Source of the DNA: Brachionus manjavacas
Taxonomy: Eukaryota; Rotifera; Eurotatoria; Ploima; Brachionidae
Assembly: GCA_019054805.1 (NCBI GenBank)
Contig: JAHQIY010000016.1
Span: 1,302,001 to 1,366,000, forward strand
Length of the DNA: 64,000 nucleotides
Direction: 5' to 3'
Shown in pieces: positions 1 through 64,000 of the stretch. Each line of letters starts with the position of its first letter. Within the stretch, counting starts at the first letter, position 1. The position numbers and the translations under genes were made by a program. The notes under the pieces are model-generated. The model searched no databases and had not been told where the DNA came from. It worked only from the letters and a program-made list of their open reading frames with translations.

Positions 1-326
1 GAAAAATGAATAATAATTTTGTTGAATTAAAAAAAAAAAAAAAACATTTCTCTTATATATTTATTTAGAAACTATCAATTTTTTTTTCTTTTTTTTTTTA
101 ATCTAACAACTTTACATCGCCTTCAAGGCGTTCATAAAGGTCACGGAAAGAAGTCACAATCAAAAATAAAATTGATTGAAACTTAAAAATCAAATATAAT
201 TTAAAAATTGAATTTTTGTTAATTAATAATTTATTAAATTTTAGTAAAAAAAAAACAATACTAAAAATTCTCAAAATATACACATAATAATTACACAAAT
301 ACAGTATTATATAGCTGAAAATTAAA
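1..326. other. AT-rich 3' flank of the lectin gene
   Basis: No gene is seen here. The tract is poly-A/poly-T rich. A reverse-strand AATAAA at 230-235 lies about 95 bases after the stop codon of the minus-strand lectin gene and is a reasonable poly(A) signal for it. A frame can be read across 98-499 on the minus strand, but it is low in complexity and overlaps the lectin C-terminus in another frame. Confidence 0.5.
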
Positions 327-2549
327 TTAAGCTGAAACTCCACTTGAGCTTGACGAGAACGTGATGAGCGGCTGATTGGAGGCGTTGGACGAAGCCGGCG
401 ACAGCTCTCCATAGACCACACAAGAGTATTGTTCGTGTTCATTAATCTTTGCTTGTTGTTGTTGTTGCTGTTGCTGGGGCAGTTGTTTGAGCAAGACAAC
501 AGTTGGATTGATGGGCACAGGACGAACAGTGGGCATGTAGTGGGCGCTGATTGTGCCGCACGGCATCACAACCATCGAGTCAAATGGTGGCACCCGATTC
601 ATCGCATTGTACTCGGCATAATTGTTCCATTGATTCTGCTGCTTGCTCAAAGTCTCGTAGTAGTGGTGAGTGGGCTTGTGAGTGCCGTAGGCGAACTCCG
701 AGCCACTTGACGACAGCGATTCGCACGCTGACATGTGCTCCAGGTCAAATGGCGCCACTTTGGCATACGAATCAACGCTTGAGGCGAACGTTCGATTCGT
801 TGATTTGTTCGATCTTGACATAGTGCTCGAACGGTACGTTTGCTGCTCCAGGTCTCTTTGGCTCTCGTAGTATTTCCTCAGCTTCTTGCTCAAATAGTTC
901 CATAGACAAAACACGTTTATGGCAATCAGGACCAGCGAGACTCCGCACGCGATCGCGATGATCAGCACCAGCTCTTGGCTAAAGATTGTGAGCTCGGCGT
1001 CGTTTTTGAGCGCTGTCTGATACGTTGAGCCAGTCTCTTCGTTGTCTTGTATTGTGATTATGCTTTTGACGCTCGGACTAGCACCAGCTTTAGTTTTTGT
1101 TGTGGTTGAGGTGGTGCTGGCGGTTGTGAAGGTGGTGGTGGTGCGTGTGGTCGGCTTCTGGGTGTTTGTGATCGAGTTGGAATCGGCGCTTTTTCTCGTG
1201 CTGCTCGCCGATCTAAACGAAGAGGAAAAAATTGTGGCCGCACTTCCACAAGCCACTCGGATCAGCCGGTTTCCGCTATTGTCACTCAATCCGGAGACCA
1301 GTTTGTCCGTTTGTGTTGCGACCACTGGATCGAACTCGCACACAAACGCCCTCTTTTGCGCACACGACTCCTCGGACCACGCGCTTGCCGTCTTGCTCAA
1401 GCACTTGGACTCGTTGTGTCTGCGCGACCAATAAGCCACCCCGCGGCTCAACAAGGACTCGATGCGCAAATCGTCCACAAAGTCTCTGGCCGAGAACAAA
1501 CGGCCGTTGAGCGACGCGCACGATTTGGACGCCTCGAACCAGTCGAGCTTGTAGGACAAAGTGTGCTGGTGGTTGTCGCCGAACAGTTTCACACACTTGT
1601 CCGAGCCGAGTCGTGTGGAGCCGAACGGACAGTAGGTGTGCGGCCGAGTGGACACTTGGATCAAAAATCCTCGCCTAGTGATGGCGTCGTCGGTGCCGAA
1701 TTGCAAGCTGAGCTTGGAGCCTGTGGCTTGGACCTGCTTGAAATTGGTGTGTTGGCCGCACATCGGCGCCACCCTCTGCTGGTCCGATTTGATGCGCAAA
1801 AAGTCCTTGTGGCACGCGTCGCTCACGCTCTCTTCCAAGTCGAATTCGTAGCTTGTCAGCACCAGGTTGATTTGGGAGCGAGCGTTGGCGCTCGACTCGG
1901 TGTTCGAGTCGATTTTGACGTACTCGAGCTTGCACGTGCAATTGTTCAGGTTGTTTTTGTACTCGAGCGGGTAGTCGGGGCTGGTCAGGTAGAAGGAGGC
2001 GAAGCGGGCGAGCGAATTCGACTTTTGGCTGTTTTGGGCCAAGCTCGAGTCGATGATAAAGGTCTCGTCGTTGGAGCAGATGTCGATCTTTTGACTGCCC
2101 GGTATGCACTCGTACGCGACCGAAATGTAGTCGGAGTTGTTTTTGCACAAGTGCAGAAATTGAGCGTCTAGCTGGATGTGGCACGAGTTTAGTCCGTTGC
2201 ATTGGTTGGCTATGTAGTCGACTGTGACGGCGCAGTCGGACTCGGACGGCGAGCAAGTGTCGCCGCCGGAGAGTGCCGACGAGCTCACGCCGTACTTGGT
2301 CTGACCGATGAACAAAAAGTCGTTCACGTTGGCACACTTGAGCTGCAGTTTGTTTATGTGGTGGTTGTGGGGGTCGTGGCTGCTGGGCTCGTTTTCGTAG
2401 AACAGATCGCGCTCGAAATCTTCGATTATCGAGCTGTACTCGCTGTCCAAGTTGTGGTTGAACGCGGACAGCTGTCGCGTGCACTTTGTCTCATACTTCC
2501 AGCCCAATGCCGCACTCAATTGCATCACCAAAGTCAATAGCTTCATCAT
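327..2549 (-). CDS. Single-pass membrane lectin: SUEL + CUB + C-type lectin domains
   Basis: One exon encodes about 740 aa. The chosen start is the tandem ATG at 2549/2546, because it begins a good signal peptide (MMKLLTLVMQLSAALG). The domains are, in order: a SUEL/rhamnose-binding lectin-like domain (about 65-148, with a YG motif and spaced cysteines); a CUB-like domain (about 156-301); a C-type lectin-like domain (about 306-406, starting YCPFGS and ending FVCEF) with no visible EPN/QPD or WND calcium motifs; a Thr-rich stalk (about 465-493); one transmembrane helix (about 526-551); and a cytoplasmic tail of about 190 aa with an eight-Gln run encoded near 450-475. It is probably a cell-surface carbohydrate-binding or adhesion receptor. 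The domain order is seen in the sequence; the function is inferred. The coding GC is far above the flanks, and there are no introns. No one-to-one orthologue is recognised. Confidence 0.85.
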   Translation of the reverse strand: MMKLLTLVMQLSAALGWKYETKCTRQLSAFNHNLDSEYSSIIEDFERDLFYENEPSSHDPHNHHINKLQLKCANVNDFLFIGQTKYGVSSSALSGGDTCSPSESDCAVTVDYIANQCNGLNSCHIQLDAQFLHLCKNNSDYISVAYECIPGSQKIDICSNDETFIIDSSLAQNSQKSNSLARFASFYLTSPDYPLEYKNNLNNCTCKLEYVKIDSNTESSANARSQINLVLTSYEFDLEESVSDACHKDFLRIKSDQQRVAPMCGQHTNFKQVQATGSKLSLQFGTDDAITRRGFLIQVSTRPHTYCPFGSTRLGSDKCVKLFGDNHQHTLSYKLDWFEASKSCASLNGRLFSARDFVDDLRIESLLSRGVAYWSRRHNESKCLSKTASAWSEESCAQKRAFVCEFDPVVATQTDKLVSGLSDNSGNRLIRVACGSAATIFSSSFRSASSTRKSADSNSITNTQKPTTRTTTTFTTASTTSTTTKTKAGASPSVKSIITIQDNEETGSTYQTALKNDAELTIFSQELVLIIAIACGVSLVLIAINVFCLWNYLSKKLRKYYESQRDLEQQTYRSSTMSRSNKSTNRTFASSVDSYAKVAPFDLEHMSACESLSSSGSEFAYGTHKPTHHYYETLSKQQNQWNNYAEYNAMNRVPPFDSMVVMPCGTISAHYMPTVRPVPINPTVVLLKQLPQQQQQQQQAKINEHEQYSCVVYGELSPASSNASNQPLITFSSSSSGVSA

Positions 2550-2885
2550 TTTTGTTTCGTCTTTTCTCAACAGTTCATCTATTTATATTTGTCTAAACAA
2601 ATAGCACAACAAAATAGAAATAAAAAAAAGAAAAGCAAAATTTATAAACAAACTGTTAATAAAATAGGTGTCAGAGGCAAAAGCTGTAAAATAATAAAGT
2701 TCTGTTACTCTCATGGAGAGAACGAGAGAAAGAGAAAAGATGTGATGGATGCATGAATGGAAAAGATTGATAATCCAATTGATTTAAAAGAGAAAAGGTG
2801 AGCTAATGGGTTTTGTTTGTGTTGACTCAATTGGCATTCAGGTGGACAGATTGAATATTTGCCATTAGTGTATGCTCCAAATTGA

Positions 2886-2965
2886 TTAATTTAATTACTT
2901 ATTTTCAACTGGTCTGTCAATTGCCATTGTTCAACCTAAACTAATAAATCATCATCGTTGATTAT
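2886..2965. repeat. Diverged direct repeat, copy 1 (partner 3639-3735)
   Basis: This stretch and the partner at 3639-3735 share TTAATTACTTATTTTC followed by an ACTGG..CTGT.AATTGCCAT pattern and then a CCTA..CT..TAAA.ATCATCAT block. The identity is high in patches and broken by small indels, so it is a diverged copy and not a recent duplication. No coding potential is seen. Confidence 0.6.
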
Positions 2966-3176
2966 CATACCCAACTCCATTGTGTAATTGCTACCTTACA
3001 ATTTCTTCTTTTTTCCCTGAACAATCAATTTTTTAAAAATATGTATACTTTAACTCTCTAGTTCAATTTCATTAATTTTCCTCTATTTTAAACCATTTTA
3101 TTACATTTTATTTTTTTAAATTTTTATTCTATCTTATTTAACTTTATTTTATTTTGATTTTTTTTTTTTCTTAATC

Positions 3177-3225
3177 TGAAGGAGCTTTTGCTCGGTACAG
3201 AAAACAAATAAATAAATAAATAAAT
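3177..3225 (+). repeat. Dispersed repeat R2, copy 1 (GGAGCTTTAGCTCGGTACAG core)
   Basis: The core reads GAAGGAGCTTTTGCTCGGTA, then CAGAAAACAAAT and a tail of AAAT units. Three other copies lie at 3294-3335, 8165-8206 and 55915-55957. The core can form a short stem (GAGC..GCTC). The shared 3' part and A-rich tail resemble the end of a short retroposon. Upstream, a CCATTGT.TAATTGCTA block at about 2976 recurs at about 55811, suggesting the element is about 150-250 bp long. Confidence 0.6.
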
Positions 3226-3293
3226 CATATAACTCTTACAAACTTTATTCATAATTTTATTTTACTTAACTTAATTTTTATTTTTATTCTAAA

Positions 3294-3335
3294 GGAGCTT
3301 TAGCTCGGTACAGTTAACTAATAAATAAATAAATC
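3294..3335 (+). repeat. Dispersed repeat R2, copy 2
   Basis: The core GGAGCTTTAGCTCGGTACAG is followed by TTAACTAATAAATAAATAAATC. It lies only about 115 bp after copy 1 in the same orientation, so the pair may be a tandem duplicate or two nested insertions. Confidence 0.6.
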
Positions 3336-3638
3336 ATGACTCTGCACAATATTCAATTTTTATTTTTTTTTTGAAAAATAAAAAAAGGGAAATTAATTTT
3401 ATTAATTTTTTTGTTTTATTTATTTGAAGTAAAATTTTGCACTTGGAGACTTAGTTCTTTCTTTGGGCCGCATCATTAAATTTGGAGACCTTAAAAAAAT
3501 TCGAATAATGCTAAAAAAGCTTGAATTAAGTAAAAATTGTTTTAATCTTGTAGCTTTATTTCTAAGACAGTGTCGCCTTATAAAGGTGCGCCGATCAAGT
3601 GGTCGGAAATGGGCCTATGCCTAAGTAATGAATAAATA

Positions 3639-3735
3639 ACTTAATTACTTATTTTCGACTGGACTGTGAATTGCCATGGATTAGCCTAGCTCATAAAAAT
3701 CATCATTGTGTTCGCTAATCGATTATCATTGATTT
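3639..3735. repeat. Diverged direct repeat, copy 2 (partner 2886-2965)
   Basis: This is the second copy of the repeat at 2886-2965. It has the same ACTTATTTTC.ACTGG start and the same GATTATCAT end, with an insertion in the middle. Confidence 0.55.
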
Positions 3736-6700
3736 TGAGCGAGCTAGTTGTTTCGCTCATAGACTTTATCTGTCAGTTTTTGGTTGTTGTTGAAAAATTA
3801 ATCAGTAGCAATATCTAGTTAGCATGTCTACCTAACTTAACTTTCTATTATCTACAATATTCGCAGACGAATAGTAGATATCTAGAATAATCAATGTTGT
3901 CCTCGAAGATAACACTCAAATCAAATAAATATTTCACATTATCTCATTTTTTTTAATTTCATTTTTTTTTATTTATAGGAATGTGTAGTCATGCCCTGAT
4001 CGAACAAAAGCCTCAAATCTATCGGTGCTACTCATTTGTCAGATCTACCATCCTTCTCTTTGCAATAATGCCTCCATGATCTGATCTAAATTGATTTGTT
4101 TGGCATTAAAAAAATCATTTACGTATAGAATAGTTTTTGTAGCATTAAAAATTTATTTATTTATTTAATTAAAGTTTGAGTCCCATGGACAAATTGAAAT
4201 AAAAGTTAATAGAAAATTAAATATCCATTTTACAATTAAGTAAAAATTAAAAATTTATGCCATGACTCCATCTTTTTTTCCTGAAGCTTTAACTATGCGA
4301 ACATGTGTCACTTGTAACACTCTAGTTCAATATATTTTAAATTTATTTCGAAAATTACGCCAAATTTGGCGATGACAAAAAAATTAAAAGTAAAACAATG
4401 AAAAATAATGTCTTTTTAGTTTTTTTTTCACTTTAATTTACTTTAAAAAAAAAATAAAAAATAATTTATGCCATACTCGGCAATGTGTAAAATAATCTTA
4501 GATAATAGATTCATTGTTCATATTACAATAATTCTGACAACTCAAAATATTTTATTTTTTTCTTAAAAAATATCTTTCATTCACACGATTAAATTTCATT
4601 GAAGAAAAGCTAATTAAATTTGGGTTTAATTTTATAGGGCTTGTTGGTGAATGTCGAAAGTAAAAGAATAACTCAAAATATTGATTTTGGTCTAATGTTG
4701 ATTAAGGCAGCCGAAAATTTATCTGATAATAAAAACACTTTAAAACAACTTAGTTATTTCTTAAAAAGATTTAAACATTTATTTGATTTTATTTTTAGTT
4801 TACTCCAAAAAAGAGTTCAAAATAAGATGGAAAATTTTGACCCTCTTTAACTTTACTCTCAAACTATTTAATAAATAAATAGCAAAAATTGGATTTTTGA
4901 AATATAATGGCACTATTAAATTAAAGTTAATTAGAAAATTCTAAATATTTATTTATTCCAAAATTAAACTCCTGAAATATTTAATTTCTTCCATCCAAGT
5001 AGTACTTGGGCATTTCGATTTCGAGTCTAATAACCTCCGACAGACTCCGCCATCATCTTAATGTTTTTTTTTCATTTAATTAAAACTGGTCACTTTAATT
5101 TAATTGTTAATAAATTTTTTTTATATGACTCTATTTTTATGCATTAAACTAATAACTTTAGTTATTCGCCGAGTTTGCCCGAATATATTGACTTTAACCC
5201 AAATGCAACAAAAAAGTGTTTAAGAAATTTAGAATTTGATGAATAAAATAATATTAAAAGTAATATGTTCAAAATAATTTATAATTTTAATCATTTGTTA
5301 CAAATTTGATTAGATCAGATAGGCCATCTCAAATATTGAAATAAATAACTTCAATTTCTTTATCTTTTCTCCTATTTTAATTTTTATCTCGAGCGATGAC
5401 AGAATAAAAAATAAAGAAATAGTATTTTATTTAAAAAATATCTTTAATTAAACAATATTGAACAAATTACAGTTAAAATTCGCTTTTTTATCTAATGGTT
5501 TAAAAAAGATCACATCCCTATTTCGGGATTTTAAAAATTCTTAATTTCTCGCTTAACTGATGATTTTTATTAAAAATCATCAACAAAAAATTTAAGTTTT
5601 GCTTTTCATATTTAAAAATTATGATTTGAAGCTTCTTTTCGGCAATTTTTTCATCATGATAAATAAACAATTTACTAGACTGATTTTTATTACTCTTTTT
5701 ATTTAACTATTTATATTTCTAGAGTAATTATGGACAATGAGGTAATTAGAATGATCAAACATGACTACCGCCACAGATTAACAAGCTACTATTTCTCATG
5801 TTCACGTATGCACACTGTCTGATAATTCCAGTAAATAAGTCTGCTATTATCATTCATTCTTTTCTGGTTCGATTTGAAATTAAATGGATTAGAAATGAGA
5901 ACTAGGTAGCGTTTGTTCAAGCTCTTCAGAATGAAAAACAATTTTATCATTTTTCGCCTGGAGAAACGCGACTCTCAACTCTATCCATGCCTAGCAACTG
6001 ACTATTCCCACTAAATCTAACTTTTCTGATATAATACTCAAGCAAAATAATTGTGAAAGCCATAGTCCGGGTTGTTAAGCTACTTATTCACTAATACTTA
6101 ACAAAAATATATATTTATATTTACCTATTTTTTTTTGTTTCTCTAAATAAATAAAAAAATAAATAAACCAACTTTATTTAAATAGTATTATTATTTTTAG
6201 TTTGGCCACCAGATTTGTTTAGTTCGTGGTTTCACATGCATTGTTTACAAATTGAACACTCGGACCTGAAGTTGCATAACAAAATAAAAAAACATGCACG
6301 TTTAAATATTCACCTTGCCAGCAAACAGTGCCGAATGGCTGATTAATATTCAAATATTTGACATTTACAGAATTCGACTACTTTTCATCATTAACGATTA
6401 TATGCTAAAAATTTTATTACTTTTTTTTGTTAAATAAAATCTTTTAACGATTGTTTAATGGCTTTTACTAGTCAAATATTTGATTTTTTCTAAATTGATT
6501 TTCTGTACCAGGAAATGGATGAAAAACGATTTTTCTCTCTCTCTCTGTAATTAACAAACGTTCTAATTTATTCGCTCAAACGAGCAGTCAAGTGACAGCT
6601 CGGTTTGGCCACGCATACACACACAGCACTCGATTGGAATTTTATCATTAAATCTTAACTATTTGTTTATCTAAACAAAAGCATGTTTTTGCTGCATAGT

Positions 6701-7290
6701 AGAGGAAAATATTGAAGATTTCGATGAGAAATCCTAGAAATCGCTTGTGAGTTTTGCTTCCCGAATCTTTGACTTATTTGCTTAATTTAACAAACTAATG
6801 AAAATTACATATCGATCAGAAACTCGAAACCTGACCGAAGTCGAAGCAAATATTTGCTGGTACGTCTTGTGTGGCTGTTTTCTTCTTTAATGAACTTCAT
6901 TTGATCCTCTATTTTTAATTAGAACCTGAGAGAGCTGACATGCTGTGTGGATAAGTTGAGGTAATCTCGACTTTCGAGTGCTCTCAAATGTTTAATGTGC
7001 GCGAAATAAAAAGTCAAAAAATTTAATTAAACAAATTTAATTTTTGCTTTATATGCACGCCCCGGGGCCAAGGCTAATTGATCGAAATTTTACGACAGCC
7101 ATTGCTAAACGATTATTCTTAATTTTATTGTCTAAATAATCATCTCCCCAAAGTAATAAGTTGCAGATATTTTCTCGATTTTCCCTCTCTATATCTACCT
7201 TTTGTTCTACATTGCATAGCTTAAATTCTTGGCGATGATTGATTAATGGCACGACCCTAGTACCGACAACAATCCACGAGATTTCAAATA

Positions 7291-7313
7291 AAAACTAGAC
7301 CAGGTCTAGTTTT
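7291..7313. repeat. Perfect palindrome, 11-bp arms with 1-base centre
   Basis: AAAACTAGACC at 7291-7301 and GGTCTAGTTTT at 7303-7313 are exact reverse complements around a single A. The arms contain GC-bearing sequence in a tract that is otherwise strongly AT, so the match is unlikely to be a simple composition effect. Confidence 0.75.
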
Positions 7314-7867
7314 GAGCCGGGCCAGATGAATTAAGATTTATATCTTAGTAACTATATGAATCGACTTCTGACTGAGAGCTTGTTTTTAAACAAATCTCAT
7401 GCCGCGATTTCTCCAAAGTAATGTACAACAACAACAAAATATTTAAAACTTTATTATAATCTAATAAAAATAGATTAAAAAGCGGATCGAAAATAGTTTT
7501 TCGTTTGACAACGAAACAAGGAAACAAAAGTGAAAGAATTTAAAATATGTCCGATTAATTGATTTTTTGCTACTTTTTAATAAAAATTAATTACTTTTTA
7601 AATTAATCAAAAATACCTTGAGCTCAAGCGACCTTACTACGCTAACCTTATCATTAGTCGAGCACTCTTCAAAACATCGCTTTCTTTAGATCGATGCAGC
7701 ACTTGAAAATCGACAAGCTTATTAATCACATTTTGTTCGAGCCACTCGATTGATCATCAATATGCTACTGAGCTATTTAATTACATCAAAAAAGTCACCT
7801 TTATTTCCGATAATGGAATTTTTTTTTTCAAATAAATAAAAATATTTTTATTTATTTATTTAATATA

Positions 7868-7935
7868 TAATTTAGAGGGAATAGTTCCTCTTGGCAGCTC
7901 CGAACGGCGTAGTGCCTTCTTTTCAGCCAGCCTGT
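7868..7935. repeat. Dispersed repeat R3, copy 1 (CCTTCTTTTCAGC block)
   Basis: A GC-richer island with short internal hairpins (GAGG..CCTC) and a GTGCCTTCTTTTCAGCCAG block. A similar block, GCGCCCTTCTTTCAGCGAAAG, lies at about 12770-12790. Both follow TTTATTTATT-like tracts. The element type is unknown. Confidence 0.4.
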
Positions 7936-8164
7936 TAGGAATGTTTGGTAATTAATTATTATTATTATTAATTTCAGCCTCATAGACAATTTAAAATTGA
8001 AAAAAAAAAAAAAAAAATTAAGTTAAGTTACATTGAAGACTTTGAGTAAAATAAAATTTAAATTTAAATAAAAATAAAATAAATAAAAATAAAACAGTAT
8101 TTAACAATCTTTTCCAATTTATGTCTTTTCAAATTTCATTTTTTTAGCTTATTTTTAATTTATT

Positions 8165-8206
8165 CTGAAGGAGCTTTAGCTCGGTACAGAAAACAAATAA
8201 ATAAAT
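8165..8206 (+). repeat. Dispersed repeat R2, copy 3
   Basis: GAAGGAGCTTTAGCTCGGTA followed by CAGAAAACAAAT and a tail of AAAT units. It is the best match to copy 1, with one difference in the first 30 bases. Confidence 0.6.
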
Positions 8207-11200
8207 AATAATATCTATATATAGAACTAATGAAATTCAGTACAAATTGTACAAAAATATTTTCTTTAAAAAAAGTTCGGACTTTGACCAAAAAGACAAA
8301 AACTAAAGCATCAATTCATTTTGAAAATTACATGCGTTAGTGGAACTACTCGATCGCCTAAGCATACCACTAGTTACAAAGAAATCAAAAGTTCAGAAGG
8401 CTTAGTGGCCTAGACATCTCTTTTGAAACTTTTTTTTTTAAATAAATTATTGCGAAAAATTTTTTTATTTCTGTGAGCCTTAAATAAAAATTCAATTAAA
8501 AATTACGAAATATCCAGTTAGCATTTATTAGACTAAAACAATGTCGTTAACCTTTGAGTGAATGATTTCAGTTACGCAATCATTTGAATTAGAAGAGTCA
8601 TCTGTTTGGCACAAGTTGTTAGGTTTTCAATTGAATGGAAACTGTAGCTAAAAATCATTCAGTTGAAAATAAAAATCCTAAACTCTAGAACAAACAACAT
8701 TTTCTCATCACTGTTTGTTTGACAAATAGTACCTCTACATTGCTCAGATAACATCTATTTCTCTTCTAAAGCCTTATCACTCCTGTGATCATGTCAGATC
8801 CACTTTTGCATAAATAAAAATAAAAATATTCACTTGAGATCAAATATTCACTATTTGTATTTACATAACTCGTCAATAAAAGCACCGATGAGCAAAGTTC
8901 ACTTATAATCGTTTGTAAAAATTAATTAGGCTTATTTTATTGATGCTCATCATATCGCCTTTTATTTCTGTTAATAGTAGCTCACATTTAATACGATTGA
9001 AATGCGCGCCATCGCCTAAATATTTGCACTAGTCTTTGTAATGCATCTAATCCCTTAAAAAACTAACCAACAAATCGAGGTGTTTTTTGTTAAGTTTTTC
9101 CTCTTTTCCTATTCTATTTCATTGTCGGCCCAGTTTGATTCTTTACCACGCTTAATTTATTCAATGTATAATTAGTTTTGTAATTAAAGAATAGCTTTGG
9201 TAAATATTTGTTCATGGTTAAGTGAGTTTTATCGCTTTTATTTAATCGATCTTAAATATTGATTTACCAATAAAAACATCAACTATTACTATATGATTAG
9301 ATAATAACATTTTTGTTATCTTCCGCTCTTTTTGAAACATCATTCTCGACAAACATGCTCAAATGAGTTTTTGTTATGAAATAACATGCTTTCAAGCGCT
9401 TTCATCTTCCTCTCTTATCTGATGTTTGCCTTGGCACTTGACTGCTGGACCATGGACACCTTAGATGTTTCTCTAGCCCTCTCTAATATCAGCAATTTCT
9501 TTGAAGCCAGTACTACATTTTGTCTTTATGTTTAAATTAATTTTTTTAACAAAGACTTCAAAAAAAATTAAAAAAATTACTCTTTAATTTTATACAATCT
9601 ATTCTTGTAGATACAAATGTTGCACACAAACATGATTGATGATAGAAAACTTTTTTTTGTGACAAAGAAACAGGCTAAAAGTTTAAGGCAATGAATAGGA
9701 AAGCAAATAGCAGAGCTATATAAAAAGAAACGGTGATGCAAAATTAATTTTTTTGTTATTTTTACCTTTATACAAATTAATAAATTTTTGGTTAAATTTT
9801 TTATTTTGTTTTTTATTCTTAAATCAGCAGGAACTTATGCGTTTTTAAGATTATACCTGAAAAATACTGTAAGAGTATAGAGAAAAAGATGCTATTGAAA
9901 AAGTGCGGCGAAGAAAAAATGAAATAAAATAAATTTTTTTAATTGTAATTTCACTTGATTCTGTAATTAATTTTGAATAAATTTTAATTTTTATAAATAT
10001 TTTCCTTTTAGCTTTAAATTAATTTTTCAATCAGAATTAAATGAAAAAAATACCATAGTATTATTCAAGCTAAATTTCTTTTTTTTTTCATGACATTAAA
10101 TTTAAAAAAAAATATCAATTTTTCTCAAATCTCGTATCACATGTCTAGAAAGATGACAAAGCCTCCATTAAAATTGACTAAGGCCTTGTCTGAAATTATT
10201 TTTGAAATTAGTAAAAAAAAAACCTCAGCTAGTGAACTTTTTTTTCTACTCTTTTTTACTTTTCTCTCTATTTTAAGAAATTTAATTTCTCAATGATTTT
10301 TGAGCAAGCAGTCTGAAAAGAGGGTTTTGGCTGCTCGAATAAGCCCGGGCAGGTTGCTTTCCCAAAGTAACATATAAAATTTGGTCAAAATTGGTGTTTA
10401 ATGTGTTGAATATTTTTTTAATTTTAAACTAATTTAAATATATATTGCCTAATTTGTTAGTATCTTCCTTAAGATTTATTTTATAGAAGAATCTAGTCAT
10501 ACAAATTTGATTGCTTTTTTAAACAACTTAATTTTGGAATTAAGTCCAATTTGTAGGACATGGAATGAATTTTTTTAAAATTTCTTTCTTTATTCTTGAC
10601 TTTTCTTAATCGAAATTAATTTTTTTTTTAATTCTTGGGAAAAAATGAAGAGATGGTGCAATGAGTTTTACTACTCAGAACCATTTCAAAATTATAAACC
10701 CAAATTACCAAGAAATAAATCAAGAACTGTCCGATAAGCTCAACAAAGGGCTGAAATAGACCCGAAAAATAAAAAAAAGAAAAAATGGTCGTAATGCCAG
10801 TGTCTTTAGCTTCCCGCTGCAACTGGCCCATTAAGACATATAATTTTATTTAGATAAAAAAATCTATTTAATTTAAACAAAATTAAAAAAAAAACTATAA
10901 GAGTTCTCAATTTTCTTATTTAAAGCCTACTTTAATAAAACAATAAACCAAAAAAAATGCTATTAAAAAAATAAATAAATGGAACTCTAGTGTAATTGCT
11001 GAAAATCACGTCCAACTCGTGCCTATTTCAAGAGCTAGACACCATTGCTCGATTAGATATACACTTTTTGACAAAATTTTAAAATTATTAATTTGACATT
11101 AAATGAAAAAATGATAAGAACAAATTTATTTAAAATGCAAATTTTTTTTACTAAATTGATTTTTAATGTTTGAAAAATTGCTATTTTTTGACTATTAGTG

Positions 11201-12725
11201 ACCAAAAGTTTAAATATCCAATGTCCAAATGAGTGTGAATAACAAAATCGAGCTAAAAAATGTAAATAGAAGAGCTCGACATATTTTTGTCATTGTACCT
11301 GCTTAATATTATTGAGCCAAATTGGAAGATAATATACAAAAATCAATTAGTCTCACTTCAATGGAATATGTTCGAAATTCTAGCCTCAAAACTTTGGACC
11401 GTCCTAGCCTAACCAAATCTAAAGTCAGATCGCATGGTTCAATAGAATCAATTAAAATAAATATTCTCAAGTGAAACAAAAAATATTTATTATCTCTATT
11501 AAACACTTTCGCTCAATGTAATGCCCGCTCGAGACCTTGAATACTAATTTTATGACTCTCTTGAACAAAAAGCCGCTGCTTCAAGTCTACATTCAAATTT
11601 TATTGCCCCATATATCTATTTAATGGCCACATTTAAGAGTCCACGCATGATAACAGTCCTCTCAATCGAGCCCCAACTGAATTTGGTCATTAATAAACCG
11701 TCAATTTTTTATTGCTGCATTCACAACTCTCCAAGCGACACTTTAATAAACTTAAAACCGGTAGCCGGTGAGCCAGAGTCTAAGAAGTTCGGCATACAAA
11801 CTACTTAAGCTAATCACTTAAAAGCTCTTAAATAGGCTTTAATTATGCAACAGCAAAAAATGCACCTCGGGCCAATTCTAAATCCAAATGTTAATTTTGT
11901 TTGATAAGCTTAACATATTAAGAATTCAATATTTGAAAAAGTTTGGCCTATGTCCGAACATTGTGCGTAATAATCTTCTCAATTTTGCAAGAGGTTCAAA
12001 TTTCAAGCCATCTCGACTTTCAATAGAACGCTAATAAGGCAAATCTTGGTCTTTTTTGTTGTTGTTGTGTTCAAAAAGTCTTAATCTCGGACTAGAGCAA
12101 TGAAAATAAGACTAATCTTTTTAATAGTCCTAGTTGTCACACTATTAGACTTGCGAGTCACTTGAAAATCTTAACTTAATTAGATTTGATTTTGTTGATA
12201 GTCAAAATTAAAAATCACGAGCCGACTTTTTTACTCTTTTCAAAAACTAGAACTAACCTTATCCGGTTACATTCCGTTGCCTAAACTTGAAATTAATTTT
12301 ATTAAATTTTGAATTTGTGAGCACTTGTCTAATATTGCGTAAGATATCGAGTATCAACTTGTTAAAGTATTTATTACTAGCCCTGAAGATGTAAATCGGA
12401 TGCTTTAAATCAATATTTTTTGTTCTGCTTCCTTTGAAACAATTAATATGTCATTTTAATTCACACTCTTTTGTGTTCCAACTTTTTTAATAAAGAAAAT
12501 TTCCCAATAATTTTAATAAATTGATTTATACAAACAAATTAACTGTGTTGTTTTCTAGTTCTACTCTATCAAGCAAAAATATTTATTTCTAAAATTGAGA
12601 TTAGCCAAATTTTGTAACTAAAATGCAAATTATCTTATTTGTAAAAACCAAAATCCTTCAGATTAAAAAATACAAAAATAAGGGTTTTTATTTAAACAGT
12701 CACTCTTCTTTTTCTTATTTTTTAT

Positions 12726-12790
12726 TTATTTATTCTAAAAGAATTAGACCGACTTTTTGAAGGCTGAGCGCCCTTCTTTCAGCGAAAGAA
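12726..12790. repeat. Dispersed repeat R3, copy 2
   Basis: It contains GAAGGCTGAGCGCCCTTC, itself a stem-loop (GAAGG..CCTTC), followed by TTTCAGCGAAAG. It resembles the island at 7868-7935. Diverged; type unknown. Confidence 0.4.
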
Positions 12791-13158
12791 AATAAAAAAA
12801 TGAATTTTTACAGATTTGAAAGAAAAGCTTAAAGAAAAAAAGTAAGAGGCAATTTAATTGAAAAATTTGAAAATGTAAAAAAATTTTTTTTCGAATGGCA
12901 TTACTTCATGGCTCAAATGTCGGAACATTATAAAATAACAAGTCACAGGTCTTGAAAATCAGCTGGTCATAAACTTAAACACTTGATCGAACTTCTTTAT
13001 AAATCAAATAGCAAATGAGTGGAACAAGTTGTCAGAAGAGATGGTTGAACAAACGACTATAAACCGATTAAAGAATAAACTAGACAATTGTTTTTTTTAA
13101 GAAAAGATTTTTCAGGTAACTATAGCACAACTAGGGAGGACTAAAAATAAGCCTTTAA

Positions 13159-13480
13159 GACTCTCTTGTTCAGCAGAACCCTAGAGGTATTCCACTTTGA
13201 ATGAATATTTTCAAATAAAAATTACTCTTACCAATAGTCGAAAATAATGCTAAAATCATTTTTTTATAAATTTAACAATCTGCTTAGTTGAATAACTTGA
13301 CCAGATATGCAAGGAGTTATTAAGTCTGGGATAAGTCTTAATAACTCCTTTTTTTTGCCATTTCTATATTTTCTAAAATTAACTATTATTATAATAATTA
13401 CACTCCCTCTATTTTCAATATTTAATCAAATTTATTTATTAACTTAAACTTTTTAAAACTATATCCCAAATCTTAAAATA
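13159..13480. repeat. Repeat family R1, copy A
   Basis: A unit of about 320 bp. In order it holds an AGAACCCTAGAGGTATTCC-like block, an AAATTACTCTTACCAATAGTCGAAAAT block, an AATCTGCTTAGTTGAATAAC block, a hairpin (13311-13350) and a CCATTTCTATATTTTCTAAA block. The same blocks recur in the same order, diverged, at 13481-13640, 15835-16195, 16196-16400 and 16430-16710. No coding capacity is seen. Confidence 0.65.
13311..13350. repeat. Inverted repeat, 14-bp perfect arms, 12-base loop
   Basis: AAGGAGTTATTAAG (13311-13324) and CTTAATAACTCCTT (13337-13350) are exact reverse complements. It lies inside R1 copy A and is followed by a T run. The matching place in copy E (about 16673-16698) keeps only the left arm. 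Confidence 0.8.
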
Positions 13481-13640
13481 TTCTTCTTCCCTGTTTAGGA
13501 GAATCCAAGACGTAACCCTTCTAAATTTCTAAAAATATTTTCTAATAAAAATTTACCTTAGCAATAGTTGAAAATAGCAATTCACAGATATTCAAATTTT
13601 TAATTTAAAAAAAATGATAAAATTTTTTTTTAACAAAAAA
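13481..13640. repeat. Repeat family R1, copy B (partial)
   Basis: It carries AGGAGAATCCAAGACGTAAC, then the TTTCTAATAAAAATTTACCT and AATAGTTGAAAAT blocks and a TTCAAATTTTTAATTTAAAA block, in the same order as copies C and E. It lies directly after copy A, so A and B are in tandem. Confidence 0.55.
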
Positions 13641-15834
13641 TTAAGAATTTTTTTGTCATTAAGATTAAATTCTAAAACAATTTAAAAAATAACTTATCCT
13701 TGCAGTCCTTTTTAGGATTACTTAATAATCATCTCTATTCTATAACTGTAAAATTTATAATTAATATTGCTATAAATATGCAAAAAATAAATAAAATATT
13801 TTTTTAACTCTAATTTTTAAAACATAAAAAATTTATAAATTATTTCAGCAAAACGCTTCTAATGCGGATGCAAAATAAAAGAAAAGTCTTATACAATTTT
13901 TTTTCCCATATATTACTGAATAAAATTTAATTGAATAAAGTTAATTCACCCTAAATAATTAATATTGGACAAAATTTTCAGAGTAATAATCAATAAAAAA
14001 AATTTTTTTCTCATTCAGATTTTGACAAGAAAAAAATAAAACAAAAAGAAAATATTTGCAGTTTTCTCGAAAGTAGAATCATTTGTTCGAATGGTAGTTT
14101 TATTTTTTTGGCAGCAAAAAAATTTTCCTATCTTTCCCAAATATTTTTCCATTCCAAAAACATTGAAAAAAATTTAAAAGAAAATTTTTTAGACAAGAAC
14201 TGCGGGTAGCGATAAATTCAGAATTTTTAGACCGAGTGAGTTTTTATTTTTGACCTGAGAATAAAAAACGATAGCCATAAAGTTAATGTTGTCTCAGCAT
14301 GAAACAATATCAAATTTCTGCTTTTATCCAAAATACAATAAAAGAAAAAAAAGAGCGAAAATGGGTAATAGGAGCATAGAAAAAAAGTTGCTTAACTCAA
14401 TAATGTGAAATTTGTCAAAAAAACAATTCACTTAGTTAAAAAAAAAGTTTATAATGGTCGTTGGCCCAAATATCGTATAATTACCAGGCTGTGAAATACG
14501 ACCACTCTATAAGCTATAATTACTCATTGCTGTAAACAAAAATGGCTATTGTTTCGGTTCTCAGCAACTGAATATCGTTTATTCTCGCTATTTATCGAAG
14601 TTCCACTACATTTTGCATCTAGCTCAAGTGCTCTGAAGGAAATGATAAATTATTGTTTATAATTAATGATTAGAAATTGTTTTTTTATTTTTACGATTCA
14701 ATAAAATTTGTTTAAAGGAAAGCGCATCTTTAAATCTATATTAGAAATTTGTAATTTATTAGAGCCTTATTTTGTTGTTGGATGGCATTAAATTTTTTGA
14801 ATTTCTCAACTAATAGTTTTGACATGTATTAATCTGATATTAATCATCGAACTGAGAATATAAACTTTGGCTTCTGAAATATTCCGCCAAGGAAAATATT
14901 TAAAAAACATTTTTTCCATTAATTGTCGATGAAAAGTCATTTGTTCAGCTTAGACTACTTTCCGGCAATTGATCGTTAAACCTTGATTAATTTGCAAAAT
15001 ATCCTCTCTTTCTCTGTCCAAGTGAAACTCCGTCCTAGTCTATTGTCTTTCCTTTCTAGCTAATCCATTTCTGAGTCAATGCTTCGCTGTGGCCAATGCA
15101 TCGAAAATCATTCGATTACAAACCTGACTGCGCAGACAATTTTAGATCTAATAGTTTCAAACAAAAAAGATTAATCATTTTAAATGCCATTTTAATGTAA
15201 ACATGAGGCTAACTATTAGGAAAGATCTCACCAAGTGGTCAGCGCTTGTTTTCTTAAAGATCGTGCTCTATATATACTGAAGATCTGTCGGTTTGGCAAC
15301 CAATTTACAACTTGAATCAAATGGCGTAAATGATTCTATTTCATTTGAGTTATTGATCTGCACTGACATTTTAAAATGCAGTTCTTTTTTTCTTTCCATT
15401 TAGATTAACTTTTACGACCATGTAACTCAATACTAATTCAAATGGTCATCATTCAGCCATGATTTAAGCTAATTTAAATCAAGCATTTTGCCAAGTATCA
15501 AAATTCTAAATTGACTTTTTTGAAATTATAAAGATTGAAAATCTCATTTTATTAAATTCATTTATTCTCAATTTATCCTTTATATAAAACAGCTAATGCT
15601 CTTATAACAATTAAAAGCTTTTTTTACTGCTTTTAGGAAAAAATCGGCATCGAAAATTTCTAATTTTTCTCACGAAGATTAGAAGTTTTTTTTACTTTTT
15701 AATTTCTTTTATGAACAATTTTTAAAACTACTTTTTGATTATTGAAAAATATTTGATTTTCCTATGTTAAACTATTATTTGAATATTTTTTTTATTTGAA
15801 AGTCTGACCTAGTAAATGTCTTGAATTATTAGAA
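13641..15834. other. Gene-free AT-rich tract between repeat copies
   Basis: No supported gene, RNA gene or clear repeat is seen. Slightly more complex sequence at 14460-14640 and 14940-15120 has no open frame or splice pattern I can defend. Confidence 0.35.
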
Positions 15835-16195
15835 AATGGTTTTAGATAGGAATAGTCCTAGACTAGTTTAGATGATGACTTAGTTTAAGAATACTGAGAA
15901 AATTGTGCTCTTTTAAAAATAGTCTTATCAATAGTCGAAAATGCCAAACGATTTAAAGAGATTCAAATTTTTAATTGAAAAATTATGCTTAAAATTATTT
16001 TTTCTTGAATAAAAAATTGACAAAAAATTTCTATCCGCTTTTCTAATAATTTTGTTTAGTATTTTCCATTTCTATATTTTCTAAAATATTTTGATTTTAA
16101 CTATTATTAATAATAATTTCACTCGTTCTCTTTTTATTTTATCAAAATTTTTTACTAACTTGATCATTTTAAGCTCTCTCTCAAATCCTAAAATT
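15835..16195. repeat. Repeat family R1, copy C
   Basis: It contains TAGTCTTATCAATAGTCGAA, GATTCAAATTTTTAATTGAA, and then CCATTTCTATATTTTCTAAA with AACTATTATTAATAATAATT, matching copy A in order. It is more diverged at its left end. Confidence 0.55.
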
Positions 16196-16400
16196 AAATT
16201 TTTTATACAAAACAGACTAAAAAGAACGCATAAAGCCGTTCAAAAGGATCCTAGAGGTACTCATTCTTAAATAAATACAATTATTCGAAAAATAGTTAAA
16301 CTAATAATCGAAAATACTAAACTTTTTGATTAAAAAAATATTCTGAAATTTATTTATAAAAAAATATCGGAATCAGCTTTTATGTATAAATTTTATCAAA
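16196..16400. repeat. Repeat family R1, copy D (partial)
   Basis: It starts with TTTTTTATACAAAACAGACT, then AGGATCCTAGAGGTACTCAT and an ACTAATAATCGAAAATAC block. It is directly in tandem with copies C and E. Confidence 0.5.
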
Positions 16401-16429
16401 ATCTTTTCTTTATAAAAAATTTTTTTTTA

Positions 16430-16710
16430 ACTCTCCATCGAACTTTAAAATTTAGTCTTTTATACAAAACTCTTTTGGACTCTCTATTCAGAAGAATCCA
16501 AGAGGCACCCCTTCTAAAATAAACATTTTCTAATAAAAATTTATCTTATCAATTTATAGAGGTTCAAATTTTTTAATTTAAAAAATGCTAAAATTATTTT
16601 TTTAAATAAAAAATTAAGAATTTGTTTTATAAATTTTTTAATCTACTTAGTTGAATGACTTGACTAGTTATGCAAGGAGTAATTAAGTCTGAGATAAGTT
16701 GAAGTGTTGG
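16430..16710. repeat. Repeat family R1, copy E
   Basis: It has AGAAGAATCCAAGAGGCACC, the TTTCTAATAAAAATTTATCT block, and ATCTACTTAGTTGAATGACT followed by GCAAGGAGTAATTAAGTCTG, matching copy A. With C and D it forms a tandem series of about 250-370 bp units. Confidence 0.6.
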
Positions 16711-18092
16711 CTTAAAAAAAGATGTATGTCTGCGATACATTCTAAAACAATTTAAAAAACAACTCAACACATTGAATAAAAAAAGGAAAAAACTAATCTA
16801 GACCATCTGATGATTAATCGGGTTATCTGTTTCAATAAGATTTGTTTTTCAATGAGATTTAGACATAAAGTTTTTGAATTTGATCGAATGGATAAATCGA
16901 ATAGGCCTCTTGAAACTGTACCAAATAACATTAATGACTTTCAATTGCAAATAATTAATTTAATCTTTGTTTTTATTTGTGGCTAAATCATTTAACAAAC
17001 ATTCCAAAATTAAATTTTTCTAGCTGGGTCTGAAATTTTTCCTTAATGAAAATTCCATATCGATTCAAAAGATTAATTTAATTAAAAATTGTATTTTAAG
17101 GCATCGAGTGTTAAAATCAGGAAGTAGCTTAAATTTTTCCGTGTAGACCTAATTAGCAATGTAAATTAAACATAATGCTATCTCAATAAATGTTCCCACA
17201 GGTAACCAACTAACGAATGCGACTTTTGTTTCAAGTGTTGCAATTAGTGATTATTGATCTGAACCTAAGAACTTGATCTATGATAAACAATAGGAATTTA
17301 ATTTAAAATATTTTCTTCCTGTTCGCTTATGGGCCATCGTTGAGAGCTTACCAAAGGCCAAATAATATCAAAATCTGTTTTGAATACAAAGACAATTTTA
17401 AAAATCTTTACAGATAGATTCATTAAAAGCATTTGTTTTCGGATTGACTCCAAGGCTAAAAATTGTACTTTTTTAATTAATTAACCACTCAATAATCAAT
17501 GATTTGAAATTAGAAATCCAAATTTTGGCTTAATTTCATTTTTATAAACAAATTTATATTGATTTTATAAAATGTATTGCTTAATCAAAACAAATTATTA
17601 ATTTTCATGGACGAAATTTCGTCACAAAACTCTAAATTATTTCCTTAGAGCCAAGTGCCGAATTAACTCAAACAAATAACTCATTCAAAATAGATCAAAC
17701 TTAGACAATTAATGAAATTCAAGTCTAAAAACAATTTTTGCTATTTTATTTCGACCATTTAAAAAAATAAAATAAATGGTGACCATAATTTATCAAGCTA
17801 ATAGATAAGTAAAAGTTTATTTTTAAAATTTAAATAGTTGATTTAAATCCAGATTATTTATATTTTTTAGAGTCTAAAGACCTTAAAAGTTTTTAATTGC
17901 AAAAAATAGACATTGCACGGTTTCTTCGGATATGTCTGATTAAAAAGTCTAACTGTTTAATCAAAATAAAAAACAGAATCAAATAATTAGAATTTATTTT
18001 ATTTTATATTTTAAAAATCTTTCTCCATTAAGCTATACTTAATATGAAAAAAAATTAAAATTTGTATACAAATCAGGTTTTAGTTAAATGAA
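16711..18092. other. Gene-free AT-rich 3' flank of DNAI1
   Basis: No gene is seen. This tract separates the R1 repeat cluster from the 3' end of the minus-strand DNAI1 gene. No strong poly(A) signal was singled out among the many AT-rich hexamers. Confidence 0.35.
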
Positions 18093-20958
18093 TTATTGTT
18101 TTGAGGCGGCTTCGGGATCTCTTACCAATGACAATATTTTATCTAATTTTGGAATTTCATATTCGGGTCCTTTAGGAGCTTCTTGACCTTTTTTTTCTTT
18201 TGGCTTCTTTCTTAAATTTGGCGAAAGCTTCAAACTGGTGATGTTTCCTCTGTAAAAAAATTAAATGCATTTCATTTTTAAATTTTAATTTTTTCTTATA
18301 AAAAAATATTAACCTGTCATCGCCGACTACAATAATTGGGTATTTGGAATTAAAAGCGATATGAGTCAATTTAGTTTTCTTTTTTTGAACCACTATCTGT
18401 TCACAAATCGGCTCATACTTGTTAATATTTAGATCGAAAACAAAAACTTTGCCGTCTGCAGTGACGGCAGCAAAGACTGTTGAGGAATACGGTGCCCAAG
18501 CAGCATCACCAACAGCACTGCCCAAGTCATAAGTGAACAACGGATCTCTTGATTTAAAATTAGACAAATAAATCAACTTATGCAAAACTTTTACTTGCAA
18601 GTGTGGTCCCAAATTTTGACAGTCCAATCAGCCGAACAAGTCAAGTAGATTTTTGGATGAAATGAGTTCCATGCTACAGAATAAACAGCCATGTGATGGG
18701 CGTCAAATGTGTCCAAAAATTGGTTTGTATAAGACTTGGAGCACTTGTGAACTTTTCCCTCTTCGGTACAAACCAAAAATATTTGATCCTGTTGCTTGTT
18801 AAAATCAAAACATGTGCCACAACCCAAAGCAGCCACAATGCCACCATCTGGACTTTCCAAAGAGTTCTCTAGACTTAAAGTCACAACATCAGTGAACAAC
18901 AATTCACTCTTAAAATTTAAATTCTATCAAAAAACAATACAATAATTTAGTTAAATCTACTTTTGCCAAAGTCCAGCAGACTACCCGACCATCTGATGAT
19001 ACTGAAAAAAAATTCATATTTCCGTCAAGATCATCTTTTTGCCATTTAACTTGCCAAACTGGATCAGTATGCTTTCCATTTCTAGCACTGCTTGAATACT
19101 TGGGCAATTGAGTTGATTCAGCTGTGTTGTATACAGCCACAGAACCATCATAGAACCCTGCTGCAATCAAATGTGGATAATCCGAATGAAAATCCAAACT
19201 CATCACTCCACTCTCAGTGTAATAAATAAACTCCGGATACGAAGGGTTTTTAAGCGAATATAATAAAATCAAGCCTTTGGACTGCTTTAAGAAATCGTCT
19301 AAAATTAAAAAATTTGATTAATAAGAAAAATTAAAATTTAATTTCGATTTTTACATGATCCGTAAGCAACCGCGAACAAATCAGTGTATTTTTTGTTCCA
19401 AGTAAGGCTAGTAACGCTTAGTTTTTTGGCTTTATCACATGAAAATTTCCACAATGGTAAAAGTGTTCCCTCTTGATCTCTGAATTCATCAGCATCGTCT
19501 TCATAATATTTGAAGTCCAAAGCTATTTCATCAAAAGTATTTTGATTGACCATTCTCTCAAGAATTTTAGCTGACTTGGCAACTTTAAGCATGTCATCGC
19601 CTTGATCAGCTTGGTTTGTTTTTTTAACTTTTTGCTTATCCAACGCTTTGGAACTTGGTTTTTTTTCTTTAGATTTTTGCTTGGACCAAATTAATTTAGA
19701 TTACTGCATAAAATAAAACAAGTCTTACTTGCTGCTCGTAATCTTCCAGATAAGCATCGAAAATTTCCCATTGAGTAGCATTTGATGAAAAGTTGGATCT
19801 TGGCGGTGGCTCGGTCATTTCACCACGATCACGTGATGGATTATTATAGGTCTGTGACGCTCTATCACTAAAATTAAACTGATTAGCAGGCTTTTTCTCC
19901 TTTTGTCCTGCTACGCGTTTATTGCCATCTTCATCCTCTTCTTCGGTAGGCTTTACTTCAGCGTCCGTATTAGCCACTTCTGATTCACTTTCAGGTGAAT
20001 TCTCGTCATCTTTTTTCATCATCAGTTGTCGTTTGGCCTCTTCAGAGTCAACAGGAATCAAATTTCCATCCATTTGAAAATGAATAGCCAGTTGTTCCAC
20101 ATGCGGAATCAGCTTGTACATTTTTTCTTTGTAATTAAACCGAACTATATTTTGAGGGGCATTGGGGTTATTCGCCTTCAAAATTCTAGTTATTTCTTCT
20201 TTAAGCTCCTTTAGAATAAAAATTAAAAAAGTAATTTCCTTATTAGAATTTGATAATTACCGCTTCGGTAAGGTTCAATTGATCATCAGGCTTGAGCAAC
20301 GCTCTGTTCTATTAAATTGAAATTATTTTAAGAAATTTTAATTTTAGTTTCTAAATTACATCCCATGCATTGACATCATCATCATCTTGTTCACCGTCAT
20401 CCTTGAAAAAATTAATATCAATTTATGCAGTTATAAGTTTAGATAAAAATCTTACTCGAACAGACACAATGTTTCGTGGTACGACTGATCCGGGCTTTAG
20501 TCTTGGTCCACCGACAATACTCTTAAAAAAAGTCAATTTTTTTAGATAATAGCTAAAATAGAATATTTTTTGTAAGATTTTATTTTCCATATTTAGGTAA
20601 AAGTTTTTACAAACAACAAAAATTCAAGATATTTGTACCACGTTCCAAGAAAGTTGGTAATTAAGATAGAAAAAGGGATTTAACTTACTGATGATCTACG
20701 AGCCGATATCGGCGATGGATTCTACAATATAATGGGGATTTTTTTAATAAAAAATATCAAAAAAATTTGTTATAAATTCTATTCTAAACATAAATCCTAT
20801 ACTTAAAAACATGCTAGAACACAAACCTTTGGAGCATTTTTTTTATTCTCGATTATCTTCTGAATATGATGGATTATTTTGTCATGATTTTTTAAGTAAT
20901 TAAAAATAATTACCTTTTTGCCGGTCCGGTCAGATTTTGCAATATTACTGAAAGGCAT
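18093..20958 (-). CDS. DNAI1: Axonemal outer-arm dynein intermediate chain (DNAI1/IC78 family)
   Basis: Exons (minus): 20914-20958, 20689-20721, 20456-20521, 20360-20401, 20261-20308, 19729-20208, 19355-19679, 18961-19298, 18595-18923, 18314-18547, 18093-18249. The joined frame is 2097 nt, or 698 aa, essentially the human length (699). Landmarks: [60 protein letters not shown]; then WD40 repeats with [29 protein letters not shown] and [17 protein letters not shown]. The DNAI1 product anchors outer dynein arms at the base of the motor in motile cilia. All junction phases agree. Ten introns of 37-192 nt; the last donor is GTTAAT, not GTAA. An acceptor-like AG lies 27 nt before the ATG. Exon 1 is the least certain, being short and with no strong homology. 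Confidence 0.95.
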
Positions 20959-20985
20959 TTTGGCCCAGTTAAAGTCCGCTCAAAT

Positions 20986-23900
20986 CTATAAATTAATAAA
21001 GTTATTAGCCGTTTTCTTTATGATTTAATGGAAAAAAAAGCTATGGTATATTCAAATCCCAGGACATGATTTAAAAAAATAATATTTAATTGTACCTTTG
21101 ATAGCAACCAAAATTTGAAGTCAACTTAATTATTAAAATAAAAAATATTTCCATGACAACTACGAGATTACCAAAAATGCTAATTAATCCATTTAAGAGC
21201 CTCTCTGGAGAATATATTTTTTTTTAATTCAGTTACTTTAAAATTGAATTCTTTTAAATTTTGTTTAAAGTTATTTTTTTATGTCTATGTTGATTAAAAT
21301 TTAAAAATTAATAATTAATTGTCCTATTTAAAAATTGAAATTTTAGGTATTTTAGGATATTTTTTTTCGTTAAAATTATTTTTTTCAATATTTTATTTAT
21401 CAAGGTTTGTTACCGATGATTTTTTGCTTTCTCTTGAAGAAATTCATTTTATATAATCTAGAAATCTCATTTAGTACATATTTAGTAAAATTATCTGAAA
21501 ATAAGCTTTTAATATTCTTTATGTACCTTGAATTTTTTATCTAATTTGAGAAGAAATAAATTCTTTAAAAATATGATCAAAATTTTAGCAATTCCTTTTA
21601 CAATCAATTTTTTTGTGAAACAAGAGACTTCATTTTGAAATTTAAAGCTTTTTTTCCTTCAAACATTTTTTAAGATTCTTAAATAAATTCTGGTAGATAA
21701 ATTATAAGTGAATTTAACAAAATATCTTGAATTTAAATTTTTTAAAAGGTAACTTTTTTCAAATTTTTCGTTAAGATAGGAACTAACTCACTAGTACCCA
21801 TAGTCATTTTATGGAACAAAACAAAATTTTTGTTCTTTCTTTGAATAAACTACTATGTGACTTTAAGTGTAATTAGATTTACGTAAATAAGGAATAATTA
21901 CGTAAGTTAAGGAATTAAGAGAAATATATTTGAAAAATTCATTTATATCTAAATTTTGTTTTTCATAATTTTTATCTTAGGTTAAAGAGACACAATGCTT
22001 TAAATAAAAGCTTTAGTCATTTGGAAAATCCTGGGGCAACTTTAAGTTAATTATTTAAATAAAAACTTTTTCCAAAATTTCTTATGGTTAAATCATTATT
22101 TAAATTCGTAATATAAAAATATATAACCATAAGATTATACAGCTTTATTAGTTTGTTTTTGGGCTAAAAATTGCATTTTTTATTAACGATTTCTGTTGTT
22201 GCTTAAAAAACCAACTTTTGAGATATCAAAGAATTTATAAAAGCGTTTTTAGTTTGCTTGAAAAGACTTTTGAAATTTTGAAATTTTAAATGATTTACCT
22301 TCAGAGTTTGTTGATTTTGAGAAGTTTCCATAAAAATAGATATGAATATTTTTTTTAATTTTTCTATTTTTTTATCCCAAATAATCTAAGATAAAATTGA
22401 ATACTTTTTCAAATTCAAAACAAAAAATTTCAAAATAAATTCATTCAAGAAAAATCAAAAATAAAAATCAAATTGTCTAAAATAATAGCAAATTTACTTT
22501 TTATCCTCTAAAAATAAAATTTGCTTCTGAAAAATCATTCTACAAATTTTATTTAAAAATAATATATAAAAAAAGCTTTTAGCATGATCTATTAGCAAAT
22601 ATGTCATAAATTTTTTGTGAATTATCAATTAGTTTTTAAGCTTAATTTGAGTCATATCAAATGAAGATTTTTTACAATGATTTAAGTGTAATAATAAATT
22701 ATCTTTTCGAAAGAAAATTGGAATTTCAATATTAAATTAAAAAAAAAAATTCAAATTTTTAGATTGACCCATTATTTTAGTTTTTAAAAAAAAATATCGA
22801 GAATAAATTAAAGATTAAAGCCTTTATTTTTATTTTGAGCGTTTTGTAAGTAAAAATTCAATTCGAAAAAATTCATCTATTGATCAATATTATCTTAGCT
22901 TATTCTAAGTGAATAAAACAGGATTTTAATTTATTATATTTATTTTAGAATGAAAATGAAGTTCCCGGTGTTCACTTAATAACTTTAATTAAAAATTTTC
23001 AAGAATCATCCTTAAAACTTCAATTTTGCTTATACTAAGCAGATTTTATATTTTACGACTAATTTAATTTTAAAAGAATAGTTTAACTATTTAATAAAAA
23101 AGACAATCGGAAATGACCCATTAATCAAATGCTTGTATTTTGATTTTTATAAGAAAAAAATTATTCTATTTACTGGTAAAAAATTCAAGTAATGCAATCT
23201 TAGATATCTTAAAGAACCAAATAAAAAGTTTATACAAAAAATCTTTAAATTAAATCTTAAGAATGGGAATTTAAGATTCTCCGAACTTTTTCATAAGAAC
23301 TTGTTCAAATAAAAAAAATACTTAAAAAGATTTTATTAAGAAATATTTTAGAATATATTTAAGAATTACGATTAATTTTGATCAATATTCTTACTGAATT
23401 TTAATTATATAAAAAGCTATTTTAGACAAAAACAATCAGGGTAAATAGTAGAAAAAAATTTAACAACTTAGTTTTTTTTTCAGATAATTTTCAGTTATTT
23501 TTTTTAAGAACAGAGCAAATTAATAATTTAGAAAATTTATATTGAAAAAATCAAAAACAAAATATCTTTGTAGGTCGTGAATTAATGATTTTTATCTTTC
23601 AAGAACTAGTAATTTATCATTTTTGTTAGAATTTTTTCAATATTTAATTATTTGATATAAAAATATTCAACAATCAATAAATTTTTATTCAATTTAGTCT
23701 TTTGGGACAAATGATTCATGATTCTATCTAGCAAGTAATTTTGTTTTGATTCCTTGAGCTTGCTTTATTAATTCATCCAAAGTTTTTTTAACAAATCTAA
23801 TTATTCAAAGAATTATTCAAGCACTCAATTCAATACATCTTGTTCTGACATTCAAGGAAATCATTTGCGCAACTGATATCGAGATAAGCAATTTAGTTTG

Positions 23901-24239
23901 GTCTGACAGCAAACATTGATAAAAAAAATATTTCAAAATTTTCGATATTTCGACCAGTTGTTCAATATGTTGAATAGAAATTATTGATGTAATCAGTCAA
24001 CATTTAAGTTCTATAAAAAATAATTGAAAAAAATAAAATTTCTAGTGAGAAAATTGAATAAGAAGAAAGATGCTTTTTTTAGCAATTGTTATTCTCATTA
24101 ATTCAAAACAAATTTTTCCAATCAATTTTTTCAATTTTAAATTTTTATCAATAATTTTAATCAAATTTAAGAAAATGTTTTTTTAGATTCATGACTGCGA
24201 AAAAATCATTTAATAAATTAAAAATTAGTTAAAAAAATA
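20986..24239. other. Extremely AT-rich gene-free tract
   Basis: Three kilobases with almost no GC-bearing words and no open frame of interest. It lies between the divergent 5' ends of DNAI1 (minus) and the GPCR (plus), so any promoters for both genes should be in it. No motif could be singled out. Confidence 0.4.
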
Positions 24240-25247
24240 ATGAAACGTCTATTAATAAGCTATAGTCTGAAAGATGACTTGGACAACTTTTGGGAATCAA
24301 TTGGTTCATATTGGATTTTGGATTTTTTGTACATATATTTATTTACACCGACCACTATTGCCGGTTTTCTTCTGAATGTAAACAGTCTTAAAATTCTGCA
24401 TTACAAAAAATTTAAAGCCACTTTGTACCAATATTTAAAAGTGTACACTTTAAACAGTGCTATGATCAATTTTTTGTCCATAAGTAGTTGTATGTTTATG
24501 GCAAAGCGTTTGTTACCATTTACTAATAACTTCATATCATCAAATTTTCATTGCTACATCTATTTTCCATTAATGGCAAATTTTTTATTTTTTAGCGCTC
24601 TGCTCGATTTGGCAATTGCTTTCGAACAAATAACTTTATTTAAAAAGCAATTTAAAATTTTTAAAATTAATGCCTACCGGATATCAGCCATAATCTTTCT
24701 TGTGGTATTTGTATTTCATATACCTTATGTGGTCTTGTACAGAAAAGCCAATGCCGACATTAATTTAAATAATCGTACCCAAAGTGTTATTTATGTAGAC
24801 AAAACGGAGTTTTCATCCAGTGTTGTGGGACTTGTGTATTTTTCATTCGAGTTTTTTGTCAGGGATATTCTCAGCATGTTTTTTCTAATAATCATAAGCA
24901 TCTTTTCGATTTTTTTCATGAAAAAACATTTTAGCCGAAAGCTGAGTCGATATGGTAATAGTGTTTTGCGACGAAATTCGATATACTACGTTAGCTTTAA
25001 ACGACGACTGAATCGTAGCGATCGTAGATTGACCCAAATGATTGTTTTCAAGTGCTTCTTGTCCATAATAGAACACATATTGCTCCTGCTTCTTTGGTAT
25101 TCCCACAATCGAAAACCAGATTTTGTCGCTAATATGATCAAATTTGTGTCAAACTATTTTGTTATTCTAAAGCATTCGATTAATTTTTTTACTTTTTATT
25201 TGTTTGATGCAAATTTTAAAAAACTATCAAAAAATATTTGTTTTTGA
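24240..25247 (+). CDS. Orphan seven-transmembrane receptor (rhodopsin-like GPCR family)
   Basis: An intronless 335-aa frame from ATG to TGA. Hydrophobic segments are visible at about 28-48 (TM1), 62-84, 100-125, 143-163, 195-225, 262-282 and 295-315, with basic loops between them (a KKHFSRKLSRYG-type third loop). TM3 ends LLDLAIAFEQI, where classical receptors have a D/E-R-Y motif; TM7 has N.FTFYLFDANFKK in place of NPxxY. An N-linked site (NNRT) lies in the second extracellular loop. The family is probably a lineage-expanded peptide-type receptor group of invertebrates; the ligand is unknown. Composition is AT-rich like the flanks, unlike the lectin and EFR3 genes. Topology is seen; class is inferred. 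Confidence 0.75.
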   Translation: MKRLLISYSLKDDLDNFWESIGSYWILDFLYIYLFTPTTIAGFLLNVNSLKILHYKKFKATLYQYLKVYTLNSAMINFLSISSCMFMAKRLLPFTNNFISSNFHCYIYFPLMANFLFFSALLDLAIAFEQITLFKKQFKIFKINAYRISAIIFLVVFVFHIPYVVLYRKANADINLNNRTQSVIYVDKTEFSSSVVGLVYFSFEFFVRDILSMFFLIIISIFSIFFMKKHFSRKLSRYGNSVLRRNSIYYVSFKRRLNRSDRRLTQMIVFKCFLSIIEHILLLLLWYSHNRKPDFVANMIKFVSNYFVILKHSINFFTFYLFDANFKKLSKNICF

Positions 25248-25405
25248 CTGGTCGAATTTTAGGGCTTATTTTCAATAAAATATTTTACCTTTTATTCAAA
25301 TTTCATATTTATTCCAAGCAAATAAAAAGCTCTTAGGTTTCTGGATTTTATAAATAGTCTAAAATAGATTTATTTGACTCAGAACCAAAAAAAAATATTT
25401 TGAGC

Positions 25406-25411
25406 AAAAAA
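25406..25411 (-). terminator. Pol III terminator of tRNA-Glu
   Basis: Six consecutive T on the transcribed sense, two bases after the tRNA 3' end. Confidence 0.8.
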
Positions 25412-25413
25412 TT

Positions 25414-25485
25414 TTCCCACACCGGGAATTGAACCCGGGCCGCCTGCGTGAAAGGCAGGAATCCTAACCACTAGACCATATGGGA
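25414..25485 (-). tRNA. trnE-UUC: tRNA-Glu (anticodon UUC)
   Basis: The reverse strand reads a complete cloverleaf of 72 nt including the discriminator. The acceptor stem is TCCCATA with TGTGGGA; the D arm has GGTCTAGTGGTTAGGA; the anticodon arm is CCTGC-CTTTCAC-GCAGG with UUC at 25450-25452; the T arm has CCCGGGTTCAATTCCCGG. A-box and B-box promoters are intact, and a T6 terminator follows (25406-25411 on the plus strand). No intron. It is very close to the usual animal tRNA-Glu. Confidence 0.97.
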
Positions 25486-25499
25486 GTCTGACGGAGATT

Positions 25500-28400
25500 A
25501 TTCGAGATAGGCAAATTTTGTTTTAGAATATTTATCAGTATTAAAAAGGATTTATTTTTTTTGAGTAAAATAATTAAAATTTCAGTTTTTTATATTAATT
25601 CAAAGTATTTTTAACCTGAGCTCAAATCAATAATCAAATAGAAAAAAGTTAATAGATTTAAAATTTAAAACATTCGGATATATAGAAGTTTTTTTAGACT
25701 ATGATAAAATAAACAAAAGCTTACGAGTATTGTGTAATTAATAAAATCATTTTTAATAATGGTTATTTTTCAGCTCCACTTCTCTAAAAGTTATAATAAC
25801 TATTTAAGCTAAAAGTCATAATTTTTGACCTTTTAAATTTTGATTGAGCAAAAAATTTAAAATTTTTTCTAACAATATGGTCTTTTTCCTATCGGCAAAG
25901 AATAATTTATAAAATGATAGCGTTTAGAATTATGTTTTTGTACAAATAAGCAACCAGAGAATCTAAATACTATAACGCCCGATTTCTTAAACAATTAAAG
26001 TTTGGCAAATTTAACAAAAAAATATATCTATCTTTTTGTTTGTAATTTGAATTTACACTTGCTAATTTTTCAATATCAAATCGTTTTTATAAGCAAAATA
26101 AAGAAATTTTAAATTTTGGGTTTTTCTAACTAATTTTTAAGTGACAATTTTTTTTGTTTGCTTTTGAGCTAAAAAAGGTTTTGAAAAAACCTCGGGCGTT
26201 TATGTCTAAATTTTTGTTACTAAATTTCCATAATTTTATAAATCTCTAAATCTTTATTTAAAAAATTTAAGTTTCAGATATAAATTTTATCCGACATTTT
26301 TAACCAAAATGATTATGATCAATATTTTCTAAAAAATATTCTGTCTAAACCCCTGAGCATTAAAATGCTAAAATAGGAAATAATAAATAACTTAGCGATC
26401 AAGAGATTTTTGCTATTAATTATGAAAAAAATTTTACAAAAGTTTTAATAAAATATGGTATCAATATTTTTTTATTTTTTATGAAAGTCCTTAATATTCA
26501 ATTGAATAGACGAGGATCCCAAGCAAGTTGATTCATTTTACGTTGATATCATTTTTACTCATATTTTTGTATTTTATTTTCGTTTAATTAATAAAAAAAT
26601 TATATCTTTTAAAATCAATTAATTAATTAACAAAATGCACAAATATCACTTTTAAATAGATCTAAGTCAAAATTTTTCGTTTATATCAAAATAATTAACT
26701 AAATTTGAATTAATTCATGTTAATCCTCAGAGAATAATATCCGAACCATTGTATCGTTTCTATATTATTTAAAAAATTATATTTTATTTGTTATTTTAAT
26801 AATCCAAGTAGAGTTAATAGATTATCTTAATAATTGTTATATTTGTCAAAGTATTTTATTAAAAAAAAGATTTACTCTTAAGCCACCTTTTCTTATGCAC
26901 TTCCTATGAATTAACTAATTCTGACCATATTTGCTTTCTAGCTAACTAGAATAGGTTATTTCCAAGGCTATTGAATCCTGGATTTTGTTATCAAAAATTA
27001 TGTAACTCTTGAGTTATATAATGCATAGTTATTTAGTTAAATTTATCATGTTCTAATATAATCTTAATAACATTATTATTTTATCAGTTAAAATTTTTAA
27101 CATCATTTTTCTATTTGGAAAATTTTGAAAAAAAAATAAAACAATTAATTTTAAAATATTTTTATTTGGTTAATCGAAAAAATAATCAAGTATCTTTTAA
27201 TTAAATATTTGAAGACATTTGCTATAGATTTTAACGATTTGAAAAATTCAACGTCAAGTTGTTTATTTTGGTTAAATGTTAACAAGAAAAATGTCGGACA
27301 ATTCGTATCTTATTTCTAATCTTAAAGTGCTCTTTATTTATCTAATAAACAAACTAGATTAAATGATTCGAGACTAAGGGTTCGATAAACATATAAAGAA
27401 GATTAATATTGATAAGAATTTTTAATTTAGCCTAAATTTTGATTGATATTGCCATAGTTGTATCATGCTTTTAAACTTTTAACATTTTTGTATAAATTAT
27501 GTAGCTTTGGGAAAGAGCATTGTTTTTCTCTCAAATTTCTCACGTATTTGTTCGACCTTTCTTTAAATAAATTTCCAAAATTTAATAACAATTTCAATAA
27601 AATTTAAAATTAAAAAAAGCAAAATACGTTGTTTTATTTTTTTTAACCTAGATTAGTAATTAAATTAATGCGTTATTTCTAAGTACTTTTTTAAATTCCA
27701 AACAGAATTTAAAAAAAACCAAATATCATATGTTTAAATAATTCGGAATTTTATCATACCGAATGATAGAAACATGATCATTTTTATCTTCTTTCTTTTT
27801 TCTTTCAATAAATTAAAATTTATCCAATTTCAAAATATATTTTTATATTTAAAGCTTAGTTGAGATCTAGGAATCGACAAGAAAATATTCATTTGACATT
27901 TAGAAGATTTTAATTTAAAAAAGATAATCTATTTGGCTCGAGGAAAATCTGTGACCATTTAATATGTGTCTAATCTATGCCTATTTTTAAACCATCACCC
28001 CAAATTTTCAAACTCACAGACCGTCCATTTTTTAAAACAAATTTGGCACAAACTGGAATCAATTAGCAAGCAATTGTCAGCTTTATGGGCACAGCATTTT
28101 TTATCAATTAGATTAGATAACCAAAATACATGGCCATGTAAACAACTGGATTGTTAACGGAAACACACATCAGGTCGTCCATTTCAAGTTTTTTTTTCTC
28201 TATTTTTATGCTAATTGTGCATTTTAATTTATTTGAACGGTAAATATAAACAGATATATAAATATAGAAAAATAATTATTTCTTTTTAATAATGAAATTT
28301 TTTTATTAATTAATCAAATATTTTATTTGAATTTATTTTCATCACGTATCAAAAAGTGTCAAAAAAGGTCAATGGATTTTGGACAGTTAGTTTTCAGCTT

Positions 28401-30503
28401 TGCTCACAATCGAAAGCCAGCTGAAGATTTGTTTTGTTCTGCGTCCAATGCAGAAAATTATGTGCACAGAGCGCGAAATTGCTAAAAGTTCGAACAAGAT
28501 GATTTTGGCGCGCAACAAAATAATCAGTTATTTCAGTGTGTCCATATTTGAATTTTCTCTGACCTGTATAATTTCTACCTTATTGTGGTCTTTAATTTTT
28601 ATCAGGCCATATGGTTTTCTGTGAAATCGATTTGATTGCTTTTAGATTAGGTCGGATTTCAAGCATTCTAAATCGCAAAGAAAATACCATAGAGAATTAA
28701 TCATATGATAATTATTAAGAAGAAAAAAAAGAGTTTGGTATATTTTATTTCTAGCCTAGAGAAATATTTTAAACAAAGGCTTTTTTCATTGAATCAAATT
28801 AAGAGTTTATTTTGAAGGTGTTTAAAGTTACAGCTGGCTGAAGAGACACTTTGATTACTTGCATTAGACAACAACTAGTGCTTTGCTTAATGCGATTATG
28901 AATTGTCCCAAATTAATTCTGTGTCGTTTACTCGAGATTTTTTGTCATAAACATAATTAGTTATTTTTATTCCTTATATTAGTCAATTTATCCATCAGAT
29001 CGCTTGTCCGAAATCGCGAGTGCTCTAGGCTTAAAATAAAGCGAAAATTGTAGCTATGGATTTAAATGGAGCCGTAATGTTTCTTGCATTGATTGCAACA
29101 AAGCGCCGCGTTAGTGCATGTAGAACGACTTAGTGCAGTGACTTTATTTTTGTCTTATATTTAAAATGAACTTTAAGACTGCTAAATAATGTGCCGTTTT
29201 CTTACTTGGTAAATATTAAGTAATATTATATAATTATTTAAGTTTATTGAAAAAAAATTATTTAGAAGATAAAATTTATTCAAAATGAATTTTTTTTCGA
29301 AAATAATTCAAAATGCTAAATAACGCATATTTGCGAAAAACGACTTAGTCGCAAATTAAAAAAATTATTATTTATTAAAAAAGATAAGATAAAGAATTAA
29401 CTAATTAACCTTAATTTAATGATTTTGCTGTTGTTGTTGTTGTTAAGAATAAATTCATTGACCGAAGTTTCTAGCATCTTTTTTTCTTCTTAAATTGTGA
29501 TCCAAACCAGAGATCGTTTTTTGCAAATAGAATATGTTTTAAAAAATTTGGTTTTACTATTTTGAAAAGGCAAAATTGATCTAAAAAAAATAGAAAAAAA
29601 AATAGATACGAATCTTTTATAAATTGAGGCCGAATGAAGCGTGTGCTCAATTGGCATTTTCTAGATGCCTAATATTTACTAATAGTAAGCTAAGTTGAAA
29701 AGCTAATTGTTGTTCCTAAATTTAAATGGGCCTAGTTCTAAACACAAGCCTCGAGACTTATCAAAAAAAATTTTGAAAAAATTTTCTTCATAATTTTGCA
29801 TTCAACTAAGCATCTGAAGATGGTATTAAAACTTGTTTGAAACAAGTCATAATTTTTGCTCGTCAATAGTCATTCTACTTGGAAACTATTTAAAAAATAA
29901 TTTAACACATAATTTAGATTAAAGCTTACTATTTTGTTCGTGTCAATTGTAGCAATATCTCAATGATTTTGACATATACGGACAAGCAGCTGATAAAATT
30001 GTTATCTCTATAAGATGCCATCTAATCGCCTGTTAGATCAAGTCGCTTACGAAATTTTAGTATTTTATCTTGCCATCGCATCGATAGAACAAAGACAACC
30101 AGTCAATACTAGTCAATAGAGTAAGTATGGCGATTTGTTTTCGGCATGCTGCGGCCAATCTTAATGTGTGCTTTTTTCCAGGCCGAATAAATTGGGATTT
30201 CTCGCACGTGCTTCATCCAAACCAACTTAGTATAAATTCCATTTATTCTCAAGATATAAAAGCATTTCAAAACCATTTTGCCCATCCACACTGAACAATG
30301 CTAATTACAAGCGAACAACGCTGCATTGCAAATCAACTGTAATTATCTGTTTATTTTTAGACATTTTTTTAAAATTAATTTAAAAGTAGAATAAATTTTG
30401 AAATTTTATTTGTTAATCTAAAATATGTACCAAATTCGGTTTAATTAACCGAAGTGTCATGCCAAAATTTGCTCTTAATTAATTTATTTCCTTTTCTGTT
30501 GCA
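25500..30503. other. Gene-free tract upstream of TBC1D25
   Basis: No supported protein gene is seen. Frames at 27966-28157 and 28400-28624 are 63-74 codons, have no domain and are not extended by plausible splicing. Somewhat more complex sequence lies at 28000-28170, 28380-28620, 29000-29140 and 30050-30300. A GTAAGT donor at 30121-30126 could end a non-coding first exon of TBC1D25 (acceptor at 30501-30504). A short GTT microsatellite is at about 29431-29443. Confidence 0.4.
30121..30126 (+). other. Possible 5'UTR splice donor for TBC1D25
   Basis: GTAAGT after CAATAGA is the best donor match in the 400 bases before the TGTTGCAG acceptor at 30497-30504, which sits just 7 bases before the TBC1D25 start codon. 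Inference only; a trans-spliced leader would explain the acceptor equally well. Confidence 0.25.
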
Positions 30504-30511
30504 GGAATAAA

Positions 30512-33500
30512 ATGGAGACTTTTTCTAAATTGCGTCCACCCGATGCAGTCCGAATCAAAGTAAAGGTAAATTATTTATTTACAAAAATAAACTTTATTAA
30601 CTCAATTTAATAGTTGGTCGAAAGAGACTTGACCTCGTGTAGCTCGACGCCTCGTGTTAAACAGGTGAAAAAGTTCTGCGTTGATCCAATGGTGACCAGC
30701 TATGACATTTTGTTCAATTTGATATGCCAAACTTTTTCAATCAAAAGGTACGTGTTACGTTTAGAACTCTAGTCAGGCCTGAAAAAACATATTTAATATT
30801 TAATTTGTTCTTTTAATTAGGTTTAAAAAAGGAGGTTTTTTTCAAAAAACAAAATGTTCAGACCTTTTTATCTGGAATGACAAAATTTTTTTTTCTACCC
30901 TTTTTCTTAAAAATACCATTCAAATTTGGTTTGTAATTTCTGATGAAATACGCTACTGCTATTTTTTTATTTGTTTTTTATGAATATAAAATAAGAATGC
31001 TATGGAACATTGAAGTTTATGAACATATCTTATTGATAATGAACATGAATTACAATTAGCAAAAAAATTTTAATTATAAAATTATTTGTAAAGACTTAGA
31101 GAAATAAAAAATTAAAAAAATTAAAAAAAATATAAGCTAGACAATAAAATAGTTACTTTAAAAATACGCTCCTGAATTTAATTTTTAAAATTATTTTAAA
31201 TCGAAAAATTTAATCCTTTTTGTCAAAAAAATCTAATTAAAAAATAAGCAATAATAATAGTTGCTTAAATTAATGATACAAATTCTAGGAAACTTATTTA
31301 TAAGAAAATAGTGTAAGTAAGGTCCAAATTTAATCGAAATCAATCAAATTCTAAATATTACCAAAATCCAGATTTTCATATTTGCCAAATCAATTGTTTA
31401 GAGAATATTCTAGATACCACCTAGAACTGACCCAAGCTCTTCGTTTTGGCCTAGAAATTCACTAGCTGATTAGAATATGTCAAAAATCAAATATTCAAAT
31501 GAATATCATAAAAAATTATAAAAATAAAATTATCAACCGAAAAAAAATTCAGCTGTAAATTTTAACAACAGTTTTTGTTAAGAAAATAGAACAAAGTTTT
31601 TAAATTACAAAACAATTTCTTAACAAAAAAGGGATATAAATTGAAAAGATTGTAACAAATGTAAAAATACAAATTTCCCAAATTTTATGGAAGCTTATAA
31701 ATTATACTGTATAGAAAAAAAATCAGATAAAATTTTTTGATAAGATTTTCTAGCTGACAAGAAAAATTATTCTCTCGTTGATTTCAGTCGAAAAATTGTG
31801 TTTTCACTAATAAATAAAATAATATTAAAAAAAAAATAAAAAGCTAAAATTGTCACCAAAAAAATCAATTTTTTCCAAAAATGAGTCTTTTACCCCCTCA
31901 TAAGAAAAGATCCACTTGTAAATTTTATTAAATTAATAAAAATGAAAATAAAACAATTTTTCTTCTTTTATCAAGCGAATTTCACCTGAGCTATCTGAAC
32001 CGGCAAATTTACTCGCCGGAAGTGTCAGTTTCAAGCTCTACAGACAACGAGACTTCCTCTGACAACTTCATAGCACTGTACAACGATTGGGACCTGGACG
32101 CCGCCTTTCTTAACGCATCCAAGCCCTATCTGAGCATAAATGTCGAGTTGAAAAAAGCTGACCAGGCGGACAACGTGTACGAAGAGTGGGAAGTGATACA
32201 CTCGACCGAATCTGCGTTGACCTCCAATCAACTAAAGCGCATTCGACTGAACAACTCATCAGATCCAAAGTACCAAGCGGCGAACAGCCTTAATCGGTCG
32301 TTTATCTCAAGCGCAGCTGACAAAGCCGTGTCGGTCCTCAACCGCATGTTCAGCTTCAATCGGTCGTACTCGGCGCCAATGACCATCGGCACCGACGACA
32401 CCAACCTCCTCGACCTGAACCTCATGGAACCAAGTATCAAACCACGGCCACCGCTTGGAGACCCCGAACTGCAAAACTTCATGGACTGCGATGGACGCAT
32501 TGTCCAACCGCAGGAGCTCAGACAGCGCATATTCGAGGGAGGCTGCGAGCCGTCCAAGCGGCGCCACCTGTGGCCAATCCTCCTCGACATATTTCCCAAT
32601 CAGCACATGAGCCTGGACGAGCGCTGCGACTTCATCAACCAAAAATCAATCGAATACAAAAATCTAAAACACTCCCTGTGGTACAACTCCAACAAACTAC
32701 TGCACCAAAACTCGTCCCAAATAGTGTCGGACAGTTCGTTTGACTCGAACTTTTCCGACGAACAGCAACTGCACCATTTGGCGCACAAGATCTACAAGGA
32801 CGTTTGGCGAACTGACCGCAACCACAAGTTTTACAGCGGCGAGTCAAACAAAAACACCGAGAGCCTGTTCAACATCCTAATGACATACACTCTGTCGAAC
32901 CGAGGCCAGCCCTATTGCCAAGGCATGAGCGACCTGCTCTCGCCACTGCTCTACGTGCTCAAAGACGAGCCACTTGCCTACCACTGCTTTTGTTCGCTGA
33001 TGAACCGCTGCAGCCAAAACTTCCAAATAACCTCTGACTCGATCACCAGCAAGATAAGGCTGCTGGCATCGCTCATTCAAAAGTTCGACCCGCAACTATG
33101 GGCCTATTTGAGCCAAGTGGGCGCCGAACAACTTCTGTTCGTGTACAGATGGCTGCTGATCGAGTGCAAGCGCGAGTTTCCCTTCAGCGACTCGCTCCAC
33201 GTCTTCGAAATAATGTGGTCAAGCATCCAGAGCAACAAAGCCACCAGGTCCCACTCGGCCACTAGTTTGAAAATTCTACAAACCAACTACGAATCGGACA
33301 CTCACTCTGTGAACAACAACAACAATTGTTCCAATTGTAGAATTTGTGACAAAAACGAAGAGACCGAGACCGACACGGACATCGAGTCCGTCAATGGTTT
33401 CAACTACTACAATCATTTGAGGCGCAATAAGGAAAGGCGCAAGCGTCGCCTCAGCCTCAACGCCTCGTTCTACAGCCACAAGTCGAAGACAAAGTTCAAG

Positions 33501-34394
33501 CCATCTAGCTTGAACACAAATTGCTTCCTTAGCGAGCTGAGAGAGCAGCAGTACAAGGAGAAAAAGATGAAGAAAGCGCGCCGCGTCAAAACAAAAACAA
33601 GGTCCAAGAGTGTTGACAGTGGCTTAGGCGCAAATGTGAGTGCAGGTGCTAGGAGGTGCAAAAGTGAGGTCAATTTGAGAATTAGCTATGACGGCATGGC
33701 CAAAAAGGTGCCGTTTTTGTTCGCCAAAAAACTCAAGTCATCTTTGCTTGGCAACTCTGGCTCGAGCATGTTCAGCGAAGTGGACAGTGTGTCGCGCAAG
33801 CACAGGCCAGTGTCGTCGACAAGCTCGGACCTCAGTGATGACGTGAATAGCAAGTCAAACAAGAAAAAGTCGATTGGCAATCAAATCGAGCAAAAAGTGA
33901 AGAGAAAAATTTTGTTCAAAAATGTGAAAAAATCGCTGGAAAAATCTCATCTGCGCATAACCAAAAAGTTCAGCAAGTACAAGAGCTCGACATCGTCCAC
34001 TTCGGCCTATGTGTCGGCGGGCTCTGTCCTCAGCTCGGCATCGAGCGTCTCGTCCAGCTCGAATGCGTTCGCAAGCCAAAAGCCCGCCGACCCCAAGGAC
34101 AAGGGCCTCGCCAATGTTGTCCACGAAGAACAGCTTGTCTACGAGTTGTCCAAGCTGGACAATCCATTCTTGTTGTTTGTTTGCTTTGCCATGTTCTTGG
34201 AGAATCGTGAGCTGATCATTAACAGTCAAATGGACGCCAACGACATAGCTTGCTTCTTTGACAAAATGACCCGCAAGCATAATGTGAAAAGTGTGCTCGG
34301 CCGAGCTCGATATTTGTACACCAAGCTCTACTTGGCCAAAGTCAATGCGTTCAGCTACATTCAACATTTGATGGATATTCAAAATAGTCCTTGA
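30512..34394 (+). CDS. TBC1D25: TBC-domain Rab GTPase-activating protein, TBC1D25 (OATL1)-like
   Basis: Exons 30512-30565, 30614-30747 and 31976-34394, phases consistent, 868 aa. The N-terminus (about 15-120) matches the ubiquitin-like start of TBC1D25, with F.V.KSEFHLSYLNR and DWDL..AF..ASKPYL. EEWEVI at about 132-137 aligns with the family's LC3-interacting motif. The TBC domain spans about 243-480: the arginine finger is in YKDVWRTDR (D338, R341), the glutamine finger in YCQGMSDL (Q378), then YRWLL.ECKREF. A long Ser/Lys-rich insertion (about 490-765) separates this from the conserved C-terminal block (NPFLLFVCFAMFLENRE to LGRARYLY). In mammals the protein is a Rab GAP (Rab33B) acting on autophagosomes. 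Exon 3 is much richer in GC than the introns; intron 2 is 1228 nt. A second in-frame donor at 30560 would drop two residues. Confidence 0.93.
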
Positions 34395-37012
34395 AATTAA
34401 TTCAATTTTATACACACATTTTTTAATTTATTTATTAAATTTTATTTTTTTTTTCTGTAATTCCGATGTAAGACTGTTGATTTAGTACTCTCACTGCCCA
34501 GGGACGATTTGGGTGTCAAGGATATTTAGTAGCTTTGTTAATAATGAAAGTTATGTAGTTTAGAAAAAAAAAAGAAGCTCAATATAGATTTTTTTAGTAG
34601 TTGATTTTTTTCGGCATCCGGTTAGGTATTCAAGTAATCTTTTTTTTAAACTACGGTATCGGGTTAAATGTACTTTTTTTATTTTTGTTGTTGATAAGCT
34701 AATATTCTTAAGCAATTCCTTGATTCCCTTAAGACTTATTTAAACTTTATTTATTTTAATTTTATTAGACACTGGTTATCAGAAGTATTAAGTTTTTTTT
34801 TCTTTCTTTTTTGGAGATTTTTTTTTCAGAATTTGGTGACTCAATTGCTTTTGAAAAAAGTATTTGAAGTAATTTCTTTTGTAATTGAATAAAAGATTTG
34901 ATGGTTGATTATTTTTTATTTTTTTTTATAAATAAATTCAAAGCAAATTCTACTGCGAGACTTTTAAATAATGGTTCATTAAGGGATTTTTTTCTTATTT
35001 AAGTCGTGAAAAAATTACAAAATTTTCAACAAAATTCGGTTTACAGTGCTGCATTGAATTATAAAAGTGATATTTTTTTTCTATTAAATAGAATTAGAAA
35101 AATGTTTTGTCAAAGTTAAACGCTGAGTATCTGATATTTGTATTTCAAATTTTGTCTTTCTTCCTCTAATTAATCTTTTAGAATGCAAGATTTTTAATTA
35201 ATAAAATTATTATTTTGCGCTTTGTTCAAATCTGAATAAAACTACCTCAACAAATTTACTTTGTCATCATTCAAATAATTCAAATTCGAGTCTGCTGACT
35301 ATGCTTATGAAAGTTTTGCTACAAAAAGAACAAAAAATTTTTAAGTTATTTTCATTTTAATTATAAAAATTTTATTTATAAATAAAAGTTATTTGAATAT
35401 TTTTGTTATTGGTAAATGTTTTTTATAGCTAATTATGATCGACTTCAATAAAATAATATGAGAACCATATTGAGAAATAGCTCAAATATTTAAAATGATA
35501 ATTAAATCTAAATCATTTTCAAAAATAATTGCAATTTCAATACTAAATCTATTTAAAAAACTTCTTTTTTTATTATTAGATTGATAATAATAAAAAGAGA
35601 ATTTAAAAGCAAAATTGAGATTATTATCAATTCTAAATCTATTCTGTTTAAAAAATTATGGATTTAAATTTAATTAAAATAAAACAAGAGACTTATTAAA
35701 TTTTATTTGATTATCATTGAATCGATATTTGTATTAATTATTTGGGTGTTAAAATTAATTTTTTCTGGGTATTTATTTATTGTAAAAATTTTTATAAAAG
35801 AAATTAAAAATGAGTACATATAAATTATTAATAAGTTTCACAAAAATTATCAAAAAAAAATTAATTAAAAATCATTAACTCTCTTTCTTTTTTGTCCGAT
35901 GGGAACCGATTTAGCTATTAATGGAGGATTTACTTCTTTCTGAATCGATAAGGTAATTTTGAACCTACGCCTCTATCTAATCTGGTTCATTTTGACCATT
36001 CCTTTAATACACTTTTTCTGCATTATCGGCGTTGTCAATTATTTTATTTAATTAAGTCACCAAGATTAAATAAAACTCTTAATAAATTTTTTATTTTTAC
36101 AATTTTTTTATTTTACTCATTTGAATTATTTAAATTAAAAAATAAAAAATTTAACTAAATTAAAAATTTAACTACATGGTTATTTTAATCAACACTAATT
36201 AAATATTTTAAGGACTCTACTAATTTTTTTATAACCCTAAGTGAATTTTGGCCTTATACCCAACTTTATTGATTGATACCCAACTAAATACTAACCAATT
36301 TTATTCATTTATTTTTAATTATCAACAACAATTTTGATACTATATTTATTTTTTTTTAAATTTTAACACTTCATTATTTAAAAAACATGTTTATCAACAA
36401 AACTGGCATCTTAATTATTAATTATTTTAGATCAAATAAAACATCTATGAAAAATTAAATTCGATTTTCATTTATAGGTGGTCAATTCCCTCTTGTGAAA
36501 ATGCTACTTAGCTTTAAAAAAATAAGAAAACGCACATAATAAAAACAGAAAAGATTTAGATTTATGTCAAGTTTTGACCTAACTTTTGCGATTTTCTTTA
36601 AAAATAATTTCTTGTTAATAAACTTGAAATGCTAAATTATCTACTAGAAACGAAAGAAGCTTATTAAAAATTAATTTAAGAAATAAAAAATTTATTCTCT
36701 TACTACTTTTATTGATTGTTTAATTAATATTTTATAAATTGTTTTCATTTTTTGAGAAATCTCTTAAAGTACAGAAGTTTTAGTTCTAGTATTACTATTA
36801 TTTAAAGCTTTCGAAAAATAAAACTCCCTTTAATCATTTTCTGTTCCTGTGTTTTGAAAACGATCAAATTTAATAATTTTATTGACTTTATTAAGCTATC
36901 CAATTCATTAGAATGTTAGTCAACAAAAAAATTCAAAAGAACATAAATAAATTTATTATTAAAAACAACTTAAAGCTAAAAATTTCACAAAAAAAAATTT
37001 CTCCTTTCTGTC
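34395..37012. other. AT-rich region between convergent TBC1D25 and GALM
   Basis: No gene is seen. The two flanking genes converge here, so it should contain both 3' ends. AATAAA-type words are too common to choose a single poly(A) site, although AATTTATTTATTAAATTT about 40 bases after the TBC1D25 stop is a candidate zone. Confidence 0.4.
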
Positions 37013-38266
37013 CTACTCAATTGTGAATGTCAAAGTAGTTAAGTGGTTATATTCTGTGTCCGGGTTCAAAACACAACTTGGGAATTGTTTCTTGTTAAGA
37101 TTTAAAAAATAAATTGAAATGTTTTTTGAAAAAAACTAAAAATTACATGATTTAATGAGTCAGGATAATTATGAGCCTCTAAACAGAATCCATGATGTAT
37201 TTTATAATTCGAACCATGAGTGGTACAAATATCTAAGAAATTTCCGGTGTAAAAATACAAACCCGGTTGATTAGACCTCAAGTCACACCTGATTCCATTA
37301 GATGGGTTTTTAACTCTTAAATGAAATATTAATTTAATATTTTGGCTTTTAAAATTCAATTACGAAGCTAAATCATTCAAAGAAGAATTTGTATTTTTTC
37401 CAATAAAATAATTATCAAACCCATGCTCCGGCCATTTTCCATTCTTTTGAATGAGGTGATTGAGCGCTTTAAAATCTCTAAAATCAAATTTAGAATTGTC
37501 AACTTCTATGCTTTTGCCTGTCACTGTATTGTCCGGATTTAGCTCTAAATATTTATCTGAATTTATCTTAAATAAATGGTTGTAAATTTTCTCGGTTGAA
37601 TCACGTCCATTTAAATTAAAATAAAAATGGTTCGTCAAATTGACAGGTGTTGGTTTATCTGTTATTGCTTTATACTCAATAATCAATGTATTTTCATTTT
37701 CATCTAATTTGAACCAAGCATCGAACCACACTTCGCCAGGAAAACCCCCCTCTCCATCCGCACTTACATAACTAAATTTAACACAACTATCCACGATCGT
37801 GGAAGCCCAATTTTTCTAATAAAAATTATGTTTTTCTGTTAGATTTTTTTTAATTTAAATTACCATTGCTAGTCCTTTAGGGCCTCCATGAAGGGTGTTT
37901 TCACCTTCGTTTTTCTCCAGCTGGTAAACAGTGCCATTTAATTCAAATTTAGAGTAAGCTATTCGATTGCTGACCCGACCAATTGTTGAACCAATGTAAG
38001 GGTTTGATAAGTATTCTAAAAATTTATTCATAAAAAAATTTAAAAATTTAAGACTTTGAAAAAATTTTGCCTTCAATTGTTTCAAATCCAAGGGCAATGT
38101 TTACCACTTTTTCATCTTTGTCTTTGACAAAAATTGATTGAATCGAAGCTCCGTAAGAAATTAGCGATACAGAGAAACCGTTTTTGTTGGTCATTGTGTA
38201 CTTTTTGACAATTTGTTTGTCCGGAAGTTTGCCAAATTTGCTTTCTTCGATTTTTACTTGACTCAT
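37013..38266 (-). CDS. GALM: Galactose mutarotase (aldose 1-epimerase)
   Basis: Exons (minus): 38071-38266, 37864-38015, 37364-37815, 37147-37315, 37013-37090; 348 aa against about 342 in human. It interconverts alpha and beta anomers of galactose/glucose, the first step of the Leloir pathway, in the cytosol. Landmarks: SYGASI near 38; IGRVSNRIA; catalytic His in LHGGPKG (H108); TPVNLTNHFYFNLNG (H179); GLYFYTGNFLD; catalytic Glu in GFCLEAHNYPD (E313); C-terminus FPSCVLNPDTEYNH. The last exon is only 26 codons and was found by homology and phase. Intron 1 appears to start with GC (GAAG/GCAAAA at 38070-38069): no GT donor gives the right frame. An acceptor-like TTTTTCAG lies 17 nt before the ATG. 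Introns are 31 to 56 nt, with the 48-nt intron 3 of typical size. Confidence 0.94.
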
Positions 38267-38283
38267 TTTTTTTCGATGAATTT

Positions 38284-39415
38284 CTGAAAAATACTATCTA
38301 TTAAGATGATTTTTATTTTTTTTTGGGAAAATCAAGTATGAGATTTAAAAATGAATGAAACATCATATTTTTAAATTCATAAAATTGAGATTCAAATGTA
38401 CATTATTTCTTTTTATGCTGCTTTATAATTAAGCGATATTTATATTATATAGTTTTAACTTTATTTTGATTATTTAAATTAATATTTTATTATAATAAAT
38501 TCAATAGGAAGCATTCAAAAATCTCTTGATATTTGATTTTTTGGTAATAATTACTTTAAGTTTTTATTAAGTCGAGGAAATCTAATTGAAAAGTTAATTA
38601 TATTAATTTAAGTCTAATTCTCAATTGATAAAAAATAATTTTTAAATTTTATTTAAAAAAATTATTCGTTAAAAGTATGAATATAATAAAATGTTTAAAA
38701 TTGTTTAAGTGACTGTGTTTGATCCACGGAAATCAATTTGATAAAACATTCGTTGTTCCTAAATAAAAATTTAACTTCCTCTAAAATGACTTTATATTTG
38801 TCTGAAAAATAAAAAAAAATTTAAATAATAAAATTTATTTTATAAAAAAAGATAAAAAAATATAAAAAATCATTTATGGTCGCATGAGTGTTCATCATTG
38901 AATCAAATGACCTAAAATATTGATAAAAAAATTAATTAGTGAATAATAAGTATAAAAGCAAGAAAAGCTTTTTTCCTAAAAAATTCAAGACCGTAAAACA
39001 ATACTTTTCTGGCTTTTCAAAAGTTCACCAAAGTTAAATCATTAAAGAGAGGATTTTCAGAAACAAAAATTTGGTGACATGTGAGGAGAATTTAAGTGAT
39101 TTACTCTGATGATAGTAAAACCAAAAAAGTAATTTAATAGATTATTAGAATTGTTAAGGTTAAAGTTTTCAAAATCCTTAAAAAGTCTTTTTGATAGCTT
39201 TTTAAGGATTTTTTTTCACAAAAACAACATTTATTATTAGATAAATTATTTTTTCTTAGCAAGAATAGCATTACCATATTGAGACTTTCTAATCATTATG
39301 ATCTAGCCGACAAAAAAAATTGATTTTTGTTAAGAAACATAATTTGGGGAAGTAAAGAAATGATTTAAGATTTTTAAAGCTCTAAGTATATAATTTTTCA
39401 AGCTTAAAAATCCTA
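38284..39415. other. Intergenic region between NME8 and GALM
   Basis: AT-rich apart from a possible extra terminal NME8 exon at 38695-38801. No other gene is seen. Confidence 0.4.
38695..38801 (-). other. Possible alternative last exon of NME8
   Basis: A TTTTATTTTTCAG-type acceptor at 38802-38814 opens a frame of 35 codons to a TAA. It is in phase with a potential GTATTT donor at 39423-39418, just inside the end of the preceding NME8 exon. Used, it would replace the last two residues with about 35 new ones and give 614 aa in all. The donor is weak and the intron (622 nt) is long for this gene, so I leave it out of the main model. Confidence 0.35.
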
Positions 39416-42222
39416 TTAAATACCTGATTTATCAAACTTAACATCGCCAAAAAACAATTTTATCTCATGCTCAGCTTGTTCTTGAGTTGTTGGACCATGT
39501 ACCGCATTTTTAAGCACATCAATTCCATACAAAGCTCTCAATCTAGTACAAACCAAAAATAATTTGTTTAATTTAAATTTTTTTTAAATTACGATTCCGG
39601 GTTTTCTTGTTTGGCTTTTTCTGGGTCCGTCGGTCCGATCACCTCTTTCCAGCCTTGAATTGCATTTTCTCTTGACAAAACCATTATTTCAGTCTCGCCA
39701 CTTGAAGCTTATTTAATTTAATTTTCAAAAAAAAATTTAAAAATTAACCTGCTCATCAAATTAACTAAATCATTATAATATTCTTTATCACTGGCATTTT
39801 TATACATCTCTTTGGCAATCTCTTGGCTTAGTATATCGGATTTTTTGGTTGCTATTATAAAACCGAAATTTTCTATTTTCTTTTTTATTTCCTCTAAATT
39901 TAATTTAATAAAACTGAAATTTAACAAAGATTAATTTATTACCCCTCTTCTCAGATGAGATACCAGGTTTCAAGATTGCAACTGTTTGTTCCATTGGGAA
40001 AAAAGTTTCGAGCTCTTTTTGGGCTTGCTCTTGTGACGATGGGCCATGCAAAGCATTAATTGGAGATCCATCGACGTCAAACTCGTTTCTCAAAGTTCCT
40101 GCTGCTTCTTTTATTTTTTCCTTTTCCTTAGGTCCAAGTAAACTTCTCCATGATTGTATGGCATCTTCTTTAGCTAGACAAAGAACCATCATCTTACCAC
40201 TAGTCATTTCTTTTACCAAATCCTCAAAATAAGGTCGTCCTTTATGATCCGCATAGAATTGTTCGGCTTGATCTTCACTTAATTGAATAGTCTTGCTCAT
40301 TGCGATTCTAAAGCCTTTATCTTGAATTTTTTTAATAATAGATTCATGATGCTTGGTAAAAGCACTCGGTCTTATCAAAGCCAATGTTCGTTGTAAATTT
40401 TGTTTGTTTTCAGAATTTTCATAGTCTGGGAAGAAAAATGCAAGCTCTCTGGTTGCCGATTCATGACTATCACTGCCATGAATAGCATTCATAAGTTTAT
40501 CAGTGGCATACTGGCCTCGGAATGAGTCCGGATTTTCTTGTGGTTCTTCAATATCAGCACCGATATCCTTGCGCCAATTGTTTATAACATCTTCTTGGTT
40601 TGATTCTTTGGTCAACGCGAGAACACAAGACTCATCACTGGTCATGTATCGGATCAAATCGTCAAAGTTTGGCTATTTTTTTAAATTTATAAATTAAGAA
40701 AATGTTAACATTACAATTTTTTTATTTACATCATCTTTTTTATGAGCATAAAATTGCTGAGCCATTTTCTCTGTAAACTGAATGTTTCGTTGCTCTACTA
40801 TTTCGTATCCTTTATCTTTTATTTTTTGTATAATCTCATCTTTTTTGTTCTTGGCTATCATATCTGGCTTGATTATGCAAATGGTAAGCGGTCGTTTGGT
40901 CTTAACTTTTTTAAAAATTAAACAAAAATAAATATTAGAAAAAAATGAGTAAACTACTTAAATGCTGCACTTGTTCTTTGGACTTTTCTTCGGCCTTCTT
41001 TTTCTTTATTTTTTCAATAGCTTGATCAATAATCTAAATTTTTTTATTTATTAAATATTTAAATTTAATTTTAGAAAATCTACTGGCTTCCTTTGAGCTT
41101 CTCCCTTTAGAACTTTGTGTTCCTGCTCAAGCTGTTCGGTTATGGTACGAACTATTAACGGAGCATTGGCTCCTCTGACAACATTAACAAGTTCTTTTCC
41201 CTATAAATAAATTAAAAATTTATGAACTGATTTAATTTATTTTTCTTACCGCATAAAACAAAAAACAAGGTTCACAGCGTCCTCGATAGTCTTCCAGAGC
41301 GTTTATGGTATCAGCTTTGGCCTTGGGTATTCAATTTTAATTAACATTAAGTTTAACAAAAATAAAAGCAAATTTTAAAATATAAAAGGAATTTTTTACT
41401 AATAGATAACAAGCAAATGTTTATGTGAAAACTCACTGTGGCAAAGTGTAATTTGTCATCACCGAGTGTGTTTTTAAGTGCTCTAAATCTTGACTCCATG
41501 GCCCTAAGGGGTCCACCATAACTCTGGTACACATCAATGACTATTTAATATTAATAAAATAGTGATTTTTTTAATTTAAAAATAATAAGAGTGATAAATC
41601 AAAAGTGTGGTCTAGAGGTGAATTTTTGAAAAATTAAAATCTGTGAATCTGAATCTAAAAATTAATTAATTTAAATTACAACTGCAAATTTCAGCAGATC
41701 GTCTGACTGCTCCATTTTAATTTTTTTAAAAATGTTCTCGAATGCCTTGCATGGTCCACACCAAGCCTGGTACGCTTCGGTAACTAGCAAAAATATTATT
41801 AGAAAAAAATGTATGAGGAAACATTCTTAGGGGGCTCTGAAAATAAACATGCATTTCTACAACAGGGAATACTTAAATGCAACAAATATAAGCACTATGG
41901 GCTTAAAAGTCTAAATAATTACACTAATGAATTTTATATTATTTTTATATTTGCAAAAACTTTTCATATATCGAAGTATATGATACGATGGACCTGTCCA
42001 TTTCTGATAAATATCGATGACTAGTATTAAAATTAAATCGAATGGATTTAAATTAGAAAAATGTGGGCCTTTTACCAATTAGACCTTCATTTGCCAGCAG
42101 TGTATTCCATTGATCGTCGGTTTCAATTTCTTGCTAAAATTTAATTTTTTAAATCTAATTTTTATTTATTAAACTAATTATTTAATTACTTGTAGGACAA
42201 TTTCAACTTTTCTTCGTGCCAT
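39416..42222 (-). CDS. NME8: Thioredoxin + triple NDP-kinase ciliary protein (NME8/TXNDC3, dynein IC1-like)
   Basis: Exons (minus): 42190-42222; 42076-42133; one of three thioredoxin exons (41923-42020, 41680-41783 or 41437-41540); 41250-41321; 41084-41200; 40958-41033; 40730-40905; 39943-40672; 39749-39893; 39593-39700; 39416-39542. With the CGPC exon it is 581 aa (human 588). The thioredoxin domain spans about 10-110, then a charged linker and three NDP-kinase domains at about 157-290, 310-435 and 445-565. All three keep a catalytic-type histidine: NAIHGSDS (H277), NALHGPSS (H421), NAVHGPTT (H555). NME8-type proteins associate with outer-arm dynein of motile cilia and sperm tails. The three thioredoxin exons share phase and cannot be read in series, so they look mutually exclusive. 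The coding end is uncertain (see 38695-38801). Exon structure and domains are read directly; role is from the family. Confidence 0.93.
41437..41540 (-). other. NME8: NME8 thioredoxin exon variant c (GGPL active site)
   Basis: 104 nt, acceptor TTAAATAG, donor GTGAGT. It starts at the same phase as the other two variants (needs one base from exon 2) and ends in phase 0. It encodes VIDVYQSYGGPLRAMESRF and ends LHFAT. Outside the active site it is the closest of the three to vertebrate NME8, but both redox cysteines are absent. Confidence 0.85.
41680..41783 (-). other. NME8: NME8 thioredoxin exon variant b (CGPC active site)
   Basis: 104 nt, acceptor TTTTTGCTAG, donor GTAATT. It encodes VTEAYQAWCGPCKAFENIF and ends LLKFAV. 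It is the only variant with the classical thioredoxin CGPC motif (C39 and C42 of the assembled protein). Confidence 0.87.
41923..42020 (-). other. NME8: NME8 thioredoxin exon variant a (TGPS active site)
   Basis: 98 nt, acceptor TTTTAATACTAG, donor GTAATT; same start and end phase as b and c, two codons shorter. It encodes VIDIYQKWTGPSYHILRYM and then a Lys/Asn-rich helix. It is the most diverged copy. It may be a functional alternative or a decaying exon; the intact frame and both splice sites favour the former. Confidence 0.65.
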
Positions 42223-42261
42223 TACGTTTGATTATTTGGGGAATAGTTAAACTTCTATCAA

Positions 42262-43679
42262 CTAAAAAAATTTTAAAAATTAAAATAATTTTATTTTGAT
42301 TAGGCTTGTGGAAAAATAGCATTTCCATAGTAACTTAACTTTTTTTTCAATAGAAAAAACAACAAAATTTTAAAAAATTAATTTTTTTTTCAGAGTGATG
42401 ACGGAGTTTTTGTATACGATTAGGAAAAAGTATATTTCCTTAACTAATTATTTTTTGTTGATATGAACGATTTTGTTTTAGAAATTTCTTTTTTGAAAAG
42501 AATTAATTTATTTGTTTTAATTAAAATAGCGGAAAAAAGCATATGGCCATTTTCCTATCTAATAAAGACATCAATTATATTTTTCAAAATGTTTTATTTT
42601 CATCAGTTATAAAATAACGAAGCTAAATGCTAAAATAATGAAAAAAAAATATTGAAAAATTTATTTGATCTTTTTTTTTTCCTTTTTTTTTATTTAATTA
42701 GAAAATAAATTTTCAAATGTTTTGGAAATTTTAGTACAATTTTTTTGTTTCAAATTTTTCTTAATCGTTTAATATCAAAATTTGATATCTCATAACAGAA
42801 AAACTCAATTTTGTCATTTTTTATTTGATTGATTACGATTTTTTACTAAAATCTTGAACTTAACAAAATTTTAATTAGCCTTCAATTCGAAATTTTTAAA
42901 TCACCTACATTCTTTAAATATATTTTTTCAATCAAATTGTACATGAGATTAAAAATCTTTTAAAATAAATACAACCTTGACTGACATTTTGGTTCTTTAA
43001 GCTAATTAAATAAAAATATCTCAATGAATTATATTGAAATAATACAAAAATCATATTGAAATTTGGGACTTAATAATTGTCCCCATTCTATCCTAGTGGA
43101 TAAAGGAGAGGTGCTCATCTCCTTTGCATGTACCTTTTTGAGCAACGGCTCCGATCTGACACAGAGGCTACTGCATCGAGATGATCATTTACACCATGGG
43201 ACTTAAACTTATTAAAAAAATAAAATAAATCAAAGAAAATTAAATTTAAATACAAATGAAAAGAATTTTTGCGTCAATTTTTTAAGAAACCATTATAATT
43301 CATTTCGAAAGCTGCTGTCGAAGCTTATTTTCTTAAAGAAATTAAACTTAATTGAATTATAGACTTACCATTATCTTTTTAGATAATTTTAGATAACAAG
43401 AACAAAATTTAGTTTTTATTTTTATTTAAAACATTGGCAACACATAATCAAAATTGGGAAAAAATAGTAAAAGTAATTTTATTGCCAGTGTCAAATTTAA
43501 ATTAGATTTTAAAATTTCATGACATGAACCTTCGTGATGTACTAATGTCAACAAAATAAATTAAATAAAAAAAGTATTAATTATTTTCTTTTTTATTTTA
43601 AAACACTCAAACTTTACATAAATTTACAAATTTTACATAATTAAATAATACCAGGTTGTAAGCCAAAAAAAAACACAAA
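42262..43679. other. AT-rich region between semaphorin and NME8, with one SINE
   Basis: No gene is seen apart from the SINE-like copy at 43064-43206. It covers the 5' side of NME8 and the 3' side of the semaphorin gene. Confidence 0.4.
43064..43206 (+). mobile_element. tRNA-like SINE copy 1 with 10-bp target duplication
   Basis: The element (43074-43196) is flanked by TGGGACTTAA at 43064-43073 and 43197-43206, an exact 10-bp target-site duplication. Its head TCCTAGTGGATAAAGG resembles a tRNA A box, followed by an AAGGAGA..TCTCCTT arm and GGCTCCGATCTGAC near the B-box position. It ends in CTGCATCGAG plus a short tail. A second copy is at 49114-49222. No coding capacity, as expected for a SINE. 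The parent tRNA is not certain. Confidence 0.7.
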
Positions 43680-46600
43680 TTAAAGATAATATCGATTTGA
43701 ATTCGATGGAGTATTTGAAAGAATACTATTTTTTCCTTGAATGTCTTCGTCTTTTATTTTCAAAATATTCAGATAATTTTCAGTACGACCAAGACTAGAT
43801 GGGGCCGAGGATCCTGACGACACACTTGAACATGTCGATTTACAGCTTAGAAACTTGGGCTGATGAACAGAGGAAAAATAGTCTATTTCGTCATCATTCT
43901 CAATACACAGCCTGTTTACATCTAGGACACAAGGGTTGCATTTTGTCTTAAAAAAGACATATCTGGACTCTGGGTGGTTGGCGCTTACTTTGTTAGCAGA
44001 CAAAACCGATGACTTGGTTGATTTTGTCGAAGTGTATGAAATGGTTGATGACAGCTCGAAAGGACTTGACTGCTGTGAAGCAGAGAAAACCTGATTTTGT
44101 AATTTTCCGCACTCACTTTTTTGAAATTTTTTAAATAAACTTGAAACTTTGAATTTAGTTGGGCCATGTCGCACTGCGGCATTGCTCAATTTAAGCAGTA
44201 AAAAAAAACATGTAAAAATAATCATTAGAATGAACAATAAAATTAATAGTATAAATAAATAGATATTGATTCTAATATTAACTTGGTTTTGATCAAATAT
44301 TTGTTCAATACTTTCGCTTGAATTTGTCTCGTTTTTAGAGTCGAATTCTTTTTTGAGCTTGAGAAGTGCAAATGAAACTTTGGTTGAATCTAAAGGTGCT
44401 GGTATCATGTCTACATTTGATTTATAATTAAAACACTGTGAATGCTTGGCTGACCATTGGCAATAGGGATACAAATTTTGATCACATTTTTCAATGCTAG
44501 TTTTTTGTCCACAAAAATCTCCTAGAACAGAAATCACCTTATTTTGTGTCACTAGAACAAAATAATCACTAGTTTTTTGTTTTAAAAATTTTATATTTTT
44601 AATCTGTGTCGATTTTGGTTCAATGTTTTGCTGAGCAAAAAAGCGACTAGGAACCATGTTGATGTTATTCTTAACCCTAGAGTAGTTTATTTTTAAATCA
44701 TTTCCATCAAAAAGTTCAATTTGTTCCGAATAGACCAACTGGTCTTGGCTGAGGACAAATGTTAAAATTCTTCCATTTTCGGTTCCGACAAACAAAGTGT
44801 CTCTGGACTGAAAATCAACATCTATGGACAGAAATCGGTCCGAGACCGAACTCTCGACCACAATTGCTTCGGACACAATTTCTTTTTCCATGATAAAATT
44901 TTTACGCGAAAACACCAAATGTTGGTAGTTGAGCTCATTTGGACACTGACTTGGCCTTGGATTGGGCACGGATTTTTTGAACCGATTATAATTTTCACCA
45001 AAATCAAAATTTCCATTTGTTTTAAACTTGTACTCGCCGTGAAATGAGTCCATTATTTGGTCCATGCCAAATTTGCAGATAGCCGATGCTGTGATCGAAT
45101 TAGAAGAAGTACTAAACACTGCATAAAAGTATTCTTTGCCTTTTTTGTCCTTGTAAACGTCACTAATTGACTCTGAAATTGAAAAAATTTATTTGTTAAC
45201 TTTTTGATGGAAATTTTATTTTTATTTTCTACTTATTTCATCAAAATAAAAAATAGAGGATTTTTTGAATGTTGGACTCAGAGACTCGTGGGAAAATGGC
45301 GAATTGACGGCCGTATTGTGCGTACAACTCAATTTGGCCTTGAGGTACGTGGTCCATATGTTGCGCAATGAATTCAACGGGGCTCCTCGGTCATTCTGGC
45401 AAATCTGAGCAATATGCGAACTCTTAAAAGACTGGCGCGTGTTCCCATTTTCCTCATTTAGATTGGAAGTTTCTTCATTAAAAATAAAGAAAATTCTTTT
45501 GTCATTTTTAAATGTGCTTATAAATTCAGCTCCTTAAATAAATAGTTAAAAAATAAAAAAAATTTTTTTTTTTGTATTTTAAATTCTACTATTTAGCCAA
45601 GTGTTATCATCTACATTGGTACTTATGCGATTTTGATCATACAGCCCATTAATACTTGTATAAAATCTATTTAAATCGATTGAATTAGCAGCGTATAACC
45701 GGTTATTGGCATAATTGTAAGCATATTTGCTCTCATAGGCTTTAAGTGGTGCTTGTCCGACTCCGCTAGTTTCATTGATGATGTAGGGATTCCAAAATTG
45801 GCCGTAATTGCTCTTGATTAAACAAATATTAGACAATTATAAAAAAAGAACTATGAATACAAATCTCGGACCTTTTTCAATCCGTAGAAGCGGCATTTAG
45901 GATTTAGGGCATTTGTAGAACAAATTTTGAATATATTATCATTTATTTTTAGGTAAACTTTAATATAATTATCACACTCATCCTAAAAAATTTCGGGTCA
46001 GATTTACGATTTTTGAATTTTTGACTTAAATTACTTTGTTGCTGATGATTGATCGATTTAGGCAGTTTATGCTGTCAATTTGAGAGCTTGTCCATGTTTG
46101 ATTCTATTTTGTTTTAGGAATTTAATTAAAAAATAGATAATTTATCATGTTAAATTAAAAGCCATTTTAAATTTTTTATTAAATTTAAATAAATAAATCT
46201 TTAAAAAAAAAAAAAATGTCAACTTACACTTATGATATGCAGATCAGGCACTCTCAATTGATACAAATAATTCCTGATTAAAAATATTATTTTTTTTAAT
46301 TTCAATTTATCACTTTCGAGCTTAATTGTTACCTGGCCCCGATAAAAATCGATGATTCATCAATGTCAAATGCGTTGCTCTGAGATGATGACAGCAATTG
46401 AAAATAATCTCTATTCAAGTAAACACTTTCGAAAAGCTTGACTCGATTGTTTCCTTTAAAAATCGTTTTAGCCATAGGTAAATTAAAAGATCAAATTTCA
46501 AGATAAATATTTCAAATAGCTCTCAATTATATCAATAAATACCAATTAAAAACCAAAATAAAAAACAAGAGAGCCAAAAATTTTTATTACCAATTTGCTT

Positions 46601-46696
46601 TGTGTCCACATTGAAATTGTAGTCTATTGTTCGGTGCCATGCATTTACATAATTCAAAATTTTGACCAAAAATATAAATTTAATAAAAAAAATCAT
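43680..46696 (-). CDS. Transmembrane semaphorin (sema + PSI + TM)
   Basis: Exons (minus): 46591-46696, 46333-46453, 46228-46273, 46035-46103, 45872-45982, 45590-45812, 45233-45532, 43680-45172; 822 aa. It has a signal peptide (MIFFIKFIFLVKILNYVNA), a sema domain (about 25-540) with DECDNYIKVY, CSTNALNP.C, SGVGQAPLKA, FIFNEE, ICQNDRGAP, IWTTYLKAKLSC and NPRPSQCPNE, a short PSI-like Cys-rich segment (about 546-573, FCGQ..C..YPYCQW), one transmembrane helix (about 628-652) and a cytoplasmic tail of about 170 aa rich in Ser. No immunoglobulin domain is seen, so it is like invertebrate class 1 or vertebrate class 6 in layout. Semaphorins signal through plexins in axon guidance and cell migration. 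The donor of exon 5 is GTCCGA, unusual. An AG acceptor lies directly before the ATG. Confidence 0.92.
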
Positions 46697-48904
46697 CTAA
46701 ATTTTGTTAAAAAATTGAAAAATTCAAAATGATTGCAAAAAGGTGCTTTGGGCAAATTGAAGCCGAGCAGACTTAGAATAAACAACGCAATCGCAAGAAA
46801 AGAATGTGCTATTGTAGATTGCTACAATTATTGTTTTAAGCCGTAAAAAAATAATTAAAACAATTCTGAGAACCGAAAGAGCCGAAAGAAAAACAAAAAA
46901 ATTAGAATAAAAACAAAAAGTACGGCCATCTTGAGACTAGACTCAAAACTTTTCAGATAAACGACTGAGAATTGGTTCAAAGCGGAAATTGTGAAACTCA
47001 GGTCAGGATTCAACAATAAAAAATTACTTTTTAACAATAACTTTAAATAAATCTCACAAATTAAGAGCTTTTTTATTTTACAAATTCTCAAATTTAAATT
47101 AAAATTCTTTTTTTTATGAGACTAAACTTGATATACCTGTAATTCGAATTTTAAAAGCCTCTACAATGGATTAACACACTTGATAATATTTGTTTATAAT
47201 TTGAAAAAAAAACAACAAAAAAAATTGCTCGAATATACTTTCTATTTGCTATATGTGCGATAAATAGTGAAATAGTGCCGCGTGTGTGCCTAATCTTGAT
47301 CCTTAACTAATTGTATAAAATTTCTCAAATTGTCCCACATGCCAAAACCCCCCAAATTTTGTCCAAAAAAAAAGCGATTAAAGTGTGCCTCAAATATCTA
47401 AATCCTTTAATAAGTTTAAATTGCTAAGAACATAAAATGTCCACTTGGCGAATTTATTGTTTTTACAATATTTCACTAAATTTAAATTAAAGAGTCCTAA
47501 TTTTCTGACCTTTATGTTTTTTTTATTTAAATTAGAAGAAAAAAAACGTTTATCTAACCCTTAATTTAGTAGTAGGCAAATTTTGAATAATTCTTACACC
47601 CGGGCGAACAATTTACTATTTCTTGTTCATTAGGCCTTATTGTTCATTGAGTTAAAAATTTAAATAATAAATATTTATTAAGAAAAATATTAAGTAATCT
47701 GAGCATTAAATAATGATTGATTTTTGGCAAAAGATTAATCAATTTAAATGTTAGACTTAAGCTTTAAATGACACGCATTTGGCTTCTTTGTTTATTTTTC
47801 TTATTAGACTGGCTAATAGCTCTAAAATTTAATTTTTTTCTTTTATTTAGCAAAAATAAGAATAGTTTAGCATTCTTTTTAATTTATATTTTGTAAAAGA
47901 GCTGCCGGCTTGCGTAATCTTTAATTTCTTCCTCGGTAACAGAACAGAATACCACTCTTTTTAAGCTAGAACATGATCGCACATATTTTAAGCTAGAATT
48001 GAAATTTCCTGCGTATCTTAAGTGCAGGTGTTGTGCTGCCAATGGTCTGAATTTAAATTAATGAATAAATTGATGATTAAGAAGCCTCGGAAAAACTATT
48101 GTTCATTTTAAGCTGAGAAATCGTGAATGGTCGGGATTAGAAAAATTCGATAAACATAGATCTATATATTGATTGTAAATAGCTTGAGAGCCGAATTCTG
48201 GCTTTATCTGCTAGAACAAATTTAGTGGAATTTGTATTCGAAAACTAATTTAAAACAAATTCAAAACAAAAAACAATTTTTGAGGTCAGATAATTACAAA
48301 CAAATATTGGTCGATGCTGTTTGGCGCGCATATTCCTGTAAATGATCTCATTAATCCTTGGAAAATGTGTTTTGTATGCTTGTCATCAATTTTGCTCTGT
48401 TGACAAGCACTGGTCAAATATTTGGAAAATTTATCATCTCAAAAAATGATTAGCATTCGAAAAGTTAAAATTCACAACAGCTTAAGGAAATTATTGAATT
48501 TCATTTATTTTAGAATAAAATTTTAGACTAATTTGGGACTCATTCAAGTATGAATTTGGATTTTCTTCTCGTATCTTTACTCTTCCTATCGGTGCTTGAA
48601 GGTATGAGCGTTTAACCCAGAAAAGAAGAGAAATGTAAACCATAAAACACATTTAAATTGTTTAAATTGAGATCTTTCAAGATCAAATTGGTCTAAATTG
48701 AATGCCTAAGAAAAGCTCGGCTAAATTTGCCTCAATACTTAACAGGGTCAAATTAACTGTAAAATTCTATTTACGCTTTAATTACACTTTTTAATATTTA
48801 ATTTTTTTAATTACTACTATCAACACTTTTAAAAAAATTCTAGTCTACCTAATCACATATCATCAGTTGTCAATATTAGACAAAAATTTAAAAATTGATT
48901 CTTT

Positions 48905-49087
48905 GATTTTTTATTTTAAAATTACTTTTTTACTATTTTTTTATTTTTATTTAATAATTTTAATTAAAAAAAATAATTAATATTTTAAATTATAATATTT
49001 GCCTTATTAATTTATCATAAACGCTTTTTAAATAATTTCACTTCCTTTTTGAAATAAAACTATTTCTTTAATTTAATTAAATTCCGA
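48905..49087. repeat. Local duplication, left copy
   Basis: The segment ending CTTTAATTTAATTAAATTC matches 49223-49398 over about 175 bp with few differences, for example CCTTATTAATTTATCATAAA against CTTTATTAATTTATTAAAAA. The SINE copy lies between the two. Confidence 0.75.
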
Positions 49088-49113
49088 ATTAGAAAAATAA
49101 TAATTTTAATAAA

Positions 49114-49222
49114 AATAATTGTCCCTTTTCTATCCTAGTGGATAATGGGTAGGCGCTAACCTCCTTTTCAAGTACCTTTTTGAGCAATGGCTCCGTTCTG
49201 ACACAGAGGCTACTGCATCGAG
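49114..49222 (+). mobile_element. tRNA-like SINE copy 2
   Basis: It shares ATAATTGTCCC, TATCCTAGTGGATAA, AGTACCTTTTTGAGCAA.GG and CTGACACAGAGGCTACTGCATCGAG-type blocks with the copy at 43074-43196, with about ten differences over 107 bases. It ends at CATCGAG without the extra tail. No target duplication is obvious because it sits between duplicated flanks. Confidence 0.7.
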
Positions 49223-49398
49223 TTTTTAATTTAAAATTACTTTTTAACTATTTTTTTAGTTTTATTTAATAATTTTAATTAAAAAAATAATTAATATTTT
49301 AAATTATAATATTTGCTTTATTAATTTATTAAAAACCCTTTTTAAATAATTTCACTACCTTTTTGAAATAAAACTTTTTCTTTAATTTAATTAAATTC
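49223..49398. repeat. Local duplication, right copy
   Basis: Right partner of 48905-49087, beginning immediately after the SINE end. The unit may therefore have been duplicated around the insertion. Confidence 0.75.
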
Positions 49399-51162
49399 TT
49401 TATTTTTCTATAAAAATTTTAAAATTAAAATCCAAATTTATAGAATACAATGATAGCTTTAATGTTTATTTTTTTTAAATAATCACACATAATATCCTAT
49501 TATTACCATCAGTTAGTGATATTAAACAATAATTAGAATTTTTTCAACTCTTGCAATTTTTCTTTTTCTTTTTTTAGATAAAAAATTAAATAAATTAAAA
49601 AAAAAATTTTTTTAATTTTTAATTTAATTAAATGCAATTTTTTCGTACAAAATTCTAGTCCACTTATTACACATATTATCAGTTGTCAATATTAAAAAAC
49701 ATCTTTGAAAGTTTTTGAAAGCTTTTTTCTTCTAAAATTAAAAGAAATTTAATAAATATTTAAAGTTGTACATTAAAAATATTGTGACTTAATGTACTTT
49801 TTATTTTTTAGCGCGGCCTCATTGAAATAGAATAAAAATAATAATAAAATTTGTTGAATAATTAAATCTCTTAAGAATAAAATTCCGCTCAAGTGCTCTT
49901 TGCCTAAATCTTGCCGAGATAAACTTTCCGCATCAAAAAATTGCTCAAGTGTTCTATGCAATTTACATCCTAAATTTTGATCACTCAGCCCGAAAAGAAT
50001 AAAAAACTTTTGACTTTGATGCCTGAGTGAATTTTTGATTAAAACTTGAATTGGTAGTCTTTGCCTCAGTGCCGAATAAAAATGGCACTAACGACCCTTC
50101 AATGGACACGTGCCTGTCTCGTCTAATCTCGGATTAAAAAAACTTGCTAGAAAAGAAAGTTACGTGTTTTTTAATTTAGGTTATTATTTGTAAAGACAAC
50201 CAAGAGTTAAATCCATTATGACAAAAAAAGCTTTATTAATCAAAATCCATTTAAAAGTGTTCGAATTGAATAGAAATTCTAATAAACTAAGTCAAATATT
50301 TGCCAAATTTATTCTAATGGAAAAGAATAACGAAATAAAAGAAATTATTTTATTAATGTTTCTTTTTTGTGACTCGATTTTATCAATAGATAAACTAGAG
50401 AAAAATCACGTAAACTTTATAAAATCACATTTCCACACTATTTACTCTGAACGTTGAATAATCTAATTTTCCGTTTGCTTTCACTTTATGAGATGCAGTC
50501 AACCGAGTCACACAATCAAAAATAGCTTAGCTGCACAAGTCTGCGGCAAACAATAGAACAAAACAAAAAGAAAATTATGCTTTTTATTTTATATTAAATC
50601 GATCTTAAATCGATAGATAAAGTACAAAAATCTAATTTAATTTTAATGCATACAAACGCCCTGAAAATCAATTTAAATTTTTAAATCTCAACTCAAACAA
50701 AATCTCTAATCAAAAAGGTCAATCTGAACACAAATTTAGAGAACATTCGATTTGTCTGATAATCATTCTTCGAGGACAGAATTTTTTCCTCATTTTTCGG
50801 CTTGTTATCCAAAAATAAGAACTTTTACATCATTAGCCAACTAATTGTGAGCCCTAGCCTCTTAAGTAATCGAAAATTTAACTTTCAATTTGCTTTTAAT
50901 TAAAAATTAATAAAATGTTTAAATTTTTTTTGTCACCAAAAAATGAGTTTGCCTGGTCAATTAGTTTTATTTGCCCAGATCGTTTTTGCCATTTGACTCC
51001 CGGACAACAAACAATCAGGCTGTTATGAATAGGCCAGAAATTTGCGCATTCTTTTCAATTCTTATTCGGAAATTTAATCCGATTCACCAAATCACTTAAA
51101 ATTCTTTTTTTATTCACTTAATACTGAGCAAATAGTTTTTAAAAATAGAGACCATTTTTTTA

Positions 51163-52738
51163 TTAGGTTTCTTTTAAAAATATGTTCTCATTTAGAAAGT
51201 CTAAAACAGAGCTGGTGCTAATTAGCGAGTTGAAAAATCTTCTCTCGCTTTTAATTAGGTTGTTCTGCAGCATTTGAGCCAGAACCTGGTGAAAGTATTG
51301 GAACGGGGTGCCGTATCTCATTGAAATGTCGACCCAATCTTTGACGCATTCGACCGGAGTGCTGGGATGGCCGGCGAACATTGCAGGGTTTTCGAGAAGT
51401 CCACGCGCGCACATCACGCCGCGTACATTTGCTTGCTTGGATATTTTCTCACACTCTTCTAGAGAAAACAGGTCACCATTGGCAATTACAGGCATTTGCT
51501 TGATATTCTCAGCCACTAGTACCAACTGGTCCAAATGAATGGGCTCGTGACGCTCGTATTTTGTTCGGGCATGCACTGTCAGGTAGCTGCAACCGGCTGA
51601 CTCAAGCTGACGGCACAAATCAATCGTCTTGCTTTAGTTATTAAAAATATTGATTAATAATTTTTTTTTAAATTTAATTAAGTTTTAGCTGAAAAAAAGA
51701 ATTTTTTTTCATCCAAAAATTGATCTTTGATAACAAATATCAATTATTTTTAAAGAATAAAATATTTTTTTTCTCAATATTGATTTTAGAGTAAGTGTTG
51801 ATTATTTTTATAAGATTAAATAATTTTTTCGTTCCAAAATTGATCTTAAGTAACAAATATTAATTTTTTTTTAATAAAAAATTAAATTACTTTTTTTCGT
51901 ACAAATTAATGTTAAGTATCTTGCTGAGTTAAATTTTCCCATTGTTCAATTAAGTTCAATATGGAAAATTGTTTTTATCAAGAGGAAATAAATTTTCAAG
52001 TCAAGAGAGCTAATTACTTTATTTAATTGAACACTTAAAACCTGAAACCAAGTCAACTGAAAAATATGCAATATTAGCCACAACTTAAGAGCTCTTAAGC
52101 TCTATGAATTAATTTTAAATATTTGCTTAGAATATTTATTTAAAGCTCATTAAATAAAATAAATAAAACCAGCCGCTTATTTTTTTAAATATTTACCTTA
52201 AATTTTCGTGCAAGCGTATTTTAACTGCCACAGTAAAATCCTTGTCATAATTTAGGCGTTTTCTGGTTTCTTTGACCATTTCACAGACCATGTCATTTTT
52301 GTCAATGAGGCCGGCACCTACACCTTCTTGAATAGCCCATTTTTGCGGACATCCGCAGTTCAGCTCAACGCCATCAGCACAATTTCGAACAAACTGGGCT
52401 GAAGTTGCCAATTCGTTTGGGTTTTTAGCGGCAAATTGGACTATTAAGGGTCGATCAGTTTCGTTAGTTGTGAATTCATTGTCTCTGGCCTTCTGCGAAC
52501 GCAAAAACGAATCGGACATTATCATAGGCGTATAGGCCAGATCGCAGTCGTATTTTCTGATCAACTCTCGAAACTGAAGTCTTTTGAAATTTTAATTTTA
52601 AATTTACATTTAATTTATATTTCGAGATTACTTTGTATAGCGAACCATTGGTGCACACAGTTTGACCATTTCACTTGATTCAAAAAGTTCAAGTGGTTTT
52701 TTATATTCAAATTTTTTTATTTCACAGTTTTTAGTCAT
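51163..52738 (-). CDS. DUS4L: tRNA-dihydrouridine synthase 4-like
   Basis: Exons (minus): 52632-52738, 52197-52580, 51163-51631; 319 aa against 317 in human. It is a flavin enzyme that reduces uridine to dihydrouridine in the D loop of tRNA. Landmarks: VKLCAPMVRYTK (about 25-36), CDLAYTPMI, PLIVQFAAKNP, VELNCGCPQKWA with the catalytic Cys (C113), VKIRLH, YLTVHARTKYERH, MPVIANGDLFSLEEC, GVMCARGLLENPAMFAG. The TIM-barrel DUS domain fills almost the whole protein. Intron 2 is 565 nt and carries a degenerate tandem repeat of about 60 bp. The start codon lies 114 nt after the stop of the mitochondrial SSB gene on the same strand, with an AATTTAG acceptor-like site 3 nt before the ATG. Confidence 0.95.
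51713..51920. repeat. Degenerate tandem repeat of about 60 bp in DUS4L intron 2
   Basis: Four successive units start at about 51713, 51773, 51834 and 51900, each with a variant of CCAAAATTGATCTT, then GTAACAAATATTAATT and a T/A tract. The period is 60 to 66 bp. Confidence 0.55.
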
Positions 52739-52852
52739 ATTCTAAATTATTCAAATTATTTTTTTGTTTAAATTAAAATTAAATTGTGTCTCAAAACAAT
52801 TTAATAATTAAAAATCAAAAAAAATATTTTTTTTTTTTAAATAAAATTTTTA

Positions 52853-53335
52853 TTAATTTTCATTGAATTTTTGCATAAAAATGAAATCATCAGCAACAAT
52901 ATTAGTAATTAATTTGGGCTCACCGCTTTTATTTTTTACCAAGTCATAGTGCAGACGTCCCGTAATGTGCAAACGATCGCCTTGGCGAACTTTGTCCAAA
53001 GCATATTCTTGTAATCTTGGCGAAACTAAAGTAATGCGGTGCCAGTCGGTTCTAAATTTTGCTTCGCCATCTTCATTCATGCCTTGGTACTCATTAGTGG
53101 CCATGGAGAATAGAACAACTCTTTTTAACTTTTTGTCCGATTCATTTTTTTCACTTTGACCTGCCACTTTTGGGTTATGACCGACACGACCGATTATTTG
53201 GACCAAATTTAATGTTCTCTCTCTACTTATTTGTTGAAATTTTTCATCAACTCTATTTGCCTCATTTTTCACATTGGAGCTGACCGAAAATGATCTGACT
53301 AATGAATTATTTAACAATATACGTTTTAGACTCAT
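52853..53335 (-). CDS. SSBP1: Mitochondrial single-stranded DNA-binding protein
   Basis: An intronless 160-aa frame. The first 30 residues are basic and Ser-rich (MSLKRILLNNSLVRSFSVSS), fitting a mitochondrial targeting peptide. The OB-fold follows at about 38-155: LNLVQIIGRVGHNPKV, VVLFSMATNEYQ, TDWHRITLVSPRLQEYA, KGDRLH-type VRQGDRLHITGRLHYD and ADDFIF near the end. SSBP1 coats single-stranded mtDNA during replication as a tetramer. Human is 148 aa. The AATAAA signal at 52849-52854 overlaps the stop region, so the 3' UTR would be very short and DUS4L begins 114 nt later: an operon-like layout. An acceptor-like CTTTAG lies 3 nt before the ATG. Confidence 0.95.
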   Translation of the reverse strand: MSLKRILLNNSLVRSFSVSSNVKNEANRVDEKFQQISRERTLNLVQIIGRVGHNPKVAGQSEKNESDKKLKRVVLFSMATNEYQGMNEDGEAKFRTDWHRITLVSPRLQEYALDKVRQGDRLHITGRLHYDLVKNKSGEPKLITNIVADDFIFMQKFNEN

Positions 53336-55914
53336 CTTCTAAAGCTGGTTTAAAAAGTTAATTTGGTAGAAAATTTAAGCAATATCTTGTTAAGTCAAAA
53401 GTCCATAAATGATGAATTGTAAAAACACCTTGAAGAAATAATTTCCTAAATAATTTGAAAAATTTCAATTGACTGTCTAGATTTTTAATTGAATTTTTAC
53501 GGTGGCTTGCCGCTTAAGACTAGAAGCTAAAATATTTTTAAATCAAATTATTTTTTCTGCCATAATTTTTAAGTACATATTTACTTCGAAATAATTATTT
53601 TTTTATTTATTCATTATAATATGAATATTATTCAGTACTGATTAATAATTTATTTTCAGTAAATAGCTTTTTTGGGCTTAGAATAGACTCAATAAATTGA
53701 ATATTTAATGATTAGATTAGATTTTATTCATGATTCGGTATATCGTAGAAAATTACAATAGCTCATTTTTAAAGATTTTTTTGATTAAAAAAATTTTATT
53801 TTTGATAATAAATTTGTTTTAAATATTTTATAAATAACACCATTTGATAAGTTTTCTAATCAAAATAAATTACGAATTTAAAACTAAGATATTTGCAGTG
53901 AAAAATTCAAAAAAAAATTTGCTCTGTTTGACTGAAAGAACCTAAGAAAAATCGCTTGTTCTTTTTAATATTTTTAAGTCTTTTGTGTGATAAATAATAT
54001 ATTAAAATTGAGTTTTTTAAAATTTGCATTTTCAACTAAAATTAATTATCACTTTTTGTTTTATTTAAGTGTCATAAGCTAGAAAAAGTAAAATAAATTC
54101 AAAATATTTAGTTATTTCAAAATCATTTATAATTTGCATAAAATAAATAATAAATGCCTTACTTTGCATGAAAAAGAAATTAAATTCTGACTAAAATTAT
54201 CATTCTTATAAATTTTACAAGCTACAAGGCAATTTAATGATTTTGATCATTTCTAAAAATTTGAATTTATTTTATTCTCAATATATTTTATTAATATGAA
54301 TAATAATGAGTATTTTTTAATCCTTTTTTTGAAATTAAGTTTTTTAATTATTAAATATCCTCTTTTGAGAGTGCTGACTGACTCTTGATCAAGCATGTTT
54401 CTTGATTAAAAATTTTTTTTTCAATTAGCTTATTTATTAGACTTAATGGATCATTCATGGTTTCTTTTTATTTATTTAAAGGCCGAATTAATAAGCATCT
54501 TTTTTCAAAAATCGTTATTTAAATTTCTTATCCCTTTTTACTTAAAAAATTATTTATTTGTATAAAAAAGAAATTTTAGTTAAATTAAGTTTTCATAAAG
54601 TAAAATACTTTTTTTTTTTATAATTATTATTATTATTATTTGTTTTTAGAATAATAGATAAAATAAAACATTGGATTTTATTATTAAATCAAAATTTTCC
54701 TCTTCAAGTAAGAAAATAAACATCGATACTGGATTCGAGCTTGAAGATTTTAATTTTTTAAAAAATATGTTTTTTGTTTAAAGATTGCTAATAAGGAAGT
54801 TTTTCAAATGCAAGATCAGAATCGCTATCCTCAGGAAATAGATCCTGATTTAAACGAAAAAAAACAGATAAGACTCTTTTATCTCGTAATTGAACAAAAA
54901 ATTCGATTAAAGAAGTTTTGAAAATTTTAAAAGATCTAAGTAAAATTTTTTTTTAAGTCAAAACGAAAAAGAATTTAATTTTTATATGAAAAACTTTCTA
55001 AATCCATTAGCATGTTTATACTTCTATATTAATTGTTTTTTTAAACTAAGATCAGTGTTTATGAATTTTGAATTGTGAAATTTTTCAAACCTTCCAAAGA
55101 TTACAATTTCTTTTTCATTAATTTAAATTAACAATATTTAGCTTTTAAAACTTTGATAAAGAAAAAACATGAAACAAAATTTGTTTCAATAAATTCAACA
55201 AATAAAAATTAATTTTTTAAATTAGCAAGGAAAATTAAATGATTAAATAAAATATCAAAATTTTGAGATTAAAAATAAAAAATTTAATTGACAAATATTT
55301 CTTTAAATTTTTATTTAAACTGGACTGTTAAATGAAACATATACAAATGTATCACATTCTTAGACTTACAGAGAAACTGTAGTAAAAAATCCATATTCTA
55401 TCGAGAATTTTAATTTTTTATTGGAATTATTTTATTAAAATTCACAAAGCCTATGATACTTGCAATCCGTGAGAAATCACGTATTTTAAATTTCAAATCT
55501 TACTATAAGAATTATTAAATGAAAATTTGAAAGTTGGGAGCAATTAATGGAAAAAAATGAGTTCATCTGGTGTTAAAGATTATTAAAAGAATTTTTAATA
55601 TAAATTTAAATAAAATTTTTTTTTTTTTTTTAATTTTTGAATTTATAACAAGAATTAAGGAAAAAAACTTTACTTCTTAATTGATAAAAATTAGTTCTTA
55701 AAATTATATCCGACTGATACTTTTAATTTATCATCAAAATCTTTTTTCTTCAAAAAATGTGTTCACATTTAAAAGTACTTAAATTAAATTTTAATTCAAT
55801 CCGCGACTCCATTGTATAATTGCTAATTTTTAATTTTTCACTATTTCGATTTATATTTATTAAACATTTTTTAACTTTATTATTTTACTTTATTTTTACA
55901 ATGTTCTCTTTAAT

Positions 55915-55957
55915 TTGAAAGAGCTTTTGTTCAGTACAGATAAACTTATAAATAAAT
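55915..55957 (+). repeat. Dispersed repeat R2, copy 4
   Basis: GAAAGAGCTTTTGTTCAGTA, then CAGATAAACTTATAAATAAA. It is more diverged than the copies at 3.2 and 8.2 kb. Upstream, at about 55806-55825, a CGACTCCATTGTATAATTGC block matches 2972-2990, supporting a shared 5' part. Confidence 0.5.
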
Positions 55958-56851
55958 TGAACACAAATATTCTTCTTTATGGAAAAACTTAAAATTCTTA
56001 ATTAAACTGCAATAGAGCTCAATACGGTAAAATGGACTTTTATCACATAAAATAAAATCTTTAAATTTATTTTCAATAAATATAATCAATAATCGAATTC
56101 GACCTTATTTTTTTTTAATGTCACATGCAAAAAAAAGGATCCATGTTAACTCGTCATATCAGAAATTAAATTAAGCTAATTTTTTTTTATATGATAATTA
56201 AATGATTGATATAACGGCTTAATATTTTACCAAAAAAAATTTCAACAATAAAGCCATTTGCAGAAAAATTGATCAAGAATAAATAAATATTATTTTAAAA
56301 GAATAAAATGGTTAGCATATCATGTTGCATAATGAAGAAATTGATTTTTTATCTTTGATTTAAATTTTTCCAAAAAGCTAAAATAAATTTATTTTTCAAT
56401 TAGTACTGAATTTGAGAATATCATTTAAGGAACCAATTTTGGATTTTTGGATAAAATTTTAACTGATTTTTTTTAATTTCTATTCTGAATTTTTATTCCA
56501 AAAATCACAATCACATACATTTTTTATTTTTCTAAAAATGTATTTAAAGAATAGTTCTAGAGAAAAATTTAGAGGCTTTGAAGACAAGAAATAAAGCTTA
56601 TTTATATTGGACTTGATCTTTTGCCATGAAATTCTGCAAAACCCATAAAATGAAGTCCTATCCGAAATGCTTTATTTTAAAAAATGCCTAAATTTTTTGA
56701 GAATATTGTTCACATAAGGACTCAAATAGGTATTTTTTTTCAACCTAAAAAAAGGATATTAAACCTCTTGATAAAAATATCTGAACAAAAAAGACCATAA
56801 AATCCGATTTTATTTTAAAAAATTTATTATAAAAATAAATTCAATTGCTTA

Positions 56852-56875
56852 ATATATATATATATATATATATAT
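56852..56875. repeat. (TA)12 microsatellite
   Basis: Uninterrupted alternating A/T for 24 bases. Confidence 0.9.
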
Positions 56876-57142
56876 CAAAAAAAATATATTAAATTTAAAA
56901 TATTCTCTTTTATAAATAGAAAAAAAATTAGAAGAAAACCGAAGACCAAATTGCCGCGAAACAATAGAAAAACAAATTACTTGAATAATTAAAATAATTC
57001 TAATATTAAAAAGTTCATTCGCACCTTTAAAAAAAAAAGAAGCTGCTCATCCAGACAGGCTAAACAAAAATGGAATATTATCAAAAGAATAAATTCTCTA
57101 TCTTTTAAAAATTACAACTCGAATTTTTAATCAATTAACTAT

Positions 57143-60100
57143 TTAATTAATGAATAATTTTGGAAAGTCAATATCGCCTAGAGCCATGGACTTATTTTGG
57201 TTAAAATTTTCCTTGTTCAAATGGGACTGAAGGCTGGCATTGGTGCTCATGCTGCTCATGCTAGCATTGGACTTGTTGGCATCCCAATAGGCGTCACAGA
57301 TGGCACCATTTCTCAAGTCCTTGGATACATGGTCCAACACTTGCTGATACTTTTCGCTGCACACCAAAGTCTGATTAGTCCTGAGCAAATTTTGCTTGAG
57401 CTCATCGAACGGCATCTGATAAAAATCCCTGATTATCCTTTGATTCTTCTCCTCCTGGTCCTCGCCGGTCACATTTATTGCAATGCCGGCGCTGGTCACG
57501 GGCATGATAGAGCTGCCGGGTCCGATGGTGCTCGAACCGACGCCCAGTCCACTATTGCTCAAATTGCTGGCGTTCATGTTCGAACCACTGTTGAACAGCA
57601 TGCGCCTTATTGTGTCAAAGCTAGTGAAGTCAACATAGTTGGTTCTGGGTGCGTGTGTGGACCCGATTGTTGCCTGATTGTCGTCGATAAAAAACCTCAT
57701 GTTCTCCTTGAGCCTGGGCTCCAGCTCAAAGCCCTGGTCTATGCTCACTTGACTGGTGCTGTCGTAGGACGTGTCGTCGTCCATCGAGTTCATGTCGATG
57801 GAGCGACGCGGCGTCTGATTACTCTGCGATATGCCGCTGTAGCCGCGCAGGTGACCGCGACTAAAGGCCTCGTCCGAGCCAGTCTCGCTCTCGCTCGAAT
57901 AGGGATCACGGTGGCGCAGGGCCGAGTGCACACACGCCAATGTTTGCATGTAAGAACCAGACAGTGTGAACTCGGCATCGGTGGCCAGCACATTTTTGCT
58001 CACATTATTCCTGAGCAGTATTTGCTGCACGCGCTTCTTGTCGAACATCCACGGCGACAACTTGACGCTCCACTCTATTTCGTTGTCAGTGTGGCGACTA
58101 AGCCTGTCCACATAGGCTCTGTACTCTTTGGCCGACTCGGCCATGTCTTTCCGCAGCTCGGACTCGATTTCGCTGAACGAGCTCACTTGGGACTGGATGC
58201 CCGAGTCGCCGGCCGAGTCCAGCAAAATGTACTCCGGATAGACAAACTTGTACAAGTCCTTGCGGCGTCTCAGGTCGCACACTTGGCTCACGTAGTCGTA
58301 CAAGTCGGCCATGCAGCTCGACTTGGCCACCAGGAGAAAAAAGGCGCATATAAACTTGTGCACAGAACACTGCAGGCCAAATGTAAAGGTGTCCGAGTCG
58401 TGGTTGAGCAGTGCCAAGTCTTGCAAATAGAAGCCAAAGCGGACAAAGTCGCCCACAAATTCGCGGTCATTGAAAAAGCCGATGACTATTAGACTCAGGG
58501 TGACATAGGCAGACTCGTAGTTTTCTCTCCGATTGTTGGCTATGAACAAGTACTCGTTGAAGTGGGAGAGAATGGCGCGGCCGTGCTTCCGCATGAACAT
58601 GGAGTCCTCGCGACTCGACCGATTTTTGGTCTTGTCGTCGAGGCTCAGCTGGCTGAGAAAGGTCTGGTTGCGGCTGATGCTTTGCTGCGAGAGTTTGGGC
58701 GGCGTGTGCTGGTTGTTCAAGGAGAGCGAACTCTCGGTCAGACTGGTGGCTGATTTGAAGTTTTTTCTCAACACTGGCACCAGGCGATAGGTGCCTGGCT
58801 TCAGGGCCTGGATTCTGTCGAGCATGTGGTACTTGTCGATGAGAAGCTGTAGGATTTCGTTGGCTTTCTTGCGCGACGCATAGTCGTTCACTAGAATGAG
58901 CTTGAGACTGTCCTCGAGAAATTGCTGGCTGCCAAATGCGCCAAACACCTGCACTGGCTTGTACTTGGTGCATATTTCGTACAAACACTCGTAGTATTTG
59001 GCGCGCTTGCGACCATTCAACAGCTCAAGTTCGTTCTTGTCCGCTTGGCTGTTGCCGCTGAGCTCAAAATAGCTAAATTGTTGGGTGTTGATTTGGCGCG
59101 CAAAAAACACCAATATGTCGTTTTTGGCATAGTCAGGCATGTTTTGAGTAAATTGACGCATGGCACTTATGATCTCTTTTTGCAGTTTGTTCTCGTCTGT
59201 CAAATTGTCCGCCTTTCTGGTCGTCAAATTGTACGCTTTTTCCACGCTGATGTTCAAATGCTTGAGCAAATTGTTGAATATGTCGATTATTTGGCTGGTG
59301 GTGCCCACGGACTGCATGGCGCTTATTTTGGTGCACAAAATGATGGTGCGTATGATGTGGCATTTGAGGAGGGCGCGCGAGTTGCGATGCGAGTCCAAGT
59401 GTTTGAGGAGCTCGCGTACCACAAACGCGTGCTGTTGTCTCACATTGTAGATGACAATCAAAAAAATGCATCTCACAAATTTTGCCAAGTGCCAGCCGTG
59501 CTGGCCATTGTCGTCCAGAAAGTCCAGTATGGGCACGACTATTTTGCTGATGGTGGTGTAGTCGGCCTTGGTGCAAATGTTTTTGAGCAGGGTTTTCGCC
59601 TCGTGCTCGGGCTCCAGCGCCTCACTCTTTGTCTTCTTCTCGTTTAGATTGATGACCACTTGGTCCTCGTCGGCAAGCTGCGACTTTCGCTTGAACTCGA
59701 CGCTTGCCGCCGAGTCCACTCGCTCCATGCTCTGTCTGAGCCGTGTGCTCATGTACAGCTCGCCGTAGATGTACTCGGCGAGCTCTTGCTCGTCCTCGTG
59801 GTAGTCGTAGTCGCTGTGGTCGAGCTGCGAGCTGCTCTTGTGCCGAGCCATGTAGCGCTCGTGTATTATGAACAAAATGCCCGCTACTATCTTGTCCATG
59901 TTGTCCCAGATGTAGCCGGCGCGCAGGTTGTCGTCCGGCACCAGCCTCTGCACCATGGTGGCCAAACACTGCAGTCCACTGGATCTAATCTCGGCTCGCG
60001 TGCTATCCTCTTTGTTGTTGTTAAAGCACAGCGAGCTGAATTGGCACACAAACTGGTCAAAGTTCAAATTGTAGTTGGACAAGTTGGAAGACTCTTTTTC

Positions 60101-60571
60101 GCAGAATTTTTGGAAAAGACCCGCTGCCCTTTTCTGATAGCGCAGCGATTCGTTGCTGGTCGTGTTCAAGGTGCCGTAGCTGGACGTGTTGGACATGGCA
60201 CTTTGTGACACTGGCTGCATTTGAGCGCCCAGGCCGTAGCCCTGTTCCAGAAGTTTTTGTATTACTTTGAGATAAGTGGGAGCGTAGTAGTTCAAATTTT
60301 GAGGTGTGATCGCCAACAGGATGCTTTCCAAAGCTTCGATTGTATTCTCGGTGTATTTTGCGTATTTGTAGCCATTGTTCAGAGCCCATTTCAAATTCTG
60401 GTACAGGTATTCGCCTATTTTGGACAGCTTTTCCGGATGAACAGTCGCATAGTAGAGCAGCTTGTCCACTTCGTTTTTGACAAGAGGCGCATCGCTTTGG
60501 CGCGGATAAATGTTGTCCACTTTGCGCTTATATTTTGGATAGAAACAGCAGCAGGCACAGCATGATGACAT
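57143..60571 (-). CDS. EFR3: EFR3 family plasma-membrane scaffold (rolling blackout homologue)
   Basis: One exon, 1142 aa, with ATG at 60571. The N-terminus MSSCCACCCFYPKYKRKVDN carries the palmitoylation-type Cys cluster and the YKR.VDNI.P motif of EFR3; LVKNEVDKLLYYA..PEKLSKIGEYL follows, and then an alpha-helical repeat region to about 600 with QHGWHLAKFVRCIFLI, FNNLLKHLNISVEKAY and LRPxxR-like KPGTYRLVPVLRKNF. EFR3 anchors the PI4KIII-alpha/TTC7 complex at the plasma membrane. Human EFR3A is about 820 aa; the extra length here is spread over Ser-rich linkers after about 620 and in the tail. The vertebrate gene has many introns, this one none. GC is far above the flanks. It lies 230 nt after the LSM3 stop on the same strand. 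Confidence 0.93.
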   Translation of the reverse strand: MSSCCACCCFYPKYKRKVDNIYPRQSDAPLVKNEVDKLLYYATVHPEKLSKIGEYLYQNLKWALNNGYKYAKYTENTIEALESILLAITPQNLNYYAPTYLKVIQKLLEQGYGLGAQMQPVSQSAMSNTSSYGTLNTTSNESLRYQKRAAGLFQKFCEKESSNLSNYNLNFDQFVCQFSSLCFNNNKEDSTRAEIRSSGLQCLATMVQRLVPDDNLRAGYIWDNMDKIVAGILFIIHERYMARHKSSSQLDHSDYDYHEDEQELAEYIYGELYMSTRLRQSMERVDSAASVEFKRKSQLADEDQVVINLNEKKTKSEALEPEHEAKTLLKNICTKADYTTISKIVVPILDFLDDNGQHGWHLAKFVRCIFLIVIYNVRQQHAFVVRELLKHLDSHRNSRALLKCHIIRTIILCTKISAMQSVGTTSQIIDIFNNLLKHLNISVEKAYNLTTRKADNLTDENKLQKEIISAMRQFTQNMPDYAKNDILVFFARQINTQQFSYFELSGNSQADKNELELLNGRKRAKYYECLYEICTKYKPVQVFGAFGSQQFLEDSLKLILVNDYASRKKANEILQLLIDKYHMLDRIQALKPGTYRLVPVLRKNFKSATSLTESSLSLNNQHTPPKLSQQSISRNQTFLSQLSLDDKTKNRSSREDSMFMRKHGRAILSHFNEYLFIANNRRENYESAYVTLSLIVIGFFNDREFVGDFVRFGFYLQDLALLNHDSDTFTFGLQCSVHKFICAFFLLVAKSSCMADLYDYVSQVCDLRRRKDLYKFVYPEYILLDSAGDSGIQSQVSSFSEIESELRKDMAESAKEYRAYVDRLSRHTDNEIEWSVKLSPWMFDKKRVQQILLRNNVSKNVLATDAEFTLSGSYMQTLACVHSALRHRDPYSSESETGSDEAFSRGHLRGYSGISQSNQTPRRSIDMNSMDDDTSYDSTSQVSIDQGFELEPRLKENMRFFIDDNQATIGSTHAPRTNYVDFTSFDTIRRMLFNSGSNMNASNLSNSGLGVGSSTIGPGSSIMPVTSAGIAINVTGEDQEEKNQRIIRDFYQMPFDELKQNLLRTNQTLVCSEKYQQVLDHVSKDLRNGAICDAYWDANKSNASMSSMSTNASLQSHLNKENFNQNKSMALGDIDFPKLFIN

Positions 60572-60801
60572 TATTTTTGGTTGGAGTTTATGACAACCAA
60601 GAGTCGATCAACAGATTAAAATCTAAAAGTATTTTTTTTCTTTCTAAATTGATGTAATAAAAAAAACTTACTAAAGCCTTTTACAACTTTATTTTAATTA
60701 AAAAAATTTATGATTTCAAAACATTTGTGTTTGTTTATTACATAAATCTATTTGAGAAAAAATTAAAAAAAATTATTTTTTGGTTTAATTAATGAGAGAC
60801 T

Positions 60802-62339
60802 CTAGACTGCGTTTCTGGTTAGTGGAGATACTAAAATAACACCGTCGCCGCGCACAAACAGCATTGGAATTGTTCTTTTTGTGGGCTTTTTTTTTAAGGA
60901 AAAAAAAATTGTTAAGATCCTATCTCAATTGAGTAAGAAAGCAAATTTGATTATCGATATTTGTTTAAATTATTATTTTTTAATTATTTATCGAAATTTT
61001 TTTTTACATTTCCCTAAAAAAATCTAAAAAAAAATGTAATTCTTTTGTCTAGAAAAATAACAAATTTAATTTTTTTTCCTTTATTGAACGATTTAAATTA
61101 AATCTGACTTTTAAAAGGTTATAGAGCCCCGTTTCTTAACAAAAAATACAAAAATAGGACAATTTTTCAAAAATTGAAGATTTATTAAAATTATTGATTC
61201 TATTAGCCAAAATTTTATCAAGTTCATCGACAACAAGAAATATTGAAGTGTTTTAGAAGTCAATTTTTTAATTTTGTTTTAAAAAAAATCAAAATTTTAA
61301 TTCATTAAACATCACTCGACCATATTTCGATTAGACTTAATTTTTTTGAAACATTTTTATCAATTTTATTTTCTATTAATTAATTTATTTTCTTTTAATT
61401 TATTGAAAACGTTTATTCAAAAATTGATAAGAGTTTCTTTTGAAACAGTTTTAAAGATCACTAACACAGCTCGATTTGGAAAAAGTTCGAAAAATGTTTC
61501 AATGCAAATAAATTGGTAAAAAAAGGCAAATAATTAAACAAAAATAACACTACAAAAATAAATCCTAATAAAATGTTAAGGGTACACTTGAAGTTAGATT
61601 AATAAATAAACGCTCTTAAGAAAAAAATCGGAAAAAATATTTTTATGCCACATTTGACAATCTTTTCCTTTCTAATCTTGATAAAAATAAATGCTTAAAA
61701 AATTTTTACAATTCAGCCTAGAACCAATTTCTTTTCAATTTTAATTAAAGAAAATTTTCGATCACCTGTCACTTTTAGAATTTGCCTTTGAACAAATTTC
61801 AAAAAGCATTCTAAGGGGACAAACTTAATTCACAAAACAAATTGACCCGTTTTCATTGAAGCCCATGGCAAAAATTCTAATTTTGATTAAAAAAACCGAA
61901 TCAAAAATTAAACTCAATTTCTAATTTAAATCCAACTGCAACCTAATGTTAATTACGGCAAAAATTTGCTTTCTCAAAATGGGTCAATTGTGCGTAAATG
62001 TCTAAATTACTTTATAAACTTCTTCATAAGTTTCTTCGTCAATCTCAATCGAGGTTACTGTTTCTTCTACTTCTCCCAGAACCATGTTCAAATGCTGGTC
62101 ATAAGACTGAACAATTTTAGCTTATTATGGTAGAAAATGTGTATTTAACTTTGATATTTACATGCAATCTTCCTCTTAACTCTCGGTCATTTCTCATTTT
62201 CACATAAATTCTTTCGTCTAGACTTAGCTTTATCAGATCTAAAGGCTCTTCGATTGCTTGAGTCGATATGGGCTGTCAAAGTAAATTTAAAAGCCGCTTC
62301 AAATCACTCACTAAAACCTACTTGCTCTTCTTCAGTCAT
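60802..62339 (-). CDS. LSM3: U6 snRNA-associated Sm-like protein LSm3
   Basis: Exons (minus): 62322-62339, 62162-62272, 62011-62106, 60802-60885; 102 aa, exactly the human length. Landmarks: [60 protein letters not shown] split over residues 55-75, then [20 protein letters not shown]. The protein is part of the LSm2-8 ring on U6 snRNA and the LSm1-7 ring in mRNA decay. Each exon is below 40 codons and was found by reading, not by frame length. Intron 3 is 1125 nt, against 49 and 55 nt for the others. Its acceptor follows an A-run (TTAAAAAAAAAG) instead of a pyrimidine tract, yet protein match and phase leave no alternative. Confidence 0.95.
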
Positions 62340-63403
62340 CTCGTTTTTTTCAAAGTAAAAATTGAGATAAATTAAAAGCAAAATAATTTCTATACTATCT
62401 ATCCAAAATATATTTTATGTTCAAAATGCTAAATTTTTTGCTAGCAGAAAAACCCACCAAGCTAGCTAAATTGTCTTCGCAAGTCTCCCACTCTTTATCC
62501 AAAGTTGATCAAGTCTGAACATTACTCTATTGCTACCTTGGTGACATTCGAACATTAAATCCACGTTTCCCTAGCAAATATCTAATTGATTAGAAATTTT
62601 GTTCATAATTTTAATTATAATAAACTATAAAGATTTAGAAACGATTGTTTTCTAGTATTTAAAATTATGTTTTTTCCTCTCTAGCTTTATTGATTTGTGG
62701 ATCCAATCTGCGAGAACATGTCATGAGCAAACCCAATGTTAGTGTTTTTCAGATTTTTTGCAGTCATTTATGATGTAAAAATGAGTTTGGAAGGCATCAA
62801 AAAAAATTTAAAATGTTTATTTGACTCATGATTTTCGAGGACACAAAATATTCAAATTAAATTTAATTAGAGCTTAAAAACAAATAGGCTGAAAAGAAGA
62901 ACTTAGTTCCATAGAGCGGCCTGAGGTTTTTCTCAAATTATTTAATAATAATTATAAACAAATAAAAGTTAAATATTTTTAAATAATTTTTTATTAACTA
63001 TTTGAAAATTTAGTTTTTATTTAATAACTTTTTTAAAATGCGCTAAAAAATTAAATTAAAAAGATTAGCAAGAGAAAAGAAAATGTAACTTTACTAAAAA
63101 TGCTAAAGAAAAATAAAATTTAAATTAAGATTGAAAATTTATTCATAATAAAACAAGAAGACTAAAGTTAATGAAAAATTGTGATCATTTAAGCCTACGC
63201 ATTTTTTCAAAAATTTGAAAAAAATTGAAATTAAAAATAGACCAGCACAAGAATCAAACTTTTTTAAAAATCAAGTCTAACAGTGAAATCAACAGTTAAA
63301 ACTAAGCTAAAAAATTTCAAACGAGAAGTATCAGAGAGCGAACATGATATTTCAAAGCCGAACATGATTTTTTTGATAAAGAAAGTAAAATCATTTAAGA
63401 AAA
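62340..63403. other. AT-rich region between LSM3 and the right-edge repeat gene
   Basis: No gene is seen. The flanking genes diverge from here (LSM3 minus, repeat gene plus), so it should hold both promoters. Confidence 0.35.
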
Positions 63404-64000
63404 ATGGCTAAAAAAATTCTTAGGCTTAATAGAACAATGATGAAAACCAAAAAAATGATAAAAATGCTTAAAAAAGGCGGTAAAAAAATAAATAAATTGA
63501 AAAGATTATTAGAAAAAGAAGTGATAATGGGTTACAACAAAAATCAATGGAACGTGTACAATTATGCAAGGCAAGTGGTTGATTGTAGCAAAATCAGACC
63601 TGAACATTGCGAAGCATACAGTGAACGATCATCTGGTCAATCCGGACAGTCAATTCAAACAGAAAAAGAAGTGATAATGGGTGACAACAAAAATCAATGG
63701 AACGTGTACAATTATGCAAGGCAAGTGGTTGATTGGAGCAAAATCAGACCTGAACATTGCGAAGCATACAGTGAACGATCATCTGGTCAATCCGGACAGT
63801 CATTTCAAACAGAAAAAGAAGTGATAATGGGTGACAACAAAAATCAATGGAACGTGTACAATTATGCAAGGCAAGTGGTTGATTGGAGCAAAATCAGACC
63901 TGAACATTGCGAAGCATACAGTGAACGATCATCTGGTCAATCCGGACAGTCATTTCAAACAGAAAAAGAAGTGATAATGGGTGACAACAAAAATCAATGG
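63404..64000 (+). CDS. Tandem-repeat protein of 50-aa units, partial at right edge
   Basis: The frame opens at ATG 63404, with an in-frame stop upstream at 63386, and is still open at the window edge (199 codons). The first 36 residues are Lys/Met-rich (MAKKILRLNRTMMKTKKMIK and onward, no signal peptide). Three full units of 50 aa (150 bp) follow from about 63512, and a fourth starts at 63962. Each begins EKEVIMG, contains NQWNVYNYARQVVDWSKIRP and EHCEAYSERS, and ends SGQSGQS.QT. Units 2 and 3 are identical in DNA; unit 1 differs at three bases, all changing a residue (D to Y, W to C, F to I). Only this frame is open. I do not recognise the family. It could instead be a satellite that is open by chance. 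Splicing past the edge cannot be excluded. Confidence 0.6.
   Translation, partial: MAKKILRLNRTMMKTKKMIKMLKKGGKKINKLKRLLEKEVIMGYNKNQWNVYNYARQVVDCSKIRPEHCEAYSERSSGQSGQSIQTEKEVIMGDNKNQWNVYNYARQVVDWSKIRPEHCEAYSERSSGQSGQSFQTEKEVIMGDNKNQWNVYNYARQVVDWSKIRPEHCEAYSERSSGQSGQSFQTEKEVIMGDNKNQW
63511..64000 (+). repeat. 150-bp perfect tandem repeat
   Basis: Units start at 63511, 63661, 63811 and 63961, exactly 150 bp apart. The 63661 and 63811 units are identical at every base; the first has three differences. The array continues off the right edge, so its copy number is unknown. Confidence 0.95.

Follow-up and report, generated by a model that had tools for sequence, protein, structure and literature searches.

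Three candidate mutually exclusive active-site exons in the thioredoxin domain of an NME8-type gene of the rotifer Brachionus manjavacas

The architecture of NME8 (TXNDC3, Sptrx-2) is given in part of PMC13256974 as a thioredoxin (Trx) domain and then three NDK domains, and two transcripts of the human gene are mentioned there. A passage of the same paper reports thioredoxin activity of human NME8 and NME9 as undetectable and describes the significance of their thioredoxin domains as unresolved; sperm without the domain show a higher oxidative sensitivity, which is taken there as a sign of a redox role. The gene considered here has the domain order of NME8, and human NME9 (TXNDC6) is the best solved relative of its Trx part. 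It differs from both in having three candidate alternative active-site exons, two of which lack the cysteines of CGPC. The second human NME8 transcript reportedly skips exon 7.

The outer dynein arm light chains LC3 and LC5 of Chlamydomonas and LC3BL of Tetrahymena carry the same family signature around the active site. LC3 and LC3BL are separate proteins with CXXC, as described in part of PMC10886578, and alignment indicates the same for the Chlamydomonas light chains in structure 8glv, whereas here the variation lies within one gene. All three of its isoforms match the 16 and 14 kDa light chains (8glv chains DO and DC) and 7kek chain P. Human NME9 is described, in a portion of PMC10886578, as a homologue of LC3.

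Mutually exclusive exons that arose by tandem duplication are well known. Those of OGDH (4a/4b) and Dscam are, like the exons here, adjacent, homologous, of the same phase and of lengths differing by a multiple of three, and double inclusion of tandem-duplicated mutually exclusive exons breaks the frame, as it does here. Frame incongruity with decay is one of the enforcing mechanisms listed in part of PMC7969005. Dscam is of the RNA pairing type, while none was found in the one sequence available here; OGDH is of the distant branch point type, for which the signals here point both ways: branch-like motifs lie near every acceptor, with further ones upstream in the intron between the second and third cassettes. 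As far as searched, an NME8-type case was not found described. In the open-licence literature (5.39 million papers), judged by title and start of abstract, NME8 with mutually exclusive exons gave no paper on such a case, and thioredoxin with mutually exclusive exons gave none among the matches listed; axonemal dynein with mutually exclusive exon gave, by title, only a cancer study, and narrower searches of that literature for such a cassette gave none.

The gene, its cassette exons and its surroundings

The window is the whole 64,000-nucleotide stretch of DNA analysed, to which plain coordinates below refer, and comes from a small, AT-rich animal genome (114 Mb in 61 contigs). On its minus strand, 39416-42222 is one NME8-type gene with eleven coding positions, reading from 42222 to 39416, its junctions having been picked by hand from GT-AG borders and the open frame. 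The third coding position exists in three homologous versions, A, B and C, between exon 2 and exon 4.

42190..42222, minus: exon 1, 33 nt, constant; ATG start, donor GTAATT
42076..42133, minus: exon 2, 58 nt, constant; its last base completes the first codon of each cassette
42021..42075, minus: intron, exon 2 to A, 55 nt
41923..42020, minus: cassette exon A, 98 nt, VIDIYQKWTGPS..., TGPS, without the active-site cysteines; GC 0.24
41784..41922, minus: intron, A to B, 139 nt; no detectable similarity to the next two introns
41680..41783, minus: cassette exon B, 104 nt, VTEAYQAWCGPC..., canonical CGPC
41541..41679, minus: intron, B to C, 139 nt
41437..41540, minus: cassette exon C, 104 nt, VIDVYQSYGGPL..., GGPL, without the active-site cysteines
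41322..41436, minus: intron, C to exon 4, 115 nt
41250..41321, minus: exon 4, 72 nt, constant; cis-proline loop with Cys-Glu-Pro-Cys
39416..41200, minus: exons 5 to 11 with their introns, constant; end of Trx, linker, three NDK domains, stop codon

Each cassette has its own acceptor and donor, GT-AG at all three, and the three share entry phase and exit phase, with lengths differing by a multiple of three: exon 2 stops one base into a codon, and each cassette ends at a codon border. Exon A is two codons shorter than B and C, is open with both splice sites, and retains VIDIYQ-W-GP and the final strand. An earlier note on this DNA had given these coordinates, the lengths of 98, 104 and 104 nt, the phases, the splice sites and the motifs TGPS, CGPC and GGPL, and all were reproduced, the strand being minus. 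Its further point, that the three exons encode the same part of the thioredoxin fold, is borne out by alignments of the exons to each other and to dynein-arm thioredoxins. With the structure of thioredoxin, which we take as the guide for placing the cassette within the fold, each would comprise a central strand, the active-site turn, the next helix and the next strand.

The proposal that the gene is of the NME8 type agrees with the Pfam matches, Trx and then three NDK. PF00334 (NDK) matches three stretches downstream of the Trx domain, at 362.9 bits in the full-length A isoform. PF00085 (Thioredoxin) scores 39.2 bits for B and 24.8 bits for C in 128-aa N-terminal pieces, the cut-off being 23.5, and isoform A falls below it both in the N-terminal piece (22.9 bits) and as the full-length protein (19.6). 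For the first 151 to 153 residues, whichever cassette is present, the best solved relative is human NME9 (PDB 8j07), at E values for the N-terminal part of 2.5e-43 (B), 3.3e-39 (C) and 1.3e-33 (A), though the constant exons contribute much of the score in every case.

All eight inclusion combinations of A, B and C were translated through the whole gene. The three single-cassette messages are open to the gene end, giving proteins of 579, 581 and 581 aa for A, B and C. The remaining five meet an early stop: with no cassette at codon 34 (7 junctions downstream), with A and B at codon 94 (8 downstream), with A and C at codon 104 and with B and C at codon 106 (7 downstream in each), and with all three at codon 94 (9 downstream). 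That an open message admits one cassette only, as had been claimed, thus holds. Nonsense-mediated decay is expected to remove messages in which an early stop is followed by further junctions, so skipped and double-inclusion messages of this gene would be removed by it.

At the sensitivity used, the 114 Mb and 61 contigs yielded neither an NME9 nor a further NME8-type gene. Outside the gene, the Trx part is best matched at C15:278878-279276 (E 4.6e-5, 33% identity) by an open frame of 203 aa that contains WCGPC; inspection of its surroundings by eye alone showed no NDK. Other NDK matches occur on C2 and C1, and genome-wide Pfam Trx matches number 58. Among the viral and genome contigs searched there were no relatives of the gene, as expected for an animal gene. 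If the homology of NME9 to LC3 holds here, no other gene would supply that subunit, and its diversity would lie in the cassettes alone.

Upstream of the gene, the next of the long open frames (43683-45188, minus) has a Sema domain, and downstream on the same strand is an Aldose 1-epimerase match (37360-37815, minus). Elsewhere in the window a Rab-GAP TBC domain lies in a long open frame (31932-34391, plus), an EFR3 armadillo match in one of 1154 aa where the DNA is GC-richer at 0.43 (57146-60607, minus), and a CUB match, together with two lectin matches below their cut-offs, in one of 751 aa (330-2582, minus); a tRNA-Glu with anticodon ttc is at 25414-25485 (minus). At 63511-64000 (plus) a tandem array of a 150-base unit, 3.3 copies with 99% matches, lies within a 204-aa open frame reaching the window end. 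In the genome TTAGGG arrays are clustered, some of them tens of kilobases from a contig start (for instance C8:48439-50009), while on C30 one lies 46 bases from it; four tandem TTAGGG units give 48 overlapping matches. Four tandem TGTGGG units give no match, and neither does a spliced-leader sequence of bdelloids with up to 2 mismatches.

Splice signals and the choice of cassette

RNA structure in the introns was considered as a cause of exclusive choice and gained no support from this one sequence, none of the intron pairs, the four single introns and the whole region being clearly beyond shuffles. Pairing between the cluster introns, judged from one sequence and without covariation, was not clearly beyond shuffles in any of six pairs (reached by 24, 149, 139, 254, 206 and 199 of 300), and folding of the 794-base region was not above 60 shuffles (z 0.63). 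As no RNA pairing was found, the frame is the only enforcing feature seen.

Each of the four cluster introns has branch-like motifs no more than 36 bases from its acceptor, and the B-C intron has others far upstream. The nearest upstream AG is 50, 44, 73 and 79 bases from the intron end in the four, so that long AG-free stretches precede the acceptors of C (73 bases) and exon 4 (79 bases). Regulated exons commonly have weak splice sites. Scores in the cluster tend to be below the constitutive ones, which we count against mutually exclusive use: the cassette donors lie at 3.7 to 5.7 and the donor of exon 2 at 4.0, where eight constitutive donors range from 4.5 to 8.8, and the acceptors lie at 8.8 (A), 3.2 (B), 3.6 (C) and 1.8 (exon 4), where the constitutive range is 5.4 to 11.0. 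The comparison favours the constitutive sites, since the same sites trained the matrix. The GC of the cluster introns, 0.17-0.30 against 0.112 for eight constitutive introns together, was set aside as evidence, since the tiny constitutive introns may simply be extreme.

Divergence of the cassettes and competing readings

Every pair of cassette peptides, A-B, A-C and B-C, scores above 5000 of 5000 shuffles, and human NME9 is identical to B at 17 of 35 residues, to C at 15 of 35 and to A at 10 of 33. The scores of the cassettes against three references are reached by 0 to 5 of 3000 random open frames of the window, a pool that includes real genes and probably the cassettes themselves. In a comparison that also took in the introns, the scores of exon pairs are reached by 4 (A-B), 1 (A-C) and 0 (B-C) of 500 shuffles. 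For the three longer introns, to which the intron comparison was confined, the corresponding numbers are 266, 301 and 104 of 500, so that any similarity is saturated; the A-B and B-C introns are both exactly 139 nt, yet no more alike than shuffles. The exons look to have preserved their protein meaning while the introns lost all likeness, and since the exons are still alike and the introns are not, the duplications look old.

Nucleotide identities of 0.52 (B-C), 0.41 (A-B) and 0.39 (A-C) correspond to about 1.0 or more substitutions per site in a simulation of neutral decay that started from exon B and ran towards an AT-rich equilibrium by substitutions only, with 4000 runs per distance. A run counted as retaining the cassette when the frame was open and the score of C against NME9, or of A against LC5, was reached. 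At 0.2, 0.4, 0.6, 0.8, 1.0 and 1.5 substitutions per site, the fraction of runs doing so was 0.1210, 0.0060, 0.0003, 0, 0 and 0 for C and 0.3065, 0.0727, 0.0123, 0.0022, 0.0005 and 0 for A. Simulated neutral decay thus does not leave exon C as found, and leaves exon A so only rarely. In each of the three pairs conservation is lowest at third codon positions (one-sided P 0.034 for A-B, 0.062 for A-C and 0.056 for B-C), tests that are borderline and not independent of one another.

With the anatomy, the homology and the frame logic of the cluster established, the reading we favour, at a probability of about 0.7, is that of an NME8-type gene with a mutually exclusive cassette triple by which the active-site unit is exchanged. 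Two tandem duplications, long ago, would have multiplied the exon that encodes the beta-alpha-beta unit with the thioredoxin active site, and the message would consist of exon 2, one of A, B or C, and exon 4 onwards; skipping or double inclusion would change the frame, bring an early stop and lead to nonsense-mediated decay. The outcome would be three putative ciliary proteins that share the NDK part and the remaining Trx fold and differ at the surface around the active site, with CGPC in B only and presumably with differing function. As members of such a set B and C are well supported and A is probable.

The weaker standing of A invites the reading, in our judgement unlikely, that mutually exclusive use is limited to B and C, A being a third copy in decay and out of use. 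Overall GC is 0.24 for A against 0.41 for B and 0.43 for C (by codon position 0.24, 0.27, 0.24 for A; 0.49, 0.31, 0.46 for B; 0.51, 0.40, 0.40 for C), so that A appears intron-like and the least certain member; it is also shorter than the others by two codons and is the least similar to NME9 (10/33). When the window was scanned for open segments that resemble each other on one strand and within 1500 nt, 66 pairs emerged. B-C ranks 13th, the pairs above it being 11 from the 150-base tandem array and one formed by NDK repeats of this gene. A-B (25.4 bits) is 18th and A-C (24.3 bits) 19th, close to unexplained pairs (26.9 bits at 2855-3715 and 23.5 bits at 52196-52741), and so exon A is near background by the window scan alone. 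Yet the frame of A is open and its two splice sites are present; A also keeps VIDIYQ-W-GP and a final strand and has the highest acceptor score of the three cassettes (8.8 versus 3.2 and 3.6), and its similarity rarely survives neutral decay at its divergence.

That B alone is used, A and C being relics of old exon duplications, would fit with the canonical active site being in B only and with B being the best match to both Pfam Trx and NME9. This is quite improbable, however, as C shares 15 of 35 residues with human NME9, exceeds the Pfam cut-off, has a coding-like GC of 0.43, and scores beyond all neutral simulations at distances of at least 0.8 substitutions per site. The least probable reading, and a very improbable one, makes A and C poison exons whose extra inclusion lowers the amount of B protein through message decay. 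All double and triple inclusions do lead to an early stop with at least 7 junctions downstream, but a poison exon needs neither a protein motif nor an in-frame length, and A and C keep both.

Redox chemistry and the meaning of the cassettes

For the favoured reading of three mutually exclusive cassettes, the nature of the difference between the isoforms is of interest. The earlier note had proposed that the gene could make one redox-active thioredoxin and two redox-dead or altered ones, and the part that stands is the distribution of cysteines, CGPC being in B only and A and C lacking both. The contrast in activity goes beyond the evidence, given that human NME8 and NME9 are reported to have no detectable activity and that Cys-Glu-Pro-Cys of exon 4 is constant. 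The cis-proline loop in exon 4 reads Arg-Gly-Arg-Cys-Glu-Pro-Cys, where human NME9 has Arg-Gly-Lys-Cys-Glu-Pro-Thr. As exon 4 is constant, every isoform retains two cysteines that should sit close to the active-site region; this second pair, encoded at 41250-41321 (minus), is probably beside the active site in all of them, and in A and C it could assume some of the redox chemistry.

Since one of the three cassettes has both reactive cysteines, splicing could decide the redox ability of the protein. From this a cilium-specific redox switch may be imagined, a possible but doubtful one as judged from the sequence, in which the cell type, ciliated epithelium or sperm for instance, would determine which of three interchangeable units is used, and a subunit of the axoneme would differ between cell types, with B as the catalytic unit (CGPC) and the other two without the cysteines. 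Instead of redox chemistry, or besides it, the swap of cassettes may alter how the protein binds the dynein arm. A gene offering one protein both with its active-site cysteines and lacking them is a natural experiment, and when and where each exon is used would tell whether it is the cysteines or the surrounding shape that matter in cilia.
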